A stretch of 64,000 nt of DNA from Spirosoma sp. 48-14 (GTDB taxonomy: Bacteria > Bacteroidota > Bacteroidia > Cytophagales > Spirosomataceae). Shown here piece by piece: positions 1-64,000 of the stretch. The notes under the pieces are model-generated. The model ran no database searches, was not told the DNA's origin, and saw only the letters and a program-made list of their open reading frames with translations. Where the stretch lies: contig NZ_MKUD01000088.1 of assembly GCF_001898575.1 (NCBI RefSeq), positions 93,402 to 157,401 of the forward strand, in the 5' to 3' direction. The position numbers and the translations under genes are program-made. How positions within the stretch are numbered: position 1 is the first letter of the stretch; every line of letters starts with the position of its first letter.

Positions 1-1
1 T

Positions 2-823
2 CTTGTTGTTTCAACAGTATCCATTATCCATTATTCAGTATCCATTGGCACCTGTCTGGCACAGTCGCCCTATCAGCTACGCACAGGCCGCGAAATCGGT
101 TTATTGGGAGCGGGAGCCGTAACGCTTGGGGCATCGGTCGCGCTGACCAAGGCTATTGATCCACTTACGCCCGCCGAAATTGCCTCACTCAATCGGGGGG
201 ATATTAGTTCCTTCGACCGCAATGCTACTTTTCATTGGTCGACCTCGGCTGATAAATGGAGCGATGTTGCGCTGGTAGGTACAGTTGGAGCAGCAGGGGT
301 AGTGTCGCTGGGTTTGCAACCCATACGGCAGGATTTTAAGACCGTAGCCATTATGTATGTCGAAACGCTGCTCCTGGCGAATGGCATTGAGCGGACAGTC
401 AAATCAGTAACCCAGCGTACCAGGCCGTATGTGTACAATTCACTAGTTCCACTGGATGAAAAGCTGGACCGAACCTCACGACAGTCCTTCTTTTCGGGCC
501 ATGCGACCAATGCCTTTGCCACGGCTGTTTTTACGAGTGAGGTCTTTCGGCATTATTTTCCGCATTCCAAATTAAGACCTGTGGTCTGGGTAGGAACACT
601 TGGGCTGGCGTCAGCTACGGCCCTGTTTCGGTACGAAGCTGGTTTACACTATCCGACGGACCTGCTGGCTGGTGCTGCGTTTGGCTCCCTGGTCGGCTGG
701 GGGATTCCCAAGCTTCATCAGATCAAAAAGAATAGTGATCTAGGGAAACGGCTGGATGTGCAGCCCTGGAGTAACGGAACCGCCAACGGAATCTATATGC
801 GGTTGGCCGTGTTCTCGCGTTAA
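2..823 (+). CDS. PAP2-family phosphatase (5' end off window)
   Basis: Membrane-associated acid phosphatase of the PAP2 superfamily, a family that removes phosphate from lipid phosphates such as phosphatidic acid or undecaprenyl diphosphate. All three signature motifs are visible: KX6RP (KSVTQRTRP, bases about 400-426), SGH (about 494-502) and RX5HX3D (RYEAGLHYPTD, about 629-661). The reading frame is open back to base 2 and the residues before the TTG at 104 look like part of the gene (...LAQSPYQLRTGREIG), so the true start probably lies before the window and 104 should not be taken as the start. The substrate cannot be told from the sequence. The next gene, metF, starts 51 bases downstream and is functionally unrelated. 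Confidence 0.85.
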   Translation, partial: LVVSTVSIIHYSVSIGTCLAQSPYQLRTGREIGLLGAGAVTLGASVALTKAIDPLTPAEIASLNRGDISSFDRNATFHWSTSADKWSDVALVGTVGAAGVVSLGLQPIRQDFKTVAIMYVETLLLANGIERTVKSVTQRTRPYVYNSLVPLDEKLDRTSRQSFFSGHATNAFATAVFTSEVFRHYFPHSKLRPVVWVGTLGLASATALFRYEAGLHYPTDLLAGAAFGSLVGWGIPKLHQIKKNSDLGKRLDVQPWSNGTANGIYMRLAVFSR

Positions 824-874
824 CGGTTACGTACTGCTGCCAGACGACCTTTAAGCGACAACAGTGTTTGACGA

Positions 875-1834
875 ATGACTAAAATTACGGATCATATAAA
901 AGCCGCAAACGGCAAGCCCATTTTTTCGATTGAAGTTATACCGCCCATTAAAGGCGATAATCTTAAGAATCTGCTCGACAACATCGAGCCATTGATGGAG
1001 TTTAAACCGCCGTTTATCGACGTTACCTACCACCGGGAGGAATACATCGAACGGCCCTTGCCCGACGGAACCATTCAGAAAATAGTAACCCGTAAACGGC
1101 CCGGTACGGTAGGTATTTGTGCGGCTATCATGCATAAGTTCGGTGTAGACCCGGTACCGCACGTACTTTGTGGTGGGTTTACCCGCGAAGAAACCGAAGA
1201 TTTTCTGATCGATCTGCATTACCTCGGCATTGATAACGCCCTGGTGCTTCGTGGCGACCCCGCCAAGCCGTTTACAACCTTCAAGCCCAAAGAAAACGGT
1301 TACTCATATGCGAGTGAACTGGTAGAGCAGGTCGCCAACATGAACCGGGGTATTTATCTGCATGAGGAAGATACGGCCCTGGCGCCAAGTGATTTCTGTA
1401 TCGGGGTGGCTGCTTATCCTGAAAAGCATTTTGAGGCTCTCGACCACGACATTGACTTTCACTACCTCAAGCAGAAAATTGACAAGGGGGCGGATTACAT
1501 CGTGACCCAGATGTTTTTTGATAATAAAAAATTTCTGGATTTTGTGGCCCGGTGTCGACAGGAAGGCATCTCTGTGCCGATCATTCCAGGTTTGAAACCC
1601 CTCAGCACACGGAAGCAACTTCAGATTCTGCCCAAACTCTTCCATCTGGAAATTCCAGAAGACCTGCGGAAGGCCGTTGAAGCCTGCGAAAACGATCAGC
1701 AGGCCCGGCAGGTTGGGGTGGAGTGGTGTATCCAGCAATGTCGGGAACTCACGGCAGCTGGCGCACCTGTCCTGCATTTTTATACGATGGGGAAAGCTGA
1801 TAATATCATGAAAATTGCCCGCGAACTGTTCTGA
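875..1834 (+). CDS. metF: Methylenetetrahydrofolate reductase
   Basis: Cytosolic FAD enzyme that reduces 5,10-methylene-THF to 5-methyl-THF for methionine synthesis. The 319-residue product is slightly longer than E. coli MetF (about 296). The N-terminal beta strand FSIEVIPP carries the conserved acid (E20), and VLRGDP (D128) matches the flavin/folate-contacting Asp motif of the family. The TIM-barrel C-terminus ends with HFYTMGKADNIMKIA, typical of MetF. The ATG at 875 gives the usual N-terminus. The downstream dioxygenase-like gene follows 36 bases later on the same strand, but no pathway link is evident. Confidence 0.95.
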   Translation: MTKITDHIKAANGKPIFSIEVIPPIKGDNLKNLLDNIEPLMEFKPPFIDVTYHREEYIERPLPDGTIQKIVTRKRPGTVGICAAIMHKFGVDPVPHVLCGGFTREETEDFLIDLHYLGIDNALVLRGDPAKPFTTFKPKENGYSYASELVEQVANMNRGIYLHEEDTALAPSDFCIGVAAYPEKHFEALDHDIDFHYLKQKIDKGADYIVTQMFFDNKKFLDFVARCRQEGISVPIIPGLKPLSTRKQLQILPKLFHLEIPEDLRKAVEACENDQQARQVGVEWCIQQCRELTAAGAPVLHFYTMGKADNIMKIARELF

Positions 1835-1870
1835 TTCAATAGGGTAGTAGGGTAAGGGCAGAGAGAAATT

Positions 1871-2632
1871 ATGCTACGTGACACCGAAATTAATCAGTTT
1901 ATCCGCGACGGGTTTGTTCGTATTGATAATGCCTTTTCGCGTGAACTAGCCGATGAAGGCCGCGCGATTTTGTGGAAAGACACGGGATGTGATCCCACTG
2001 ATTCTACGACCTGGACACAGCCTGTTATTCGGTTGGGCGGTTATGCACAGGAGCCTTTCCAAAAAGCGGTCAATACCCCCAGGCTACACGATGCCTTCGA
2101 TCAACTGGTTGGTAAAGGACGCTGGGAGCCGCGCAACAGTTTAGGGACGTTTCCGGTCCGGTTTCCAAGTCCTGACGATCCGGGGGATACGGGCTGGCAT
2201 GCCGAAGCGAGTTTTGCGGGTGAAGATGGGTCATGGCGATTGAATATATCTTCGAAAGGACGGGCCTTGCTCATGCTGTTCCTGTTCTCGGATGTGGGGC
2301 CTGACGACGCGCCAACCCGAATTCTGGTGGGTTCGCATCGGGATGTACCGAAATGGCTGGAACCAGCTGGCGATCATGGGTTGTCGTTTATAGAACTGGC
2401 GCAGCAATTTGATGAATCTACCCTGAATCGCCCGGTTGAGCTGGCAACGGGCCCGGCCGGAACCGTATACCTCTGTCATCCCTTTCTGGTTCATGCCGCT
2501 CAGCCCCATCGGGGTTCGGTCCCCCGGTTTATGGCCCAACCCCCTTTACTTCCGGCCGAACCCTTGCAGCTTCATCGATCGGATGGGGATTATTCTCCGG
2601 TCGAGCAGGCGATTCGTTTAGGCCTGAAATAA
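1871..2632 (+). CDS. Phytanoyl-CoA dioxygenase-like protein
   Basis: Predicted Fe(II)/2-oxoglutarate-dependent oxygenase of the PhyH superfamily, 253 residues. The likely iron ligands are H110 and E112 in GWHAEAS, with distal H208 in LCHPFLVHAAQPHRG; R214 is placed to bind 2-oxoglutarate. Asp in the usual HxD motif is replaced by Glu, which the fold tolerates. There is no signal peptide, so it should act in the cytoplasm. Bacterial members hydroxylate very varied small molecules, so the substrate is unknown. The gene follows metF closely, and the 166 bases after it separate it from convergent rhaT. Confidence 0.8.
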   Translation: MLRDTEINQFIRDGFVRIDNAFSRELADEGRAILWKDTGCDPTDSTTWTQPVIRLGGYAQEPFQKAVNTPRLHDAFDQLVGKGRWEPRNSLGTFPVRFPSPDDPGDTGWHAEASFAGEDGSWRLNISSKGRALLMLFLFSDVGPDDAPTRILVGSHRDVPKWLEPAGDHGLSFIELAQQFDESTLNRPVELATGPAGTVYLCHPFLVHAAQPHRGSVPRFMAQPPLLPAEPLQLHRSDGDYSPVEQAIRLGLK

Positions 2633-2798
2633 GAAAATGGTCACTTCGTCTGTCGGAAGACTAATTGAAGCAACCAGTTGGTTTTACTGGAAATGCGTTT
2701 TGTTACGCGGCTAAGTAGTTTCGATACGTTCTAAGAGAAAGCGCGATAGTGAGAATACTTAGCCTGACAAAATGGAATAGACGTATCTTCTTCCTGGC

Positions 2799-3851
2799 TC
2801 AAAGAGAATTGCCAATTCCCACCAGGACGATTGAAATAAGGATCACTACAATTCCGGTGATGAAGGTACGAAATGTAGCCCCCGACACACCCGACCACTC
2901 TTTCAGATACAAGCCCCACAGATTCGCCGTTAGAATGATGGTTGCCATATGGGTAATCCAGGAGCTGGCTCCATTGCCCAGTTTACTTTCGCCCATTCCG
3001 TAGAAGAAAAACTGAAGAAACCACATAGTACCCGCAGTTGCCGAAAAAAGAACATTGGCCAGAATGGGTGTTTGCGTATTCGTGTAATTGCTGAAGGTCT
3101 TATTTCTGGCGTTTAGATACATACACCACAAAAAGTTAGTAGTTAGCCCACCCCATAACAATACCACATAGGTTACATTATTCTGAAACAGGGGGTTACA
3201 ACCTTGTAAAACGGCTTGATCGGCCAGGGGCTTACCGGCTTCGATGCCATAGTTGAAGAATGCACTTAGTATACCTGAGATGACAGCAATTGTTAGGCCC
3301 TTCACGATGTTGAACTCTTTGACAGAGGCTTTCTTTTCAGCATCCGAAAGCTCTGCTTCTTTCATCATGCCCGCTTTACCCGAGATCGCAATCCCGATGA
3401 GGCAGCATAGTACACCCAGTAATACTAACCTGCCACCACTTGAGCCGAGCATGTCGGTAAACGAGACTTTTCCTTGTATAGGGTTAATCGTATAGTAGAT
3501 GGAAGGTACCAGGGCCCCAAAAGCTGAACTGAACCCTAATACGACGGAATTGCCCAGCGACATACCGAGATAGCGAACGCCCAGTCCATACGTAAGGCCA
3601 CCGATGCCCCACAACAAACCAAATACGATTGTTAGCATCTTGACACTTGCATCGGCCGAGGCTATTATGGCAGGGAAATCGGGGATGGTTAAGTAGGCGG
3701 CTAAAGGCGGTACAATGAGCCAGGAAAAAAGACCTCCAATAATCCAATAGCTTTCCCAGGCCCATCCTTTCACTTTATTAAAGGGCATGTAAAAGCTGCC
3801 CGAAAAACCGCCACCAATTGTGTGGTAAATGATGCCAATCAGAACTTGCAT
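2799..3851 (-). CDS. rhaT: L-rhamnose/proton symporter
   Basis: Inner-membrane L-rhamnose:H+ symporter of the RhaT family in the drug/metabolite transporter superfamily. The 350 residues form about ten hydrophobic helices, starting at the very N-terminus (IGIIYHTIGGGFSGSFYMPF) as in E. coli RhaT (344 residues). Family-like segments include KGWAWESYWIIGG and YTNTQTPILANVLFSATAGTMWFLQFFFYGMG. It is divergent from rhaD across a 541-base intergenic region, so the two sides probably share regulation. Base composition is somewhat AT-richer than the enzymes of the locus, as is usual for membrane proteins. Confidence 0.95.
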   Translation of the reverse strand: MQVLIGIIYHTIGGGFSGSFYMPFNKVKGWAWESYWIIGGLFSWLIVPPLAAYLTIPDFPAIIASADASVKMLTIVFGLLWGIGGLTYGLGVRYLGMSLGNSVVLGFSSAFGALVPSIYYTINPIQGKVSFTDMLGSSGGRLVLLGVLCCLIGIAISGKAGMMKEAELSDAEKKASVKEFNIVKGLTIAVISGILSAFFNYGIEAGKPLADQAVLQGCNPLFQNNVTYVVLLWGGLTTNFLWCMYLNARNKTFSNYTNTQTPILANVLFSATAGTMWFLQFFFYGMGESKLGNGASSWITHMATIILTANLWGLYLKEWSGVSGATFRTFITGIVVILISIVLVGIGNSL

Positions 3852-4392
3852 AAAGAAATCAATTACAATACTATGTTAAACGCTGGTCGGTAGCCGTTAC
3901 GGCCTATAGTTTGACGTGGCTAAATACGTTCTACTCGATTCTGATTGTTAGTGGTTACTGAGATTGCTGGAAGCCAGTCTACTGAGTGGAACCATCTTCG
4001 ATAATCCACTCAATTTACGCGACCTGACTATTGCTGCAAGCTGAAAAGAATTGACTGTAGGAATATACCTATCCAGACTACAACCACGATTCTCAAAAAT
4101 TATGAATTACACTCATTATTCATAATTTTTAACAAATTTATCCTTATTTGCTCGTCGAACTCACCTGCTCTCTCCTGTATAGTATTATCTGGTCTTTTGG
4201 GAGTCATTTGTTGCCATTTAAGGTCATTCGCTAGCTATACTAATGAATGCCTGCCGAATGCCCAGATACGTATTCCAACCGAAAAAAAAGAATCTCTTTT
4301 GTAGCAGGAGAGTGCATGACACAGGAGAAATCAAATAAAACGTACTTTGCCTAAAAACAAGATTTCGGAAAGATACTACTTACAATTTATCT
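3852..4392. promoter_or_regulatory. Divergent rhaT-rhaD intergenic region
   Basis: This 541-base AT-rich gap between the divergently transcribed rhaT and rhaD must hold both promoters. No clear TAnnTTTG box was found for either side. It contains one striking perfect inverted repeat (listed separately at 4095-4130). No ORF of credible quality and no tRNA-like fold was seen. No rhamnose regulator gene lies in the window. Confidence 0.6.
4095..4130. promoter_or_regulatory. AT-rich perfect palindrome, possible operator
   Basis: Two 13-bp arms (4095-4107 and 4118-4130, AAAAATTATGAAT and its complement) are separated by 10 bases. The dyad centre-to-centre distance of about two helical turns would suit a dimeric regulator binding one DNA face. 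The stem is nearly all A/T, with no GC-rich base and no gene end nearby, so a terminator is unlikely. It lies 244 bases before rhaT and 262 before rhaD, close to the middle of the gap. Function is inferred from position only. Confidence 0.4.
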
Positions 4393-6498
4393 ATGAATAC
4401 GACGCAAGCGTTCAACTACGTTAGCTATCTCTGGGATGATCAGAAAGCCGCAGAGCTCGCGGGTGATGAAGTAGCTTTGTTTATTTATCGTTCTAACCTG
4501 CTGGGTGCTGACCTGCGTCTGACGAACTACGCCGGTGGAAATACATCGGTTAAGCTGATGGAAACCAATCCATTAACCGGCGAGCCTGTTGAGGTGATGT
4601 GGGTGAAAGGGTCTGGTGGAGATATTGGTACACTGACCAAAAAAGGCTGTGCCAATCTGTATGTTGATCGTTTGCATGCGCTGAAAAGCCGCTACCGGGG
4701 TCTGGAATTTGAAGATGAAATGGTTGGTCTTTTTGATCACTGCCTCTTCGATCCCAAATGTGCCGCGCCATCCATCGATACACCCCTGCATGGATTGCTC
4801 CCCTTTAAGCACATCGACCACCTGCACCCTGATGCCCTGATTGCCATAGCTGCCAGCAAAGACGGTGAAGCGATCATGCATGAAATCTGGGGAGATCAGA
4901 TGGCCTGGATTCCCTGGCAGCGGCCTGGTTTCGATCTGGGCCTGAAGCTGGAAGAAGCTGTTAAGAAAAATCCGAACCTTCGGGGGATTATCCTGGGTGG
5001 CCATGGGCTGTTCACCTGGGGGAATACGTCCTACGAATCATACATGAATACGCTGGAAGTGATTGAACAGGCATCAGAATACCTGCATCAGAACTTCGGT
5101 AAAAAGCGCCCAGTGTTTGGAGGAGTAGCTCGCCAGAGTGAAACGGCTGAAACCCGAAAAAAACTGGCAGCCGACCTGATGCCGACCTTACGCGGATTGG
5201 CGTCTAGCTATCGGCAGATGATCGGTCATTTCACCGACGACGAACGGGTATTGGAATTTGTGAACTCCAACGACTTGCCTCGTCTGGCTCGCCTGGGTAC
5301 AAGCTGCCCTGACCACTTCCTGCGTACCAAAATCCGTCCGTTAGTGCTCGACCCTGAGAAACTGACCGGCGAGGATAGTACGGCCTATCTTGGCCAGGCG
5401 TTTGCCGATTATCGTGCCGATTATACGGCTTATTACGAGCGTTGCAAACACCCAAACAGCCCGGCCATTCGCGATACCAACCCTGTGGTATTATTGTGGC
5501 CGGGTGTAGGTATGATGACCTTCGCCAAGGATAAGCAAACGGCTCGGGTGGCTGCTGAATTTTACACCAACGCCATCAACGTAATGAAAGGTGCCGAAGC
5601 GGTATCTGATTATGTGGGTCTGCCCGAACAGGAAGCGTTCGATATTGAGTACTGGCTGCTCGAAGAAGCGAAGCTCCAGCGCATGCCAAAGCCGAAACCG
5701 CTGTCGGGCAAAATTGCCCTGATTACGGGTAGTGCGGGTGGTATCGGTAAGGCTATTGCCAAAAAATTCCTGTCGGAAGGGGCTGTAGTTGTTATCAACG
5801 ATAATGATGCCGACCGTCTGGCAGGTGCCAAAGAAGAGTTTCTGAAGCAATACGGAAAAGATGCCTATGCCGCTGACCAACTGGATGTAACCCAGGCCAA
5901 CACCATTGCAGCAACGTTCAATACGGCAGTTCTGGCATTTGGTGGCGTCGATATCGTGGTCAACTGCGCTGGTTTGAGTATCTCGAAGCCGATTGAAGAG
6001 CATACCGAACAAGACTGGGATTTGCTGTATGATGTACTCGTGAAAGGCCAGTTTCTGGTTACTCAGAAGGGCGTTGAAATCATGCGCAAGCAGAAACTGG
6101 GTGGAGATGTGATTAACATCGTCAGTAAAAACGCCCTGGTTTCCGGTCCTAACAATGCTGGTTATGGTTCGGCCAAGGCGGCACAACTGCACCTGAGCCG
6201 TTTGAATGCCGCCGAACTCGGCAAAGACCATATCCGGGTGAATGTGGTAAACCCCGACGCTGTTATCTCGGATTCGAAAATCTGGGCGGGTGCCTGGGCC
6301 GAAGGCCGTGCGAAGGCGTATGGCATTACGGTAGAAGAACTACCTGCTTACTACGCTAAACGGACATTGCTGAATGAGATCATCCTGCCCGACGATATTG
6401 CCAATGCCTGCCTGGCCTGCGTAAATGGCCTTCTCGCTAAATCGACCGGCAACGTGCTAAACGTAGACGGTGGCGTAGCAATGGCGTTTGTTCGGTAA
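4393..6498 (+). CDS. rhaD: Bifunctional rhamnulose-1-P aldolase / lactaldehyde dehydrogenase
   Basis: A 701-residue two-domain enzyme. The N-terminal class II aldolase/adducin domain (about 30-410) should cleave L-rhamnulose-1-phosphate to DHAP and L-lactaldehyde; candidate zinc ligands are H143 and H145 in FKHIDHLHPD and H204 in LGGHGLFTWG. The C-terminal short-chain dehydrogenase (about 438-701) has the NAD motif TGSAGGIG (445-452) and catalytic YGSAK (591-595), and should oxidise lactaldehyde to lactate. This matches the RhaEW-type fusion of Bacillus and many Bacteroidota. It is the first gene of the rightward rhamnose group. A strong hairpin and then a RAYT element follow, so readthrough into rhaI is uncertain. 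Confidence 0.93.
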   Translation: MNTTQAFNYVSYLWDDQKAAELAGDEVALFIYRSNLLGADLRLTNYAGGNTSVKLMETNPLTGEPVEVMWVKGSGGDIGTLTKKGCANLYVDRLHALKSRYRGLEFEDEMVGLFDHCLFDPKCAAPSIDTPLHGLLPFKHIDHLHPDALIAIAASKDGEAIMHEIWGDQMAWIPWQRPGFDLGLKLEEAVKKNPNLRGIILGGHGLFTWGNTSYESYMNTLEVIEQASEYLHQNFGKKRPVFGGVARQSETAETRKKLAADLMPTLRGLASSYRQMIGHFTDDERVLEFVNSNDLPRLARLGTSCPDHFLRTKIRPLVLDPEKLTGEDSTAYLGQAFADYRADYTAYYERCKHPNSPAIRDTNPVVLLWPGVGMMTFAKDKQTARVAAEFYTNAINVMKGAEAVSDYVGLPEQEAFDIEYWLLEEAKLQRMPKPKPLSGKIALITGSAGGIGKAIAKKFLSEGAVVVINDNDADRLAGAKEEFLKQYGKDAYAADQLDVTQANTIAATFNTAVLAFGGVDIVVNCAGLSISKPIEEHTEQDWDLLYDVLVKGQFLVTQKGVEIMRKQKLGGDVINIVSKNALVSGPNNAGYGSAKAAQLHLSRLNAAELGKDHIRVNVVNPDAVISDSKIWAGAWAEGRAKAYGITVEELPAYYAKRTLLNEIILPDDIANACLACVNGLLAKSTGNVLNVDGGVAMAFVR

Positions 6499-6523
6499 AA
6501 GCTCCAACCCCAAAGGGGGATAA

Positions 6524-6556
6524 ATTGTGGTGTCAGTAAGAAACTGACACCACAAT
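6524..6556. terminator. Hairpin downstream of rhaD
   Basis: A perfect 14-bp inverted repeat (6524-6537 and 6543-6556) with a 5-base loop lies 25 bases after the rhaD stop. It has no downstream T run, so it may stabilise or end the rhaD transcript rather than be a classical terminator. Its last base is the first base of the RAYT element's terminal repeat, so it may mark the insertion point. Confidence 0.5.
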
Positions 6557-7167
6557 AATTATCAGCCCACAAATTTATTTGTGGGTTAAAATGGTAGTTT
6601 ACGCGTCATTTTCAACCGTTTTAACGGTTTTGAGAGCTAGCCAATATGGTCAGTCGGTAGTCCATAATGCACCATAAACCTCCGGTATTCTTCCTGAAAG
6701 CTTAGTTTACGATGGTGTTCTTCCTGGTTCTGAATATAGTTCCGAACGCGCGATACATGCGACTCACTGACCGAAAACGCGCCGTAACCAGTTTGCCAGG
6801 CAAAATGCGTCGCGGTCAGTTTAGTCTGATTAAACGTGTGTGAACTGCCACCTTTTAGTTGTTTCAGTACATCAGCGATTGACTTTTTGGGATTGAGCAG
6901 GAAGAGAAGATGAACGTGGTCGGCCACTCCACCAATACAGTCGACAAAGCAATCCAGATGAATTAATTGATTCAGTAGTTCGTTGTGGACAGTTGATCGG
7001 ATTGACGGATAAATGAGCGGTTGACGGTCTTTGGTGGAGAAAACAGCATGGACCCAGAGTTTCGATTTGGAGTGGCTCATAGGATAGTGGGAAAAACCGT
7101 TAAAACGGTTTTAAAAATTGATGAATGATTTTGTGATCCCACACATGAATGTGTGGGCTGATAATTA
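6556..7167. mobile_element. RAYT/IS200-like element with nested hairpins
   Basis: A compact element of about 612 bases between rhaD and rhaI. Its ends are a perfect 16-bp inverted repeat (TAATTATCAGCCCACA at 6556-6571, complement at 7152-7167). Each end folds into two small hairpins arranged symmetrically. The outer pair is 6566-6585 and 7138-7157, 9-bp stems with the same CCCACA core. The inner pair is 6614-6629 and 7093-7112, both with an AACCGTT/AACGGTT stem. A transposase gene fills the middle. This hairpin-gene-hairpin design is that of REP-associated tyrosine transposases. No target duplication is expected for this class and none was seen. Confidence 0.75.
6637..7080 (-). CDS. REP-associated tyrosine transposase (Y1/HUH)
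   Basis: A 147-residue IS200-like single-strand transposase. The HUH motif is ADHVHLLF (about residues 53-60). The candidate nucleophile is the Tyr in RNYIQNQEEHH near residue 114, followed by the basic/acidic C-terminal helix usual in this family. It lacks an accompanying TnpB. It is transcribed against the flanking rhamnose genes. Length and motifs appear intact, so it could be active. RAYTs are thought to process the REP-type hairpins that flank them, and such hairpins are present here on both sides. Confidence 0.88.
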   Translation of the reverse strand: MSHSKSKLWVHAVFSTKDRQPLIYPSIRSTVHNELLNQLIHLDCFVDCIGGVADHVHLLFLLNPKKSIADVLKQLKGGSSHTFNQTKLTATHFAWQTGYGAFSVSESHVSRVRNYIQNQEEHHRKLSFQEEYRRFMVHYGLPTDHIG

Positions 7168-7211
7168 GACGGATTCCCCAGATCGTGGATACCTATAACT
7201 TGTAAACCTTT

Positions 7212-8486
7212 ATGCAAATCGAACGCGAACACATTGCGGACTTTAACCAGTCGCAGCTGGAAGGGCACCAGCGGAAATTGTCGTACTGGACACAGGAGGT
7301 CGCCAAGGCTGAACCCATTATTCAGAAATTGATCGACTTTCAGATTGCGATTCCGAGCTGGGCATTGGGTACAGGCGGAACGCGTTTCGGACGTTTTCCG
7401 GGTGGGGGAGAGCCACGCTCGCTCGAAGAAAAAATAGAGGATGTTGGTCTGTTGCACGCGCTGAACCGCGCCAGTGGAGCTATTTCGTTGCATATTCCCT
7501 GGGACATTCCAACGGACCCACAGGCGATCAAACAATTGGCCGCTCAACACGGGCTTCGGTTCGATGCCGTCAACTCCAATACGTTTCAGGACCAACCCGA
7601 CCAGGCGGTGAGCTATAAATTCGGCTCACTGCAGCATACCGATGCGGCCGTTCGCCAGCAGGCCATTGATCACAATATCGAAGTGATCCGGCATGGCGTA
7701 GCATTGGGTTCCGATTCGCTAACGGTCTGGTTGTCGGATGGTTCCTGTTTTCCGGGTCAACTGAATTTCCGGAAAGCCTTCGATCGGACGTTGGGTAGTC
7801 TGGCCGAAATCTACGCAGCGCTGCCCAATGATTGGAAAATGTTCGTCGAGTATAAAGCGTTTGAACCCAACTTCTATTCGATGACTGTGGGCGACTGGGG
7901 CAGTAGCTTCCTATACGCTAGTAAACTCGGCCCGAAAGCCTATACGCTGGTCGATTTGGGGCACCACCTGCCTAACGCCAACATCGAGCAGATCGTAGCG
8001 ATTTTGCTGCACGAGGGTAAGTTGGGTGGATTCCACTTCAACGACTCTAAATACGGCGATGATGACCTGACTGTTGGAAGCATCCGGCCTTACCAGTTGT
8101 TCCTGATTTTTGCTGAATTGATCGATGGCATGGACGCTCGTGGGATGAACCATGCCAAAGACCTCGGCTGGATGATCGATGCCAGCCATAACGTAAAAGA
8201 TCCGCTCGAAGATCTGATCCAATCGGTCGAAGCGATTCAAATCGCTTATGCCCAGGCGCTCCTCGTTGACCGTGAAGCTCTTGAAGAAGCTCGTGAGGCC
8301 AACGACCCGGTTCGGGCACAGGAAATTTTGCAGGAAGCGTTCCGCACGGATGTTCGGCCACTGGTAGCTGAAGCGCGTCGTCGGGCAGGAGGGGCCCTAA
8401 ATCCACTGGCTCTGTTCCGCAGCCTGAACGTCCGCCAGCAACTCATCGGGGAACGTGGCGCCAAAACCGTAGCAACGGGACTTTAA
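7212..8486 (+). CDS. rhaI: L-rhamnose isomerase (P. stutzeri type)
   Basis: Metal-dependent TIM-barrel isomerase converting L-rhamnose to L-rhamnulose in the cytoplasm. At 424 residues it fits the RhaI type of Pseudomonas stutzeri rather than E. coli RhaA. E213 (VEYK), D248 and H251 (LVDLGHH), H275 (FHFND) and D283/D285 (YGDDD) occur in the order and spacing of the known metal ligands of that type, with D323 a candidate for the remaining structural ligand. The ATG at 7212 lies 44 bases after the RAYT element. The kinase follows after a repeat-containing gap of 108 bases. Confidence 0.93.
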   Translation: MQIEREHIADFNQSQLEGHQRKLSYWTQEVAKAEPIIQKLIDFQIAIPSWALGTGGTRFGRFPGGGEPRSLEEKIEDVGLLHALNRASGAISLHIPWDIPTDPQAIKQLAAQHGLRFDAVNSNTFQDQPDQAVSYKFGSLQHTDAAVRQQAIDHNIEVIRHGVALGSDSLTVWLSDGSCFPGQLNFRKAFDRTLGSLAEIYAALPNDWKMFVEYKAFEPNFYSMTVGDWGSSFLYASKLGPKAYTLVDLGHHLPNANIEQIVAILLHEGKLGGFHFNDSKYGDDDLTVGSIRPYQLFLIFAELIDGMDARGMNHAKDLGWMIDASHNVKDPLEDLIQSVEAIQIAYAQALLVDREALEEAREANDPVRAQEILQEAFRTDVRPLVAEARRRAGGALNPLALFRSLNVRQQLIGERGAKTVATGL

Positions 8487-8492
8487 ATTAAT

Positions 8493-8590
8493 GAGCGAAA
8501 GAGTGAAAGAGTGAAAGAGCGAATGCCATCCGGCAGACAGGTTTTTGCGTCAGCTATTCGCTCTTTCACTCTTTCATCCTTTCACTCTTT
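8493..8590. repeat. Inverted array of 8-bp GAGYGAAA repeats, copy 1
   Basis: Four tandem 8-bp units of the form GAGYGAAA (8493-8524) are followed by their inverted counterpart (8556-8590), giving a long hairpin with at least 20 paired bases next to the loop. It occupies the whole rhaI-kinase gap and ends four bases before the kinase ATG at 8595. A second copy of the same family is at 39678-39758. The position between genes of one transcript suggests an mRNA stability or attenuation element. Confidence 0.75.
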
Positions 8591-8594
8591 GACT

Positions 8595-9989
8595 ATGAAC
8601 GTTGTTGCAATTTTTGACATCGGTAAGACCAACAAGAAGCTATTTCTGTTTGACGAGCATTACCGGATCGTTTGGGAGAAATCGGAGCAGTTTGCCGAGG
8701 TGCCTGATGAAGATGGTGATCTGTGCGAGGATGTAAACCTGCTTCGGAACTGGGTTGTTACGTCGCTGTCTGAAGTGATAGCCTTGCCCGAATTTTCAGT
8801 GAAGGCGGTTAACGTTTCAGCCTATGGGGCCAGCTTGGTGTACGTCGATCAAAACGGGCAGGCAATTGCCCCGCTTTATAATTATCTGAAGGCGTATCCG
8901 GCCCCCTTACTTCAACAATTTTTCAGTACATACGGTGGCGAAACGGAATTGACGCGTCAGACGGCATCGCCTTCGCTGGGTAGCCTGAACTCGGGGCTGC
9001 AACTGTACCGATTCAGGCACGAGCAGTCGGAACAGTTTACAAAGCTGGCGTTTGCACTTCACTTGCCACAGTATGTAAGCGCTCTGATTAGTGGCTGGCC
9101 TGTTTCGGACCTGACTAGTATCGGGTGCCATACCATGCTCTGGGATTTTGACCGACAGCAATACCATAACTGGGTGACTGCCGAAAAACTGGATACCCAT
9201 CTGGCACCTATTGTACCCTCAGATTCGGTTCGGGAAACAAACCTGAATGGACATTCGGTGCAGGTAGGAGTGGGTTTGCATGATAGTTCATCGGCTTTGA
9301 TTCCGTATCTGGCGTCGTTTCAGGAGCCGTTTGTGCTCATTTCGACCGGAACCTGGTGCGTGAGCATGAATCCATTTAACAGCCGGCCATTAACCCCCGA
9401 GGAATTACAATACGACTGCCTGAACTATATGCATTACAAAGGCCAGCCGGTGAAGTCGTCGCGGCTGTTTGCCGGGTATGAGCATGAACAGCAGGTTAAA
9501 CGGCTGGCAGCGCATTTTCAGACCCCGGTTGATCAGTACAAGAAAGTAGCCAACAACCCGGAGATCATTGAGCGATTGCGGCATCAACAGAGCCAGGTAA
9601 CAACGGGCGACGATGCTAAAGGCGATCAATTGCTATCGATGAAAGGCTCTTTGTTTGGACAACGAAACCTGTCTGAATTTGCTACTTACGATGAAGCGTA
9701 TCACCAGCTCATGTTGGATATTGTATCGCAGCAACTGATTTCGACCAATCTGGTGCTAGCCGGGTCTCCGGTCAAGCGGATTTTTGTGGATGGTGGTTTT
9801 GGTAAGAACCCTATTTACATGAACCTGCTGGCAATGGCCTTTCCAACCATTGAGGTCTATGCCGCGTCGGTAGCGCAGGCATCGGCGTTGGGGGCTGCCC
9901 TGGCCATTCATCAGCATTGGAATGCCTTCCCGCTGCCTGGCGACTGTGTTGAACTCAAGAAATACACAGCTCAGACTATTGTTCATTAA
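8595..9989 (+). CDS. Rhamnulokinase-type FGGY carbohydrate kinase
   Basis: ATP-dependent sugar kinase, here most likely phosphorylating L-rhamnulose to rhamnulose-1-phosphate between the isomerase and aldolase steps. The FGGY fold is shown by N-terminal FDIGKTNKK (phosphate loop 1), GLHDSSSALIPYL, STGTWCVSMNP and the ATP-site FVDGGFGKNP. I start at the ATG at 8595 (464 residues) because the longer frame from 8511 would translate the repeat array and delay the DIGKTN motif, which normally sits within the first 15 residues. It is somewhat diverged from E. coli RhaB, so the substrate assignment rests on gene context. Confidence 0.85.
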   Translation: MNVVAIFDIGKTNKKLFLFDEHYRIVWEKSEQFAEVPDEDGDLCEDVNLLRNWVVTSLSEVIALPEFSVKAVNVSAYGASLVYVDQNGQAIAPLYNYLKAYPAPLLQQFFSTYGGETELTRQTASPSLGSLNSGLQLYRFRHEQSEQFTKLAFALHLPQYVSALISGWPVSDLTSIGCHTMLWDFDRQQYHNWVTAEKLDTHLAPIVPSDSVRETNLNGHSVQVGVGLHDSSSALIPYLASFQEPFVLISTGTWCVSMNPFNSRPLTPEELQYDCLNYMHYKGQPVKSSRLFAGYEHEQQVKRLAAHFQTPVDQYKKVANNPEIIERLRHQQSQVTTGDDAKGDQLLSMKGSLFGQRNLSEFATYDEAYHQLMLDIVSQQLISTNLVLAGSPVKRIFVDGGFGKNPIYMNLLAMAFPTIEVYAASVAQASALGAALAIHQHWNAFPLPGDCVELKKYTAQTIVH

Positions 9990-10017
9990 TTTACGGCTTT
10001 CCGTATACTGAAAAGCT

Positions 10018-11166
10018 ATGAAGTACCCACCGCTACGCTGCTGGTTTGCCTTGTTGTTTTGCATCATATCATCTGGTGTTCAGGCGCAGAAGCTTCCTGG
10101 TAAAAAGAAAATTCTTGCTAAGATGACTCTGGCTAATGCGTACTTCATGAAAACCTGGCCTGACCCTGGCAAGGAAATCGTAACCAATAAAACTCGTCCC
10201 AGCAACATCTGGACGCGGGCCGTATACTACGAAGGGCTGATGGCTTTGTATGGCATCGATAAGCAGAAAGCTTATTACGATTACGCGGTCGAATGGGGGG
10301 TAAAGCATAATTGGGGCCTTCGCAGTGGCCCTAAAACCCGAAACGCTGACGATCAGTGCTGTGGCCAAACGTACATTGATTTGTATGTAATGGATCGGGA
10401 TGCCGGTAATCCGCAACCAGAGCGTATTCGCGACATCAAGGCGTCTATTGATGCGATGGTGGCGAGCGATAAAGTCGATGACTGGAACTGGATCGATGCC
10501 TTACATATGGCAATGCCTGTTTTTGCAACGCTTGGCGTACTGGAAAAAAATCCCGCTTACTTCGAGAAGATGTACCAGATTTACAGCTACTCGAAAACGA
10601 AGCACGGCGGCCATGGACTTTATAACCCGGACGATCATCTGTGGTGGCGGGATAAGGATTTTGTACCCCCTTACAAAGAGCCCAATGGGCAGGACTGCTA
10701 CTGGTCGAGAGGAAATGGCTGGGTCGTGGCAGCCCTGGTTCGTGTGCTCAATATCCTGCCGAAAGATGCTCCACACCGTGATGAGTATCAGAAAACCTAT
10801 CTGGACATGATGCAGGCGTTAGTGCCTTTGCAGCGCCCCGACGGATACTGGAATGTTAGTCTCCACGACCCAACGAATTACGGCGGTAAGGAACTCACCG
10901 GAACTGCCCTGTTTGTATATGGTATGGCCTGGGGCATTAATCACGGCCTGCTCGATGGTAAGACGTATCGTCCGATCATCGCCAAAGCCTGGAATGCCAT
11001 GGTGACCGAATCCGTTCATCCAAACGGTTTTTTAGGCTATGTGCAGGGAACCGGCAAAGAACCGAAAGACGGTCAGCCCGTTACCTACGATAGCAAACCC
11101 GATTTTGAGGATTATGGTCTGGGTTGTTTCCTGTTGGCAGGAACCGAGTTATATAAATTGAACTAG
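10018..11166 (+). CDS. GH105 unsaturated rhamnogalacturonyl hydrolase-like
   Basis: Secreted (alpha/alpha)6-barrel hydrolase of glycoside hydrolase family 88/105. Family members remove the unsaturated uronic acid left on rhamnogalacturonan fragments by lyases, freeing rhamnose-containing sugars. The 382-residue product has a signal peptide (RCWFALLFCIISSGVQAQ). Conserved acidic stretches include RNADDQCCGQTYIDLY and DDWNWIDALHMAMP, where the family's catalytic Asp lies. Its place between the kinase and rhaM ties it to rhamnose supply from pectin. The gap to the kinase is 28 bases and to rhaM 17 bases, consistent with one transcript. Confidence 0.88.
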   Translation: MKYPPLRCWFALLFCIISSGVQAQKLPGKKKILAKMTLANAYFMKTWPDPGKEIVTNKTRPSNIWTRAVYYEGLMALYGIDKQKAYYDYAVEWGVKHNWGLRSGPKTRNADDQCCGQTYIDLYVMDRDAGNPQPERIRDIKASIDAMVASDKVDDWNWIDALHMAMPVFATLGVLEKNPAYFEKMYQIYSYSKTKHGGHGLYNPDDHLWWRDKDFVPPYKEPNGQDCYWSRGNGWVVAALVRVLNILPKDAPHRDEYQKTYLDMMQALVPLQRPDGYWNVSLHDPTNYGGKELTGTALFVYGMAWGINHGLLDGKTYRPIIAKAWNAMVTESVHPNGFLGYVQGTGKEPKDGQPVTYDSKPDFEDYGLGCFLLAGTELYKLN

Positions 11167-11183
11167 TTCGACGGTTGGTATCT

Positions 11184-11498
11184 ATGGAAGAAATTGCGTT
11201 TACAATGAAATTAAAGCCTGGTGTTGAGGCCGAATACCAGCGACGTCACGATGACATATGGCCCGAACTAGCCCAGGCCCTGACTGATGCCGGTATTCGG
11301 GATTATTCGATCTTTCTGGACCGTGCAAGCGGCACCCTGTTTGGGGTTCAGAAACGGTTGCCGGGCCATTCCGCTGATTCGCTGCCTGAACTACCGATTA
11401 TGAAAAAATGGTGGGCGTATATGGCCGATTTAATGGATACGAATCCCGATAATTCACCCGTCGCTGTTCGGCTGGAGCGGGTCTTTCATATGGATTAG
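11184..11498 (+). CDS. rhaM: L-rhamnose mutarotase
   Basis: Small cytosolic enzyme that interconverts the alpha and beta anomers of L-rhamnose so that the isomerase gets its preferred form. The ATG at 11184 gives 104 residues, the same length as E. coli RhaM; an upstream TTG at 11175 would add only three residues. Family residues are visible in FTMKLKPGVEAEYQRRHDDIWPEL (key H and the IWPEL motif) and in MKKWWAYMADLM. It is the last gene of the rightward rhamnose group and ends just before a strong bidirectional hairpin. Confidence 0.93.
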   Translation: MEEIAFTMKLKPGVEAEYQRRHDDIWPELAQALTDAGIRDYSIFLDRASGTLFGVQKRLPGHSADSLPELPIMKKWWAYMADLMDTNPDNSPVAVRLERVFHMD

Positions 11499-11517
11499 TA
11501 CACGAACCAGTACTCAA

Positions 11518-11575
11518 AAAGTCGGTTGCCATAGCTGTTGGTCTAAAACCTTCAACAGCTATGGCAACCGACTTT
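11518..11575. terminator. Bidirectional terminator hairpin
   Basis: Perfect 23-bp inverted repeat (11518-11540 and 11553-11575) with a 12-base loop, flanked by A on the left and T on the right. It lies between convergent rhaM and the hypothetical gene at 11585, so it can end transcription from both sides. Confidence 0.8.
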
Positions 11576-11584
11576 GTTAATGCA

Positions 11585-12511
11585 TTAGTGTAATTCTGTT
11601 AACCACTGTTGCGCAAACGCACGCGCTTCCATGACGGGGGCTTTACCAAGCCGATACAGGAATTTCCATTCGGCAGGTTTCCGCTGGTATACGGGATTGG
11701 CAAATTCCTGCTTCCGACCCATGGGCATCAGTCGGGCTTCAAAATCGACGGTTTCCGTCAACGTGATAAAATCCTGCAATCGTTTTTTTAGCAAAGGCCG
11801 GAAATCAGCATGGGCGTCGAATTCGGCTTTTTGCCGACGTTGTTGTACCAGTTGATCTTTATCGATATCGGGTGTGGCCGTCGATTGATCGATATTGGTT
11901 ATGGCTTGCCGTTTGAGCAAGGCTAAATACTGCTTTTTGCAGTCAGCAGGGGGCAGGTTCAGTACTTTTTTCAGTTCAGCAATGTATTGCGCTTTACTGG
12001 TTCGTTCACTGCCCGACAGGGAAGCTAATTCCTGTGTTTCCTGCGCCAACTGGCTCCGTATGGCCATCTGGATCATAGCGGGGGCCATACCGGCAAAGGC
12101 CTGATCGAGCGTGCCTAGCTGGCTTTTCATGGCCGACCGATTGGCTTCATTATCCTGTTTGGTTTTAGCCATATGCTCGTCGGTATAGGTTTCATCGTAC
12201 GGATAATACATTCGCAGGTCCTGTAGCCAAACGTCCTTAAAAGTCGATGATTCTACATACGCTCGAACCACTTTTCCCAGTGCGCGTACCGTAGCCGCAC
12301 GAGACGATTCAGGAATCCGGCGAGCCGTCTGCCGAATGGAGCTGGTGGTGTTAAAAAAGAACCATTGCGGCTCTTTCAGATTGAGCAGGACATCCTGACG
12401 AAGCTTACCGGTATCGATGCTTAGTTCGGTCATGACATCGCTCATGCGGGCGGCAACGAGCCAGCAACTAAGGCAGCCTAGAATAAGAAGGACGGGGTAT
12501 TTTGTTTTCAT
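11585..12511 (-). CDS. Hypothetical exported protein
   Basis: I do not recognise the family. The 308-residue product begins with a hydrophobic segment (YPVLLILGCLSCWLVAA) that could be a signal peptide or anchor; a Cys in LGCLSC leaves a lipoprotein possible. The rest is polar, helical and rich in Gln, Lys and Ala, with a long likely coiled region from about 125 to 235. It is the last of a leftward series (NmrA-like, secreted protein, VOC protein, this gene), 89 bases after the VOC gene, so it may be co-transcribed. Confidence 0.65.
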   Translation of the reverse strand: MKTKYPVLLILGCLSCWLVAARMSDVMTELSIDTGKLRQDVLLNLKEPQWFFFNTTSSIRQTARRIPESSRAATVRALGKVVRAYVESSTFKDVWLQDLRMYYPYDETYTDEHMAKTKQDNEANRSAMKSQLGTLDQAFAGMAPAMIQMAIRSQLAQETQELASLSGSERTSKAQYIAELKKVLNLPPADCKKQYLALLKRQAITNIDQSTATPDIDKDQLVQQRRQKAEFDAHADFRPLLKKRLQDFITLTETVDFEARLMPMGRKQEFANPVYQRKPAEWKFLYRLGKAPVMEARAFAQQWLTELH

Positions 12512-12600
12512 GAGTGGTTAAAAAAGAGGGAGGTTTCGGGATTCTCGATTGGTTGTGTAAAGGTGTGGATGGGGTGTTCGATACGAAAGACTAAAGGCTA

Positions 12601-13356
12601 TCAACCCACAAAAACAGGCATTGAATGGATGGATCTGGCCTTTGAACGGATATACTCCGTACCCACAAACAGGGGCTTCCCAAGCGAAACAGGTAGCTGA
12701 TTGACGCCGTAGCAATACAACGTTTGGGTTGGACAACCTGGCTCGGCTTCAAACGTTACCTGGCAGTGATTCATGGCGGCTGGTGTATAGGTAAATGGCC
12801 AGGGATGACCCACCTGAGCAACCGTTACTAACCCCGCGTCATTCCCCAGTATCGATAATTCGGGAGAAGGCGCAAAACGCCGGAAGGTTGGCAGGCCAAA
12901 GCGTTGCATGAGTTGGCGGGTTGTGGTCGGTGTGCACTCGGTGGCAATACCAACCTCGCTAATTCCCTGAAATAGGTCATCGACCGTCAGATTCGGATTA
13001 AACAGTGAGAGGTCGTTCCAGCTGATAAACTTCACCAGGTTGCCGTTGTTGTCGTGAAAGAAACTGGCCCGCGCACGCCAGGTAGGTAATTCAATAATCT
13101 CCTGTCCGTTCGTTGTCAGATAGTTCTGCGGATAACTGTGTAGGCAGACCTCCAGCATACCCACCGGCACGTTGATGGCAAAGTGATAAGGCGCTACCAG
13201 CTCATCGACGGCCCTGAAAGTCAGGCGGGTCCAGCCCACCTGAATCGTAAGAGCTTCGGTCGATTCAGCAACGATTGGTAAGCCGAGCTGCCGGGTGTAG
13301 AAGGCTCGGGTTCCCGGCAGATCGCCCGTATAGAGTTCAAACGCTACGATTTTCAT
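12601..13356 (-). CDS. VOC/glyoxalase-family protein
   Basis: A 251-residue protein with two vicinal-oxygen-chelate repeats. The first (1-140) opens with the typical FELYTGDLPGTRAFYTRQLGLPI and includes ASFFHDNNGNLVKFI; the second (about 150-235) is weaker. Such proteins are often metal-dependent lyases, dioxygenases or thiol transferases. The last visible Glu/His ligands are not clear enough to name a reaction. It starts 9 bases after the stop of the secreted gene at 13366, so the two are very likely one transcript. Confidence 0.7.
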   Translation of the reverse strand: MKIVAFELYTGDLPGTRAFYTRQLGLPIVAESTEALTIQVGWTRLTFRAVDELVAPYHFAINVPVGMLEVCLHSYPQNYLTTNGQEIIELPTWRARASFFHDNNGNLVKFISWNDLSLFNPNLTVDDLFQGISEVGIATECTPTTTRQLMQRFGLPTFRRFAPSPELSILGNDAGLVTVAQVGHPWPFTYTPAAMNHCQVTFEAEPGCPTQTLYCYGVNQLPVSLGKPLFVGTEYIRSKARSIHSMPVFVG

Positions 13357-13365
13357 GAGAAAGGC

Positions 13366-13860
13366 TTACTGAGTAACAGCCGACTTCAACGTCACTGTAG
13401 TGGTCGATTTCTGATTGTATTCGGTAGCTGTTTTCTCGATTTTCAACCCAGCGGCTGATGCTTCCAGTACTTTCCATTCCGATACAGCACTGGTATCTTT
13501 ATCGTTTACGATGCGGAGGGTAGCTGTTTTCTCGTTGTACGTCCAGTGGCTGGGTTTGGCAACTACAGGAAGCGACTCATTCGATGAGCAGGTCAGGGTA
13601 CCCGTATGACCCGATACTTTACCAGTTGATTCGAAGGTCAGGGTGTTGTCTTTGTCGCAGGGGCGCAGAAACGACATCAGATCATTGTCAACATCGCCAT
13701 CACCATCCAGATCAATAGCCGGACTAACCTGAAACGAGGTCATACTCAGATTTTTACCGACGAAGGCCAGGCTTTTGCTGTGGGAAGGCAGCTTGTATGA
13801 TGCGGCTGTCAGGATGAAGGTGGCGGCAGCGGCCAGGAAAAAGATATTAAACGCTTTCAT
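13366..13860 (-). CDS. Small secreted lipocalin-like protein with DxDGDG loop
   Basis: I set the start at 13860 because the next residues (KAFNIFFLAAAATFILTAAS) form a clear signal peptide; the longer frame from 13926 would bury it. The 164-residue product has several beta-strand-like stretches ending in KSTTTVTLKSAVTQ, which resembles the lipocalin-like proteins common in Cytophagales. Residues DLDGDGDVDNDL match an EF-hand/dockerin calcium-loop pattern. Two Cys (PCDKD, TCSSN) could form a disulfide. Function is unknown; the VOC gene follows directly. Confidence 0.65.
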   Translation of the reverse strand: MKAFNIFFLAAAATFILTAASYKLPSHSKSLAFVGKNLSMTSFQVSPAIDLDGDGDVDNDLMSFLRPCDKDNTLTFESTGKVSGHTGTLTCSSNESLPVVAKPSHWTYNEKTATLRIVNDKDTSAVSEWKVLEASAAGLKIEKTATEYNQKSTTTVTLKSAVTQ

Positions 13861-14028
13861 TGTATTTGTTGTGTTTTGATTGAAAAAAGAGATTTCTGTT
13901 TGTTGTTCATTAGGCCTGATTGGCATGGCAAAGTTGATGTTCGATTCGGGCGTATACCACCAGCATTGTTGTCAACCGGAAGAAGACCCGGATGAACTGA
14001 TGGGAAAAGCCAGTCAACCGGATACCGA

Positions 14029-14871
14029 TCACGCCAATTCGAGGATCGGCTGGAATGCTGGTACATGGTCGGCCAAAAAATCGGCGTAGCTCCGGGGGGC
14101 ACGCTCTAACACGTCGGTGCAGAAGGCAACATCATCGGCCGATACTTGCAGGCCTTCTTCCAGCATGCATTGGTAGGTTTTTCGCCAGTCCTCTACCAGC
14201 CAGGTGGCAAGCGATTGGTCTGTAGCAGAATTGTTGGTGGAAGCGGAAGGCTCTCCGCCGGACTGATCATCGGACTGGGCTACCCGAACTGATTGAGGGC
14301 CAACAAGCGGAATCGACAGTCCGTTAAATTCGTCAGTAACAATGGCTTTGACTGTCGCATCGGCCACGTCGCGTGCATCGACGCGATTGACACCCTGATC
14401 GTCGATGGGCTGAGGAGGAATCCCGTATGACGCGATCGATGAACCGATGATCAGGTCGTTTTGGTAGACAAGGGTAGGGCAGATCATGACGAACTCCATG
14501 CCTGTTTGCGTCAGCACGTTCTCGATAATGACCTTCGCTTTTAGATGCGGTATCCGACGGACTTTGTATTGGCTTAAGTAGACCATTTTACGAACGCCAG
14601 CTCGTTTGGCTGCGGCAATTGCATACTGTCCCTGGGCTCCTTCGGTAGGGCAACGCTGGTTGAGCAGGGCTACGGTGTCAATATCGTTGAATGCTTTTGG
14701 CAGGGTGGCTGGTTGCTCCAGATGACCTACAACCGTTTCAACATCGTTCGGAAATAGGGTGGCTTGTTCGGGCGATGTGATCAACACCCGGACCGATACG
14801 TTTTGCTGGACTAATTCGTCTATGACCAGACGGCCAATCGTTCCGGTGCCGCCTATGACTAAGGTTTTCAT
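14029..14871 (-). CDS. NmrA-like NAD(P)-binding oxidoreductase
   Basis: Atypical short-chain dehydrogenase (SDR a5/NmrA type), 280 residues. The Rossmann start is MKTLVIGGTGTIGRLV with the GGTGxxG nucleotide loop (7-13). MVYLSQYKVRRIPHLKAKVIIE and the later DARDVADATVKAI are also typical. These proteins often sense NADP redox state or reduce quinones or small carbonyls rather than act as classical dehydrogenases, and the YxxxK pair is not evident. It is divergent from the PadR gene at 15235 across 363 bases. Confidence 0.78.
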   Translation of the reverse strand: MKTLVIGGTGTIGRLVIDELVQQNVSVRVLITSPEQATLFPNDVETVVGHLEQPATLPKAFNDIDTVALLNQRCPTEGAQGQYAIAAAKRAGVRKMVYLSQYKVRRIPHLKAKVIIENVLTQTGMEFVMICPTLVYQNDLIIGSSIASYGIPPQPIDDQGVNRVDARDVADATVKAIVTDEFNGLSIPLVGPQSVRVAQSDDQSGGEPSASTNNSATDQSLATWLVEDWRKTYQCMLEEGLQVSADDVAFCTDVLERAPRSYADFLADHVPAFQPILELA

Positions 14872-15109
14872 GATTCAGTATTGTTGTTTATGCGTAAAAA
14901 AGAGGTTTGTGTTTCTGTTCAGGAAGGATAACCGCTTGCTGAATGATGGGTCAAAATTGCTCGGTACGATTCGACTGAACCAGGCTGAATCGGTTCAACC
15001 GGAAAAACGAGCCTATGAAATGAGTGATACGAACGGTAAAACAAACACAGTGATGATCCGAATCTGTGTCTGGCCTGCACTTTTTAAACCGGACAGTTGC
15101 GGACAAAAC

Positions 15110-15125
15110 TGTACGATTACGGACA
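15110..15125 (+). promoter_or_regulatory. PadR-module operator-like site 1
   Basis: The 16-mer TGTACGATTACGGACA is an imperfect dyad (TGTnC...GGACA) that recurs as TGTCCGGTAATGGACA upstream of the second PadR gene. In both cases 109 bases separate the end of the site from the PadR ATG. PadR regulators usually bind dyads in their own promoters, so autoregulation is the simplest reading. Confidence 0.5.
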
Positions 15126-15147
15126 TCGACTTTTAATGGAAAATGCC

Positions 15148-15180
15148 TTTCTAGGCTCGATAAGGCGAATTTTATGTTTG
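15148..15180 (+). promoter_or_regulatory. Promoter of PadR module 1
   Basis: TTTC, 21 bases, TATGTTTG: close to the Bacteroidota sigma-A consensus TTTG-N19-21-TAnnTTTG. It ends 54 bases before the PadR ATG at 15235. Confidence 0.5.
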
Positions 15181-15234
15181 GCAGGAGATTTGTTTTGCAA
15201 AATTACAACAAATCGTCTCAACCAATTTACGACC

Positions 15235-15573
15235 ATGCGAAGAGCCTTTTTAGGGGAGTTCGAAGAAATCGTCCTGTTGGTCGTAGCTGCCTGTCCCGCC
15301 GAAGCTTACGGCGTTACCATCTGGGAGGACCTTCAGCAGCAAACCGGCCGTTCGATCACCATGAGTGCGGTTCATGCCACCTTATACCGGCTGGAAGAAA
15401 AAGGGTTTTTATCCTCTACGATGGGGGGAGCTACTGCTGAGCGAGGAGGGCGCCGGAAACGGTTTTTTACCCTGACGGCCCTGGGCGTTCGCGCGTTAAA
15501 CGATGTTCAGCAGGTTCGGAGCCGACTTTGGCAGGCCATTCCTCCCGGAAAATTTCAACTGATTGGCGGGTAG
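15235..15573 (+). CDS. PadR-family transcriptional regulator 1
   Basis: Winged-helix repressor of the PadR family, 112 residues. I start at 15235 because this Met aligns exactly with the start of the second PadR in the window (MRRAFLGEFEE versus MRRTYLGEFEE) and gives the same length; the longer frame from 15097 has no counterpart. The recognition region is TMSAVHATLYRLEEKGFLSS and the wing GGATAERGGRRKRFF. It is followed after 3 bases by a prefix-domain permease, the usual partner of this PadR group, whose expression it probably controls together with its own. Confidence 0.9.
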   Translation: MRRAFLGEFEEIVLLVVAACPAEAYGVTIWEDLQQQTGRSITMSAVHATLYRLEEKGFLSSTMGGATAERGGRRKRFFTLTALGVRALNDVQQVRSRLWQAIPPGKFQLIGG

Positions 15574-15576
15574 TCT

Positions 15577-18231
15577 ATGAAAAAGCAACCTATTCCACCA
15601 CGCTGGGCCGACTGGCTTTTAGAAGTTTTTGTAGCTCCTCCTTTACGCGAAGACGTGCAGGGCGATCTGCACGAGGTATTTTACAAACGAACAGAACAGG
15701 AGGGCTTGTCGAAAGCTCGTCGGGAGTTTATCTGGGCTGTGCTCCACTATATAAACCCCTACTTTTTCAAAGCCCGCCAACGTACCAATCGACAGTCTGA
15801 TTACCCATCACCCTCTTACCTGCATCCTGCTATGCTACGTAATTACCTGACCATCGCCCTGCGCACGCTGGCCCACAACAAGGCCTATTCCATCATCAAC
15901 GTCGTTGGATTAAGTATCGGTCTGGCGGCTGCCATGCTGATTATTCTCTATACCAAAGACGAAGTCAGCTACGACCGCTTTCATACCAACAACCCGAACC
16001 TGTATCGGATCACCAGCCGCGATATCACACCCGGCGATCAGAAACCAAGCTACAATACAAATACGGGTATTTTTCAGGGGCCTAAGTTTACGGCTGGTAC
16101 ACCGGAAATACAGTCGTTTGTTCGTTTTCAATCCGGCCAGAGTGATATCCGGCAGGGCAATGAAGTCAAGAGTCAGGAGATGTTTTCGACAGATCCCGAG
16201 TTCTTCCAGTTATTCAGTTTTCCGTTGTTGAGTGGCGATCCCAAAACGGCTTTGTCTCGCCCGAAAACGGTGGTTATTTCGGAAGATATGGCCGAAAAAC
16301 AATTCGGGACAACCGATGCCCTGGGTAAGATCATGTTCATCAAGACCGAAGCGCAGTTTGAGCCGTATACAGTAACCGGAGTTGCGGTAAAATGCCCCCA
16401 GAATTCGTCCATAAAATTCGACGTATTACTGCCAATAACTGTTTCGAAAGAAGACATTGCCCGAAGCGACAACTGGTTCAGTTTCTTTCTGAATACGTTT
16501 GTGCTGGTGCGTCCCAACGCGAATATCAAGGCCGTCGAGGCAACCATGAATCGGATTTACCAGACCGATGCCAAAAACACGATTTTGGAAATGGCTAAAA
16601 AATTTGGGATAAAAAGTAAGACGATCTATTCGCTCCAGCCGCTTACAGAGATGCACTTAAGTACCGATCTGCCGGTCAACAATGGGCTGGTCGATGAAAG
16701 CAGACCTACGTTTTCGTACATTCTGTCGGGTATAGCCTTGTTTGTGCTGCTGATTGCCTGCATCAATTTTGTGAATCTGACGGTAGCTCGTTCGCTGAAA
16801 CGGGCTAAAGAGATTGGGGTCCGAAAAGTAGTGGGAGGGGGGCGAAACCAGCTTATTATCCAGTTTCTGGGCGAATCGTTCCTGCTCTGTTTTGTCGCGT
16901 TTGTGCTTGCCATTGTGTTGTTGCTGCTTGTATTACCAACGTTCAACCAGCTTGCCAACAAAGCCCTTTCGTTTGCTTATCTGCTCGACGTAAAACTGAT
17001 TGCCGGATACATTGGGCTATTTCTTGTAACGGGTTTATTGGCAGGGTTTTACCCGGCCATTGTCCTCTCTGGGTTTAGCCCGGTTCAAAGCCTGTATAGC
17101 CGATTCCGGTTTGCAGGCCGGAATTATCTGCAACGGGGGCTGATTGTGTTACAGTTTTCGCTGGCTTCGTTTCTCATTGTAGCCACATTGACCATCAACT
17201 CCCAGTTGAACTACCTGACGACCAAAAGCCTGGGTTACGACGATCGAAACCTGGTGGCGGTAAATAAATCGAGCCTGAACCATAGCGAAGCGCGTTTGCT
17301 CAAAAGTGAACTGATGAAGTTTCCAACCATTGTCGATGTAGCGCCCAAGAATCGGGGTTTCTGGGGAACGGTGGCTAAAGTCAATGGAGAGAAGCAGCTT
17401 TCCTTTGCCTACGAAACCGTCGATGAAATGTACCTGCCCCTGCTTAAGATTCCGATTCTGGCCGGTCGTAACTTTTCGCCCGATTTCCCCAGCGATTCGA
17501 CACAGTCGGTGCTGGTTAATGAAAGTTTTGTGAAAGAAGCAGGCTGGAAAAATCCAATTGGTCAGGAGGTGAATTTCTTTGCTTACGAGATCCCGGAACG
17601 CTATAAGGTGATTGGCGTTGTGAAAGACTATCACTTTGCAGCCCTGAATCAGAAAATCCGGCCGCAGTTGTTCACTATGAAACCAAAAAATGACTTCGGG
17701 AAAGCATTTGTCAAAATAAAACCGCATACCGAAACCGAAAGCCTCCGGGCTATCGAGCAGACGTTTAAAAAACTGTTCCCGATTAACCCCTATTCCTATA
17801 GCTTTCTGGATCAGGACAATCTGAAAAAATACGAATCGGAGGCTAAATGGCGACAGATTATGCTTTTCGGGGCCATCCTGACGATCTTTATTTCCTGTAT
17901 TGGGCTATTGGGGCTGGCGACATTGGCAGCCGAACGACGTACAAAAGAGATCGGTATTCGCAAGGTACTGGGTGCATCGGTAAGCAGTATTGTTCAACTG
18001 TTATCGTCCGATTTTCTACGATTGGTGGGTTTCTCCTTTGTGTTGGCCTTTCCAGCGGCCTATTTTGCCATTGACAAGTGGCTGGAAAACTATCCCTATC
18101 GGATCGAAATCAGTGCCTGGACGTTCGCGTTGGCGGCCCTCCTGGCCATATTGATCGCTTTCTTCACGGTCAGTTTCCAATCCATTCGAGCAGCCATGTC
18201 GAACCCAGTGAAAAGCTTACGATCGGAATAG
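15577..18231 (+). CDS. FtsX/MacB-like ABC permease with prefix domain 1
   Basis: Large inner-membrane permease (884 residues) of the FtsX-like, MacB-PCD type. An N-terminal prefix of about 85 residues (PRWADWLLEVFVAPPLREDVQGDLHE...) is the domain found in PadR-linked permeases of Bacteroidota. Then come a first helix (IINVVGLSIGLAAAMLIILY), a large periplasmic domain, three helices with the FtsX motif KRAKEIGVRKVVGGGRNQL, and a second copy of periplasmic domain plus three helices (RRTKEIGIRKVLGASVSSI). No ATPase gene is adjacent, so the nucleotide-binding partner must be encoded elsewhere. Substrate unknown; relatives act in antimicrobial or envelope-stress export. Confidence 0.85.
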   Translation: MKKQPIPPRWADWLLEVFVAPPLREDVQGDLHEVFYKRTEQEGLSKARREFIWAVLHYINPYFFKARQRTNRQSDYPSPSYLHPAMLRNYLTIALRTLAHNKAYSIINVVGLSIGLAAAMLIILYTKDEVSYDRFHTNNPNLYRITSRDITPGDQKPSYNTNTGIFQGPKFTAGTPEIQSFVRFQSGQSDIRQGNEVKSQEMFSTDPEFFQLFSFPLLSGDPKTALSRPKTVVISEDMAEKQFGTTDALGKIMFIKTEAQFEPYTVTGVAVKCPQNSSIKFDVLLPITVSKEDIARSDNWFSFFLNTFVLVRPNANIKAVEATMNRIYQTDAKNTILEMAKKFGIKSKTIYSLQPLTEMHLSTDLPVNNGLVDESRPTFSYILSGIALFVLLIACINFVNLTVARSLKRAKEIGVRKVVGGGRNQLIIQFLGESFLLCFVAFVLAIVLLLLVLPTFNQLANKALSFAYLLDVKLIAGYIGLFLVTGLLAGFYPAIVLSGFSPVQSLYSRFRFAGRNYLQRGLIVLQFSLASFLIVATLTINSQLNYLTTKSLGYDDRNLVAVNKSSLNHSEARLLKSELMKFPTIVDVAPKNRGFWGTVAKVNGEKQLSFAYETVDEMYLPLLKIPILAGRNFSPDFPSDSTQSVLVNESFVKEAGWKNPIGQEVNFFAYEIPERYKVIGVVKDYHFAALNQKIRPQLFTMKPKNDFGKAFVKIKPHTETESLRAIEQTFKKLFPINPYSYSFLDQDNLKKYESEAKWRQIMLFGAILTIFISCIGLLGLATLAAERRTKEIGIRKVLGASVSSIVQLLSSDFLRLVGFSFVLAFPAAYFAIDKWLENYPYRIEISAWTFALAALLAILIAFFTVSFQSIRAAMSNPVKSLRSE

Positions 18232-18291
18232 AATCTAGTTGATAAGCGAGGGTTTACAACTGGATTAATGCGTCCGATGAGGGACATCAGT

Positions 18292-18307
18292 TGTCCGGTA
18301 ATGGACA
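18292..18307 (+). promoter_or_regulatory. PadR-module operator-like site 2
   Basis: TGTCCGGTAATGGACA, a dyad with TGTCC and GGACA arms around 6 bases, 61 bases after the first permease stop. It matches site 1 at 11 of 16 positions and has the same 109-base distance to its PadR ATG. Confidence 0.5.
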
Positions 18308-18327
18308 AAGAATGAGTGTGAATTGAG

Positions 18328-18365
18328 AAAAACAGGCCGTTTCTGAGCAGAAATGGCCTGTTTTT
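18328..18365 (+). terminator. Terminator of PadR module 1
   Basis: 17-bp stem with one mismatch (18328-18344 and 18349-18365), four-base loop, ending in a run of five T. A classical intrinsic terminator for the first PadR-permease transcript. It lies inside the control region of module 2, between its operator-like site and its -7 box. Confidence 0.8.
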
Positions 18366-18376
18366 ATTATTGGCAA

Positions 18377-18384
18377 TAGATTTG
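18377..18384 (+). promoter_or_regulatory. -7 box of PadR module 2
   Basis: TAGATTTG fits the Bacteroidota TAnnTTTG element, 32 bases before the PadR ATG. It lies in a 16-base stretch (18370-18385, TTGGCAnnAGATTTGT) also present before the first PadR at 15178-15193. No convincing -33 TTTG was found, because the terminator stem occupies that place. Confidence 0.45.
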
Positions 18385-18416
18385 TACGATAAAATATAAA
18401 CTAATAACCTAAGCCG

Positions 18417-18755
18417 ATGCGTCGAACCTATCTGGGTGAATTTGAAGAAATCGTCTTATTAATGGTAGCTATCCTGGATGGGGAAGGGTATGGGGTTACG
18501 GTCAGTCAGGCACTGGAAGAGCATACCGGCCGGATTGTTACGTTTGGTACGGTTCATAACACCCTGATCCGGCTCGAAGAAAAGGGGTTTGTATCGTCTT
18601 ACCTGGGTGGGGCCACTACCGAACGAGGGGGCCGACGCAAGCGCCTGTTTCGGGTTACGGCTCTGGGCAGTCGGGCGCTTCAGGAAATCCAGCAGCTCCG
18701 TCAGGAACTGTGGCAGATGGTACCGCCAAACACCCTTCGACTCGGTGGCGTATGA
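18417..18755 (+). CDS. PadR-family transcriptional regulator 2
   Basis: A 112-residue winged-helix regulator paralogous to the one at 15235, colinear over its whole length; shared blocks include GEFEEIVLL, YGVT, HTGR/QTGR, RLEEKGF and GGATxERGGRRKR. The stop overlaps the start of the following permease by four bases (ATGA), so translation is coupled. Differences concentrate in the recognition helix region (FGTVHNTLI versus MSAVHATLY), so the two may respond to different signals while binding similar sites. Confidence 0.9.
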   Translation: MRRTYLGEFEEIVLLMVAILDGEGYGVTVSQALEEHTGRIVTFGTVHNTLIRLEEKGFVSSYLGGATTERGGRRKRLFRVTALGSRALQEIQQLRQELWQMVPPNTLRLGGV

Positions 18756-21403
18756 ATAGGTCTCCTCAACCCCGTAACGACAGACCGCCCCGCTTTGCCC
18801 ATTGGTTATTGACCCGGCTACATCCCGAAAACACCCTCGAAGAGGTAGAAGGTGATCTGGCTGAGCTGTATGATTACTGGCACCATCGGGCGGGACGAAC
18901 GCAGGCCATCTTGCGGTATGCGCTCAACGTGCTATCGGTCCTGCCGCCCTTTGTCCGTCGAAGAAAACAAGTTAAACAACAATACGAACAACCTTCTAGT
19001 ATTCATCCTGTTATGATTCGTAACTATTTAAAAATTGCTTTCCGGAATCTACAACGCAATAAGGGATACACGCTGATCAATGTGGCGGGACTGGCCTTAA
19101 GTATGACCTGTGGTATCCTCATTTTTACTTTGGTCAGCCATCATCTGAGTTATGATAACTTTCATGCGAATGCCGATCGCATGTATCGGATCGTAACGGA
19201 GATGCACCGGGATAATATCGGCTATAATCACAGTGTACCCTCACCACTGGGTAAGCATTTCCGGGACGATTACACCTTTGCTGAAAAAGTAGCCCGGATT
19301 ATCAGTGCCGACGATCAACTGATTACCCTGAGAAATGGAGCTGATATAAAGAAGATAAAGGAGGAAGAAGGGGTTGCCTTCACAGAGCCGGAATTTTTTG
19401 ACATGTTCAATTTTCCGTTGCTCGAAGGGGATAAAAAAACGGCGTTGCTGGAGCCAAATACCGCCATTATGACCGAACGAATGGCCAAAAAGTATTTTGG
19501 CGATGAAAACCCGATCGGTAAGACCTTCTGGCTCAACAACCGGATCGTATTCAGGGTCACAGGAATCCTGAAGGATTTGCCCGATAACACCGACCGAAAG
19601 AACGAGATCTTTGTATCGTACCCCACATTGAAAGCCTATGATTCTTGGCTAGCCAATGATATTGATGGGTGGGGCGGTATTCGCGATGGGGTCGAATGTT
19701 ATGTACAGTTACGGCCCGGTGTTTCGGTAGCCCAGGTAGAAGGGGTGATGCCTGCCTATGTCAAAAAGTATCGACCGACCAGCAAAAACGTCCATCACTA
19801 TAAATTGCAACCGCTCGCGGATATTCATTTCAATGCCCAATATGGGGGTGTAATGGAAAAAAAGAACCTGTGGGTACTGGCAATTATAGGCTTGTTTCTA
19901 CTGGGTACGGCTTGTGTAAACTTCATCAACCTGGCTACGGCGCAAGCACTCAAACGAGCCAAAGAAGTGGGCGTTCGTAAAGTGTTGGGTGGACTGAAAG
20001 GCCAGCTTTTCTGGCAGTTTATTTCCGAAACGGGTCTGATAACTATAGTCGGTGTTATCGTTGCACTGGGAATGGCGGTTCTGATGTTGCCTGTGGTCAA
20101 TGCGTTTTTCCACTCGCAAATGACGCTCAATCTGTTTCAGAATAGCCGATTCGTGCTTTTCATTGTCGCGCTTGGCGTGGCCATTACCTTTTTTGCCGGT
20201 TCATATCCCGGACTTATTCTGGCCGGTTTCAAACCAGTCGTGGCCTTGAAAGGCAAGCTCTCTCAGCAGCATATTGGTGGTTTTAATACCCGTCGGACAT
20301 TGATCATCGCTCAGTTTGCTATTTCGCAGGTGCTCATTATCGGTATGTTGGTCATTATGTACCAGATGCGATATGCCAAACAGGCCGATTTAGGGTTCGA
20401 CAGGGCGGCAATTGTCATGGTACCGATGGGAGATGACTCGACGCATACCAAGATGAACACGCTACGAAATGAGTTGCTACGCATCAAGGGGGTAGAGAAA
20501 GTATCGATTTGTTACGCAGCTCCAGCATCCACCAATAGCTGGGGTAACTTCGTGAAAGTGGATAATGAGGAGACGAACTTCAGAACGAGTATCAAATCGG
20601 CCGATGATCAGTATTTGTCCACGTTTGGACTGGAACTGGCAGCTGGCAAAAACCTCTTTCCGGCCGACAGTGCCCGAGAGTTTCTGGTCAATGAAACCTT
20701 CCTGCGAAAACTCAATATCAAATCGCCCGAAGCTGCTCTTGGTAAACTAATTTCGGCCAACGGGGGCACTATGGTAGCACCCATTGTGGGCGTAGTTAAA
20801 GATTTTCATGATGCCTCATTTCATCAGGAAATAAGTCCGATTATCCTTACAACGAATAAAAGCGATTATTCCGATTATGCTATAAAACTGAATGTTGCTC
20901 AGGCCAAAACCACACTGGCTGCTATTGAAAAAGCATGGCTGGAGCAGCATCCCGATCAATTATTTGCCTATCAGTTCGTTGATGAAAGCATCGCTAAGTT
21001 TTATGAAACGGAAGATCGAATCCTGCAACTGGTCGAGTTCTTTTCATTGATTGCCATTTTTATTGGTTGCCTGGGTTTATATGGGTTAATGTCGTTCATG
21101 GCTGCTCAGAAAACGAAGGAGATCGGCATCCGTAAAGTGCTGGGAAGTAGTGTGTCTCAGATTCTATGGATTTTTGGTAAAGAGTTTTCCCGACTGATCG
21201 GTTTGGCTTTTCTGATTGCGGCTCCCATTGCGTGGTGGGCCATGACTAACTGGCTTCAGGGCTTTCAATTTCACGTTCAGATGGAAGCCTGGATTTTCCT
21301 GGCAGCGATTGGAAGTACGCTGTTGATTGCCGCACTGACGATTGCCTATCAGGCTACCAGAGCTGCATCGGTAAACCCCGTGAAATCATTACGTTCTGAA
21401 TGA
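18752..21403 (+). CDS. FtsX/MacB-like ABC permease with prefix domain 2
   Basis: 883-residue paralogue of the permease at 15577. I start at the ATG at 18752, which overlaps the PadR stop; a GTG at 18710 would place 14 residues inside the PadR gene. The domain order is the same: prefix (RFAHWLLTRLHPENTLEEVEGDLAELY), first helix (INVAGLALSMTCGILIFTLV), periplasmic domain, FtsX core with KRAKEVGVRKVLGGLKGQLF, second periplasmic domain and second core (QKTKEIGIRKVLGSSVSQIL). Both permeases end in NPVKSLRSE. A hairpin terminator follows. No ATPase is adjacent. Confidence 0.85.
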   Translation: MNRSPQPRNDRPPRFAHWLLTRLHPENTLEEVEGDLAELYDYWHHRAGRTQAILRYALNVLSVLPPFVRRRKQVKQQYEQPSSIHPVMIRNYLKIAFRNLQRNKGYTLINVAGLALSMTCGILIFTLVSHHLSYDNFHANADRMYRIVTEMHRDNIGYNHSVPSPLGKHFRDDYTFAEKVARIISADDQLITLRNGADIKKIKEEEGVAFTEPEFFDMFNFPLLEGDKKTALLEPNTAIMTERMAKKYFGDENPIGKTFWLNNRIVFRVTGILKDLPDNTDRKNEIFVSYPTLKAYDSWLANDIDGWGGIRDGVECYVQLRPGVSVAQVEGVMPAYVKKYRPTSKNVHHYKLQPLADIHFNAQYGGVMEKKNLWVLAIIGLFLLGTACVNFINLATAQALKRAKEVGVRKVLGGLKGQLFWQFISETGLITIVGVIVALGMAVLMLPVVNAFFHSQMTLNLFQNSRFVLFIVALGVAITFFAGSYPGLILAGFKPVVALKGKLSQQHIGGFNTRRTLIIAQFAISQVLIIGMLVIMYQMRYAKQADLGFDRAAIVMVPMGDDSTHTKMNTLRNELLRIKGVEKVSICYAAPASTNSWGNFVKVDNEETNFRTSIKSADDQYLSTFGLELAAGKNLFPADSAREFLVNETFLRKLNIKSPEAALGKLISANGGTMVAPIVGVVKDFHDASFHQEISPIILTTNKSDYSDYAIKLNVAQAKTTLAAIEKAWLEQHPDQLFAYQFVDESIAKFYETEDRILQLVEFFSLIAIFIGCLGLYGLMSFMAAQKTKEIGIRKVLGSSVSQILWIFGKEFSRLIGLAFLIAAPIAWWAMTNWLQGFQFHVQMEAWIFLAAIGSTLLIAALTIAYQATRAASVNPVKSLRSE

Positions 21404-21497
21404 TGGCGTAGCCCAAATGGTATTAGCTACTGCAAAGATTAGGTATTGATAAGATGACGAAACAGAGCCTTTGCCGAGCGTAGGCCGAGTCTAAAAA

Positions 21498-21536
21498 AAG
21501 GGCCAACAACGTAAAAAGGTTACGTTGCTGGCCCTT
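21498..21536 (+). terminator. Terminator of PadR module 2
   Basis: 17-bp arms (21498-21514 and 21520-21536) with one mismatch and a 5-base loop, 94 bases after the permease stop. GC-rich in the middle with A-rich and T-rich ends. Confidence 0.7.
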
Positions 21537-21572
21537 CATCTTTGTGTGCTATCAGATAAACGAACCCGTTTC

Positions 21573-21986
21573 ATGACCATTTTTGATCCAATGGAAACAA
21601 CAAAAGCAATACTCAAAAATGCCTGGCCCTACCAACAGGACAAGATGAATCTCCCTGTCAATGATCTGGAAGCCGCTATTCCCTTTTATGAAACCTACCT
21701 GGGCTTTCGGTTGATTGATCGGCCCGAAACGCCTTGTCCATCGGCTATCCTGAGCAGGGATGCTCTACAGATTGGCCTGGCCGAAAACGGTAGCGATCCG
21801 ACACAGGACGGCTGCTTCTTTGAAGTTGACCATATTGAGCGAGCTTTTGATGAGTTCAAAGCCAATGGACTGACTAAAGAATTGTCCGGTTTTAGCAATC
21901 AAAAGCATGGCGAAACCAACTGGAAAGTCTTCTTCGTGATTGCGCCTGATGGACTTTGTTACTGCTTTGGTGAACGGCAATCGTAG
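21573..21986 (+). CDS. VOC-family protein
   Basis: Single-domain glyoxalase/bleomycin-resistance-like protein of 137 residues from the ATG at 21573; a second ATG at 21591 is equally possible, while the frame from 21525 would start inside the terminator hairpin. The fold is shown by NLPVNDLEAAIPFYETYLGFRLIDR, then ALQIGLAENG and CFFEVDHIERAFDEFKANGL, and ends with WKVFFVIAPDGLCYCFGE, where the final Glu is a typical metal ligand. Function not assignable. It converges with the dioxygenase gene, 7 bases away. Confidence 0.75.
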   Translation: MTIFDPMETTKAILKNAWPYQQDKMNLPVNDLEAAIPFYETYLGFRLIDRPETPCPSAILSRDALQIGLAENGSDPTQDGCFFEVDHIERAFDEFKANGLTKELSGFSNQKHGETNWKVFFVIAPDGLCYCFGERQS

Positions 21987-21993
21987 TCGAACC

Positions 21994-22671
21994 TTATTGG
22001 TTTGATGGATAGTTTGGAATATTTTTTCCAAGGTAGATGTTCCGTTCGGCCTTGTACATAGTACCGACGTCTTTGAGTTTCAGAATACCGCTGCCTCCCC
22101 GGTTTTCCAGCTTGGCTCGTTTGTCGGCCGTAAGCAATGGGTCATCGTCAAACAGGTATTCGTCAATATAGTACTCGTTGAGCGTGGGTTCTTTAATCGT
22201 GATGTGAATGTGGGCCGGGTCGGTATGGCCGGGGTAAGGAGCCGGACGTAACGTAACAAACTTGTATTCGCCTTTCGCGTTGGTGCGCATCCAGCCGCGT
22301 ATGGAACCATGCCGCTTTTCCCAGCCTTTGGCACTTTCTTTGGCTGTGTAATGCCCCGTTTCGTCAGTATGATATACATACAGAATAACGCCCGGTGCAG
22401 GTGTTTTGCCGTCGGCTTTGTATACGATTCCATTGATAGCCAATGGCTTTTTGCCGTTCCAGGTGGCATCTGGTAGTTTCGCCAGCATGTCGAGCTTATC
22501 GAACGGAACCGGACTTTCATAAATCGCTTCGCAGCCTTCACACGGACCACCGGCTTTTTTATCCTGCCCGAATACAGGCAATGTGAGCAGCAATAGGAGT
22601 AGGTAGCTAAGAATAGAACGCAGATTTTTAAGATGTTTATGATTGGTTATGATTTTATCCGTGTAGATCAT
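21994..22671 (-). CDS. Exported intradiol ring-cleavage dioxygenase-like
   Basis: Member of the protocatechuate 3,4-dioxygenase/intradiol family, which uses Fe(III) held by two Tyr and two His. The start at 22671 gives 225 residues with a signal peptide (LRSILSYLLLLLLTLPVFGQ). In that numbering the ligand pattern is Y108 (GHY), Y146 (APYPG), H154 and H156 (DPAHIHI). A CEGCEA pair follows the signal peptide and may bind metal or form a disulfide. Exported members are common in Bacteroidota and their substrates are not established. The 22722 start would only add basic residues before the signal. Confidence 0.8.
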   Translation of the reverse strand: MIYTDKIITNHKHLKNLRSILSYLLLLLLTLPVFGQDKKAGGPCEGCEAIYESPVPFDKLDMLAKLPDATWNGKKPLAINGIVYKADGKTPAPGVILYVYHTDETGHYTAKESAKGWEKRHGSIRGWMRTNAKGEYKFVTLRPAPYPGHTDPAHIHITIKEPTLNEYYIDEYLFDDDPLLTADKRAKLENRGGSGILKLKDVGTMYKAERNIYLGKNIPNYPSNQ

Positions 22672-23000
22672 AATTATCCTGAAAATCCGCGTTCGATGTT
22701 GAATTAATCGGTGAGTGTACATAGCTGATGGGGCTTAGTTCCAGCAAATTAGACTTGGTTATGCGACGGATTACTAAAAATAGCGATTCCATTGATCAGT
22801 CGCATAAAACCTGGAGTTGAAATCAACAGGGACTGAATTCAACGGAAACGATTGATGCTGAGTAGTACAACTAGTCTAATTGGCCGTACTTATAAACAAG
22901 CGGGGGGAGAAATCACGCTTTGAGTGCCCCTGTTAGCTATATTGTGGCGAAAAAAGCATATCTCCGCTTAAGTAGTATACGTGCACAATTGAATTCATTC

Positions 23001-24038
23001 ATGAAAATCGTACTTGTTGCCTTTTGTATTGCCTGTTTAAGTAGCCTCGGTCTGTTTGCCCAGTCTACCAATCCCGCCATTCGCCAGCGTGAGTTTATTT
23101 ATGAAAAAGCTCCGACGCCAGAATGCCATGCTTCTACCATTGCCGAAACACCCGCTGGCCTCATTGCCTCCTGGTTTGGTGGTACATACGAGCGTCATCC
23201 CGACGTAGGTATCTGGGTGAGCCACCATACCAAAACGGGCTGGGCGACACCGATCGAAGTAGCTACAGGTGTACAGCCCGATGGGAAACGCCTTCCCTGC
23301 TGGAATCCCGTTTTATTTCAGATTCCTAAGGGGGAACTACTCTTATTTTATAAAGTCGGCCCCAGCCCCTCGACCTGGTGGGGAATGCTGAAGCGCTCGA
23401 AAGATAATGGTAAGACCTGGTCAGAGCCCGAGCGGTTGCCCGATGGTATTTTAGGGCCTATCAAGAACAAGCCCGTATTGCTGTCGTCGGGGGTTTTGCT
23501 TTGCCCGACTAGTTCAGAGGATCATAACTGGCGGGTGCATTTTGAGCAAACAGCCGACTGGGGCAAAACCTGGCAAAAAACGGCCCCCATCAATGATGGT
23601 GTAACCGACGGGGCCATTCAGCCCAGTGTTCTGTTTCACAAGAATGGTCAGTTACAGATTCTTTGCCGGAGTCAGAAGCTTGGGTTTATTCAGGAAGCCT
23701 GGTCGAAAGATGGTGGTAAAACCTGGTCGGCATTGCAAAAAACAACCCTGCCTAACCCCAACTCAGGAACCGATGCCGTTACCCTGAAAGATGGTCGGCA
23801 GGTACTGGTCTACAATCCGACATCACCTGTAAATGGTAAAAGTGGCCCTCGTACACCACTCGATGTAGCCATTTCGGATGATGGAAAGACCTGGAAAACG
23901 CTGGCTGTTCTTGAAAACGAACCCGGTGAGTATTCATATCCTGCCGCTATTCAAACCGCTGACGGTCTCGTACATATCACCTACACCTGGAAACGTCAGC
24001 GCGTCCGGCATGTGGTCGTTGATCCTGGAAAAATATAG
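23001..24038 (+). CDS. Secreted sialidase-like beta-propeller protein
   Basis: 345-residue BNR/Asp-box protein of the sialidase-like superfamily. The start at 23001 gives a good signal peptide (KIVLVAFCIACLSSLGLFAQ); the longer frame from 22920 does not. Asp boxes are seen as SKDNGKTW, TADWGKTW, SKDGGKTW and SDDGKTW, one per propeller blade. The opening ETPAGLIASWFGGTYERHPDVGIW is typical of BNR_2 proteins, often annotated exo-alpha-sialidase. Whether sialic acid is the substrate cannot be told; plant-polymer-degrading Bacteroidota carry many relatives with other specificities. Confidence 0.78.
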   Translation: MKIVLVAFCIACLSSLGLFAQSTNPAIRQREFIYEKAPTPECHASTIAETPAGLIASWFGGTYERHPDVGIWVSHHTKTGWATPIEVATGVQPDGKRLPCWNPVLFQIPKGELLLFYKVGPSPSTWWGMLKRSKDNGKTWSEPERLPDGILGPIKNKPVLLSSGVLLCPTSSEDHNWRVHFEQTADWGKTWQKTAPINDGVTDGAIQPSVLFHKNGQLQILCRSQKLGFIQEAWSKDGGKTWSALQKTTLPNPNSGTDAVTLKDGRQVLVYNPTSPVNGKSGPRTPLDVAISDDGKTWKTLAVLENEPGEYSYPAAIQTADGLVHITYTWKRQRVRHVVVDPGKI

Positions 24039-24049
24039 AAACCCAACGG

Positions 24050-24131
24050 CGGACCGGCAGACCCGTACAGATGGTTATGATTTACAAAGACCTTAATAAA
24101 TCATAACCATCTGTACGGGTCTGCCGGTCCG
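24050..24131. terminator. Very long perfect hairpin after sialidase-like gene
   Basis: Perfect 35-bp arms (24050-24084 and 24097-24131) with a 12-base loop, starting 11 bases after the stop codon. It is longer than a normal terminator and has no T run, so it may be an intergenic repeat that also stabilises or ends the message. Confidence 0.7.
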
Positions 24132-24177
24132 GCTCTATCAATCCCGCTTGCCAAGTTTATTGAACAACCCCGAGTAC

Positions 24178-24214
24178 ATATAGTTCTGGAGATATACATA
24201 CTCTGGAACTATAT
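24178..24214 (+). promoter_or_regulatory. Hairpin overlapping start of molybdenum hydroxylase operon
   Basis: Arms 24178-24191 and 24201-24214 pair at 12 of 14 positions around a 9-base loop. The right arm ends on the second base of the ATG at 24213, so the folded RNA would hide the start codon. It could equally be a dimeric operator. Confidence 0.4.
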
Positions 24215-24752
24215 GACGCTCATTGCCGAAGCTCCTCCGAAGGATACGTATATCCCTTCTTTGCCGCCCATACATACCGTTACGCTGACTGTCAACGGTA
24301 TCGAAGCTCAATTACAACTTGCTCCCTGGACGTCTTTACTCGATGCCTTACGCGAGTATATGGATATGACTGGTACCAAAAAAGGTTGCGATCACGGTCA
24401 GTGTGGAGCCTGTACGGTTCTGGTCGATGGGAAACGCATCAACTCCTGCCTGACGTTGGCCATTATGCAGGAAGGTAAGCAGATCACTACCATCGAGGGC
24501 GTTGCCCAAATGGCTACAGATGCGCCCTCTGGCCTCCACCCAATTCAAAAGGCGTTTATCGACTGCGACGCATTCCAGTGTGGTTATTGTACGCCCGGTC
24601 AGATTTGCTCGGCGGTAGGGCTCCTCAACGAAGGTCAGGCCAAAACAACCGCCGATGTCCGGGAACTCATGAGTGGCAACATTTGCCGTTGTGGGGCTTA
24701 CACCAACATTGTACAGGCAATTGAGGAAGTCATAAATCAGCAGGCCGTATGA
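24213..24752 (+). CDS. Xanthine-dehydrogenase-type 2Fe-2S subunit (PaoA/YagT-like)
   Basis: Small electron-transfer subunit of a molybdenum hydroxylase, 179 residues. The plant-ferredoxin cluster ligands are C59, C64, C67 and C79 (KKGCDHGQCGACTVLVDG...), the second cluster C123, C126, C158 and C160 (FQCGYCTPGQ, ICRCGAY). E. coli PaoA carries a Tat signal; none is seen here, so the complex is probably cytoplasmic. The stop overlaps the next start by four bases (ATGA), as expected for stoichiometric subunits. Confidence 0.93.
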   Translation: MTLIAEAPPKDTYIPSLPPIHTVTLTVNGIEAQLQLAPWTSLLDALREYMDMTGTKKGCDHGQCGACTVLVDGKRINSCLTLAIMQEGKQITTIEGVAQMATDAPSGLHPIQKAFIDCDAFQCGYCTPGQICSAVGLLNEGQAKTTADVRELMSGNICRCGAYTNIVQAIEEVINQQAV

Positions 24753-25774
24753 ATAGCTTTACTTACATCCGCGCCGACTCGGTTGAACATGCTGTCAATG
24801 AACGCGTAGCGGAAACGGGCGCCAGGTTCATTGCAGGAGGAACTAACCTGCTCGACTTGATGAAGGAAACGGTAGAGCATCCTTCCCGCCTGATCGATAT
24901 TACCCGCTTGCCCATGACCAGCATCACCGAAACCGTTGACGGTGGACTGCGGCTTGGGGCATTGGTAACCAATGCCGATACGGCTTATGACAAGCGTGTT
25001 CAGGAACGGTATCCGCTTCTGTCACAGGCTATTCTGGCCGGGGCTTCTCCACAACTTCGCAATATGGCGACCAATGGAGGGAATCTGATGCAGCGAACCC
25101 GCTGTTATTATTTCTATGATGTGGCCACACCCTGTAATAAACGGGAGCCAGGTTCGGGCTGCTCGGCCATCAATGGTTTCAATCGAATCCATGCCATTTT
25201 AGGGACGCAATTGCTGAGCCAGGATGGAATGCCAGCCGAGCCGCAGTGCATTGCTACCCATCCGTCCGATATGTGTGTCGCGCTGGCCGCTATAGGCGCT
25301 GTGGTACGGGTAACCGGCAACTATGGTGAACGAACGATTCCCTTCGCCGATTTCCACCGATTGCCCGGCAACACGCCACATATTGACAACTCCCTGGCAT
25401 CTGACGAACTGATAACGGCTATCGACTTACCCCAGAATGGCTTTCCGAAAAATCATATGTACCTAAAACTGCGCGACCGGGCTTCCTATGCGTTTGCCTT
25501 GGTATCGGTTGCGGCTGCACTGGAACTGGAGGGCGATACGATTACGGATGCCCGCATTGCCCTCGGTGGCGTAGCCCATAAACCCTGGCGCAAACCCGAA
25601 GCTGAGGCTTTGCTGGTTGGCAAACCCGTTTCCGGCGAATCGTTTCAGGCGGCTGCCGATGCGTTGCTGGCCGGGGCTCAGGGGTACGGAGCGAATACGT
25701 TTAAAATAGAACTGGCAAAACGAGCCATTGTCCGCGCACTGGGGCAGGCCGCTAAACTCGAACCAACCGAATGA
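24749..25774 (+). CDS. FAD subunit of molybdenum hydroxylase (PaoB/YagS-like)
   Basis: FAD-binding middle subunit, 341 residues, with the FAD loop FIAGGTNLLDLMK (28-40) and the second loop ATNGGNLMQRTRC. The insertion C119-YYFYDVATP-C129-NKREPGSG-C138 plus C167 is the pattern that binds an extra 4Fe-4S cluster in PaoB-type subunits, so this is an aldehyde-oxidoreductase-like complex rather than classical xanthine dehydrogenase. The C-terminal CO-dehydrogenase-flavoprotein domain is present. ATGA overlaps couple it to both neighbours. Confidence 0.92.
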   Translation: MNSFTYIRADSVEHAVNERVAETGARFIAGGTNLLDLMKETVEHPSRLIDITRLPMTSITETVDGGLRLGALVTNADTAYDKRVQERYPLLSQAILAGASPQLRNMATNGGNLMQRTRCYYFYDVATPCNKREPGSGCSAINGFNRIHAILGTQLLSQDGMPAEPQCIATHPSDMCVALAAIGAVVRVTGNYGERTIPFADFHRLPGNTPHIDNSLASDELITAIDLPQNGFPKNHMYLKLRDRASYAFALVSVAAALELEGDTITDARIALGGVAHKPWRKPEAEALLVGKPVSGESFQAAADALLAGAQGYGANTFKIELAKRAIVRALGQAAKLEPTE

Positions 25775-28011
25775 GTCAGGTAATTGGAAAACCCATTAAC
25801 CGCGTCGACGGTCGGGATAAAGTGACCGGAAAAGCAAAATATGCCGCGGAGTTTCAGGTGCCGGATCTGGCTTATGGATATGTAGTTTCCGGAACAATAA
25901 CAAAAGGAAAAATTACCCGCATCGATACCAGCGAAGCCCTGCGTCTGGATGGTGTTTTGCAGGTATTTACCCATGAAAACCGGCCCAAACTGGCCTGGTT
26001 CGACATCAGCTATAAAGATCAGGATGCGCCACCGGGTTCACCGTTCCGCCCCTTGCAGGATGCGACTATCAAGTACAGCGGCCAACCCATTGCCCTGGTT
26101 GTCGCCGAAACGTTTGAAGTGGCCCGCTATGCCGCGTCGCTAATTCGGGTTGAGTATAAAGAAGAATCGCACGAAACCAGTCTGGAAGCGAATCTGCACC
26201 GGGCCCGGCCCCAAAAGCACGGTGTGGCCGATTTGTTGAAACCACCGCCACCCAAACCTCGTGGCGATTTCAATAAAGTTTACGAGGAATCGCCCGTCAA
26301 AATGTATGGACGGTATATCCATGCGGCCGAACACCATAACCCAATGGAGTTGTTCGCCAGCACGGTCGTCTATGAAAAAGGTGGAAAGGAACCGAAGCTG
26401 ACGATTTATGATAAAACCCAGGGCGTAACGAATAGCATCCTGTACGTTTCGCAGGTGTTCGATATCCCGTTCAAAAATATTCGGGTGCTATCGCCTTATA
26501 TGGGTGGTGGGTTTGGCTCTGGTCTGCGGCCACAGTACCAGTTATTTATGGCCGTTATGGCATCGCTCGAACTGAAACGATCGGTGCGTGTAACCCTCAC
26601 CCGCCAGCAGATGTTCACCTTTGGTCACCGTCCTGCTACCGTGCAGAATGTTGCGCTTAGTGCTACCGCCGACGGGGCTATGAATGCGCTCTACCATGAT
26701 GCTAGGGGAGAAACCTCGCGCTTTGAAGACTACACTGAAATCGTAACAAACTGGGGTGGTATGATCTATCCGCCCGAGAACGTCACACAGGATTATAAAC
26801 TGGTGCCGCTAGACGTGTATACGCCACTGGATATGCGGGCCCCAGGGGGTGTAACGGGTATGTCGGCGCTGGAGATAGCCGTTGATGAACTGGCCTATGA
26901 GTTGGGCATGGACCCGCTTGAACTCCGGCTGAAAAACTATACCGACCTGGATCACAACACCAAAAAGCCGTTTTCGAGTAAAGAACTCCGGGAATGTTTC
27001 CGGCAGGGAGCCGAGCGGTTTGGCTGGTCGAAACGTCAGTTTGAGCCGCGTTCGATGAAAAAAGGGCATAACCTGATCGGCTGGGGCATGGCAACCGGAA
27101 TCTGGGAAGCGAATCAGATGCCCGCCCGTGCCGAAGCAGCTTTGCTGGTTAATGGTAAACTATGGGTTAGTAGTGCAACTGCCGACATTGGTACGGGAAC
27201 CTACACCATCATGACGCAGATTGCCGCCGATACCCTTGGCGTTCCGGTCGAAGATGTGCTATTTAAGCTGGGTGACACGGATTTTCCGGTGGCACCTATT
27301 TCGGGCGGCTCCTGGACGGCAGCTACGGTTGGTATGGCTGTTCACTCGGCTTGTGAAGCCGTTGGTAAATCGCTGCTGGGGTTGGCGAAGAAATTGTCCG
27401 GCTCACCGTTCAAAGGGGCGAAGTGGGATGATATTGAGTTTGCCGATAAGCAGTTACGGCTCAAAAGCGATCCATCAACGGCCGTTTCGCTGCAAACGCT
27501 GGTTGACCTGAATGGGGGAAAGGCTGTTCGGGAAACCTCAACGGGGTTACCGAACGCGTTGAAGCAAAAAGACTATGCCCGCGCAACGCATTCAGCCGCG
27601 TTCGTTGAAGTTATGGTTGATGAAGAGCTAGGCACGGTAAAGGTTACTCGTGCTGTAAGCGCCATAGCTGCGGGGCGAATTTTGAATCCGAAAACAGCAC
27701 GAAGTCAGATTCTGGGTGGCATGGTTTGGGGTATCAGCAAAGCACTTCACGAAGAGAGCATTCTGGATCACAACATCGGCCGATTCATGAATCATAATCT
27801 GGCCGAATACCACGTATCCGTCAACGCCGATATTCATGATCTCGATGTCATATTCGTCGAAGAAGATGACACCATTGTGAATCCGTTGGGCATCAAAGGG
27901 CTAGGCGAAATCGGGATTGTAGCCATGCCAGCCGCCATTGCCAACGCCATCTTTCACGCAACAGGCAAGCGGGTAAGAGACCTACCCATTACGCTGGATC
28001 GGTTGCTGTAA
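25771..28011 (+). CDS. Molybdopterin subunit of aldehyde oxidoreductase (PaoC/YagR-like)
   Basis: Catalytic subunit of 746 residues binding the molybdenum cofactor. It begins with GKPINRVDGRDKVTGKAKYAAEF; cofactor loops YMGGGFGSGLRPQ and the catalytic base E713 in IKGLGEIGIV are present. The family oxidises aldehydes or aza-heterocycles to the acid or hydroxylated form. No XdhC/PaoD-like maturation gene lies beside it, so that factor must be elsewhere. Last gene of a three-gene, translationally coupled operon; a repeat-type hairpin follows. Confidence 0.93.
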   Translation: MSQVIGKPINRVDGRDKVTGKAKYAAEFQVPDLAYGYVVSGTITKGKITRIDTSEALRLDGVLQVFTHENRPKLAWFDISYKDQDAPPGSPFRPLQDATIKYSGQPIALVVAETFEVARYAASLIRVEYKEESHETSLEANLHRARPQKHGVADLLKPPPPKPRGDFNKVYEESPVKMYGRYIHAAEHHNPMELFASTVVYEKGGKEPKLTIYDKTQGVTNSILYVSQVFDIPFKNIRVLSPYMGGGFGSGLRPQYQLFMAVMASLELKRSVRVTLTRQQMFTFGHRPATVQNVALSATADGAMNALYHDARGETSRFEDYTEIVTNWGGMIYPPENVTQDYKLVPLDVYTPLDMRAPGGVTGMSALEIAVDELAYELGMDPLELRLKNYTDLDHNTKKPFSSKELRECFRQGAERFGWSKRQFEPRSMKKGHNLIGWGMATGIWEANQMPARAEAALLVNGKLWVSSATADIGTGTYTIMTQIAADTLGVPVEDVLFKLGDTDFPVAPISGGSWTAATVGMAVHSACEAVGKSLLGLAKKLSGSPFKGAKWDDIEFADKQLRLKSDPSTAVSLQTLVDLNGGKAVRETSTGLPNALKQKDYARATHSAAFVEVMVDEELGTVKVTRAVSAIAAGRILNPKTARSQILGGMVWGISKALHEESILDHNIGRFMNHNLAEYHVSVNADIHDLDVIFVEEDDTIVNPLGIKGLGEIGIVAMPAAIANAIFHATGKRVRDLPITLDRLL

Positions 28012-28017
28012 GATTTT

Positions 28018-28135
28018 TTTTGACAGGATTTACACGATTTACAGGATTGTTAAGAATAAGGTGAGGGCAGATTACAAATCTGCCCTCACGAACGCAAACA
28101 ACCTCTAAACAGGTTACCTGCAAATCCTGTCAAAA
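28018..28135. repeat. Nested hairpin of ACAGGATT repeat family, copy 1
   Basis: Outer arms of 14 bp (28018-28031 and 28122-28135, TTTTGACAGGATTT and complement) enclose a second perfect hairpin (28061-28073 and 28077-28089, 13 bp, 3-base loop). The outer part also contains a second ACAGGATT unit. It lies between convergent genes and may act as a bidirectional terminator. The same outer sequence recurs at 34407-34486. Confidence 0.7.
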
Positions 28136-28144
28136 GAAATTAGA

Positions 28145-29734
28145 TCAAGCCACTGCTTTCCCTTCCAGGATGGGCCGTTTGTCTTTCGTTTTGGCCAGAA
28201 CATTCAGGCTGCTCTGAAATTCAACCTGCACACCATCTGACCCAAATCGGCAGGTAACGGTGTCATAATGGGCCGTTTCAATAAATCGCCAAACCATTAC
28301 AAACGTATTGGCATCTTGCCAGCTTCCCGAGCCAGCAACTTTGCGGGTTTCACCGCCCGGAACAGGTGTTGGCGTTAGCATCAGTGGAGCTATAGGAAAA
28401 GTAGTCGTGCTTTCGACCCATCGGTTTACCCCACAAAGAACCTGATGAGGTCCTTTATCGTCCTGAAGTTTAAAAATGCATCCGTCTTTTCCAAAAGTTA
28501 ATGATACATCCTTGACATGCAGAGAGTTGTCGGCAACAGCATAGGTCTTGCCACTGATCTGGCTGAATACTGAAGAAGCGGGATGGCTAGGTTCAGGTAA
28601 TAAGGTTAACGCTGTTAACTTCTTTGTCAGAGCGGCTTGCTGCGTTTTGGCTGATGCCAGATTTGTACCGCGAAGCGCTGGTAAAATATGAGTCCAGGCG
28701 GCATCCAGCACTGCCTGCATATTGGCCGTTTCGGAAGTCATCGCAATGACGGCATCCTCTTTTGGCAACACAATGCAGTATTGTCCGTAGGCGCCATCGC
28801 CCCGGTAGGCATCGTTCCGACACCGCCAGAACTGATAGCCGTACCCCTGAATCCAGTCGTTGACACTGGCATCGCCTTTGCCCCCTTTCGATTGGACTTC
28901 GGCTTTGGTAGCGTCGTTGATCCACGATTCCTGAATCAGTCGTTTGCCATTCCACATGCCTTTCTGGAGATACAGTTGCCCGAATTTGGCAATATCTTCG
29001 GTGCGTACCCGCAGCCCCCAGCCGCCGGTATTAATCCCCTGTGGCGAAACCTCCCAGTCTTCGCCTTCAATACCCAATGGTCCGAACAGACGCGGCTTCA
29101 GGTACTCCAATACGGTTTGTCCCGTCACCTTTTGCACAATAGCGGAGAGCATGTAGGTGGCCCCACTGTTGTAGACGAAGAACGTTCCGGGTTCATGCTC
29201 GACGGGCTGGGCCAGAAACGATTTTACCCAGGATGCATCACCACCGCGAAGGGCGCCCGTCGTATCCTTGTCGTGTCCGGTCGACATGGTAAGCAGGTCT
29301 TTTACACGCATAGCCGCCAGATTAGCGCTGACCGTTGCTGGCACATCGTCGGGGAAAAACTTTACCACCTTATCATCAACCGTAAATCGCTTTTCAGCCA
29401 CGGCCATACCAACTGCGGTAGACGTAAAGCTTTTACTGAGCGAATACAGGGTGTGTTTATATTGAGGAGCATAGGGAGCCCACCAGCCTTCGGCCACAAC
29501 CTGACCATGTTTCAGTACCATGACACTGTGGACATTAAGTTTCTGGCTTTCGATGGCATTTAGGAAATCCAGTAGTCCACTGGGCGATACACCCTGAGCT
29601 TCGGGCTGGCTCCGGGGCAGTTTACCCGTTTTGGTTGGTAAAGCCCAGCTCGTTGTTGGTAGATGGCTGGCAATCAGCAAACCAGCCGCGCCGAAGCCAA
29701 GCTGTTGCAGGAAATCTCTACGATTTAAATTCAT
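28145..29734 (-). CDS. Tat-exported class C beta-lactamase-like serine hydrolase
   Basis: 529-residue serine hydrolase of the beta-lactamase/6-aminohexanoate-dimer hydrolase type. The N-terminus has a twin-arginine signal (NRRDFLQQLGFGAAGLLIASH), so it is exported folded. The active-site motif is S98-L-S-K101 (YSLSKSFTS) and the second motif is Y188-N-S. A beta-rich C-terminal domain of about 150 residues (from about 380) extends it beyond a bare beta-lactamase. Substrates may be esters, amides or D-amino peptides; antibiotic resistance should not be assumed. Convergent with the molybdenum hydroxylase operon. Confidence 0.85.
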   Translation of the reverse strand: MNLNRRDFLQQLGFGAAGLLIASHLPTTSWALPTKTGKLPRSQPEAQGVSPSGLLDFLNAIESQKLNVHSVMVLKHGQVVAEGWWAPYAPQYKHTLYSLSKSFTSTAVGMAVAEKRFTVDDKVVKFFPDDVPATVSANLAAMRVKDLLTMSTGHDKDTTGALRGGDASWVKSFLAQPVEHEPGTFFVYNSGATYMLSAIVQKVTGQTVLEYLKPRLFGPLGIEGEDWEVSPQGINTGGWGLRVRTEDIAKFGQLYLQKGMWNGKRLIQESWINDATKAEVQSKGGKGDASVNDWIQGYGYQFWRCRNDAYRGDGAYGQYCIVLPKEDAVIAMTSETANMQAVLDAAWTHILPALRGTNLASAKTQQAALTKKLTALTLLPEPSHPASSVFSQISGKTYAVADNSLHVKDVSLTFGKDGCIFKLQDDKGPHQVLCGVNRWVESTTTFPIAPLMLTPTPVPGGETRKVAGSGSWQDANTFVMVWRFIETAHYDTVTCRFGSDGVQVEFQSSLNVLAKTKDKRPILEGKAVA

Positions 29735-30027
29735 GGTTTTGCCAAAGCGGTTTGAACTGAAAGTTAGTGTTTATAGGTCGATCAGGTAGCGCAAATCCAA
29801 AAGGAGTAGGGCATGGAAAAGTTACTATTGGTGAGGAGGAAAATAAACTATGAACGCGAAGCCGCAATCGAAACGTGCTGAATTAAATGGAATGTTGGAT
29901 TTTTCGAGGGGAGTGGTTGATTGTTTTTTGATTCAGGGTATTTTTATAGCAGTCCTTCGGGTAAATTCCTGTTTTGCCAGAGATTTATTGGGGGGCATAG
30001 CCGTAACCACTTCACTCATCATAGAAA

Positions 30028-31608
30028 ATGCCAAACCGATTCCTTCCTCTTTTTTTACCTCTTTTTCTGCTCACCATAGTAGCTCGTCCACAGTCGTTCA
30101 AGCCAAAGCAGTTGCAGGAGGCTACCATCGATCAGCTACACACGGCCATGCAGAAAGGTAAGCTGACGGCTGTGGAACTAGTCCAGCTTTACCTCGATCG
30201 CATTGAGGCTTATGACAAGCAGGGCCCATTTCTCAATGCGATTATTATGGTGAACCCCAAAGCCTTGACGGAGGCCCGCCGACTCGATTCATTGTACAAA
30301 GCGACAGGTACATTTGTTGGCCCTTTACATGGGATTCCGGTGATTGTAAAGGACAATTACAACACCTTCGACATGCCTACCACCAACGGAACGCTGGCCA
30401 TGAAAAAGTCGATTCCGCCCAAAGATGCGTTTGTCGTCAAGCGGATTCGGGAAGCAGGGGCTATCATCATTGCTAAGTCGAATCTGGCGGAGTTTGCGAC
30501 CTCGGGGCAGGTGTCGGTAAGTTCGATTCTACCCGGCTATTCCCGAAATCCATATGATACAAAACGAACAACGGCCGGGTCGAGTGGGGGAACAGCCGCT
30601 GCGGTAGCTGCCGATTTTGGCACTATTGGCCTTGGAACCGATACGGGTAGTTCGATTCGGGGGCCATCCTCGCATCAGAGTCTGGTGGGTTTTCGGCCAA
30701 CGCTGGGCTTAGTCAGTCGGGATGGTATTGCCCCATTAGCGTTGACGAACGATACGGGTGGGCCGATCTGCCGGACGGTTGAGGATGCCGTGCGGATACT
30801 GGATGTGATAGCCGGTTATGATAAAGCAGATACCGTAACCCGACGGAGCGAAGGGAAGATACCCGTTTCGTATCGGCAGTATCTGGATAAAAATGGTTTG
30901 AAAGGCGCTCGGATTGGCGTATTCCGTCAGCTCTGCACTACCAAAAATTCGGACCCGCAGGTATATGCGCTTTTCAATAAAGCGCTGGACGAATTACGGG
31001 CGGCTGGGGCTACGATAATCGACTCGGTACGGGTGCCTGAACTGGACACCATCAACAAGCAGTTCGATACGATTCCGCAGCTTCGTCGCGATTTCAACGT
31101 GTATCTGGCAAACCTGGGACCCAATGCTCCGCACAAATCGCTGACATCTATCATCAAGTCGCGGCAATTTCATCCGAGTATCGAAAAAACGCTGCTGGAT
31201 TCCGACAAGGACACGCTGGCGCCGGAAGCCCATAAAGGATGGGAGAAAAACCTGGCCTTGCGGGAGCGACTACGTAAACTGCTTCTTCGGGCCATGGATT
31301 CGACGGGTGTCGATGCGTTGGTGTATCCGTCGTTCAGCTATCCTCCGCGCTTGCTCGGTGATCTGAATACGCCGTCGGGTACGAATAACAATGCTCTGTC
31401 ACCACCGACAGGCTTTCCGGCTTTTTCAGTCCCGATGGGCTTTACGTATACCGATTTACCCGCTGGTTTGCAATTCTTCGGGCGCCCCTTTAGTGAGTCA
31501 ACCCTCATTCGGTTGTGTTACGCTTATGAGCAGGCTACCCACCATAGGCACCCACCCGACAGTACGCCTGTTCTGCCAAAGAAGAAGCGGAAAGCTACCC
31601 GGTCATAA
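30028..31608 (+). CDS. Exported amidase (amidase signature family)
   Basis: 526-residue amidase with a signal peptide (RFLPLFLPLFLLTIVA). The Ser-cisSer-Lys triad is visible: K108 (VIVKDN), the Gly/Ser-rich signature TAGSSGGTAAAVAADFG containing the cis-Ser near S185, and the nucleophile Ser in GTDTGSSIRGP near S209. Glutamyl-tRNA amidotransferase subunit A shares the fold, but the signal peptide and lack of GatB/C neighbours argue for a periplasmic amide hydrolase. Substrate unknown. Confidence 0.9.
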   Translation: MPNRFLPLFLPLFLLTIVARPQSFKPKQLQEATIDQLHTAMQKGKLTAVELVQLYLDRIEAYDKQGPFLNAIIMVNPKALTEARRLDSLYKATGTFVGPLHGIPVIVKDNYNTFDMPTTNGTLAMKKSIPPKDAFVVKRIREAGAIIIAKSNLAEFATSGQVSVSSILPGYSRNPYDTKRTTAGSSGGTAAAVAADFGTIGLGTDTGSSIRGPSSHQSLVGFRPTLGLVSRDGIAPLALTNDTGGPICRTVEDAVRILDVIAGYDKADTVTRRSEGKIPVSYRQYLDKNGLKGARIGVFRQLCTTKNSDPQVYALFNKALDELRAAGATIIDSVRVPELDTINKQFDTIPQLRRDFNVYLANLGPNAPHKSLTSIIKSRQFHPSIEKTLLDSDKDTLAPEAHKGWEKNLALRERLRKLLLRAMDSTGVDALVYPSFSYPPRLLGDLNTPSGTNNNALSPPTGFPAFSVPMGFTYTDLPAGLQFFGRPFSESTLIRLCYAYEQATHHRHPPDSTPVLPKKKRKATRS

Positions 31609-31823
31609 AATCTCAAGTATCAAAACCGATACCTATAGAACTGACCGTTTGTCAGGGGTTAAGGATTTATGGTGGTTATTGTAATCATTGCTAAATCGCT
31701 AAAGCGTACAACGGGTTTGTAATCTTTCGCAGACGTTAATCTGAAAGACTTATTTTCAGCATGAGTTGACTAATTTCTTGCCTGGACGATTCGCGCCATT
31801 GAACTAATCAGTACCCGTTTTTT

Positions 31824-32666
31824 ATGTTGAAACTAATTTTGAGTACGTGTTTCTTTATTAGTCTGAGTGTCCAGGCTGCGTTCTGCCAGAACCTTGAGCC
31901 ACTTGAATTAGCCAAACGGATTTTTGATAAGAGCGACTTCCCCAAGTTACCTAATTACATGAGTGGAGAGTACGAAGGGCATCCGAATGGCTCGGATTTA
32001 CCCAAAAATTCAGTAACGCGATTTCAAGTACTTGATCAGACAAATCAGCAAGCCGTAGTAGCCTTAACCATACTAGATGCTGGTGGACAGGGAGTAGATA
32101 ATTACCTCTTTTTTAGAAAAGAATCTGTCTGGAAACTATATGCAGTAAGAGCATTAGCGATGAATGGTTTTAATTTCTATCTAAAAAAGATGCTCGAACG
32201 ATTGACGCCCAGGCAAATCGATAGTGTTGTAACAAGTTCAAAAAAGAACCCTAAAGCGTCTCTATTTTCTTCAAAAAAAGAGTATGCGTTTAAGCTTGGC
32301 AATGCCCGGTTAATGACATCTACGGATGATCAATTAATTCATTATTTTAAAGCACATAAAGCTGAGTTTGAGAAGCTAAAGCAGTTGATGCTGAACAGGA
32401 ACAATTACGTGGATGCGGATAAAGAAAGTAAACGACGATTCGGCGAGAACTTGAAGTCTGCTAGTGAGAAATTATTTCTATCCTATTCGCCTACTGGTGA
32501 CGATAATTTTATAGACGCGACTGAATTGGTGATCGGGGGAATGGTTGATAATTGGGTAGGCTATGTGCATATACCGGATAAAAAAGACGTACCAGTTATG
32601 AGTGCAGGTCATATCATCTTGCTCCGTGAAATTGGGAATGGGTGGTATCTTTATAAGACAACCTAG
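31824..32666 (+). CDS. Hypothetical secreted protein
   Basis: 280 residues with a signal peptide (LILSTCFFISLSVQAAFCQ). I do not recognise a family. The mature part is lysine-rich, with KKMLERLTPRQIDSVV and RRFGENLKSASEKLFLSYSPTGDDNFIDATELVIGG; the last stretch resembles a beta-rich small domain. Its codons are visibly more AT-rich (many AAA, TTT, ATT) than the flanking amidase and peptidase genes, which suggests later acquisition. The M14 peptidase gene starts 16 bases downstream. Confidence 0.6.
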   Translation: MLKLILSTCFFISLSVQAAFCQNLEPLELAKRIFDKSDFPKLPNYMSGEYEGHPNGSDLPKNSVTRFQVLDQTNQQAVVALTILDAGGQGVDNYLFFRKESVWKLYAVRALAMNGFNFYLKKMLERLTPRQIDSVVTSSKKNPKASLFSSKKEYAFKLGNARLMTSTDDQLIHYFKAHKAEFEKLKQLMLNRNNYVDADKESKRRFGENLKSASEKLFLSYSPTGDDNFIDATELVIGGMVDNWVGYVHIPDKKDVPVMSAGHIILLREIGNGWYLYKTT

Positions 32667-32682
32667 GTAATAAGAAGGGGTA

Positions 32683-34398
32683 ATGACGAAACTATCTTTA
32701 TTTTTTATAGTACTTGCTCTGTCAACGGCTGGCTATGGGCAAAACCGGGCGGCTATGCTTACCCCCTTTGAACGTGATACCAATCAGACGGCAACGTATG
32801 AGCAGATTATCCGTTGGTATCGGCAGTTGGACCAGCAGTATGACCAGGCTAAATTGATTGAAATCGGGAAAACGGACATTGGTAAGCCTTTGCATTTGTT
32901 CCTGTTAGCAGCTGATAAACAATTTGCCTCCCGTCCTGACCGGGTTACCTTGCTGATTAATAATGGTATCCATCCGGGCGAACCGGAAGGCATTGATGCC
33001 TGCATGATGCTGGCGCGTGATTTACTGAAAGCCAATAAACTTCCCAAAAATGTTCTGGTTGCTATTGTCCCGGTCTACAATGTAGGTGGTTGCCTGAATC
33101 GGGGCGTTTCGCGGGTGAATCAGAACGGGCCAGAATCGTATGGATTTCGGGGTAATGCCCGTAATCTGAATCTTAACCGCGATTTTATAAAAGCGGAAGC
33201 TGAAAATACGCGGGCTTTTCAATCGATGTTCCAATGGCTGAAGCCGCAGGTATTTATTGATAATCATACCAGCGATGGCGCTGACTATCAGCATGTGCTG
33301 ACGTATTTTGCGACGCAGAAAGATAAGCTTCATCCGTTGGTGTCGGGCTATATGGTTCGGTCGTTTCAGCCAGCGTTAGATAAACAGTTGACAGCTAAGG
33401 GCTTTCCATCTGCCCCGTATGTGAATCATGCAGGCGATACACCGGAGAGCGGGTTGATTGGGTATAATGACTCACCTCGGTATTCGACGGGCTATGCTGC
33501 TTTATTCAATTGTTTCGGGTTTACGCTGGAAACCCATATGTGGAAGCCCTTTCCTGCTCGGGTAAAGGCATCGTATGTGTTCGATGAGGAGGTAATGCAT
33601 TTGTGCGATCGAGAAGCTAAAACGATTTTGACGAATCGACAACGAGCCGATGAAGCCATCCGCCAGCAGACAACCTTTCCTCTGAGCTATAAACTGGACC
33701 GTAGCAAGACCGATTCGGTTACGTTTCTGGGCTATGCGGCTGCTTATAAACCCAGCGAGGTATCGGGCCTGAACCGACTTTATTACGACCGCACAAAACC
33801 CTTCACGAAGCGGGTTCCTTACTGGAACACCTTCGCTGTCGATGTACAAGTCGATAAGCCTCGGGCGTACGTCATTCCGCAGGGATGGGCTGAGGTAATT
33901 GGTGAGTTAAAGCGCAATGGGGTGACGTTGACGCCCTTGGCAAAAGATACGTTACTAACAGTTGCTGCCTATTACTTTACGGATTTCAGGACTCCACAGC
34001 GTCCCTACGAAGGCCACTACCCGCATTCGGGCGTAAACGTGCGGACTGAAATACAAACGATTCAGTTTTATAAAGGTGATTTTCTCGTCCCAACCACACA
34101 AATAGCGAATCGGTACATTGTCGAAACGCTTGAGCCGCAGGGTGTTGACTCGTTTTTTGCATGGAATTTCTTCGATAGTATTCTGGACCAGAAGGAGTAT
34201 TTTTCGAATTATATATTTGAAGACACAGCCGCTGACCTGTTGAAGCAAAACCCGACCTTACAAAAGCAACTGGACGAGAAACGTGCTGCCGACAAAGCCT
34301 TCGCCGAAAATGCCAATGCGCAACTGGATTTTATTTACAAACAGACACCGTATTACGAGAAAACCCATAACCGCTATCCGGTGTATCGGATAAATTAA
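32683..34398 (+). CDS. Secreted M14-family zinc carboxypeptidase
   Basis: 571-residue metallopeptidase with a signal peptide (KLSLFFIVLALSTAGYGQ). Zinc ligands are H97 and E100 (NNGIHPGEPEG) and H195 (FIDNHTSDG); R160 in GNARNLNLNRD fits the substrate-carboxylate site and E283 (FTLETHMWK) the general base. The C-terminal half (about 300-571) is an extra domain without a name I can give. An AAGGGG stretch lies before the ATG. Likely role: digestion of peptides outside the cytoplasm. Confidence 0.88.
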   Translation: MTKLSLFFIVLALSTAGYGQNRAAMLTPFERDTNQTATYEQIIRWYRQLDQQYDQAKLIEIGKTDIGKPLHLFLLAADKQFASRPDRVTLLINNGIHPGEPEGIDACMMLARDLLKANKLPKNVLVAIVPVYNVGGCLNRGVSRVNQNGPESYGFRGNARNLNLNRDFIKAEAENTRAFQSMFQWLKPQVFIDNHTSDGADYQHVLTYFATQKDKLHPLVSGYMVRSFQPALDKQLTAKGFPSAPYVNHAGDTPESGLIGYNDSPRYSTGYAALFNCFGFTLETHMWKPFPARVKASYVFDEEVMHLCDREAKTILTNRQRADEAIRQQTTFPLSYKLDRSKTDSVTFLGYAAAYKPSEVSGLNRLYYDRTKPFTKRVPYWNTFAVDVQVDKPRAYVIPQGWAEVIGELKRNGVTLTPLAKDTLLTVAAYYFTDFRTPQRPYEGHYPHSGVNVRTEIQTIQFYKGDFLVPTTQIANRYIVETLEPQGVDSFFAWNFFDSILDQKEYFSNYIFEDTAADLLKQNPTLQKQLDEKRAADKAFAENANAQLDFIYKQTPYYEKTHNRYPVYRIN

Positions 34399-34406
34399 AA
34401 ACTCTT

Positions 34407-34486
34407 TTTTCGACAGGATATACAGGATAAAACAGGATTGCTTTGTCGATATTGATCCTGTTTTATCCTGTAAATCCTGTCGAAAA
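34407..34486. repeat. Long hairpin of ACAGGATT repeat family, copy 2
   Basis: 32-bp arms (34407-34438 and 34455-34486) with one mismatch and a 16-base loop. Each arm holds three ACAGGAT units spaced by about 10 bases. It fills the gap between two co-oriented genes, 8 bases after the peptidase stop and 10 before the next ATG. Confidence 0.75.
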
Positions 34487-34496
34487 GTAAAACAAG

Positions 34497-34991
34497 ATGA
34501 ACTCAATGAGTCGTTTCGTAATTTGTTTCTGGTTGGTTGGCCTGGTTTCGCTTAATCTAGTTGCCCAGACTAAACCATCGTCGTTGGATGTCGCAGCCAT
34601 TCGGTCGTTGCGGGCGGAGTCTAATCAGGCTATTCAGGCAAAAGACCTCAGTGGATTCGGGCAAACGATGTTGCCGGAAATAGAGGTGACGCGGGGAAGT
34701 GGTTCGCACGTGTCAGGCCGGGATTCGGTACTGGCGTCGGTAGCCGTTCAATTCAAAGACCCGGCTTTTCTGGGATACGTTCGGTACACGGATCGCATAG
34801 ACATCAGTACAACCAGTCCATTAGCTGCCGAGCATGGGCATTGGGAAGGCCGCTTCCGCCGATCTGACGGCACTCAACTCATCACAGGAACCTACCTGGC
34901 GATGTGGCGCAAAACTGACTCAGGCTGGAAAATTCGCTCCGAATTATTTGTGAGTTTAAGCTGTACCGGCAGTGCCGCCTGCGGAAAGTAA
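34497..34991 (+). CDS. Secreted NTF2/DUF4440-like protein
   Basis: 164 residues with a signal peptide (FVICFWLVGLVSLNLVAQ) and one cone-shaped NTF2-like domain (about 32-150). Typical features are AAIRSLRAESNQAIQAKDLSGFGQTMLPEIEVTRGSG and the closing WKIRSELFVSL. Such proteins bind or turn over small molecules, but no catalytic residue can be singled out. An alternative Met four residues in would leave a shorter signal. Ends before a terminator hairpin shared with convergent glnS. Confidence 0.72.
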   Translation: MNSMSRFVICFWLVGLVSLNLVAQTKPSSLDVAAIRSLRAESNQAIQAKDLSGFGQTMLPEIEVTRGSGSHVSGRDSVLASVAVQFKDPAFLGYVRYTDRIDISTTSPLAAEHGHWEGRFRRSDGTQLITGTYLAMWRKTDSGWKIRSELFVSLSCTGSAACGK

Positions 34992-35151
34992 TGGCGATTA
35001 GTTTGCCTACGCAGACAATTCTTTAAAATAGGTGGATGAAAGCTGGAATGTATTTGGCAAGGTTCATTTATTAGATGGTACATCTGGTAGAAAAAACGAA
35101 CATCAAATACCGAAAGAAGACCAGGCTTTTAGTCAACAATAGTTTTTTAAT

Positions 35152-35185
35152 GAATCTGGGGCCATAAATCTATGGCCCCAGATTC
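35152..35185. terminator. Bidirectional terminator hairpin
   Basis: Perfect 15-bp stem (35152-35166 and 35171-35185) with a 4-base loop and a GGGGCC core, between the convergent NTF2-like gene and glnS. Confidence 0.75.
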
Positions 35186-35209
35186 AACTCTATTATACCT
35201 TCTTCCGTC

Positions 35210-36952
35210 TTACCCCTTTTTCACTTCCTTCGCCCAGCTATCTTTCAGGGTAACGGTTCGGTTAAAGACGGGTTTATCGGTAGTAGAATCGGAGTCGAGG
35301 ACGAAGTAGCCTTTGCGTATGAACTGGAAATTGCGGATAGCTTCCGAACGAGCGGCTTCGACCAATGCTGGTTCGACAAAGGCGCGGACCACTTCCAGTG
35401 AGTTCGGGTTCAACAGTTCACGGAATTCGCGTTCGTCGGCGGCTGGGTTTTCGACCGAAAAAAGCCGATCATACAGCCGAACTTCAGCTTCGACAGCGTG
35501 TGGAACTGATACCCAGTGGATGGTACCTTTTACGTTAATACCCGATGTGTCCGAACCGCTACGGCTTTCGGGAATGTAGGAGCAGCGAAGTTCGATAATC
35601 TCACCCGCGTTGTCTTTGACCACTTCATCACATTTGATGATGTAAGCCCCTTTCAGCCGAACCATGCCGCCCGGAAATAGCCGGAAGAATTTCTTCGGCG
35701 GGTTTTCCATGAAATCATCCCGTTCGATATACACTTCCCGGCTAAACGGAACCTCCCGGTCACCTGCACTAGGGTCTTCGGGATTGTTTTCGATGTGCAT
35801 GATTTCTTCCCGACCGACCTCATAATTGGTAATGACGAGCTTCAGTGGTTTTTCGTCCAGCACAGCCATCACGCGGTGCGTGGTTTTGTTGAGTTCTTCG
35901 CGGATGCAAAACTCCAGAAGGCCCACGTCGATCAGGTTATCGCGTTTGGCGATCCCGATGCGGTCGGCAAATTCGCGGATGCTGGCAGGGGTATAGCCCC
36001 GACGACGAATACCGGCAATGGTTGGCATACGCGGGTCGTCCCAACCGCTAACGTGTCCTTCTTCAACCAACTGCTTGAGCTTCCGTTTACTCATAACCGT
36101 ATAGGTCAGGTTGAGCCGGGCAAACTCAATTTGTCGGGATGGGAAGATGTTTAACTGATCGATAAACCACTCGTATAATGGACGGTGTACTTCAAACTCC
36201 AGCGTGCAGAGTGAATGCGTAATATGCTCAATCGAATCGGATTGCCCATGGGCGAAGTCGTACATGGGGTAAAGGCACCAGGCGTTGCCCGTCCGATGGT
36301 GATGCGCATGCTTGATGCGGTAGATGATTGGGTCGCGCATGTGCATGTTGGGAGAAGCCATATCGACCTTAGCCCGTAACACTTTGGCACCATCTGGAAA
36401 TTCACCCGCTTTCATGCGCCGGAACAGATCGAGGTTTTCATCTACACTCCGGTCCCGGTATTGATTCATGCGACCCGGTTCCGTCGGCGTACCTTTCTGT
36501 GCGGCAATTTCTTCCGACGTTGAATCGTCTACATAAGCTAATCCTTTCTGAATCAGTGTTTCAGCAAATTGATAAAGCTGGTCGAAGTAATCGGAAGCGT
36601 AGAACTCATTTTCCCACTCGAAGCCTAACCATCGTACATCGTTCTTGATCGAATCGACGTATTCAGTGTCTTCAGTAACGGGGTTGGTATCGTCGAAGCG
36701 TAGATTGGTCTGTCCGCCGTATTTATCGGCCAGGCCAAAATTAAGGCAGATGGATTTGGCGTGACCAATGTGCAGATAGCCATTGGGTTCGGGTGGAAAA
36801 CGGGTGTGAATGCGTCCACCGTTTTTACCAGCGGCTAAATCGTCTTCAACAATTTGTTCGATAAAATTGAGAGAGTTTCCTGCATTATTGCGGTCAGAGG
36901 AGTTGTTCTCACCGGCAAGAGATTCTTCGGGTTCCTTCGTTGCTTCCGCCAT
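35210..36952 (-). CDS. glnS: Glutamine--tRNA ligase
   Basis: Class I aminoacyl-tRNA synthetase charging tRNA-Gln, 580 residues against about 553 in E. coli. The HIGH motif is at 61-64 ([15 protein letters not shown]), and the KMSKS counterpart is MSKR at 287-290. The longer N-terminus is a low-complexity acidic/Asn-rich stretch (residues 1-30) before the Rossmann catalytic domain; two beta-barrel anticodon domains fill the C-terminal 230 residues. Presence of GlnRS means this organism need not rely only on Gln amidation by GatCAB. Confidence 0.96.
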
Positions 36953-37107
36953 GTCGTTACTTCACACTTGATAAAAGCCCGAAATTACGGCCTTTGACCG
37001 GGTTTGGCAAACAGAACCGTTATCAATTGCGTTTCAGAGAGTAGCTCGAGAGCCAGAAACAGCATACTCAAAAGCCCTGAATTTTCGCTAACAGGGTCAT
37101 GGAAAAA

Positions 37108-37119
37108 CTACTTAAGTAG
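37108..37119. promoter_or_regulatory. Perfect 12-bp palindrome upstream of efflux operon
   Basis: CTACTTAAGTAG, 118 bases before the tolC-like ATG, inside the 285-base gap between divergent glnS and the efflux operon. Its size and symmetry would fit a TetR- or MarR-type operator, but no regulator gene is next to it. Confidence 0.3.
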
Positions 37120-37237
37120 GTAGTAGCCGCTCGTTAATTTATTATTAATGAACGAACAAAATGGCTGTCAGAACGAGTTGTTGCAGTGAGCAAGCCGTTT
37201 TCTATCAGCCAACAACGGTGCTCAAGGCTTACGATTT

Positions 37238-38578
37238 ATGAAAAAAACGTTTATCGGCTTTCTTTTTGCGGTTGGGTGTTTCGTATCTAATTATGGATTT
37301 GCTCAGAGAACAACGGACTCGTTGACTCGACAGGCCTATCTGGCCGATTGTATTCAATACGCATTAAGTCACCAGCCGACTGTCAAACAATCCGTTATAG
37401 ACCAGGAAATTGCCGAGCGAACAATTCAGAGTAGTCTTTCGGCCTGGTATCCACAAGTTTCAGCGGGGTATAGCCTGCAGCATTACCTGAAACAACCCGC
37501 AACGCTCTTTCCCGACCCAACCACGGGCGAAGTTGTTCCGAGAGTGATCGGGGCAAAAAATACATCGACGGCATCGCTGTCGCTGACTCAGAATATATTC
37601 AATCGGGACTTATTGCTCGCTAATCAGACAGCGGATGCGTACCGGGTACAGGCAACCCAGAATACGGTTCGTAACAAAATCGATGTGGTCGTCAATGTTA
37701 GCAAGGCTTTTTACGATGTGATTCTGACCCAGCGTCAGGTCGATATTCTGAGTGTCGATATTGCTCGTTTGCAGCGTAGTCTTCAGGATGCCACCAATCA
37801 GTATCAGAGTGGAATTGTCGACAAAACAGATCCACAACGGGCTGCTATTGCCCTTAACAATACGCGTGCTCAACAGAAACAATACCGGGATCTGATTGGG
37901 GCTAAATACCAGACATTGAAGCAACTGATGGGGTATCCGCCCAATACTCCGCTCAATGTGGCGTATGATACGCTGCAACTTGTAAACGATGCTAACCTGG
38001 ATACCCTTCAACTGGTCAATCCGCAGAATCGTATTGAATACCAGCAGCTATTGACCCAGGGCCGGTTACTGGATGCCAACGTAAAATATACGCGCTGGGC
38101 GTATTTGCCTAACGTAGCGGCCTTTGGTAATTATAACCTGTTGTATCAGAACAATTCCTTCGGTCAACTCTTTGGTATGGTATTCCCGAATTCACTGATC
38201 GGCCTGTCAGTAGCGTTGCCAATTTTTCAGGGAGGGCGTCGGATTCAGCAGACCAAAATCGCTGAGTTGCAGGTACAACGGTTGCAATGGGACTTAGCCG
38301 CGCTCACCAGTTCGGTCGATGCGGAGTATGCACAGGCGCTGTCTAACTACAAAGGGAATCTTGCCAACTACCTGGCGCTGCGGGAAAACCTGATAATGGC
38401 AGAAGATGTCTACCGGATTATCAACCTGCAATACCGTTCCGGGGTAAAAACCTTCCTTGATGTGACCATTGCTGAAACAGACCTGCGAACGGCCCGTCTC
38501 AATTCGTTTAATGCACTTTATCAGGTATTAATCAGTAAGTTAGACGTTCAGCGAGCCCTCGGTGTTATTCAATTTTAA
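37238..38578 (+). CDS. TolC-family outer-membrane efflux protein
   Basis: 446-residue outer-membrane channel with a signal peptide (KKTFIGFLFAVGCFVSNYGFAQ). Two OEP repeats (about 30-230 and 240-445) of long helices with intervening beta strands, for example LTRQAYLADCIQYALSHQPTVKQS and TIAETDLRTARLNSFNALYQVLISKLDVQRALG. First gene of a three-gene tripartite pump operon; the adaptor gene starts 3 bases after its stop. Together they export small molecules from the periplasm or cytoplasm across the outer membrane. Confidence 0.93.
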   Translation: MKKTFIGFLFAVGCFVSNYGFAQRTTDSLTRQAYLADCIQYALSHQPTVKQSVIDQEIAERTIQSSLSAWYPQVSAGYSLQHYLKQPATLFPDPTTGEVVPRVIGAKNTSTASLSLTQNIFNRDLLLANQTADAYRVQATQNTVRNKIDVVVNVSKAFYDVILTQRQVDILSVDIARLQRSLQDATNQYQSGIVDKTDPQRAAIALNNTRAQQKQYRDLIGAKYQTLKQLMGYPPNTPLNVAYDTLQLVNDANLDTLQLVNPQNRIEYQQLLTQGRLLDANVKYTRWAYLPNVAAFGNYNLLYQNNSFGQLFGMVFPNSLIGLSVALPIFQGGRRIQQTKIAELQVQRLQWDLAALTSSVDAEYAQALSNYKGNLANYLALRENLIMAEDVYRIINLQYRSGVKTFLDVTIAETDLRTARLNSFNALYQVLISKLDVQRALGVIQF

Positions 38579-38581
38579 ACC

Positions 38582-39685
38582 ATGAAACTTTCTCCCTATT
38601 TCACCCTGCTTACGAGTGTTGCGTTGTTTGCCTGTGGCAGTAACAAAACAGATCAGCAGCAAGGTCCACCACCACCTACCCCTGTTTCGGTTGCCAAAGC
38701 GACAAAAGGGAATGCAACCTACTATGACGAGTTTCCGGCTACGGTAACGGCCTTGCTGGAGGTTGAGATTCAGCCGCAGGTGGCTGGTAACATTACGGGT
38801 ATCTTTTTTCAGGATGGGCAGCATGTTAGCAAAGGACAGAAGCTTTACACCATCGACCCGCAGCAGTACCGGGCTAGTTACGATCAGGCGGTAGCCAATC
38901 TGAATGTACAAAAAGCCAATCTGAACCGGGCCCAGAAAGATGCGGATCGGTACAACACATTAGCTCAGCAGGATGCCGTTGCCAAACAACTGGTCGATAA
39001 TGCCAATGCTACGCTGGAATCGGCCAAAATGCAGGTCGAAGCGGCTCAGGCAGCCATCCGGCAGGTAGGAACGAACCTGAAATACACCACGATTTTTGCG
39101 CCCCTGGACGGGACAATCGGTATTTCGCAGGTTCGGCTCGGAGCAGCTGTAGCACCCGGTCAAACGCCACTTAATACCATTTCGTCTGATAACCCAATAG
39201 CGGCCGATGTGCAGATCGATGAGTCGCAGATTCAGCGGTTTCTAAAGTTACAGAGTCAGCCCAACGTGACGCGGGATTCGACCTTTGTCTTGCTTTTGCC
39301 GAGTGGACAGCCGTACGCTTTTCCCGGTTCAGTACGCATTGTAGACCGGGCTGTTGACCCACAGACGGGTACGTTACGGGTGCGTATTGCCTTCCCGAAT
39401 CCTAACCGACAACTGAAACCGGGACTGAATGTGAACGTTCGGGTGAAAAATAGCACAGGCGAACCGCAGTTGCTGATACCATACCAGGCCGTAACGGAGC
39501 AGATGAGCGAATACTTTGTGTTTGTCGTAGGCGATAGCAGCAAGGTGAGTCAGAAAAAAGTGACGCTCGGTGCCCGGATCAATGATAAGGTCGTCGTGAA
39601 AAACGGCCTGAATGAAGGCGAAACCGTCGTAACGGAAGGCACCCAGAAAATTCGGGAAGGAGCGAAAGTAAAAATTAATGAGTGA
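38582..39685 (+). CDS. RND efflux periplasmic adaptor lipoprotein
   Basis: Membrane-fusion protein of 367 residues, HlyD/AcrA type. A lipobox at LFACGS (Cys19) anchors it to the inner membrane. The biotinyl-lipoyl-like halves are around VEIQPQVAGNITGIFFQDGQHVSKGQKLYTID and TIFAPLDGTIGISQVRLGAAVAPG, separated by a coiled-coil hairpin (about 98-160). It joins the RND pump to the TolC-like channel. The stop codon lies within the first repeat unit of the GAGYGAAA array that separates it from the pump gene. Confidence 0.94.
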   Translation: MKLSPYFTLLTSVALFACGSNKTDQQQGPPPPTPVSVAKATKGNATYYDEFPATVTALLEVEIQPQVAGNITGIFFQDGQHVSKGQKLYTIDPQQYRASYDQAVANLNVQKANLNRAQKDADRYNTLAQQDAVAKQLVDNANATLESAKMQVEAAQAAIRQVGTNLKYTTIFAPLDGTIGISQVRLGAAVAPGQTPLNTISSDNPIAADVQIDESQIQRFLKLQSQPNVTRDSTFVLLLPSGQPYAFPGSVRIVDRAVDPQTGTLRVRIAFPNPNRQLKPGLNVNVRVKNSTGEPQLLIPYQAVTEQMSEYFVFVVGDSSKVSQKKVTLGARINDKVVVKNGLNEGETVVTEGTQKIREGAKVKINE

Positions 39686-39758
39686 AAGAGTGAAAGAGCG
39701 AAAGAGTGAATCATGCTGACTCCCTTTCGCTCTTTCACTCTTTCGCTCTTTCACTCAT
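39678..39758. repeat. Inverted array of 8-bp GAGYGAAA repeats, copy 2
   Basis: Left array 39678-39711 and inverted right array 39725-39758, each of four 8-bp units, with a few T/C differences between the arms. It begins at the end of the adaptor gene and stops 6 bases before the pump ATG. Same family and same intra-operon position as the copy at 8493-8590. Confidence 0.75.
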
Positions 39759-39764
39759 TGGATT

Positions 39765-42700
39765 ATGTTCGCAGAAATATTCATCAACCGGCCGGTTACG
39801 GCCATAGTGATATCGGTGGTTATTGTAGCGCTGGGGGTGCTGGCCTTGCAGAGCCTGCCCGTCAGTCAATATCCCGATATTACACCCCCAGTCGTGCAGG
39901 TGACGGGTACGTATACGGGAGCGGATGCCCAAACGGTTGAACAGACCGTAGCGACGCCCATTGAAACCCAGGTGAACGGGACGCCCGGCATGGATTATGT
40001 GCAGACCAATGCCACCAACGACGGCCGGATGACCATGAACGTGACGTTTAAGGTGGGGACGGATGTGAACATTGCCGCACTTGACGTTCAGAACCGGGTG
40101 GGGATCGCACAGCCACAATTGCCCGAAGAAGTTACCCGGCTTGGGGTTGTGGTGCGGAAGCGGAATCCATCGCTGTTTATGCTGGTGGCGATTTATTCGC
40201 CCAACAAAACCCACAACGTTTCGTTTCTGGATAACTACGCCAACATCTACATTCGCGATGCCCTGCTTCGGGTGCCGGGAGTAGGGGATATTTTCAGCCG
40301 GGCCGATGATTTCAGTATGCGGATCTGGCTCAAACCCGATCGGCTGGCGCAGCTTGGCTTAACCCCCGACGATGTAGTGGGTGCCCTTCAGGAACAGAAT
40401 TTACAGGTAGCAGGCGGTTCGGTAGGCGCGTCGCCACAACCGTCCACCCAGGCGTTTGAGTATACAGTTTTTACCAACAGCCGACTCAGTAAAGAAGACG
40501 AGTTTAAGAAGATCATCGTGCGGAGTGACCCAGCACGTGGTTCTCTGGTGTATCTGGAAGATGTGGCTCGGGTGCAACTGGGTAAGTTTTCGTATGCCAG
40601 TAACTCGTTTGTCGATGGGAACCGGGCGGCTTATCTGCTGGTCTATCAGTTGCCGGGTAGTAACGCCATTGCCACCGCCAAGGGCGTATATGCTGCGATG
40701 GACAACCTGAAAAAGACGTTCCCCAAAGACATTGATTATGTCGTGCCGTTTGAGTCGGTATCGGTTATTCAGGTGTCTATTTCGGAAGTGGTCGAAACGC
40801 TGCTCGAAGCATTGGGGCTGGTGGTACTGGTTGTATTCCTGTTCCTGCAAAGCTGGCGGGCTACCCTGATTACATTGCTAGCCATCCCGGTGTCGATCGT
40901 TGGTACATTTGCCTTGTTTGTGCCACTAGGGTTTACGATAAATACGCTGACACTCTTCGCGTTCGTGCTGGCTATCGGTATCGTGGTCGACGATGCCATT
41001 GTGGTGGTGGAAGCCGTGCAGGTGAATATCGATAAAGGGATGTCGCCAAAAGACGCGACTAAGGAAGCGATGGCCGAAATTTCGGCTCCCGTTATAGCCA
41101 TTGCCCTGATTCTGGCGGCTGTGTTCGTTCCGGTTGGGTTCATACCCGGCATTGTCGGGCGGTTGTACCAGCAGTTTGCCATCACCATTGCCGTATCGGT
41201 ACTGATTTCGGCCTTTGTCGCCCTGTCGCTGACACCTGCTTTATGTACGCTGCTCCTGCGTCCGATGCATATTGACGAAAAAGCGACTGGACTCAACAAG
41301 TTCTTTTACAAATTCAACCTGGTATTCGAACGCATGACCAATTCGTATACCAACAGTGTCAAACGACTCATCAAAGCGACCCCGCTGGTGATTGTTGGGC
41401 TGGTTGTTATTTACATTGGAACGGGGCTGTTGTTCCGCGCAAAGCCTACCGGATTCCTGCCAACGGAAGATGAAGGCCGTTTGATTGTGACCTACGAAAT
41501 CCCGGAAGCGGCTTCAACCTCCCGGAGCCTTGTCGTGCTGAATAAGGTGATGGCCATTCTGAAAGCGCAGCCATACGTCGCCCATTTTTCGGCGCTGGGT
41601 GGTCTGAATGCCATTACGTTTGCCTCAAAATCGAATAGTGGTACGGTATTTATTCAGCTCAAACCCTGGGAAGAGCGCAAAGAACGAAATATGCAGGCCG
41701 ATTCGCTGGTAGTGAAACTCCAGCGGGCGCTTTCGAGCCTGAACGATGCCCGTCCGCAGGTGATTCAGCCGCCTGCTATTCCGGGTCTTGGACAAAGCTC
41801 CGGGTTTACCTTTGAAATTCAGCAGCGCGAAACCAACGACGATGTCCGCGCTTTTGATAATGTGGTACAGAACTTCCTGGCCGAAGCCAACAAACGACCC
41901 GAAATTGGCCGTGCCTTCTCGTATTTCACCGCCAAGACTCCGGCTTACCGAGTAGATGTGGACCGGGATAAGTGTAAAAAGTTAGGGATACCTGTCAGCA
42001 GTGTGTACCGGACGATGCAAACGTATCTGGGTAGCCAGTACGTCAACGACTTCATTATTTATGGACGTAAGTTCCGCGTGGTGGCGCAGGCCGATACCAT
42101 GTACCGAACCGATGTGCGGAATCTGGGCAATTATTACGTACGAAATCAGGCTGGTCAACTGGTGCCGATCAGTACGGTAATTAAAACGACGGTTATTGAA
42201 AATGCGCCCCTGATCTCGCACTTCAACCTGTTCCGGTCGGTTGAGTTAAACGGCGGGGCTAAACCCGGCTTTAGTAGCAGTCAGGCCAATGATGCGTTGC
42301 GGGAAGTAGCGGCCAAGGTGTTGCCTGCCGGTTATTCCTATGATTTTGGTGGCCTGAGTCGGGAGGAGATCAATGCCGGGAATACATCGATATACATTTT
42401 CATGCTATCGATTGGGTTTGTCTTTCTGTTTCTGGCCGCTTTATACGAAAGCTGGTCGGTTCCCTTCTCAGTCTTATTATCAGTGCCGATTGGCGCGTTG
42501 GGGGCTATTGTCGCGCTTATCCTGTTTCCGTATTTAAGCAACAACGTGTATGCCCAGATTGGCTTGATTACCCTGATCGGTCTGGCTGCGAAAAACGCCA
42601 TCCTGATTGTCGAATTTGCGAAAGAACGGGTGGATCGGGGAGAAGACCTCATTCAATCGACACTGGAAGCTGTTCGATTGCGGCTCCGGCCTATTCTGAT

Positions 42701-42959
42701 GACATCGCTGGCGTTTATTCTGGGCGTATTTCCGCTGGCCATTGCCAGTGGAGCCGGTGGGGTAGCCCGCGCTACGATTGGGCGAACCGTACTGGGTGGG
42801 ATGCTGGCGGCTACGTCGATTGCTATTTTTGTCGTGCCTGTTTTGTACGTGGGTATCACGCGGCTGGCCTATGGTAAAAAGGGACTGGAAGAACTGAAAA
42901 AGAACGCGAAGAACGAAGAGAAGCCTCAGGAAGAACCACAGCCAGCGATCGATAAGTAA
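39765..42959 (+). CDS. RND-family efflux pump permease (AcrB/MexB-like)
   Basis: 1064-residue inner-membrane proton antiporter of the hydrophobic/amphiphilic efflux (HAE-1) type. Family marks are the N-terminal FINRPVTAIVISVVIVALG helix, periplasmic PVSQYPDITPP, and the proton relay Asp pair in TM4 (IGIVVDDAIVVVEA). Two periplasmic loops of about 300 residues and twelve helices are present. The C-terminus is charged (Glu/Lys-rich). Likely substrates are hydrophobic drugs, detergents or dyes; exact range is not readable. Confidence 0.95.
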   Translation: MFAEIFINRPVTAIVISVVIVALGVLALQSLPVSQYPDITPPVVQVTGTYTGADAQTVEQTVATPIETQVNGTPGMDYVQTNATNDGRMTMNVTFKVGTDVNIAALDVQNRVGIAQPQLPEEVTRLGVVVRKRNPSLFMLVAIYSPNKTHNVSFLDNYANIYIRDALLRVPGVGDIFSRADDFSMRIWLKPDRLAQLGLTPDDVVGALQEQNLQVAGGSVGASPQPSTQAFEYTVFTNSRLSKEDEFKKIIVRSDPARGSLVYLEDVARVQLGKFSYASNSFVDGNRAAYLLVYQLPGSNAIATAKGVYAAMDNLKKTFPKDIDYVVPFESVSVIQVSISEVVETLLEALGLVVLVVFLFLQSWRATLITLLAIPVSIVGTFALFVPLGFTINTLTLFAFVLAIGIVVDDAIVVVEAVQVNIDKGMSPKDATKEAMAEISAPVIAIALILAAVFVPVGFIPGIVGRLYQQFAITIAVSVLISAFVALSLTPALCTLLLRPMHIDEKATGLNKFFYKFNLVFERMTNSYTNSVKRLIKATPLVIVGLVVIYIGTGLLFRAKPTGFLPTEDEGRLIVTYEIPEAASTSRSLVVLNKVMAILKAQPYVAHFSALGGLNAITFASKSNSGTVFIQLKPWEERKERNMQADSLVVKLQRALSSLNDARPQVIQPPAIPGLGQSSGFTFEIQQRETNDDVRAFDNVVQNFLAEANKRPEIGRAFSYFTAKTPAYRVDVDRDKCKKLGIPVSSVYRTMQTYLGSQYVNDFIIYGRKFRVVAQADTMYRTDVRNLGNYYVRNQAGQLVPISTVIKTTVIENAPLISHFNLFRSVELNGGAKPGFSSSQANDALREVAAKVLPAGYSYDFGGLSREEINAGNTSIYIFMLSIGFVFLFLAALYESWSVPFSVLLSVPIGALGAIVALILFPYLSNNVYAQIGLITLIGLAAKNAILIVEFAKERVDRGEDLIQSTLEAVRLRLRPILMTSLAFILGVFPLAIASGAGGVARATIGRTVLGGMLAATSIAIFVVPVLYVGITRLAYGKKGLEELKKNAKNEEKPQEEPQPAIDK

Positions 42960-43045
42960 GGCGAATTACGAGCGAATTGACGCCTGTTGTAAGCTCATAA
43001 AGACCTTGGGTTGATTGTTGATTTTCTGTTCGTTCGCTTTCCGGT

Positions 43046-43085
43046 ATTCTTGCAAAGGATTTACATCAAAAGCCTTTGCAAGAAT
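43046..43085 (+). promoter_or_regulatory. Hairpin overlapping start codon of small gene
   Basis: Perfect 13-bp arms (43046-43058 and 43073-43085) with a 14-base loop. The right arm ends on the second base of the ATG at 43084, the same geometry as at 24178-24214. It may instead serve as the terminator of the efflux operon, which ends 86 bases upstream. Confidence 0.45.
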
Positions 43086-43437
43086 GACAGGACGCAAAAA
43101 GATATTTCTGACCGCCGGAAATCAACAATTACCTTCCATTACCGCACAGGGGCGGGTGCATTATTCGAGTGATGGGCGGAGCGGTACCGTGCACTATTCG
43201 AGCCCACAGGCTTCCTTTTCCATGTGGTACGAATTTGCTGGAGGTAATGCCATTGCGATTATTGATATACCAACCCCCGAAACCTGGGTAGAACGAACTA
43301 AACTTCCTCTAACTGAACGCGAAACGGTGTTGCAGTTTATTGGTGATCAGGTTGTTCGCGATCAGGTGCCGGGTGGTGGCTATTTCGACTATTCGGACAA
43401 TACCATGACAATCTGTCGAGGCCAAAAGCCTGTATAG
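43084..43437 (+). CDS. Hypothetical small protein
   Basis: 117 residues from the ATG at 43084; the frame extends to a TTG at 43015, but those residues look like non-coding hairpin sequence. I do not recognise the family. There is no signal peptide or membrane helix. It looks like a beta-rich single domain: GRVHYSSDGRSGTVHYSSPQ, MWYEFAGGNAIAIIDIPTPETW, then a short helix PLTERETVLQFIGDQVV and GGGYFDYSDNTMTI. It converges with the MFS gene. Confidence 0.6.
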   Translation: MTGRKKIFLTAGNQQLPSITAQGRVHYSSDGRSGTVHYSSPQASFSMWYEFAGGNAIAIIDIPTPETWVERTKLPLTERETVLQFIGDQVVRDQVPGGGYFDYSDNTMTICRGQKPV

Positions 43438-43466
43438 TCAGGCAATTGATCCCTTCTGACTAGTAA

Positions 43467-44741
43467 TTACACCTCACCCTTTAATGGCTGGATGGTTGGG
43501 GCAAACAGGTGGATGAGTAACCAGGCCAGCAGATAGGCACTTCCACACATCAGAAAGATGTAATTGTACCCAATCGTAATGTTGCCCTGTGCTTTATAGG
43601 TATCCAGTAAGGCACCTACAACTATTGGAAATAAGATTCCTCCCACCGAACCGGCCATACCGCCCAGCCCAACTACTGAGCTCACAGCGCTCTTGGGAAA
43701 CATATCGGATACCAGCGTAAATAGATTGGCGCTCCAGGCCTGGTGTGCAGCCACCGCCAGACTCAATAAACCCACAACCTCCCAGATGGATGTCGCATAA
43801 CGAGTCAGTACAATGGGTACAATGCAGAAGGCATACAGCAACATGGCCGTTTTTCGCGAGCGGTTGATGGTCCACCCCCGATTCAGAAAGTAGCCCGATA
43901 AATAACCACCCCCAACACTACCAATCGTCGCGGCTGTATAAACGATGATGAGGGGTAGGCTTGGTTTCTTAAGGTCAAGATTAAACGAGGCTGCAAAATA
44001 GGAAGGGAGCCAGAACAGGAAGAACCACCATACGGGGTCGGTTAGCAGTTTGCCCAGAATAAACGCCCAGGTCTGACGGCGCCGAATCAGATCGATCCAG
44101 CGAACGTTGGAGGCTCCCTCCGTCGTCCCTTCGGTATCCTGCGTGATGAAGGCCAGTTCCTGCGTCGATACATGCTTATGGTTTTGTGGGCTATTGTACG
44201 ACCACCACCAGAAAAAAAGCCAGATAAATCCGATCAATCCCGTCAGTATAAACGCTACCTGCCAGCCGTATACGCCTAGAATCCAGGGAACGGCGATGGG
44301 GGCGACCACCGCGCCAATATTAGTACCCGCATTGAAAAGACCCGTAGCGAGTGCCCGCTCATGGCGTGGAAACCATTCGGCCACCGTCTTGATGGCTGCC
44401 GGGAAGTTGCCGCCCTCGCCAAGACCCAGTAAGGCCCGATACACCCCAAAGCTGAACGTGCTGGTGGCTACGGCGTGCAAAGCAGCGGCTATCGACCAGA
44501 CTAAGACGGCGAGTACATACCCCACCTTCGTACCAATTTTATCGATTAGGCGACCAAAGACGACATAACTAAGCGCATAAGCCGCCTGAAAAGCCATGAC
44601 AATATGGCTATAGTCTGTTTCGGTCCAGTTGAAGATTGTTTCCAGCGTTGGTTTAAGCAGACTGATCACCTGACGGTCCAGGTAATTGATCGTGGTCGCC
44701 ACAAACAGTAATCCAACAATTCGCCAGCGGTAGTTGGTCAT
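43467..44741 (-). CDS. MFS transporter, hexuronate/anion symporter type
   Basis: 424-residue major-facilitator protein with twelve helices, closest in pattern to the ExuT/ACS group: start YRWRIVGLLFVATTINYLDRQVISLL, first loop motif GRLIDKIGTKVGY, and GLGEGGNFPAAIKTVAEWFPRHERALATG. That group takes up hexuronates and other sugar acids with protons. Downstream of a dehydrogenase and an M81 peptidase gene on the same strand, though hairpins and 125 bases separate it from the dehydrogenase, so one transcript is not certain. Confidence 0.88.
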   Translation of the reverse strand: MTNYRWRIVGLLFVATTINYLDRQVISLLKPTLETIFNWTETDYSHIVMAFQAAYALSYVVFGRLIDKIGTKVGYVLAVLVWSIAAALHAVATSTFSFGVYRALLGLGEGGNFPAAIKTVAEWFPRHERALATGLFNAGTNIGAVVAPIAVPWILGVYGWQVAFILTGLIGFIWLFFWWWSYNSPQNHKHVSTQELAFITQDTEGTTEGASNVRWIDLIRRRQTWAFILGKLLTDPVWWFFLFWLPSYFAASFNLDLKKPSLPLIIVYTAATIGSVGGGYLSGYFLNRGWTINRSRKTAMLLYAFCIVPIVLTRYATSIWEVVGLLSLAVAAHQAWSANLFTLVSDMFPKSAVSSVVGLGGMAGSVGGILFPIVVGALLDTYKAQGNITIGYNYIFLMCGSAYLLAWLLIHLFAPTIQPLKGEV

Positions 44742-44751
44742 AAATTGGTAA

Positions 44752-44787
44752 TCATTAAATGGTCATCGCTAGTCATTAAATGGTCAT
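44752..44787. repeat. 21-bp direct repeat upstream of MFS gene
   Basis: TCATTAAATGGTCAT occurs at 44752-44766 and 44773-44787 with a period of 21 bases, two helical turns, starting 11 bases before the MFS start codon on the leftward strand. It could be a paired activator site or simply a tandem duplication. Confidence 0.5.
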
Positions 44788-44866
44788 TACTGGTTACTGA
44801 CCGCTTCGCGGCAATGCACAGTGAAAGGCTATAAATGACCACCAATGCCGGTACATGACAATAGAG

Positions 44867-45904
44867 TTAAAACGGTAAGGTGCGGAGAGACTGGCTACTT
44901 TCCTGAGCCAGATCAATGATTCGCGCTAGCTGCTGAATGTCGGTAGGCGTAATTTCGGGCTGGGCTCCATTAACGATCACCTCATACAGATTGTCGTAGA
45001 ACGGAGCGTAATTACCCGGAGCACTTTCTATAATTTCGGCTTGTCCATCCCGGTACAGCGTACCCCAGCGGTCGTCGGGCTCGATGCCTAAATCGGGCTC
45101 ATTGGGGAGTCTATTCGTTCGGAGTCGTTCCTCTTGTGGGTCCAGGCCGCCTTTCAAAAACGAACCTTCGGTGCCATGCAAACTGTACCGTAATTTGTTC
45201 TGATACATCATCAGGCTGGATTCGAGCCGAACGACCTTATCGGCATAGCCTAGCTTAATGTCGAAATAATCGGGGACGTGGCTATTGGGGCGCAGGATTC
45301 GAATGGTGCCCTGTACCGTTTCAGGAGCTCCAAACAAATGCAGGGCCTGGTCGAGTAGGTGAGGTCCCAGATTATACAAATTGCCTCTTCCTGTACCTGC
45401 CTGTTCTTTCCAGCTCTGCGAATTGGGGGGTACAGGTGAATAGCGGTCGTATCGGCACTCATAATCGACCAGCGTGCCCAAAGCCCCGTCGGCCAGCAAC
45501 CGTTTAATCGTCAGAAAATCAGAGTCCCAGCGTCGGTTTTGGTAAGCAGTGGCCAGTTTGCCCTGTTTCTGAGCCAGTTCGAGCAGGTCGATGGCTTCGC
45601 GTTCGGTCAGAGCAAACGGTTTTTCAACGACAACGTGTTTCCCCTGTTCGAGGGCTTTTCGGGCGTAGTCAACGTGGGTTTCGTTCGGACTACAAATAAA
45701 AACCAGGTCAATCGCCGGGTCTGCAAAGAGTTCATCGGGAGTAGCTACCCATTCAATCGACGGATCGAACTGCCGGACTGCATCCGGACGGCTACTGGCA
45801 ATTTTTTTAAGATGAAAACGCGGATTGACCGTCAGAAACGGCGTGTGAAAATAACGCCCTGATAGCCCAAATCCCACCAAACCTACTTGAATAACCTGCG
45901 GCAT
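44867..45904 (-). CDS. Gfo/Idh/MocA-family oxidoreductase
   Basis: 345-residue NAD(P)-dependent dehydrogenase. The Rossmann loop is VGLVGFGLSGRYFH (8-21) and the family Lys motif is GKHVVVEKPFALTEREA (about 90-106). The C-terminal sheet domain is complete; YNLGPHLLDQALHLFG is a typical substrate-side stretch. Members oxidise inositol, sugars or sugar acids. With the hexuronate-type transporter next to it, a sugar or sugar-acid substrate is likely but not proved. Confidence 0.9.
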   Translation of the reverse strand: MPQVIQVGLVGFGLSGRYFHTPFLTVNPRFHLKKIASSRPDAVRQFDPSIEWVATPDELFADPAIDLVFICSPNETHVDYARKALEQGKHVVVEKPFALTEREAIDLLELAQKQGKLATAYQNRRWDSDFLTIKRLLADGALGTLVDYECRYDRYSPVPPNSQSWKEQAGTGRGNLYNLGPHLLDQALHLFGAPETVQGTIRILRPNSHVPDYFDIKLGYADKVVRLESSLMMYQNKLRYSLHGTEGSFLKGGLDPQEERLRTNRLPNEPDLGIEPDDRWGTLYRDGQAEIIESAPGNYAPFYDNLYEVIVNGAQPEITPTDIQQLARIIDLAQESSQSLRTLPF

Positions 45905-45920
45905 ATAGCGATAGAGGAAT

Positions 45921-45980
45921 TAGGAAATACAATCGGTTTACGGCTTTCTGAACGCGGCTGTAAACTGATTGTATTTCCTA
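45921..45980. terminator. Hairpin between M81 gene and dehydrogenase gene
   Basis: 21-bp arms (45921-45941 and 45960-45980) with a single mismatch and an 18-base loop. It lies 58 bases after the M81 stop on the leftward strand and 16 bases before the dehydrogenase ATG, so it may end or attenuate the upstream transcript. Confidence 0.6.
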
Positions 45981-46038
45981 TAAAGGAGTTAGCCTGGGTT
46001 TATCTCCTGTTTAGGATGGCAAATTGTTGGTTAGTTAG

Positions 46039-47619
46039 CTACTTCGCCGTTCCTGAAACAGGTACCAGTTGAGCCGATAGGTCAGGCGTTTTCATGTCTT
46101 TGTCGAACGGAAACATGGGGTGTTTGATGCGTTTATAGGGAAGCCGGAACAGATCCTGGTCGACACCACCGGGCGTTAGTGCCATGATCCAGTCCGCACG
46201 CATGTTGTACAGTTCCGGTTCGAGGTAGCCAATCTTCACAACGACGATATCCGCTTCACGAGGCTTCAGTCCAAGCCGGGTAAAGTCGATTTCTTTGTGA
46301 TACGGTTTGCGCTTTTGCGTAATGATCACATGCACGCTCCCTACCTTGATAACCGCTTCTACTTCAGCATCTTTATCGCCGTGTACAATCGATTCTACAG
46401 TGCCTTTGAGGGGAATCGGAGGGGCGTATCGGGCATCAACTGCCGCTCCGGCTTTTCCTTCGACAGTTCCGCCAACGCCAGCCGCAATGGCCTTTTTGAT
46501 TAGCTCCGGAGCCGGTATGGACGCGTAAATCAAGGAAGGGCCATTCGCCTTCTGAAAGGCTGGTCGGGACAAAATCTGAGTGAGTGTCCAGGTAACATCG
46601 CCTGCTCCACCAGCCGTTGGATTGTCGCCGGTATCACTAATGAAAAAGGGATGTTTCGAACTGGTTAAGGCTTTTGCCAGGCATTCATCCAAAGTACCTG
46701 TTGGTGCCACAAAACCGAACTCGGAGCGGACCCGCCAGAAATGCTGCGCCAGTTTTTCGGCCGCCTTGGCCACACTGGCTTTATCGTCGCCGGTAACCAT
46801 CACAACGGCATGGTTGCGGGGTTCATCGGCCCAGGCGTATCCAATCCAGATACCGGCATCGACAATACCCGGCTGATGGTCGGCCAGGGGAGCTACTTCC
46901 TGATACAGGCTTTTGCCCGGCTCGATGCGCGTGCTGGTTTTTTCGCCGGGAAGCAAAATCGGGATGGGTATCCAGGCTTTGTAGGCTGGTTTGCCCTTGC
47001 CGCTTTTGATGCGTTCCAGCAAATGAACAACCGCCCGTTCTTTGGTTTGCATGGCATCTTCGTGCGGAGCCATCCGGTAGCAGGTCATCAGATCGGTGTT
47101 TTGGGCCAGCCGCCAGGAAACATTGCCGTGCAAATCCATTGAGGTCGAGATGAGCGTCTTATAGCCAATGACCTGTCGGATTCGGGTGATCAGGTCGCCT
47201 TCGGGATCATCGAGCCCTTTCACGCTCATAGCCCCATGGATGTCGAAATAGAGCCCATCATACGGACCATATTTTTTGAGCGAATCCAGCATTTTACCCA
47301 CCAGCGACTCGTAGGCTTCGCGGGTTACAGCCCCACCCGGCAGCGATTTACCCACAACCGTCGGAAACCAGATAGCCTGTTTCCGCAAAGGGGCCACGGG
47401 CATCATGAATGGATAGGCATTGAATACTTCGGGGCCGTAGCGGGCGTGGAAGGCCTCTTCCAGGGTAACGGCTGGAGAAAACGTGCTGGACTCGATGCCC
47501 AATCCCGCAATGGCGATGCGGGGTAAACGCGTGTCATTGCCAGGGGCCGACTGGGCAAGGCTGACTTGAATGGAGAGAAAAGTGGTGGTTAGAACGAAGA
47601 AGAGCTGTTTCATGCCCAC
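46039..47619 (-). CDS. Exported M81-family (MlrC-like) metallopeptidase
   Basis: 526 residues with a signal peptide (QLFFVLTTTFLSIQVSLAQ) and then the MlrC N-terminal domain (RIAIAGLGIESSTFSP..., about 35-330) and C-terminal domain (about 345-510). Candidate metal ligands are in LYFDIHGAMSVKG and STSMDLHGNVSW and in RMAPHED. MlrC is known from microcystin degradation, but most relatives have unknown peptide or amide substrates. First of a leftward trio with the dehydrogenase and the MFS transporter. Confidence 0.85.
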   Translation of the reverse strand: MGMKQLFFVLTTTFLSIQVSLAQSAPGNDTRLPRIAIAGLGIESSTFSPAVTLEEAFHARYGPEVFNAYPFMMPVAPLRKQAIWFPTVVGKSLPGGAVTREAYESLVGKMLDSLKKYGPYDGLYFDIHGAMSVKGLDDPEGDLITRIRQVIGYKTLISTSMDLHGNVSWRLAQNTDLMTCYRMAPHEDAMQTKERAVVHLLERIKSGKGKPAYKAWIPIPILLPGEKTSTRIEPGKSLYQEVAPLADHQPGIVDAGIWIGYAWADEPRNHAVVMVTGDDKASVAKAAEKLAQHFWRVRSEFGFVAPTGTLDECLAKALTSSKHPFFISDTGDNPTAGGAGDVTWTLTQILSRPAFQKANGPSLIYASIPAPELIKKAIAAGVGGTVEGKAGAAVDARYAPPIPLKGTVESIVHGDKDAEVEAVIKVGSVHVIITQKRKPYHKEIDFTRLGLKPREADIVVVKIGYLEPELYNMRADWIMALTPGGVDQDLFRLPYKRIKHPMFPFDKDMKTPDLSAQLVPVSGTAK

Positions 47620-48040
47620 AAGTTAACGCATTGCTTCGAAATCCGTGGCTGTAGAATCCGACAGACTAGCGTTCTTTCGTCCGGGTATAGAAACGAGCCT
47701 GAATTTGCCGAGTCGATTGGTGCATTTCATGTTGTAAGTCATGCATCTGATCGGCGGGCAGGTCTTTAAAGGACGCATTTTCAGGATGGTGATGCTCGTG
47801 AGACCCTCAGTAGATGAAAGTTAGCCTGACAATTATTGAAAACAGGAGGGTAGTACCGGCGCTTGTATAGTTACCCAATCGCACGGGTGATCCCGTAATT
47901 ATGAGCGCACTTGAAGACTACTCCTCCTGTGGCACTAGTTATATGAGCATAGAAGAGGGCTGAATACAGTAATGCAGATTTCCAGGCGGTATTGTAGGCT
48001 ATATGACATTGGAATCATAGAAGGTAGTGGGTTCGAGTCA
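47620..48040. other. Intergenic region between COG0523 and M81 genes
   Basis: 421 bases. It contains a short coding remnant (47666-47806, listed separately), and a loose inverted repeat built on ACAGGAGG near 47850 and CCTCCTGT near 47932. The rest shows no ORF, RNA fold or clear promoter. Confidence 0.4.
47666..47806 (-). pseudogene. His-rich C-terminal gene remnant
   Basis: A 46-codon open stretch with protein-like composition ends in a stop at 47666 and is cut off upstream by a TGA at 47807-47809. It starts with a metal-binding-like HEHHHPE and continues DLPADQMHDLQHEMHQ. No start codon precedes the His cluster. I read it as the tail of a lost gene, possibly a metal-handling one like its COG0523 neighbour; an intact 26-residue peptide from the internal Met is a weaker alternative. 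Confidence 0.35.
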
Positions 48041-49252
48041 TTATTCCCATACGGGGAAAGGATCCTTAAAAGCACCCTTATTTTCCATATGGTTAAGCTC
48101 ATGTTCGGTGCATAAGCAGTCCATTAGCTCAGCCGTAATCTGGTTTTGGTTTAAATCCTGCCCAATGATAACCAGTTCGTTCTGGCGGTCGCCAAACCGT
48201 TTATGCCAACGCGAGTCGATTGCCTGCCGATTTTCTAGGAAGGAAGCATAGCGTAGGCGTTGAGAAAAGGGCATAGAAGCCCACCAGACTCCCGCTCGTT
48301 CGGCCCGAAGGCTTCCGCCCGCCTGACTAAAATTCAGGGCATCGGCTGGTCGGGAAGCCAGCCAGAACAGTCCTTTACTACGAATGATACCTGCTGGGAA
48401 GTTTTCGCTCAGATAATGCCATAGACGTGCCGGGTGAAACGGCCGACGATCTCTGAAAACAAATGACGAAATGCCATACGCTTCGGTTTCGGGTGTATGA
48501 CCCTTGCCGGATTTATGATTCTGTAATTCCTGAATCCAGCCCGCTGATTGGGAGGCTTCATCAAAATCAAACAAATGGGTGTTTAAGACTTGGGTTAGCT
48601 CGACCTTCGAGAACTGGCTTTCGATGAGTCGGGCGTTGGGGTTGAGTTTTTGAAGGATTGCCTTTAACTCGCCTAGTTGATTCGGCTTGAGCAGGTCTGT
48701 TTTGTTCAGTACGATCACGTTGGCAAACTCAATCTGGTCGGTCAGCAGATTTACGATCGTGCGTGTATCCGAAGCGTCGTCATTTAATTGTCGTTGGTAA
48801 ACTGTATCGACCGAACTAAAGTCGCGGGGGAAATTGAACGCATCAACCACAGTGACCAAGGTATCGAGCCGGGCGAATCGCGACAGGTCAATGCCCTGAT
48901 TTTCGTCGATAAAGCTGAACGTCTGTGCTACGGGCAAGGGTTCAGAAATCCCCGTGGATTCGATCAGTAAGTAATCAAAACGACCTTCGCGAGCCAGTTT
49001 TTCAACTTCAATCATCAGGTCTTCCCGGAGGGTGCAGCAGATGCAGCCATTACTCATTTCAACCAGCTTTTCTTCCGTTCGGGATAGGGTATTTTGCTGA
49101 TTCACGAGTTGGGCATCCACATTGACCTCGCTCATATCATTCACGATGACGGCCACTTTCAGCCCTTGTTTGTTGTGCAGGATATGATTGAGGAGGGTCG
49201 TTTTGCCAGCCCCCAGAAAGCCACTAAGAACGGTCACAGGTAGTTTTTTCAT
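48041..49252 (-). CDS. COG0523/CobW-type metallochaperone GTPase
   Basis: 403-residue G3E GTPase of the CobW/ZigA/YeiR group, which hydrolyses GTP to deliver or store metals, often zinc, in the cytoplasm. Walker A is [10 protein letters not shown] (11-20), the metal site is C70-I-C72-C73 (NGCICCTL), and NKTD follows. The CobW C-terminal domain lies from about 265. It is the third gene of a tight leftward operon with a DUF3299-like and a MerC-like gene, whose promoter carries a Zur-like palindrome, so zinc starvation is the likely signal. Confidence 0.92.
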
Positions 49253-49267
49253 AATTGATTGCGTGAT

Positions 49268-49705
49268 TTACTGAAGCTCGGCGTCCTCCAGTATGTAGTT
49301 TAATTCATAAATATTGTCGGCGTTGAGTCGTAAAGTACCCGAAAATGTTCGTCGCTCGTCTGTCTTGAATTTGTACGGCAATCGTTTGAATTTGAGAGCA
49401 ATAATGGATTCGGGACCGGCAGCTCCACAGAAAAAACAGGCCGCCATGGGGAATCGGGAAACAACATAAATGCCCCGCTCCAAATCAATGGGAAGTACAT
49501 AGCCTGCTATGCGGATGGATTTACCGGATAAGGCTTTTACCGAGTTGCCAAAATGAGGGTACAGCATCACAACGCCTTCTTCGGGATACCATTTTTTTTT
49601 GAACTGAACATCCCGCAACTGCTCCCAGGATACCGTTTCTGGTATTGTTGTCAGATGGAGAGATACCCCAAGAAAAAAGGGTAGAAGTAAGGAAACAGGC
49701 GTCAT
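49268..49705 (-). CDS. DUF3299-like exported protein
   Basis: 145 residues with a signal peptide (PVSLLLPFFLGVSLHLTT) and a domain like DUF3299: GKSIRIAGYVLPIDLERG, then C90-FF-C93 in AACFFCGAAGPES, a potential metal site. It sits 5 bases after the MerC stop and 15 before the COG0523 start. The family often occurs in zinc-responsive clusters, which agrees with this context. Biochemical role unknown. Confidence 0.78.
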   Translation of the reverse strand: MTPVSLLLPFFLGVSLHLTTIPETVSWEQLRDVQFKKKWYPEEGVVMLYPHFGNSVKALSGKSIRIAGYVLPIDLERGIYVVSRFPMAACFFCGAAGPESIIALKFKRLPYKFKTDERRTFSGTLRLNADNIYELNYILEDAELQ

Positions 49706-49710
49706 GACAC

Positions 49711-50088
49711 TCAGTGGTTATGATGTGTTCGGCAGTAACGAATATTCAGTAGATGGGTTACGACCAGCCCCAGCGAGGCTGCATAAGCCAGAAATTCAAA
49801 CGATTCATGCACTTTTTCCAGCAGCAGGCCCGTTGCGAATAGCGCCAGGAGACTCCAGAGCGCACCCGCAATCCGTCCAGACGTATGGCGGGTTGCTGAC
49901 CATACGGCCAGTATGTTGATCCCAATAAAAAGGTAATCGAGGCTAAGAAAGCCCATGCGTAGGGCATCGTGTTGAATAAAGGTGGAAGTCAGCACCAGAA
50001 TAGGCGTAATCAGGCAATGGATGATACACAGAACCGATCCGGTAATGCCGATCCAGTCGGCACGTTGGCGAAAAACGAGGGATTTCAT
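49711..50088 (-). CDS. MerC-domain membrane protein
   Basis: 125-residue inner-membrane protein with four helices. The MerC-type metal site is the Cys pair of the first helix (LCIIHCLITPIL). A second candidate is the C-terminal CRTHHNH tail. MerC was defined as a mercuric-ion carrier, but in Bacteroidota such genes often accompany zinc-regulated genes. First gene of the leftward operon; its promoter overlaps the palindrome at 50120-50134. Confidence 0.85.
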   Translation of the reverse strand: MKSLVFRQRADWIGITGSVLCIIHCLITPILVLTSTFIQHDALRMGFLSLDYLFIGINILAVWSATRHTSGRIAGALWSLLALFATGLLLEKVHESFEFLAYAASLGLVVTHLLNIRYCRTHHNH

Positions 50089-50119
50089 TGATTAAATCTG
50101 GCCGTAGTTTTGTTGTAAA

Positions 50120-50134
50120 TGCAACATTGTTGCA
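50120..50134. promoter_or_regulatory. Zur-like palindrome 1
   Basis: TGCAACATTGTTGCA, a perfect 7-1-7 dyad, 31 bases before the MerC ATG. Its edge overlaps the leftward -7 box TATTTTTG (50133-50140), the position of a repressor operator. Zinc-type genes under it suggest a Fur-family regulator such as Zur; this is inference. Confidence 0.6.
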
Positions 50135-50164
50135 AAAATAGAAAAGCAATTTTGTCTTACCAAG
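50133..50164 (-). promoter_or_regulatory. Promoter of MerC operon
   Basis: On the leftward strand: CTTG (50161-50164), 20 bases, TATTTTTG (50133-50140), matching Bacteroidota spacing and the TAnnTTTG box. Confidence 0.55.
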
Positions 50165-50181
50165 CTAGATGGATTATTTAA

Positions 50182-50196
50182 TGCAGCATTGTTGCA
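50182..50196. promoter_or_regulatory. Zur-like palindrome 2
   Basis: TGCAGCATTGTTGCA, one mismatch from site 1, with extra symmetric A/T pairs outside it (50180-50198). Centres of the two sites are 62 bases apart, about six helical turns. It lies 77 bases before the ATG at 50274. Confidence 0.55.
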
Positions 50197-50235
50197 TTTT
50201 CATTGATTGGTGTACCTGAAATGCTGATGGATGAA

Positions 50236-50266
50236 TTTGTATGTGTTTATTTTCAGGCTACCTTTG
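50236..50266 (+). promoter_or_regulatory. Promoter of HCDGKC island
   Basis: TTTG (50236-50239), 19 bases, TACCTTTG (50259-50266): a full match to the Bacteroidota consensus. The -7 box ends 7 bases before the ATG at 50274, so the leader would be extremely short or absent, which also supports that start. Confidence 0.6.
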
Positions 50267-50273
50267 TTATACT

Positions 50274-50648
50274 ATGCGCTCTCTACTGATTTATACACTC
50301 CTTCTGGCCGTGCTGCTACCCAGCATCAGCTCATGGGGTATCATTGCGCATTATCAGCTGAATAAAGAATACATTGCTCGGGTCTTGTGCGAGAATCGGG
50401 ATAAACCGCAGATGCATTGTGATGGTAAATGCTACCTGGCTAAACGGTTAAAAGCGCAACAGGATAAGCAGGATAAAGAGACAACAGAGCGTGTTCAGCA
50501 TACCTCACTGATTCAATTATATTTCGAGGCTAATCAGGCATTTACCTTTGTATCGCCAGTAGTGTATACACATCGGCAGGTATTTACGTATCTGCTTAGC
50601 CTGTACGCGGCTCCTACCCACGGCCTTCTTCGGCCACCCTGTGCCTGA
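50274..50648 (+). CDS. Small membrane protein with HCDGKC motif, paralogue 1
   Basis: 124 residues, one N-terminal helix (LLIYTLLLAVLLPSISSWG), then a conserved extracytoplasmic part: H26, LNKEYIARVLCEN (C39), and H48-C49-DGK-C53. The three Cys and two His are at the same positions in the paralogue at 56762, as is the charged helix QQDKQDKETTERVQHT. The ORF could start at 50241, but the promoter fits 50274. I know no characterised member; similar small proteins accompany metal genes in Bacteroidota. A metal-binding membrane protein is my best guess. Confidence 0.7.
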   Translation: MRSLLIYTLLLAVLLPSISSWGIIAHYQLNKEYIARVLCENRDKPQMHCDGKCYLAKRLKAQQDKQDKETTERVQHTSLIQLYFEANQAFTFVSPVVYTHRQVFTYLLSLYAAPTHGLLRPPCA

Positions 50649-50814
50649 TCTGGTACGTTAATCATTTCCAGTCGATAGCCCCGCTAAGATGGGCAAGTTT
50701 GCTGTATCTATGGCTGTCGATCAATAGGTCGGTGTTCTCGGACAACGTTCCATATTCTTCTAGTTCAGTCTGTTTGCTCATTGTGTGAGCAGGAGGCTTC
50801 CATGTTACTTCTGT

Positions 50815-51300
50815 ATGAATGCTACGAACTATAGTATAGCCCTATTGTTGGGCCTATTTTGTGTTGCCTGCCAATCGAGCCCATCGACTGATGCGGCCAA
50901 TCAAGCTGATTCAAGTGCGCTAATCACAGCCAGATCTCAATCGGTAGCCGATCTTGAAAAACAGATTTTGGCCCTTCATGACAGCGTAATGCCTGCCATG
51001 AGTGACCTGATGAAACTGAGAAAACAGGTGATGGAGCAGTTAGGCGAACTGGAAAAAGAGCCCATGTCGGCTGATGTACAGCGGCAGAAAGAGCAGGCTC
51101 TTGCCGTAAAGACAGCGCTGGATAAAGCCGATGCGTCGATGATGGATTGGATGCATATCTATAACGGAGACACCCTGGCAACGTTGAATGAGCAACAGGC
51201 CCTGGCGTATTTGAAAGATCAGCAGCAACGTGTACATACGATGAGTCTGTTGATGCGCAAAAGTATCGACGACGCGAGGGCTTATCTGAAACAGCTATGA
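50815..51300 (+). CDS. Hypothetical lipoprotein
   Basis: 161 residues from the ATG at 50815, with a lipobox at FCVACQSS. The mature part is almost all helical and charged, with likely coiled coils (DLEKQILALHDSVMPAMSDLMKLRKQ and ALAYLKDQQQRVHTMSLLMRKSIDDA), and the segment DWMHIYNG in between. It is translationally coupled to the SCO gene by an ATGA overlap, which suggests a joint role at the cell envelope, for example presenting metal or acting as scaffold. Confidence 0.7.
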   Translation: MNATNYSIALLLGLFCVACQSSPSTDAANQADSSALITARSQSVADLEKQILALHDSVMPAMSDLMKLRKQVMEQLGELEKEPMSADVQRQKEQALAVKTALDKADASMMDWMHIYNGDTLATLNEQQALAYLKDQQQRVHTMSLLMRKSIDDARAYLKQL

Positions 51301-51938
51301 AATTCAGGTGCGCGTGTATAAGTCTGTTGTTGCTGTTTGGCCTGAGCCAATGTAGCCAGACGACTGAAAAGCTGCCCTATATCGGCGAGCCCGAAACGGT
51401 GACCAACCTGGTAGATGGAAACGAAGTAACGGGGCGAGGCTATCCAGTCATTCCAGCGTTTTCGTTCATCAATCAATATGGTAAGACGGTGACCCAGCAG
51501 GATTTCGATGGGAAAATCTACGTAGCCGATTTCTTCTTTGTGACTTGTCCGACTATTTGTCCCATTATGAAAAAGAACCTGCTGGAGGTATACAAAAAAT
51601 ATAAGGATAGTCCCGACGTCAGGATTCTATCGCATACCATCGACCCCGACCATGATACCCCGGTAGTACTCGGGGAATACGTTCGGGAGCTTGGTATTAC
51701 AGGCACCATGTGGCAGTTCGTAACCGGCGACCGGGAAAAAATCTACGACATCGGTGAGAATCACTACCTGGTAACGGCTGGGAAAGATGCCAAAGCACCG
51801 GGTGGCTACATTCACAGTGGGGCCTTTGTCCTGATCGACAGGGAGAAGCACATTCGGGGGATGTATGATGGCACCACACAGGAGGGAACCCAGAAGTTGA
51901 TCCGGGATATTAATGTGCTCCGGCAGGAATACGAGTAG
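51297..51938 (+). CDS. SCO1/SenC-family copper-handling lipoprotein
   Basis: 213-residue thioredoxin-fold protein of the SCO family, which binds copper and helps build the CuA site of cytochrome oxidase or acts in thiol redox. The copper ligands are C84 and C88 (VTCPTICP) and H173 (GGYIHSGAF). A lipobox at GLSQCSQ (Cys19) places it on the periplasmic face of a membrane. Neighbouring PepSY, YHS and MbnP/MbnH-type genes strengthen a copper role. Confidence 0.92.
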   Translation: MKFRCACISLLLLFGLSQCSQTTEKLPYIGEPETVTNLVDGNEVTGRGYPVIPAFSFINQYGKTVTQQDFDGKIYVADFFFVTCPTICPIMKKNLLEVYKKYKDSPDVRILSHTIDPDHDTPVVLGEYVRELGITGTMWQFVTGDREKIYDIGENHYLVTAGKDAKAPGGYIHSGAFVLIDREKHIRGMYDGTTQEGTQKLIRDINVLRQEYE

Positions 51939-51961
51939 CGAATGGAAATTACCAAACTCTT

Positions 51962-53095
51962 ATGAATCGAACACGTAGTCTGTTTACACTTCATAGCTGG
52001 CTGGGGCTATTTACTGGTATTTTTCTTTTTCTGCTGGGGCTGAGTGGATCGGTGCTCGTGTTCCGGCATGAACTGGATCAGGTTGCCAACCGTGAAGTCC
52101 TGACGGTAAAGTTACCGACTCAAGTTGTGGCCAATCCTTTAACCCGGTGTTATCAAACGATTCTCAGCCGCTATCCAAACCTGGACGGCATTGCCTGGCT
52201 TAATCCTGACGCCGGACCGACAGAGGCCTACGACTTTCGGCTTTACCTAAATGATACCCAGTTGCTCACGTACGATCTGGGATTGATTTCATTTAATCCA
52301 TATACCGGAACGATAGTGCGTGAAGGTAAATCGATTGACTTCAGTCCCAGCATCATCGAATGGTTATTCCAGTTTCATTTTAGTTTCCAGTTAGGCATGC
52401 CAGGAGCGGCTTTAACTGCGCTGTTTGGGCTGACCATGTTGGGGTCGTTGCTGACCGGGTTAGTCATCTACCGAAAAATGATCTGGAGAGTGCTGACGCT
52501 TCGGTCGCGAATAAACCGCAAAAACTGGCGAACCATCAGCTCGGATCTTCATCGGCAGGTTGGGGTGTGGTCGTTATTGCTCAATGCTGTAATCTTCTTT
52601 ACGGGCTTCTGGATGAATCTGTTTGCATTTGAGCCCAAAACCTGGCAGGCTGAACTAACGCAAACCCGGCTTAATACGCCAATGGCTCTGACGGCCGATG
52701 GGTTGTACCAGCAGGCCAGGCGATTAATGCCCGATCTGGAACCGTCGTATGTATATCTGCCGACACAGCCTGAGCGCAAATTTAGGGTCAGCGGACCCTT
52801 GAAAGGGCAGTGGGCGTTGTGGGGAGCTGGTAACGCCGTTATTCTTGATCAGCAAACGGGCAAACTTGTCCAGATTCGTCGACTATCGGAACTGCCAGTG
52901 GCCAAACGTCTGGAGTCGGCATTTTTTCCATTGCATGTAGGCAACTACGGCGGCTTACCCGTAAAAATTGTGTATGTATTGATTGGTTTAACGCCGGGCA
53001 TACTGGCTATTACGGGTTTTCTGCTCTGGTGGCGACGGGCTCGGAAGCCAACGCGTAATTGGCCTGAACAGCGTATTGTTGTTAGGCCAACCTAA
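51962..53095 (+). CDS. PepSY-associated transmembrane protein
   Basis: 377-residue inner-membrane protein of the PepSY_TM (PiuB) family with four helices: LHSWLGLFTGIFLFLLGLSGSVLVF near the N-terminus, two central (about 135-165 and 195-218), and one near the C-terminus (VYVLIGLTPGILAITGFLLWWRR). Periplasmic PepSY-like domains lie between. Family members often go with TonB-dependent metal or siderophore receptors and may reduce or transfer metal. It follows SCO by 23 bases. Confidence 0.88.
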   Translation: MNRTRSLFTLHSWLGLFTGIFLFLLGLSGSVLVFRHELDQVANREVLTVKLPTQVVANPLTRCYQTILSRYPNLDGIAWLNPDAGPTEAYDFRLYLNDTQLLTYDLGLISFNPYTGTIVREGKSIDFSPSIIEWLFQFHFSFQLGMPGAALTALFGLTMLGSLLTGLVIYRKMIWRVLTLRSRINRKNWRTISSDLHRQVGVWSLLLNAVIFFTGFWMNLFAFEPKTWQAELTQTRLNTPMALTADGLYQQARRLMPDLEPSYVYLPTQPERKFRVSGPLKGQWALWGAGNAVILDQQTGKLVQIRRLSELPVAKRLESAFFPLHVGNYGGLPVKIVYVLIGLTPGILAITGFLLWWRRARKPTRNWPEQRIVVRPT

Positions 53096-53132
53096 CTGGC
53101 TTGGTTGACACAAGTCTCTAACTCTATTCAGC

Positions 53133-53318
53133 ATGAACGCATTACCTACTCGTCGGGACTTACAACAGCTACTGGCCAATACAGGAGTTTCGCTGCCAGA
53201 GTCGAAATCAGTATGGTCGCAGGAAGCTATTAACTGGACTGCCTTGGTACTCATTCACGTTGCTCTATTGCTGGCAATGTGGGACATACTTGTCCGTCTC
53301 CGGCCGCTCACACATTAA
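53133..53318 (+). CDS. Small single-helix membrane protein
   Basis: 61 residues: a polar N-terminal part, then one helix (WTALVLIHVALLLAMWDILVRL). It fits the gap between the PepSY gene (37 bases before) and the DJ-1/YHS gene (13 bases after), on the same strand, which supports it being real. A small subunit or partner of the PepSY protein is possible. I know no family. Confidence 0.5.
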   Translation: MNALPTRRDLQQLLANTGVSLPESKSVWSQEAINWTALVLIHVALLLAMWDILVRLRPLTH

Positions 53319-53331
53319 CGAATCTTATCCC

Positions 53332-54252
53332 ATGAAAAAACGTAATCAACTTATTTTAGGGCTCTTTCTGTTCGTTTATACAAGCCTGTCCGCGCAGGCA
53401 CAATCTGCCCCGGTTGGTGATACAACCCGGGTCGCCATTCTGCTGTTTCCAGGCGTAGAGTTGCTCGATTTTGCCGGACCGCTGGAAGTGTTTAATCACA
53501 TGGAAAGCGCTAAGGTATATACCGTAGCGGCTCAGTCGGGCCCCATGACCATTATGCAAAGAATGCTCACCGTCGTGCCCGAATATACCCTGTCGACAGC
53601 GCCATTGCCTGATGTGCTGGTGGTGCCAGGTGGACGAATGGAAGAGGTTATGCAGGATAGTAGCGTCGTCAGTTGGATTAGGCGGACTACGTCCCATCGG
53701 CAACTGACGATGTCGGTCTGCACAGGTACGTTTCTGCTGGGCAAGGCGGGTCTGTTAGATGGTAAGACCATTACGACGCATTGGGCAGCCACTCAAATGC
53801 TTCAGCAAATGACCCCCAAAGCTACGGTGATGGAGCATACCCGGTTCGTGGATCAGGGTAATCTAGTAACTACAGCGGGTGTTTCGGCGGGTATTGACGG
53901 GGCCTTGCGCGTAGTGGCCCGGCTGAAAGGCATGGAAGCTGCCAAACAGATCGCCCGCATCATGGAATATGACAAGTGGGACCCGAAGGCAGGACTCGTT
54001 GTGGGCCAGATACGAACCCAGGCTAAAGGGAAAGCCAACCCAACTGTCGGGAAACCAGCCGCCGTCAAAAAAACGGTAGTGATGAAACCGGGTCAATGGA
54101 AACTAACCTCATCTATTGACCCAGTCTGCCAAATGTCAGTAGACGGATTGGTGGCCGATACAGCTCGGTACATGGGCAAGACGTATGGGTTCTGTTCAAA
54201 AATGTGTAAAGAGCGGTTCAGGAAAGAACCGATGACCTACCTCAAGCACTAA
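53332..54252 (+). CDS. Exported DJ-1/PfpI - YHS fusion protein
   Basis: 306 residues from the ATG at 53332, which gives a signal peptide (LILGLFLFVYTSLSAQAQ). A DJ-1/PfpI domain (about 33-215) has the nucleophile-elbow Cys C130 in SVCTGTF and H150 in TTHWAA, like the AraC-type (GATase1) subgroup. After a basic linker, a YHS domain (about 262-306) has C266 (DPVCQMSV), C288 and C292 (YGFCSKMCKERF). YHS domains bind or sense heavy metals, often copper. The fusion and its export are unusual. The earlier Met at 53260 would hide the signal. Confidence 0.85.
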   Translation: MKKRNQLILGLFLFVYTSLSAQAQSAPVGDTTRVAILLFPGVELLDFAGPLEVFNHMESAKVYTVAAQSGPMTIMQRMLTVVPEYTLSTAPLPDVLVVPGGRMEEVMQDSSVVSWIRRTTSHRQLTMSVCTGTFLLGKAGLLDGKTITTHWAATQMLQQMTPKATVMEHTRFVDQGNLVTTAGVSAGIDGALRVVARLKGMEAAKQIARIMEYDKWDPKAGLVVGQIRTQAKGKANPTVGKPAAVKKTVVMKPGQWKLTSSIDPVCQMSVDGLVADTARYMGKTYGFCSKMCKERFRKEPMTYLKH

Positions 54253-54327
54253 ACTATCTATTGGCTCAATTATGTCTGGTCTGTTCTACCTGAACTAGAT
54301 GTAATTGACCTTACCCCAAACTTTATT

Positions 54328-56649
54328 ATGCGTTTCAATAATACGTTTCTCCTTCTGCTTTGCCTGCTGGCCATCAGCAGTTTTGCCCAAACCATAACCG
54401 GGAAAATTAAATCTGGTTCAGGCGAAGCCATCGGTTTTGCCAACATCTCCGTTTTGAACAGTTCGAACGGGACAACGGCCGACAAAGACGGTAATTTTTC
54501 CCTGGATCTGGCCAGAGGAAGGTACCAGTTACAAGTCAGTGCTATTGGCTTTGCCACCAAAATTCAACGGGTGACTGTATCGGACCAACCGCAAACGGTA
54601 GACGTCACCTTGGTGGATAATACCAATGCCCTGAGCGAAGTGGTCGTCACGGCTGATAAAACCGAAGAAAAGCTACAAAACACGCCGTTGGCGGTTACCT
54701 CGCTCAATGCCAGGCAGCTAGAAGAATATCGGGTGTGGACCATCAGCGACCTCACTGCCCTGGCACCCAGCACCTTTATTGTGGAACACGGAAATAGCAC
54801 CGGGTCTAATTTTTTGAATATTCGGGGGGCTATGGGGTTTGCCAATGATCAGTCCGTGGCTACGTATGTGGACGGGGTCTATCAGTTTGATTATTTTTCG
54901 GCCCCCTTCAATTTCAGCAATATCGAACGAATCGAAATTCTACGGGGACCCCAGGGTACGCTCTACGGCCGAAATGCCTATAGTGGCGTGCTCAACGTAA
55001 TTACCAAACGACCCACCAACAAAACCAGCGCATTTGCCGAAATCGATTTGGGCAATTACGGCCAGCAGCGGTATAGTGTGGGGCTCAATGCCCCGCTCAT
55101 ACAGGATAAATTGTTTGTGAACGCCGGATTTCAGGCCAACATTCGGGGAGCAATCTATTCGAATCCAACCCTGGACACTAGAAATTTCGACCATCATAAG
55201 GCCTATAGCGGCAATGTAAACCTGAAATATCTGGTATCGGACAAGTGGATAGTCGACTGGAACACAAGGTATGAAAACGACAACGATAAGGGGGCATATC
55301 CCTGGGCCGCTACCGACAGCGCGGCCCGAGCCAATCCGTACACGGTTTTTGGCAATTGGGATAATACCGAACGCAGAACCAATTTCAACACTTCTCTAGG
55401 TGTGCGATACTTTGGCCGTACGTTTAATTTTACGTCCATCACCGCTTTTGTCGATTATCATATCTGGTTGCCGGGACGATTTGATTTTGATTTTGGGCCC
55501 GACCAGTTAATTAGCTTTACTACCTGGACAGAACAAAACGAATTGACCCAGGAGTTTCGCATTTCGTCGCCAGCCAATGCCGGGAAATGGAAATGGACCG
55601 TAGGCTCTTATTTATTCGGGGAAAAAATAAAGAATAGCAGCACGACCTATTTCGACAAGGACTATGCTCTCCTCGATCCGAATGCGCCCTACGCGTCCAT
55701 CGGCAACGGGAAACGGAATGGGTACGGTATCGCATTTTTTGGGCAGGCGGCCTACGCCATCACGCCAGCTTTTGACGTAACGATTGGGGCCAGGTATGAC
55801 ATCGAGCGCCGGGAACTGACGCAAAATTCTTTGTTTGAAAAAGATAATGTAGTTACGTTGTTAGCCCCGGACAGCACCTCAAAAAAGACTTTTAATGCGT
55901 TTACGCCCAAGGTTATTTTGAGTTACAAATTGACGGATAACTCGATGGTATATGGGGCGTATGCCAAAGGATTCCGAGTGGGCGGATTTAATTTTGGCAA
56001 CCTAGCCAATCCAACCTATAACCCGGAAAAATCAGATAATTATGAAGTGGGTATCAAAAATACGCTTTTCACAAACCGGCTTAAACTGAACCTGACGGCG
56101 TTTTATTTCCAACAAAAAGACCAGCAGGTATCCACCTCCCGCGACGGCGTAAACTATGCCACGCTGAATGTGGGCGATATGGATAATTATGGATTGGAGC
56201 TGGAAGTATCGACCCTGCCGATCAAAAACTTACAAATCGACTAGACGGCCAGTACCTCACACAGTGAATACAAAAAATTACAACTTTTTGATGCAGAAAC
56301 CAATGCGGTAAACGATTACAAGGGTAACAAAGCGATTAACAATCCAGCTTTGCAGTCGATGCTTGCCGTTCAATACGGCGTGCCTTTTGCTACTTCTGCT
56401 CAAACGTTCAAAGCCTTTGTCAGGGGGGAATTCCGATACATCGGCCAATACCAGTTGGATTTTGTCAATGCCTATCAGCAGAGCGCGTATGGTATGGTTA
56501 ACACCCGAGCCGGTGTTACCAGTAGTCATTTTGATGTTGCCCTGTGGGTTCGTAATCTTACGGATGTGCGCTACATGGCGTATGGGTACGGCAGTTATAT
56601 GATGGGCCTTCCCCGAATGCTGGGTATAACCCTAACTGGTAAATTTTGA
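54328..56649 (+). pseudogene. TonB-dependent receptor with in-frame amber codon
   Basis: Outer-membrane receptor: signal peptide (NTFLLLLCLLAISSFAQ), a carboxypeptidase-like beta domain (about 20-105), a plug with IERIEILRGPQGTLYGRNAYSG, and a beta barrel ending in aromatic GKF. The reading frame is broken only by TAG at 56242-56244 (codon 639); the same frame then continues without error to the TGA at 56647-56649, total 773 codons, a normal receptor length. The context IKNLQID-stop-TASTSHSEY suggests a former Trp (TGG). The 638-residue fragment would lack the last barrel strands. Likely cargo is a metal complex, judging by neighbours. Confidence 0.85.
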
Positions 56650-56761
56650 TTTTTGACCGTTGGGGTATCCGGGATTATACTCTCTGATTACGTTTACCCC
56701 TTATTGTACCAAAGTAAACCTCTTGTTCCTGTTTGTTTTTGTAAGCGCTGTTGAATTGCCA

Positions 56762-57154
56762 ATGCGGACATTTATTCTGTATCTACTGCTGATTGCGACA
56801 ATATTGCCGACGGTAAGTCCGTGGGGGATTGTTGCGCACTATCAGCTTAATAAAGAATACATTGCCCGGGTGCTTTGCGAAAACCGCAACCGACCCGAAT
56901 TGCATTGTGATGGCAAATGTTATCTGGCTCGCCGTCTGAAAGCACAGCAGGATCGGCAGGACAAGGAAACTACCGAGCGCGTTCAGCATACGCCTTCCGT
57001 TCAACTTTATTGCAACGAGCGCTTCGGCTTTTGCTGCGAACCGGTTTCTGCCTTCAGGGAAGCTATTCCCACTTTTGCCTATCAATTGATTGTTTATTCT
57101 GCACCATTACCTGCTGTTTTTCAGCCACCAGGTAATCCTGGCCAGTGGGCTTGA
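56762..57154 (+). CDS. Small membrane protein with HCDGKC motif, paralogue 2
   Basis: 130 residues from the ATG at 56762. Residues 21-77 are nearly identical to the gene at 50274, with C39, H48, C49 and C53 conserved; the C-terminal parts diverge, and this copy has an extra CNERFGFCCEP cluster. The longer frame from 56660 would put another hydrophobic stretch in front. It heads the second half of the island, before the MbnP-MbnH block, just as copy 1 heads the first half. Confidence 0.7.
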   Translation: MRTFILYLLLIATILPTVSPWGIVAHYQLNKEYIARVLCENRNRPELHCDGKCYLARRLKAQQDRQDKETTERVQHTPSVQLYCNERFGFCCEPVSAFREAIPTFAYQLIVYSAPLPAVFQPPGNPGQWA

Positions 57155-57360
57155 CAACGAAGCCGTTTGTTCGTCGCCAGCATCTGTCGGGCGAAATCAA
57201 AATTCTCAATTATTAACTTATTCATTTTTAGGTTAGTCGTTCCCAAACGGGCTCATATTCTGGCCGAACAGATCGGCTTGCGCAAGTAGCGCATGCCCAG
57301 TAAGGCGTATGGATACGGTTGTCTTTGAGGTGACGATGACTTGACCGCTTTAACACGATT

Positions 57361-58191
57361 ATGCATACTCATTTTTCATATCAACTTATCGTTTCGTTTC
57401 TGATTGTCGGTATTACGTTGGTTTCCTGTAAGAAGGACGACGAGGATATCATTGACCCAGCCGTTAAAAACTCGGTATCCATTCAATTTGAAAACCGGGT
57501 GGGCGATCAGAAACTTGTACTGGGGACTCCTGCTTACAAAAATGCATCGGGAGAAACGTTTGCCCTTACGACGCTCAATTACTTTATCAGTAATATATCG
57601 CTCAAAAAAGATGACGGTACAGTCCAGAAATTCCCCAATCAGTATTTTCTGGTTCGCCAGGCTGATGCGGCTTCGCAGGTGATTACGCTAAAGGATGTAC
57701 CCTCGGGCAATTATAGTGAGATGAGCTTCATGATTGGGGTCGATAGTACCAAAAGTGTATCGCCCGTCAGCGAGCGGGTAGGGGCACTGGATGTGACTAG
57801 CTACGGCACGGATGGCATGTACTGGTCGTGGAATTCGGGCTATATTTTCCTGAAAATAGAAGGCACATCAACCGCTGTACCGACCACAATCAGTGCCAAT
57901 CAAAGTTTTGCGATGCACATCGGTGGATATGGTGGCGGCTGGAATGGCTCTGCCAAAACGGTGAATAACCTTCGTTCGGTAACGTTACCCATGACGACGA
58001 AAGCCACCGTTCGGGGAAATATCGCTCCTGAGATTCACTTGTTTGTGGATGCGCTCCAGATCTTCAATGGCCCCAATAAGATCAGCCTGGCTACGACGAA
58101 CAGTGTGCATATGCCTGCTGCTGCAACGCCCATTGCAGACAACTACAAGACCATGTTTCAGGTCGATCACGTACACAACGATAAGCAATAG
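57361..58191 (+). CDS. MbnP-family lipoprotein 1
   Basis: 276 residues with a lipobox at LVSCKK (Cys23) and an MbnP-like beta-sandwich. Its core MYWSWNSGYIFLKIEG (Y154, W155, W157) is the family signature. In characterised MbnP/MbnH pairs the diheme partner oxidises a Trp of MbnP to a kynurenine that helps bind copper. This copy has no Cys beyond the lipobox, unlike four-Cys MbnP proteins. His residues lie in FAMHIGGYG, PEIHLF and the C-terminal DHVHNDK. The diheme gene follows after 51 bases. Confidence 0.85.
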   Translation: MHTHFSYQLIVSFLIVGITLVSCKKDDEDIIDPAVKNSVSIQFENRVGDQKLVLGTPAYKNASGETFALTTLNYFISNISLKKDDGTVQKFPNQYFLVRQADAASQVITLKDVPSGNYSEMSFMIGVDSTKSVSPVSERVGALDVTSYGTDGMYWSWNSGYIFLKIEGTSTAVPTTISANQSFAMHIGGYGGGWNGSAKTVNNLRSVTLPMTTKATVRGNIAPEIHLFVDALQIFNGPNKISLATTNSVHMPAAATPIADNYKTMFQVDHVHNDKQ

Positions 58192-58242
58192 GTCGCATCG
58201 GTCCCTGGCTTCACAGGCTGGGGGCCGTTCTTGTTCTAGCTT

Positions 58243-59307
58243 ATGAATAGACTATCGAGTCTCAAAACAGGATTTGGGGGCGTTGGTTTGGTGTTGGGGC
58301 TGCTGGCCTGCCAGGTGGAAGAGCCGGAGGCTCAGCCCCAGGAACTTTTTCAACAGCCTGCCAATTTTCCCCAGCCGGTTTACGCCGTGGACCAAAATCG
58401 GCCCACGGCGGCCGGGGTAGCTTTAGGCAAATCGTTGTTTTACGATGGCATCCTGTCGCGCGACGGGTCGATTTCCTGCGCTGAGTGCCATAACCAGGCA
58501 TATGCGTTTACGCACCACCAGCATGATGTTAGTCACGGGATCGATAATCGGGTAGGAACCCGGAATTCACTGCCGATTCAGAACCTGGCCTGGGCATCGG
58601 ATTTTTTCTGGGATGGAGGAGTACATAGCCTGGATTTAGTACCGATTGCACCCATCGAAAATTCGGTGGAAATGGATGAACGATCGGCGAATGTGATCCG
58701 TAAACTGCGGGCAAGTGCTACCTATCCTGCTTTGTTTAAAGCGGCCTTTGGTACTGACGAGATCAATGGGCCTCGTTTTCTGCAAGCCTTGTCGCAGTTT
58801 ATGCTAACGATGGTTTCAGGGAATTCGCGCTACGACAAGTGGGTTCGGAAAGAGCCGGGCGGTACGCTGACCGTCGAAGAAATGGCCGGGCTAACGGCTT
58901 TTCGGGCTAAATGCAGTGGCTGCCATGCAGGTGAGTTGTTTACTGACAACAGCTTTCGGAACAATGGCCTGTTTATTCAGGGGAGTAACGATGAAGGGCG
59001 GGCTCACGTTACCGAGCTGCCGCAGGATCGCTACAAATTTAAGGTGCCGAGTTTACGGAATGTTGAGAAAACATTGCCTTATATGCACGACGGCCGATTT
59101 TATTCGCTCGAAGCCGTGCTGAATCATTACGCCGAAAATGTGCAGCCAACCGAAAATCTCGATCCTTTACTTCAGCCGAAAAGTAACTCGGACCAATCCC
59201 GGCTAGGTATTCCACTAACATCGGACGAAAAACGACAGATCATTGCATTCCTGAAAACACTTACCGACGACCAGTTCCTGCGTGACCCTCGGTTTGCCAT
59301 TCAGTGA
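58243..59307 (+). CDS. MbnH-like diheme cytochrome c peroxidase-family lipoprotein
   Basis: 354 residues with lipobox LLACQ (Cys23) and two c-type heme sites, CAECH (79-83) and CSGCH (224-228). The order and spacing are those of the bacterial cytochrome c peroxidase/MauG family, and the neighbouring MbnP genes indicate the MbnH branch, which modifies MbnP instead of removing peroxide. FFWDGGVHSL and PSLRNVEKTLPYMHDGRFYSLEAVL are typical of this branch. A periplasmic-facing location is implied by lipidation and heme attachment. Confidence 0.9.
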   Translation: MNRLSSLKTGFGGVGLVLGLLACQVEEPEAQPQELFQQPANFPQPVYAVDQNRPTAAGVALGKSLFYDGILSRDGSISCAECHNQAYAFTHHQHDVSHGIDNRVGTRNSLPIQNLAWASDFFWDGGVHSLDLVPIAPIENSVEMDERSANVIRKLRASATYPALFKAAFGTDEINGPRFLQALSQFMLTMVSGNSRYDKWVRKEPGGTLTVEEMAGLTAFRAKCSGCHAGELFTDNSFRNNGLFIQGSNDEGRAHVTELPQDRYKFKVPSLRNVEKTLPYMHDGRFYSLEAVLNHYAENVQPTENLDPLLQPKSNSDQSRLGIPLTSDEKRQIIAFLKTLTDDQFLRDPRFAIQ

Positions 59308-59335
59308 TGATTAACCAACTAAAGGCGATTGCCCT

Positions 59336-60247
59336 ATGAAAAAATATTTCTTGTTCGGATTGTTTGTACAACTCGCATTACCGACGTTGGCCTGTGACCT
59401 CTGTGGTTGTAGCAACGGTGGGTCGTTTTTTGGGATTCTGCCACAAGGTCATCGGGGCTTTCTGGGGGTTCGCTATCGGTACAACTCGTATCACTCCCAC
59501 CTGAATAGCTTGAATCTGAGTAGCCAGGAGCAGTTTCGGACGGCTGAGCTTTGGGGGCGGTTCTATCCGATCCGTCGGATGCAGGTAATGGCGTTTGTAC
59601 CGTATCAGTTCAGTCAGCAAACGATGCTCAAATCGGGGGATGTAACGCCCCTGCGTGGTCTGAGTGATATTACCGTGCTGGCGCATTACAACGTACTGAA
59701 TACGTTTATGGATGATACCACCGTGCATACTGTCAATCATAATTTACTGGTCGGGGGCGGTGTGAAGCTGCCAACAGGCCGTTTTCGGTATGATGAAAAC
59801 AGCCTGTTGGATGTAGCTAACCCGAATTTTCAGCTCGGAACCGGCAGTATTGACTGGATTGGCAATGTGATCTATACAGCTCGCTATAAAAATTGGGGTG
59901 TAAACGCTGATGTGTCGTACCGGATAACGACAGCTAATCCGAATGGCTATCGGTTTGGTAACCGATTCAATACATCGGCATCCGTTTTTTACCTAGCCGG
60001 CCTGGGCAGCCGGTCCATCATGCCTAATGCCGGGTTATTTGTCGAACACGCTGGGCATGATGGACGTGATGGTGTGGTAAACAAGCAAACGGGGGGCTAT
60101 GCGGCTTATCTGAATCTGGGCACCGAAGTGTATCTGAATAAACTATCGGTTGGAATGAGTTATCGGAAGCCCGTATCGCAGTATTTATCGGATGGCGAAC
60201 TGCGCGCCAATGCACAACTAACTACTCATATCACCTTTTTATTCTGA
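59336..60247 (+). CDS. Outer-membrane barrel protein with CDLCGC motif
   Basis: 303 residues. A signal region (KKYFLFGLFVQLALPTLA) is followed directly by C20-DL-C23-G-C25, a likely metal site at the mature N-terminus or, less likely, a lipid anchor. The rest alternates polar and aromatic strands (GVRYRYNSYHSHLN, WGVNADVSYRITTA, KLSVGMSYRKPVSQYL) and ends in Phe (ITFLF), the signature of an outer-membrane barrel. Genes of this kind recur beside MbnP-like genes in Bacteroidota. It may pass or bind copper across the outer membrane; the next MbnP starts 6 bases later. Confidence 0.75.
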   Translation: MKKYFLFGLFVQLALPTLACDLCGCSNGGSFFGILPQGHRGFLGVRYRYNSYHSHLNSLNLSSQEQFRTAELWGRFYPIRRMQVMAFVPYQFSQQTMLKSGDVTPLRGLSDITVLAHYNVLNTFMDDTTVHTVNHNLLVGGGVKLPTGRFRYDENSLLDVANPNFQLGTGSIDWIGNVIYTARYKNWGVNADVSYRITTANPNGYRFGNRFNTSASVFYLAGLGSRSIMPNAGLFVEHAGHDGRDGVVNKQTGGYAAYLNLGTEVYLNKLSVGMSYRKPVSQYLSDGELRANAQLTTHITFLF

Positions 60248-60253
60248 TAAACG

Positions 60254-61060
60254 ATGCGTCTTTCGCTTATACTACTGCTGCTGGTGTGTTTATTGGTAGG
60301 CACAATTTGGTCGTGCCAGAACGAAGTTGACGTTTCCGAAACCGGATCGCTCATCATAAACCTCGATAACCGGGTTGGCAATCAGGATTTAAGCCTGGGA
60401 AAAGCCACGTACCAAAATGCGGCAGGCGAAGCCTTTACAGTTACAAAATTCAATTATTTCGTCAGTAACTTTCGGCTTAAAAAGGCCGACGGAACGGAGT
60501 ATGTATTGCCTCAGGAGGCTAACTACTATTTGATTCAGGAAGATAAACCAGAATCTCAATCCTTTACACTGACGACGATTCCAGCGGGTACGTATATCGG
60601 GATGTCGTTTTTAATTGGGGTGGATAGTTTGCGGAGCCTGGCCAATATTAGCCAGCGTACGGGAGTGCTTGATCCGGGTCTGGGAACTCACGAAGCAATG
60701 TACTGGGAGTGGAATTCAGGTTATATTTTTCTTAAGCTGGAAGGTACGTCCCCGGTCGCTCCAGCTGCACAGAATAACCTGTTCTTCTATCATATTGGTG
60801 GCTTTGGAGGTGGGTACAATGGCAAGAAAACCATCAACAATCTTCGCACCGTTACCATTTCGTTCAATGGAAATTCGGCTCAGGTATCTGCATCGGGCAG
60901 ACCGCAGGTCAATCTGACTGCAGATGTACTAAATGTCTTTACTGGCACAACAACTTTGCAAATTGCCCAGCATTCGTCAGTAATGTTTGAAGATTATTCA
61001 GCCAACATCGCGAATAACTACAAGGAAATGATCCGGTATAAGGATTTGCAAAATCAGTAA
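60254..61060 (+). CDS. MbnP-family lipoprotein 2
   Basis: 268-residue paralogue of the gene at 57361. The lipobox is IWSCQN (Cys21), the core MYWEWNSGYIFLKLEG (Y150, W151, W153), and FYHIGGFGGGYNG and INNLRTVT match as well. There is no further Cys. It starts 6 bases after the barrel gene, so the MbnP-MbnH-barrel-MbnP order is probably one transcript, closed by the hairpin at 61072. Two MbnP substrates for one MbnH-like enzyme is the simplest reading. Confidence 0.85.
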   Translation: MRLSLILLLLVCLLVGTIWSCQNEVDVSETGSLIINLDNRVGNQDLSLGKATYQNAAGEAFTVTKFNYFVSNFRLKKADGTEYVLPQEANYYLIQEDKPESQSFTLTTIPAGTYIGMSFLIGVDSLRSLANISQRTGVLDPGLGTHEAMYWEWNSGYIFLKLEGTSPVAPAAQNNLFFYHIGGFGGGYNGKKTINNLRTVTISFNGNSAQVSASGRPQVNLTADVLNVFTGTTTLQIAQHSSVMFEDYSANIANNYKEMIRYKDLQNQ

Positions 61061-61071
61061 GATGATTAATT

Positions 61072-61126
61072 CCCTACTCAAACAGGAGCAAGTCGACTAC
61101 ACCTGACAACTCCTGTTTGAGTGGGG
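61072..61126. terminator. Terminator at end of MbnP island
   Basis: 17-bp arms (61072-61088 and 61110-61126) with one mismatch and a 21-base loop, followed by A-rich sequence. It lies 11 bases after the MbnP stop and before the convergent methyltransferase gene, so it can serve both strands. Confidence 0.65.
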
Positions 61127-61171
61127 AAAAAACAGGAAGCATTGCATGGATAACGCGCATCGGTGTGCCGA

Positions 61172-61753
61172 CTAGATAATGCGCGGAAACAGCATCGGCA
61201 CACGCTGTCGGTAGGTTTTATAGCTATCGCCGAAGATGGACACCAGCTTTCGCTCTTCAAAATAAATGCCGATCCGAATGTAAAGCGCTGCTGCCAGAAC
61301 CAGAAGGGTATGCGACCAGGTAGGCTGGGTAATCCAGATTCCTAGCAAACACAATAGAATGCCTGTGTATAACGGATGACGAACGTACTGAAGTAACCCT
61401 GTCTGGCGCAGGCCTTGCCCCGTGTCCTGTTGGCTGCTGACGGGCCAGCCGATAAATTCGCCCAGATCATAGCCCCACAAGGCAATCAGGGCAATTCCTG
61501 CGCCAAGCATGGTAATTGGCAGACCAACCAGCGCGGTGCCTTGCCAGGTGCTAACATACTCAACCGGCGCTTTCCAGTGAAGCCATAGGACGGGTAGGAA
61601 AGTAAGTAGGGCGATTGCGTTGTATAGCAAACGATAATACCGACTGAGCCAGCCTAATCTGAGTGCTACCGTTTGTTTCAGCCATGTACTGGCAGTCAGG
61701 CTGTGAATTAAGCCAAATACAAACCAACTAGCCAGAATTAAAACATAATACAT
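61172..61753 (-). CDS. ICMT/PEMT-like membrane methyltransferase
   Basis: 193-residue integral membrane protein with about five helices. The cofactor-side motif YVRHPLYTGILLCLLGIW and the downstream FEERKLVSIFGDSYKTYRQRVPML are those of the isoprenylcysteine carboxyl methyltransferase / phospholipid N-methyltransferase group, which uses S-adenosylmethionine. Bacterial substrates are mostly unknown. It is the last gene before the flavoenzyme on the same strand, 100 bases away. Confidence 0.85.
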   Translation of the reverse strand: MYYVLILASWFVFGLIHSLTASTWLKQTVALRLGWLSRYYRLLYNAIALLTFLPVLWLHWKAPVEYVSTWQGTALVGLPITMLGAGIALIALWGYDLGEFIGWPVSSQQDTGQGLRQTGLLQYVRHPLYTGILLCLLGIWITQPTWSHTLLVLAAALYIRIGIYFEERKLVSIFGDSYKTYRQRVPMLFPRII

Positions 61754-61853
61754 AGCTAAGGGACACTAAAACGTAATTTGACTGTACCCCAAATTCATCT
61801 TAATATAGCCATAAGTCCTCTTACGACAAAAAGTAGCCTGGGGCATGGATACG

Positions 61854-63014
61854 CTAAGCCGAGAATGCACTAAACCGGAAGGGGCTGATGTCAAATTTAG
61901 TTGTTCCGATTAAGGCTAGCTCGGCCATAATCTGGCCGACGGCTGCCGAATGTTTGAAGCCGTGTCCCGAACAGGCAGAGGCCAGTAGCACATGGTCATA
62001 GTCAGGATGCTGGTCGAGGATGAAATCACCGTTGGGTGTCATCGTATACAAACAAACGACCGATTTAATGCACTGAGGCCCAATGCCGTTTAAGTTTGGC
62101 TCGACGAACTGCTCATACATACGCTGTGTTTCGGCCTGGCTAACGGTTCGGTTTACGGTATTAGGGGTGGTGGGGTATTCGTAGGTTTCAGTAGCTACTT
62201 TAAGCCCACCAGTAGGTCCGTCGATGGCAGGAAACCCATAAATGCCCTGGTCATTCAGGATAAAGATCGGCATGTTATCCGGTGTGTACTGCTCATATTT
62301 ACCCTCAACAGCGAACCAGTAAAGTACCTGGCGATACACCTGTAGCAAATTGCTATAGGGCGTTTGTCGAAGTGATTCCGTCACCCATGAACCCGTCGTC
62401 AGAATCAATTTTCTGGTTTGATAGCTACCTTTATCCGTCAAGACAGTCACGCCCGAATCGGTAGACTGAAACGAAAGCATTTGCTCATTCGTGTGAACCG
62501 ATGCACCTGCTTTTTGAGCCTGTTCCAGTTGAACACGGATGCATCGTTCAGGATGTAAAAAGCCCGCTTCGGGTTCGTAATAGCCTATATCGTTTTGGGC
62601 ATATCGGAATTGCGGGAATTCATGCCGTAGGGCGTCTGTATCCAGAATACGGTGGGTAATACCAAACTGTTCGGCTGCTTCAAGCGTAGTCGTTAACCAG
62701 CCTGGTTTATTACGGGTTTGTACGGTAGAATGTTGCTGACCTACGAAAAGCCCACCTGTAATGGTTAGTAGCTTTTCTCCCGATTGCTGTTCGAGTTCGC
62801 GCCAGATCTGGTATGAACGTAAAGTAAGCGGTACAAAATGCAGGCCTTCGCCGATGGCCTGTCGGGTAATGCGGGTATCACCGTGGGTAGAGCCCAGCGT
62901 ATGCGGAGGCTCGAACTGGTCGATACCCAGAACGTTGGGCGTCTGCCTGGAGAGCTGATACAGTGTAGCACTACCCATTGCTCCCAACCCGATAACAATA
63001 GCGTCGTAAAGCAT
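61854..63014 (-). CDS. Monomeric sarcosine oxidase / N-methyltryptophan oxidase-like
   Basis: 386-residue flavoprotein of the DAO superfamily. The FAD loop is AIVIGLGAMGSATLYQLSR (5-23), and C321 in VVCLYTMTPNGD matches the Cys that holds the flavin covalently in monomeric sarcosine oxidase; ACSGHGFKHSAAVG is also typical. It should demethylate N-methyl amino acids to formaldehyde and peroxide. I start at 63014 because the GxGxxG loop then lies at the N-terminus; the longer frame from 63059 adds an unlikely leader. Confidence 0.88.
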   Translation of the reverse strand: MLYDAIVIGLGAMGSATLYQLSRQTPNVLGIDQFEPPHTLGSTHGDTRITRQAIGEGLHFVPLTLRSYQIWRELEQQSGEKLLTITGGLFVGQQHSTVQTRNKPGWLTTTLEAAEQFGITHRILDTDALRHEFPQFRYAQNDIGYYEPEAGFLHPERCIRVQLEQAQKAGASVHTNEQMLSFQSTDSGVTVLTDKGSYQTRKLILTTGSWVTESLRQTPYSNLLQVYRQVLYWFAVEGKYEQYTPDNMPIFILNDQGIYGFPAIDGPTGGLKVATETYEYPTTPNTVNRTVSQAETQRMYEQFVEPNLNGIGPQCIKSVVCLYTMTPNGDFILDQHPDYDHVLLASACSGHGFKHSAAVGQIMAELALIGTTKFDISPFRFSAFSA

Positions 63015-63047
63015 ACACTCGTAATTAATTGCCTCCCAAAATAGTAA

Positions 63048-63126
63048 AATAAACCGCAAAGACGCGAAGCCGCCAGGAAAGACAGCAGAACTGGCTCCTG
63101 GCGACTTCGCGTCTTTGCGGTTTATT
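63048..63126. terminator. Long hairpin between barrel protein gene and flavoenzyme gene
   Basis: 31-bp arms (63048-63078 and 63096-63126) with one mismatch and a 17-base loop. The right arm ends 5 bases before the stop codon of the leftward gene at 63132, the left arm 33 bases before the flavoenzyme ATG. It can end the barrel gene's transcript; the core AACCGCAAAGACGCGAAG looks like a dispersed intergenic repeat. Confidence 0.7.
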
Positions 63127-63131
63127 CGGAG

Positions 63132-63983
63132 CTATTTCTTTTTAAGGAGGGTCGTTACTTGATGAAGCGAGTAGGCTACATTGAGGCTTAACGCGCGATT
63201 TTTAAGCTTATCATAATCGCCTGCGATAGGATCGATATTAACCAGCCCCAGCTCATAGGCCAGACTTAAACGAAGTCCCTGTGGCAATTGATACCCGGCG
63301 GTAAAAGCCAACCCGGCATCGAAGCGCTTAAAGCCCAGGTTTTTATCGAAAGCCGATACCGAAGGGGTGTTGTCGGAGTCTTTGATTTTACCCCATAAGC
63401 CGTAAGCCAGATAAAAACCTACGCCCCCAAACAGACGACCCTTGTTGCCGGGTAAGTCGTGGTTGTAGAGAATGTAGGCAGGAATTTCAAGGTATGTCAT
63501 CCGGGTTGTCGAAGTGCCCGATTTATAGGTGGTTTTGCTGCCTTTGCCAATAAGCTGGACACCATACAGCAGCGACACGTGACTAAGAAACGGGGCTTTG
63601 TCAGGCGAGGTTGTCGGACCAGATCGCGAATCGTTAGTGGCCAGCAGCGTAGTGGGGTCGGCTGGTTGAATACGACGGTTCGATGTAGGGTTATAATAAT
63701 GGATAATCTGGTTGACCAATCCCTGATTGTGAAACTGTATTGCTAAATTCAGAGCCAGCACATCGCCTGGGGTAGGGGCCGTAGCTGCGTAGGGCGTTCC
63801 GGCATAGGAGGGATTCAATAGTTTTTGCCGGACCATATCGATCGATGCCTGTAAAAAAGTATCGATCTTTCGATCTAAGTCTGTAGCGGGCCTCTGGGGT
63901 ACTTCAGGCCCGATTAACTGAGCCCATACCAGGCTGGGAAATAGCACGATGAGTAGCAAGAAAATAATGTTTTTCATGACCAT
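63132..63983 (-). CDS. Outer-membrane beta-barrel protein (PorT-like)
   Basis: 283 residues with a signal peptide (KNIIFLLLIVLFPSLVWAQ). The first 90 mature residues are polar and probably helical (DRKIDTFLQASIDMVRQKLLN); the rest has alternating strands and Gly-rich turns (VGFYLAYGLWGKIKD, AGLAFTAGYQLPQGLRLSLAYELGLVNID) as in the outer-membrane beta-barrel (OMP_b-brl_2) family. No function can be given. A second Met two residues in (63977) is an equally good start. Confidence 0.7.
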   Translation of the reverse strand: MVMKNIIFLLLIVLFPSLVWAQLIGPEVPQRPATDLDRKIDTFLQASIDMVRQKLLNPSYAGTPYAATAPTPGDVLALNLAIQFHNQGLVNQIIHYYNPTSNRRIQPADPTTLLATNDSRSGPTTSPDKAPFLSHVSLLYGVQLIGKGSKTTYKSGTSTTRMTYLEIPAYILYNHDLPGNKGRLFGGVGFYLAYGLWGKIKDSDNTPSVSAFDKNLGFKRFDAGLAFTAGYQLPQGLRLSLAYELGLVNIDPIAGDYDKLKNRALSLNVAYSLHQVTTLLKKK

Positions 63984-64000
63984 AACAGGTAAAAGTTGGC

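Follow-up and report, generated by a model that had tools for sequence, protein, structure and literature searches.

The rightward gene island at 50274-61060 of Spirosoma sp. 48-14 consists, in our judgement rather probably, of two or more copper-type operons set head to tail in a lineage-specific arrangement, and a candidate HCDGKC leader ORF opens each of them. Coordinates refer to the window, by which we mean the whole stretch of 64,000 nucleotides that was analysed. An earlier sequence-only reading had described an unbroken rightward run of twelve genes forming one path; the twelve ORFs are indeed present, all on the plus strand in the ORF listing of the window, but the TonB receptor gene holds an in-frame TAG and HCDGKC2 opens a second unit. 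We favor two operons over one unit because the modules are separable and have their own promoters, and a single twelve-gene path is rejected on account of this mobility and the separate promoters. The limits drawn for the island were likewise too narrow, omitting a divergent operon (50088-48041) for MerC, a 145-aa protein and a ZigA-like GTPase, which shares with operon 1 a common promoter containing two Zur-like boxes. The features are as follows.

48041-49252, minus strand: COG0523 GTPase, a ZigA-like zinc metallochaperone (NCBIfam NF038288, 563.7 bits, just below the cut-off of 600)
49268-49705, minus strand: 145-aa protein with an FCGAAGPES motif, of no family; a Zur-like box adjoins its homologue in loci L083 and L143
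49711-50088, minus strand: MerC-family membrane protein (PF03203, 61.3 bits)
50120-50134, unstranded: Zur-like box 1, TGCAACATTGTTGCA, on the MerC side
50182-50196, unstranded: Zur-like box 2, TGCAGCATTGTTGCA, on the HCDGKC1 side
50259-50266, plus strand: TAnnTTTG element, TACCTTTG, 7 nt upstream of the HCDGKC1 ATG
50274-50648, plus strand: HCDGKC1, candidate metal-sensing leader ORF of operon 1, ending LLRPPCA-stop
50649-50814, plus strand: long gap 3' of HCDGKC1 (166 nt), candidate attenuation site
50815-51300, plus strand: lipoprotein LPP, which recurs 3' of HCDGKC and beside SCO elsewhere
51297-51938, plus strand: SCO1/SenC copper chaperone with CPTIC (PF02630, 94.5 bits)
51962-53095, plus strand: PepSY_TM membrane protein (PF03929, 191.9 bits)
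53133-53318, plus strand: 61-aa membrane protein, which recurs 3' of PepSY in loci L086 and L087
53332-54252, plus strand: DJ-1/PfpI-YHS fusion (PF01965 and PF04945)
54328-56649, plus strand: TonB-dependent receptor, interrupted by the in-frame TAG at 56242-56244
56762-57154, plus strand: HCDGKC2, candidate leader ORF of operon 2, ending FQPPGNPGQWA-stop
57155-57360, plus strand: long gap 3' of HCDGKC2 (206 nt)
57361-58191, plus strand: MbnP 1, WSW motif (MYWSW; PF20243, 179.2 bits, cut-off 27)
58243-59307, plus strand: MbnH-like diheme enzyme with two CxxCH motifs (CAECH, CSGCH; PF03150, 173.4 bits; TIGR04039, 215.3 bits)
59336-60247, plus strand: predicted outer-membrane barrel with an N-terminal CDLCGC (FapF and COG4313 channel fold)
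60254-61060, plus strand: MbnP 2, WEW motif (MYWEW; PF20243, 180.7 bits, cut-off 27)

Operon 1 thus runs HCDGKC1-LPP-SCO-PepSY-61aa-DJ1/YHS-TonB and operon 2 HCDGKC2-MbnP-MbnH-barrel-MbnP; HCDGKC1 and HCDGKC2 are paralogous, sharing 75% identity across 190 nt. The conservation of the neighbourhood that had been proposed as a check holds for the modules; the whole twelve-gene order is absent in most relatives. One near relative (G149) has all twelve genes plus two extra genes, a second (G159) shows the first eleven before the stretch examined breaks off, its PepSY ORF reaching only 133 aa, and a third relative (G131) is without a PepSY or 61-aa ORF at this place and has SCO split into two ORFs. 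The TonB receptor (a label used generically, as its model, TBDR_b, comes from one fragment) is uninterrupted in G149, G159 and G131, at 773, 789 and 773 aa; in the window the ORF 54328-56244 stops at the TAG and the same frame runs on to 56649. Across the class the operon modules recur separately. Of 149 class genomes, 86 yielded HCDGKC and 109 MbnP, and confirmed HCDGKC stretches number at least 586; in a class-wide draw MbnP lies no more than 4 kb downstream of HCDGKC in at least 37 of 148 other genomes. Counted from 105 HCDGKC places and at least 146 MbnP places, the pairs within 4 kb among the matches listed comprise at least 40 with MbnP downstream on the same strand, as against 1 upstream and 0 on the opposite strand. 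The conserved co-occurrence proposed for checking is supported, and conservation at the module level is far above chance.

The earlier family calls agree with ours (SCO1-SenC, PepSY_TM, DJ-1_PfpI with YHS, TonB plug and barrel, MbnP twice, CCP_MauG/MbnH), and the copper theme stands, given the MbnP fold and its WxW motif, MbnH, SCO and the conservation of modules across the class. CxxxC is the motif of SCO1/SenC, and in a methanotroph pair MbnH is known to turn the first Trp of WxW into kynurenine by oxidation, giving rise to a Cu(I) site; the entry 6E1C ("Di-heme enzyme") we take to be MbnH. The predicted model of MbnP 2 matched 7L6G (E 3.7e-09), its sole match at E < 0.001; WxW is kept in 65 of 70 MbnP homologues, and two CxxCH motifs in 68 of 69 MbnH homologues. 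Both window MbnP proteins fall below the cut-off of 140 for MbnP_like_WxW TIGR04052 (49.1 and 44.2 bits), and the MbnH-like enzyme stays below the 362.85 required by TIGR04039, though this is its best NCBIfam model. The 303-aa CDLCGC protein, also read earlier as a barrel, is predicted to form a beta-barrel (pLDDT 79.9). As far as sequences and structural models can indicate, copper as the metal is supported by MbnP (7L6G fold, WxW), MbnH and SCO.

The argument for a leader function begins with the HCDGKC protein itself. Our recount takes in 120 of 121 loci, with 141 distinct HCDGKC ORFs between them; the stretch of locus L102 has a shifted start and is without its HCDGKC gene. The first counts, given below with n=131 or 127, lack ten genes that the recount includes. 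All 141 carry C-x9-C-x-G-x-C, and 139 carry PP no more than 15 residues from the C-terminus, exactly two residues before the end in 100, while control ORFs of the same loci have PP among their last 15 residues in only 37 of 1568 cases. In 124 of these 139, PP directly follows R, Q or H, and one position further back 119 have F or L. The spacing between Cys site and PP ranges from 63 to 71, with a mode of 68 (63/127), and only nine columns are invariant in 27 diverse members (I34, C39, N41, P45, C49, G51, C53, P121 and P122). A hydrophobic N-terminal segment is present in 128/131 (16-aa mean > 1.6, a measure of hydrophobicity alone); the tail after PP is longer than usual in HCDGKC2. Profile searches with the window proteins and the 27 members returned no Pfam or NCBIfam model for HCDGKC, the weak matches obtained (Pfam HPIH, E 0.0092, for HCDGKC1; a best NCBIfam E of 0.0032, for two of the 27) being taken as chance, and a literature search found no paper on HCDGKC, HCNGKC, HYC_CC_PP or DUF6660.

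In 138 of 141 cases the gene after HCDGKC lies on the same strand and encodes most often a TonB receptor (72), MbnP (35) or LPP (10); the downstream cargo varies widely while the HCDGKC leader stays. The gap to this next gene has a median of 110 nt, vs 13 nt for 258 other intra-module gaps. C exceeds G in the last 180 nt of HCDGKC genes (skew 0.175, n=131, vs -0.009 in others, n=452), a skew that may partly reflect amino-acid content. A TAnnTTTG element lies no more than 60 bp upstream of 86/141 HCDGKC genes, compared with 13/387 module genes with generous starts and 4.3/131 in shuffles, and in 55 of the 86 the ATG follows it by 4-9 nt; the exact element is absent at 55/141, including HCDGKC2 of the window (TGTTTTTG). 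Two gap alignments of six sequences each gave no clear conserved element, the coding ends being kept and the gaps diverged, and counts of sigma-70 promoters and terminators were at chance level. The HCDGKC proteins had been read as inner-membrane transport parts; their PP end, gap and first place suggest that they are probably cis-acting, metal-sensing leader ORFs instead.

HCDGKC therefore looks like a candidate metal-sensing leader ORF of the CruR/CutF type. By analogy with CruR and CutF, the ribosome would slow at the terminal PP, metal bound by the emerging Cys site would change this slowing, and the changed slowing would decide whether transcription or translation crosses the long, C-rich gap and reaches the cargo. 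In operon 1 that cargo (lipoprotein, SCO, PepSY, 61-aa protein, DJ-1/YHS and TonB receptor) would serve capture and delivery; in operon 2 it comprises MbnP and MbnH, which would make the kynurenine and Cu(I) site, plus the CDxCGC outer-membrane barrel. More tentatively, at a level of confidence somewhat short of an even chance, we propose that HCDGKC founds a class-wide Bacteroidota family of arrest peptides that sense metal, distinguished by an [FL]-[RQH]-P-P-x-x-stop end and a metal site of its own and by near-leaderless transcripts, in the place that DUF2946/CruR has in Proteobacteria at the head of TonB-PepSY, SCO and MbnP-MbnH operons. HCDGKC might instead be a membrane-anchored copper chaperone acting in trans with the downstream proteins and standing first by operon convention only, a role to which its hydrophobic N-terminus (128/131) and invariant Cys motif would be suited. 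We consider this unlikely: a chaperone has no need of an invariant PP, which in 100/139 lies two residues ahead of the stop; the long gap, the frequent promoter of its own and the first place also speak against it, as does a cargo that is diverse while the leader is constant. Should the leader reading be true, its prediction hangs on two prolines and three cysteines and is open to direct test, a regulator would be named for several hundred operons, and MbnP, with its 109 of 149 class genomes, would be tied to a metal switch outside methanotrophs.

Zinc control is probably laid on top of operon 1, judging by its promoter sequence. Exact sites of the Zur-like box number 55, spread over 34 of 59 genomes, vs 1 for a reversed control, and ZigA flanks 14 of the 55. 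When 300 bp upstream of genes were scanned with 0-1 mismatch, boxes stood at 5/28 HCDGKC genes of the genus (4/26 in relatives, or 3/24 without G159, which was included because of its box, plus HCDGKC1 but not HCDGKC2 of the window), leaving 23/28 boxless; a box stood at 1/261 other genes, from which zinc-type genes were excluded, vs 13/41 of the latter. The operon 1 promoter carries a box in this species and two relatives, shared with the MerC/ZigA operon in two of the three. A tally naming the neighbours of 48/55 sites is inflated because several reference genes (ZnuD, TrxR, ZIP, CDF, Fur, 415-aa protein) were chosen from box loci; the weight of the box rests on ZigA, MerC and HCDGKC, chosen beforehand, and on library names. 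A Fur-family candidate gene is located at G000:C58. Since a Zur-like box lies in the operon 1 promoter, zinc starvation probably permits transcription, while expression would be trimmed by a thiophilic metal, copper being the likeliest. Zur-like control over all twelve genes was rejected for operon 2, where no box (0-1 mismatch) lies within 300 bp of HCDGKC2 in the window, G159, G149 or G131.

It is improbable, in our estimation, that the island as such is a zinc-starvation system in which MbnP, MbnH and the receptor act on zinc or on a chelate of it. This would fit the two boxes in the promoter and the divergent MerC and ZigA, as well as the counterpart of box 2 kept in G149 (1 mismatch), where MerC and the ZigA operon are not at this place; it would also fit what is seen outside the genus, where L092 and L107 (genus g18) have exact or near boxes at MbnP-MbnH modules, adjoining a 415-aa protein, and L100, L109 and L115 have two-mismatch boxes at MerC. 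However, the four HCDGKC2/MbnP units examined and most HCDGKC genes are boxless, the boxes listed (0-1 mismatch, locus centre) in 80 named loci are all from Spirosoma (L155, L161, L162), and WxW and the SCO CxxxC indicate copper. Very improbable indeed is a system that imports a methanobactin-like chalkophore and carries the genes for its synthesis: MbnP, MbnH and a TonB receptor do occur in methanobactin loci (available text of PMC3621798), but the window receptor gene is interrupted and a methanobactin locus is rejected by the lack of an MbnB match (PF05114) in a whole-genome profile search. Uptake of chalkophores produced by other bacteria is compatible with the island.

Among known systems, Zur regulons with COG0523 and ZnuD share with the present case a 7-1-7 palindrome, a form reported in the available text of PMC6103462, beside ZigA, ZIP, CDF, ZnuD-like receptors and a Fur-family gene; in contrast to them, the putative box here also fronts a copper-type operon. 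In the texts available to our literature search, a published Zur box for Bacteroidota was not found. The MbnP/MbnH pair of Methylosinus trichosporium (PF20243; 7L6G; 6E1C) is alike in fold, WxW and adjacent diheme enzyme; unlike that pair, MbnP and MbnH here fall below NCBIfam cut-offs and are tied to HCDGKC and a CDxCGC barrel in a genome without MbnB.

The closest comparison is with CruR, for which we draw on the available text of PMC9426467. The type operon, cruR-TBDT-PepSY of Bordetella pertussis, is CruR (DUF2946 uORF)-bfrG-PepSY_TM, and other DUF2946/CruR operons carry ScoC and MbnPH. As described there, CruR resembles HCDGKC as a small exported-type first gene with a Cys motif and C-terminal PP, in its long gap (162 bp) and C>G bubble, and in a cargo of TonB receptor and PepSY, with SCO and MbnPH in other members; HCDGKC too comes first in its operon, and gene 2 follows at a long distance (though 31/138 gaps are < 60 nt). 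CruR is marked by a Rho-dependent arrest that copper relieves, toward which the data here go as far as the C>G skew. It differs in its metal motif (C-x9-C-x-G-x-C vs CXXC), putative stalling end ([FL]-[RQH]-PP vs RAPP), Cys-to-PP spacing (about 68 vs 45) and an ATG often 4-9 nt past the promoter element (55/86); ribosomes of this class reportedly do without Shine-Dalgarno use (available text of PMC9976891). PF11162 (DUF2946) matched neither window HCDGKC protein nor any of the 27 members, and CXXC and RAPP are absent, which rules out HCDGKC as DUF2946; a DUF2946 search of this genome gave one 13.1-bit match elsewhere, below the cut-off, and the family occurs in 2/99 genomes of the class.

CutF of Rhodobacter capsulatus, according to the available text of PMC9973294, works via stem-loop opening and belongs with 5,334 CutF-like proteins in 29 clusters, Bacteroidota making up 19% of the list, or 40% normalised. 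HCDGKC is likened to these by rules only, with fewer than 150 aa, PP in the last 15 residues and a same-strand next gene no more than 1000 nt away (124 aa and a gap of 166 nt for HCDGKC1; 130 aa and 206 nt for HCDGKC2). Leader-type metal switches are thus known in other bacteria, and this form is apparently undescribed in Bacteroidota. Indeed, a 2025 survey of RAPP/RGPP leaders, in its available text (PMC12992588), has TonB-gene leaders throughout Gram-negatives and finds copper-gene leaders in neither Bacteroidota nor certain other groups, a gap that HCDGKC, if the leader reading is true, would help to fill with a different end motif.

The twelve genes that a sequence-only reading had described as an unbroken rightward run (window 50274-61060, forward strand; window G000:C88:93402-157401, in a genome of 8.68 Mb and 89 contigs) are all present on the same strand, and Pfam and NCBIfam searches confirmed the families it had named: SCO, PepSY_TM, DJ-1 with YHS, a TonB receptor, two MbnP proteins and an MbnH-like diheme enzyme. 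In the same searches, HCDGKC1, HCDGKC2, the lipoprotein (LPP), the 61-aa protein and the CDLCGC protein matched no family above its cut-off. The further claim that the twelve genes form one path is not supported, since their parts recur separately across loci. The island combines known cargo genes for copper with an unusual regulatory arrangement: at least two operons are each headed by a candidate leader, and one of them also carries Zur-like boxes:

50120-50134 and 50182-50196: two Zur-like boxes, between MerC and HCDGKC1
50274-50648, forward strand: HCDGKC1, small Cys protein, candidate leader of operon 1 (LPP-SCO-PepSY-61aa-DJ-1/YHS-TonB)
56762-57154, forward strand: HCDGKC2, small Cys protein, candidate leader of operon 2 (MbnP-MbnH-barrel-MbnP)

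Conservation of the neighbourhood was borne out in part. The loci compared were stretches of up to 20 kb around HCDGKC genes, 40 of them from Spirosoma or other members of its family (the stretch taken for L102 missed its HCDGKC gene) and one more added to these. Named loci were the best 80 of at least 586 confirmed stretches obtained by scanning 84,980 species genomes. One relative, G149, has all twelve genes in the same order with two extra genes. The order is incomplete in G159 (the first eleven genes as far as the fetched stretch reaches, PepSY being a 133-aa ORF only) and in G131 (PepSY and the 61-aa ORF absent at the locus, SCO split into two ORFs). Modules are widespread, and across fetched and named loci they were seen in Spirosoma, Dyadobacter, Larkinella, Pedobacter, Chitinophaga, Mucilaginibacter and others, as separate units:

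HCDGKC-MbnP-MbnH-barrel
HCDGKC-MbnP-MbnH-LPP-SCO
HCDGKC-TonB-PepSY
HCDGKC-TonB-BNR-MbnP-MbnH
HCDGKC-LPP-SCO-PepSY-61aa

In an even draw of 149 genomes from the window's class, Bacteroidia, MbnP was present in 109 and HCDGKC in 86. Among the places listed outside the window's own genome (105 for HCDGKC and, as a lower bound, 146 for MbnP), MbnP lay within 4 kb downstream of HCDGKC on the same strand in 40 pairs from 37 of 148 other genomes, as against one upstream and none on the opposite strand. HCDGKC stood within 4 kb upstream at 39 of the 146 listed MbnP places, and many MbnP genes are therefore without it. A third MbnP/MbnH pair of the window's genome (L022 8200-10668, contig C1) is convergent with a second MerC-like gene. 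At L105 14521-15732 and in relatives, the TonB receptor of HCDGKC modules is followed by a BNR-like protein of 403 aa and secreted type, which carries the motifs CQCCRTN and ACPHAGP and is possibly a metal protein; at L157 14240-16339 a response regulator and a histidine kinase (by eye) follow the TonB-BNR module.

HCDGKC has several features of a candidate leader ORF. All 141 distinct ORFs of the fuller set carry C-x9-C-x-G-x-C, and 139 have PP within 15 residues of the C-terminal end, compared with 37 of 1568 other ORFs; in 100 the distance from PP to the end is exactly two residues. The residue directly before PP is H in 43, R in 41, Q in 40, P in 11 and K in 4, with F or L one place further before in 119 of the 139; PP is missing from two ORFs, one in L149 and one in L215, whose ends are longer and of a different kind. 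An alignment of 27 diverse members leaves only nine invariant columns, and five of these hold the three Cys and two Pro residues. The gene that follows shares the strand of HCDGKC in 138 of 141 cases (TonB receptor 72, MbnP 35, LPP 10), after a median gap of 110 nt versus 13 nt between other module genes. TAnnTTTG, the Bacteroidota -7 consensus, is found in the 60 bp before 86 of the 141 genes, with an ATG 4-9 nt after TTTG in 55 of these. In an earlier set of 131 ORFs (ten genes fewer) it preceded 79, versus 13 of 387 module genes whose starts were chosen generously and 4.3 of 131 after shuffling. HCDGKC starts had been picked near the motif, and with longest-ORF starts the HCDGKC count falls to 47 of 131. 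The 3' ends of HCDGKC have more C than G (skew 0.175 vs -0.009).

The middle of the island departs from its relatives. A single TAG (56242-56244) interrupts the TonB receptor frame, which runs on to 56649 and is uninterrupted in G149, G159 and G131; this may be a real stop or an assembly error. In the stretch 56701-57154, HCDGKC2 has TGTTTTTG in place of the TATTTTTG of the same three relatives, and its tail after PP is seven residues. Together with the receptor stop, these changes may mean that the island's middle is decaying in this strain. A 13-pair hairpin (58199-58227) lies immediately 3' of the first MbnP gene and 5' of MbnH.

The cargo is of a copper type. The model of the second MbnP (pLDDT 88.3) matches, at E < 0.001, only MbnP 7L6G chains (best 3.7e-09). 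The first Trp of WxW becomes kynurenine in the known MbnP; both copies in the window have the motif, as do 65 of 70 MbnP. Two CxxCH occur in 68 of 69 MbnH homologues, and the window's MbnH-like enzyme matches 6E1C at 1.4e-34, ranked second after the di-heme peroxidase 1IQC. The CDLCGC barrel resembles FapF and COG4313 channels, its N-terminal A-C-x-x-C-G-C being kept in 21 of 21 aligned sequences.

A zinc layer adjoins the first leader. A divergent operon of MerC, a 145-aa protein and a ZigA-like GTPase (563.7 bits, cut-off 600) has a promoter in common with the island, and that promoter holds two 7-1-7 palindromes, which we take to be putative Zur boxes. The exact palindrome occurs at 55 sites in 34 of 59 genomes, versus 1 for a reversed control, beside ZigA (14), MerC (9), ZnuD-like receptors (10) and also ZIP, CDF and a Fur-family gene, an association partly circular in that several references (including ZnuD, ZIP, CDF and Fur) were chosen from box loci. 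The protein behind the ZnuD-like label scores 113.3 bits where the cut-off is 950, and the same protein matches a copper-receptor model at 71.5 bits. With 0-1 mismatch within 300 bp, a box was found at 5 of 28 HCDGKC genes of the genus (the window's two being counted among the 28) and at 4 of 26 in relatives (3 of 24 without G159, fetched for its box). Of 261 other genes 1 had a box, and of 41 zinc-type genes 13. In G149 ZigA and MerC are not at this place and the 145-aa gene is only partly left; the HCDGKC-side box nevertheless persists there with one mismatch, a sign that it probably acts for the island. The window's genome has three Fur-family genes. A thioredoxin-reductase-like FAD protein adjoins 8 of the 55 sites (L064, L066, L068, L129 and others; reference chosen from a box locus) and is an unexpected candidate member of the zinc regulon. 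Two exact boxes (L131, near 1515 and 1555) precede a homologue of a 415-aa protein that matches no family and, by eye, resembles a lipoprotein.

On contig C59 of the same genome, two similar small Cys-rich proteins (L020 7503-7832, which matches DUF6660, and L019 10091-10450) carry CSPLCVCSCCG, end in QPPLLG and each lie beside a Zur-like box, one preceding CzcA-type efflux genes; they are probably another leader family. Two more small ORFs of this metal region (L020 11579-11959 and 15787-16191) have RGPP or QPP near their ends.

Known leaders offer the closest comparison. HCDGKC was tried as a DUF2946 member and does not belong to that family, which a search of 99 genomes from the class found in 2. 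CruR of Bordetella pertussis, in the operon cruR-bfrG-PepSY_TM, requires CXXC and RAPP, precedes a 162-bp gap and acts through Rho, and DUF2946 operons elsewhere include ScoC and MbnPH (PMC9426467); its reported C>G bubble is resembled by the C-over-G excess at HCDGKC 3' ends. Arrest of CruR at RAPP was demonstrated in vitro, and copper-related RAPP/RGPP leaders are reported as absent from Bacteroidota and TonB-related ones as present throughout Gram-negatives (PMC12992588). A protein counts as CutF-like by its size, its PP end and its position, and Bacteroidota account for 19% of such proteins (40% normalised; PMC9973294). RQH arrest peptides have their R, Q or H at the second place ahead of PP (PMC10987492), whereas in HCDGKC these residues stand directly before it. 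By analogy, the ribosome would slow on HCDGKC, metal would be sensed and downstream expression would change; in a comparison made after the fact, HCDGKC fits the working of a leader of the CruR/CutF type.
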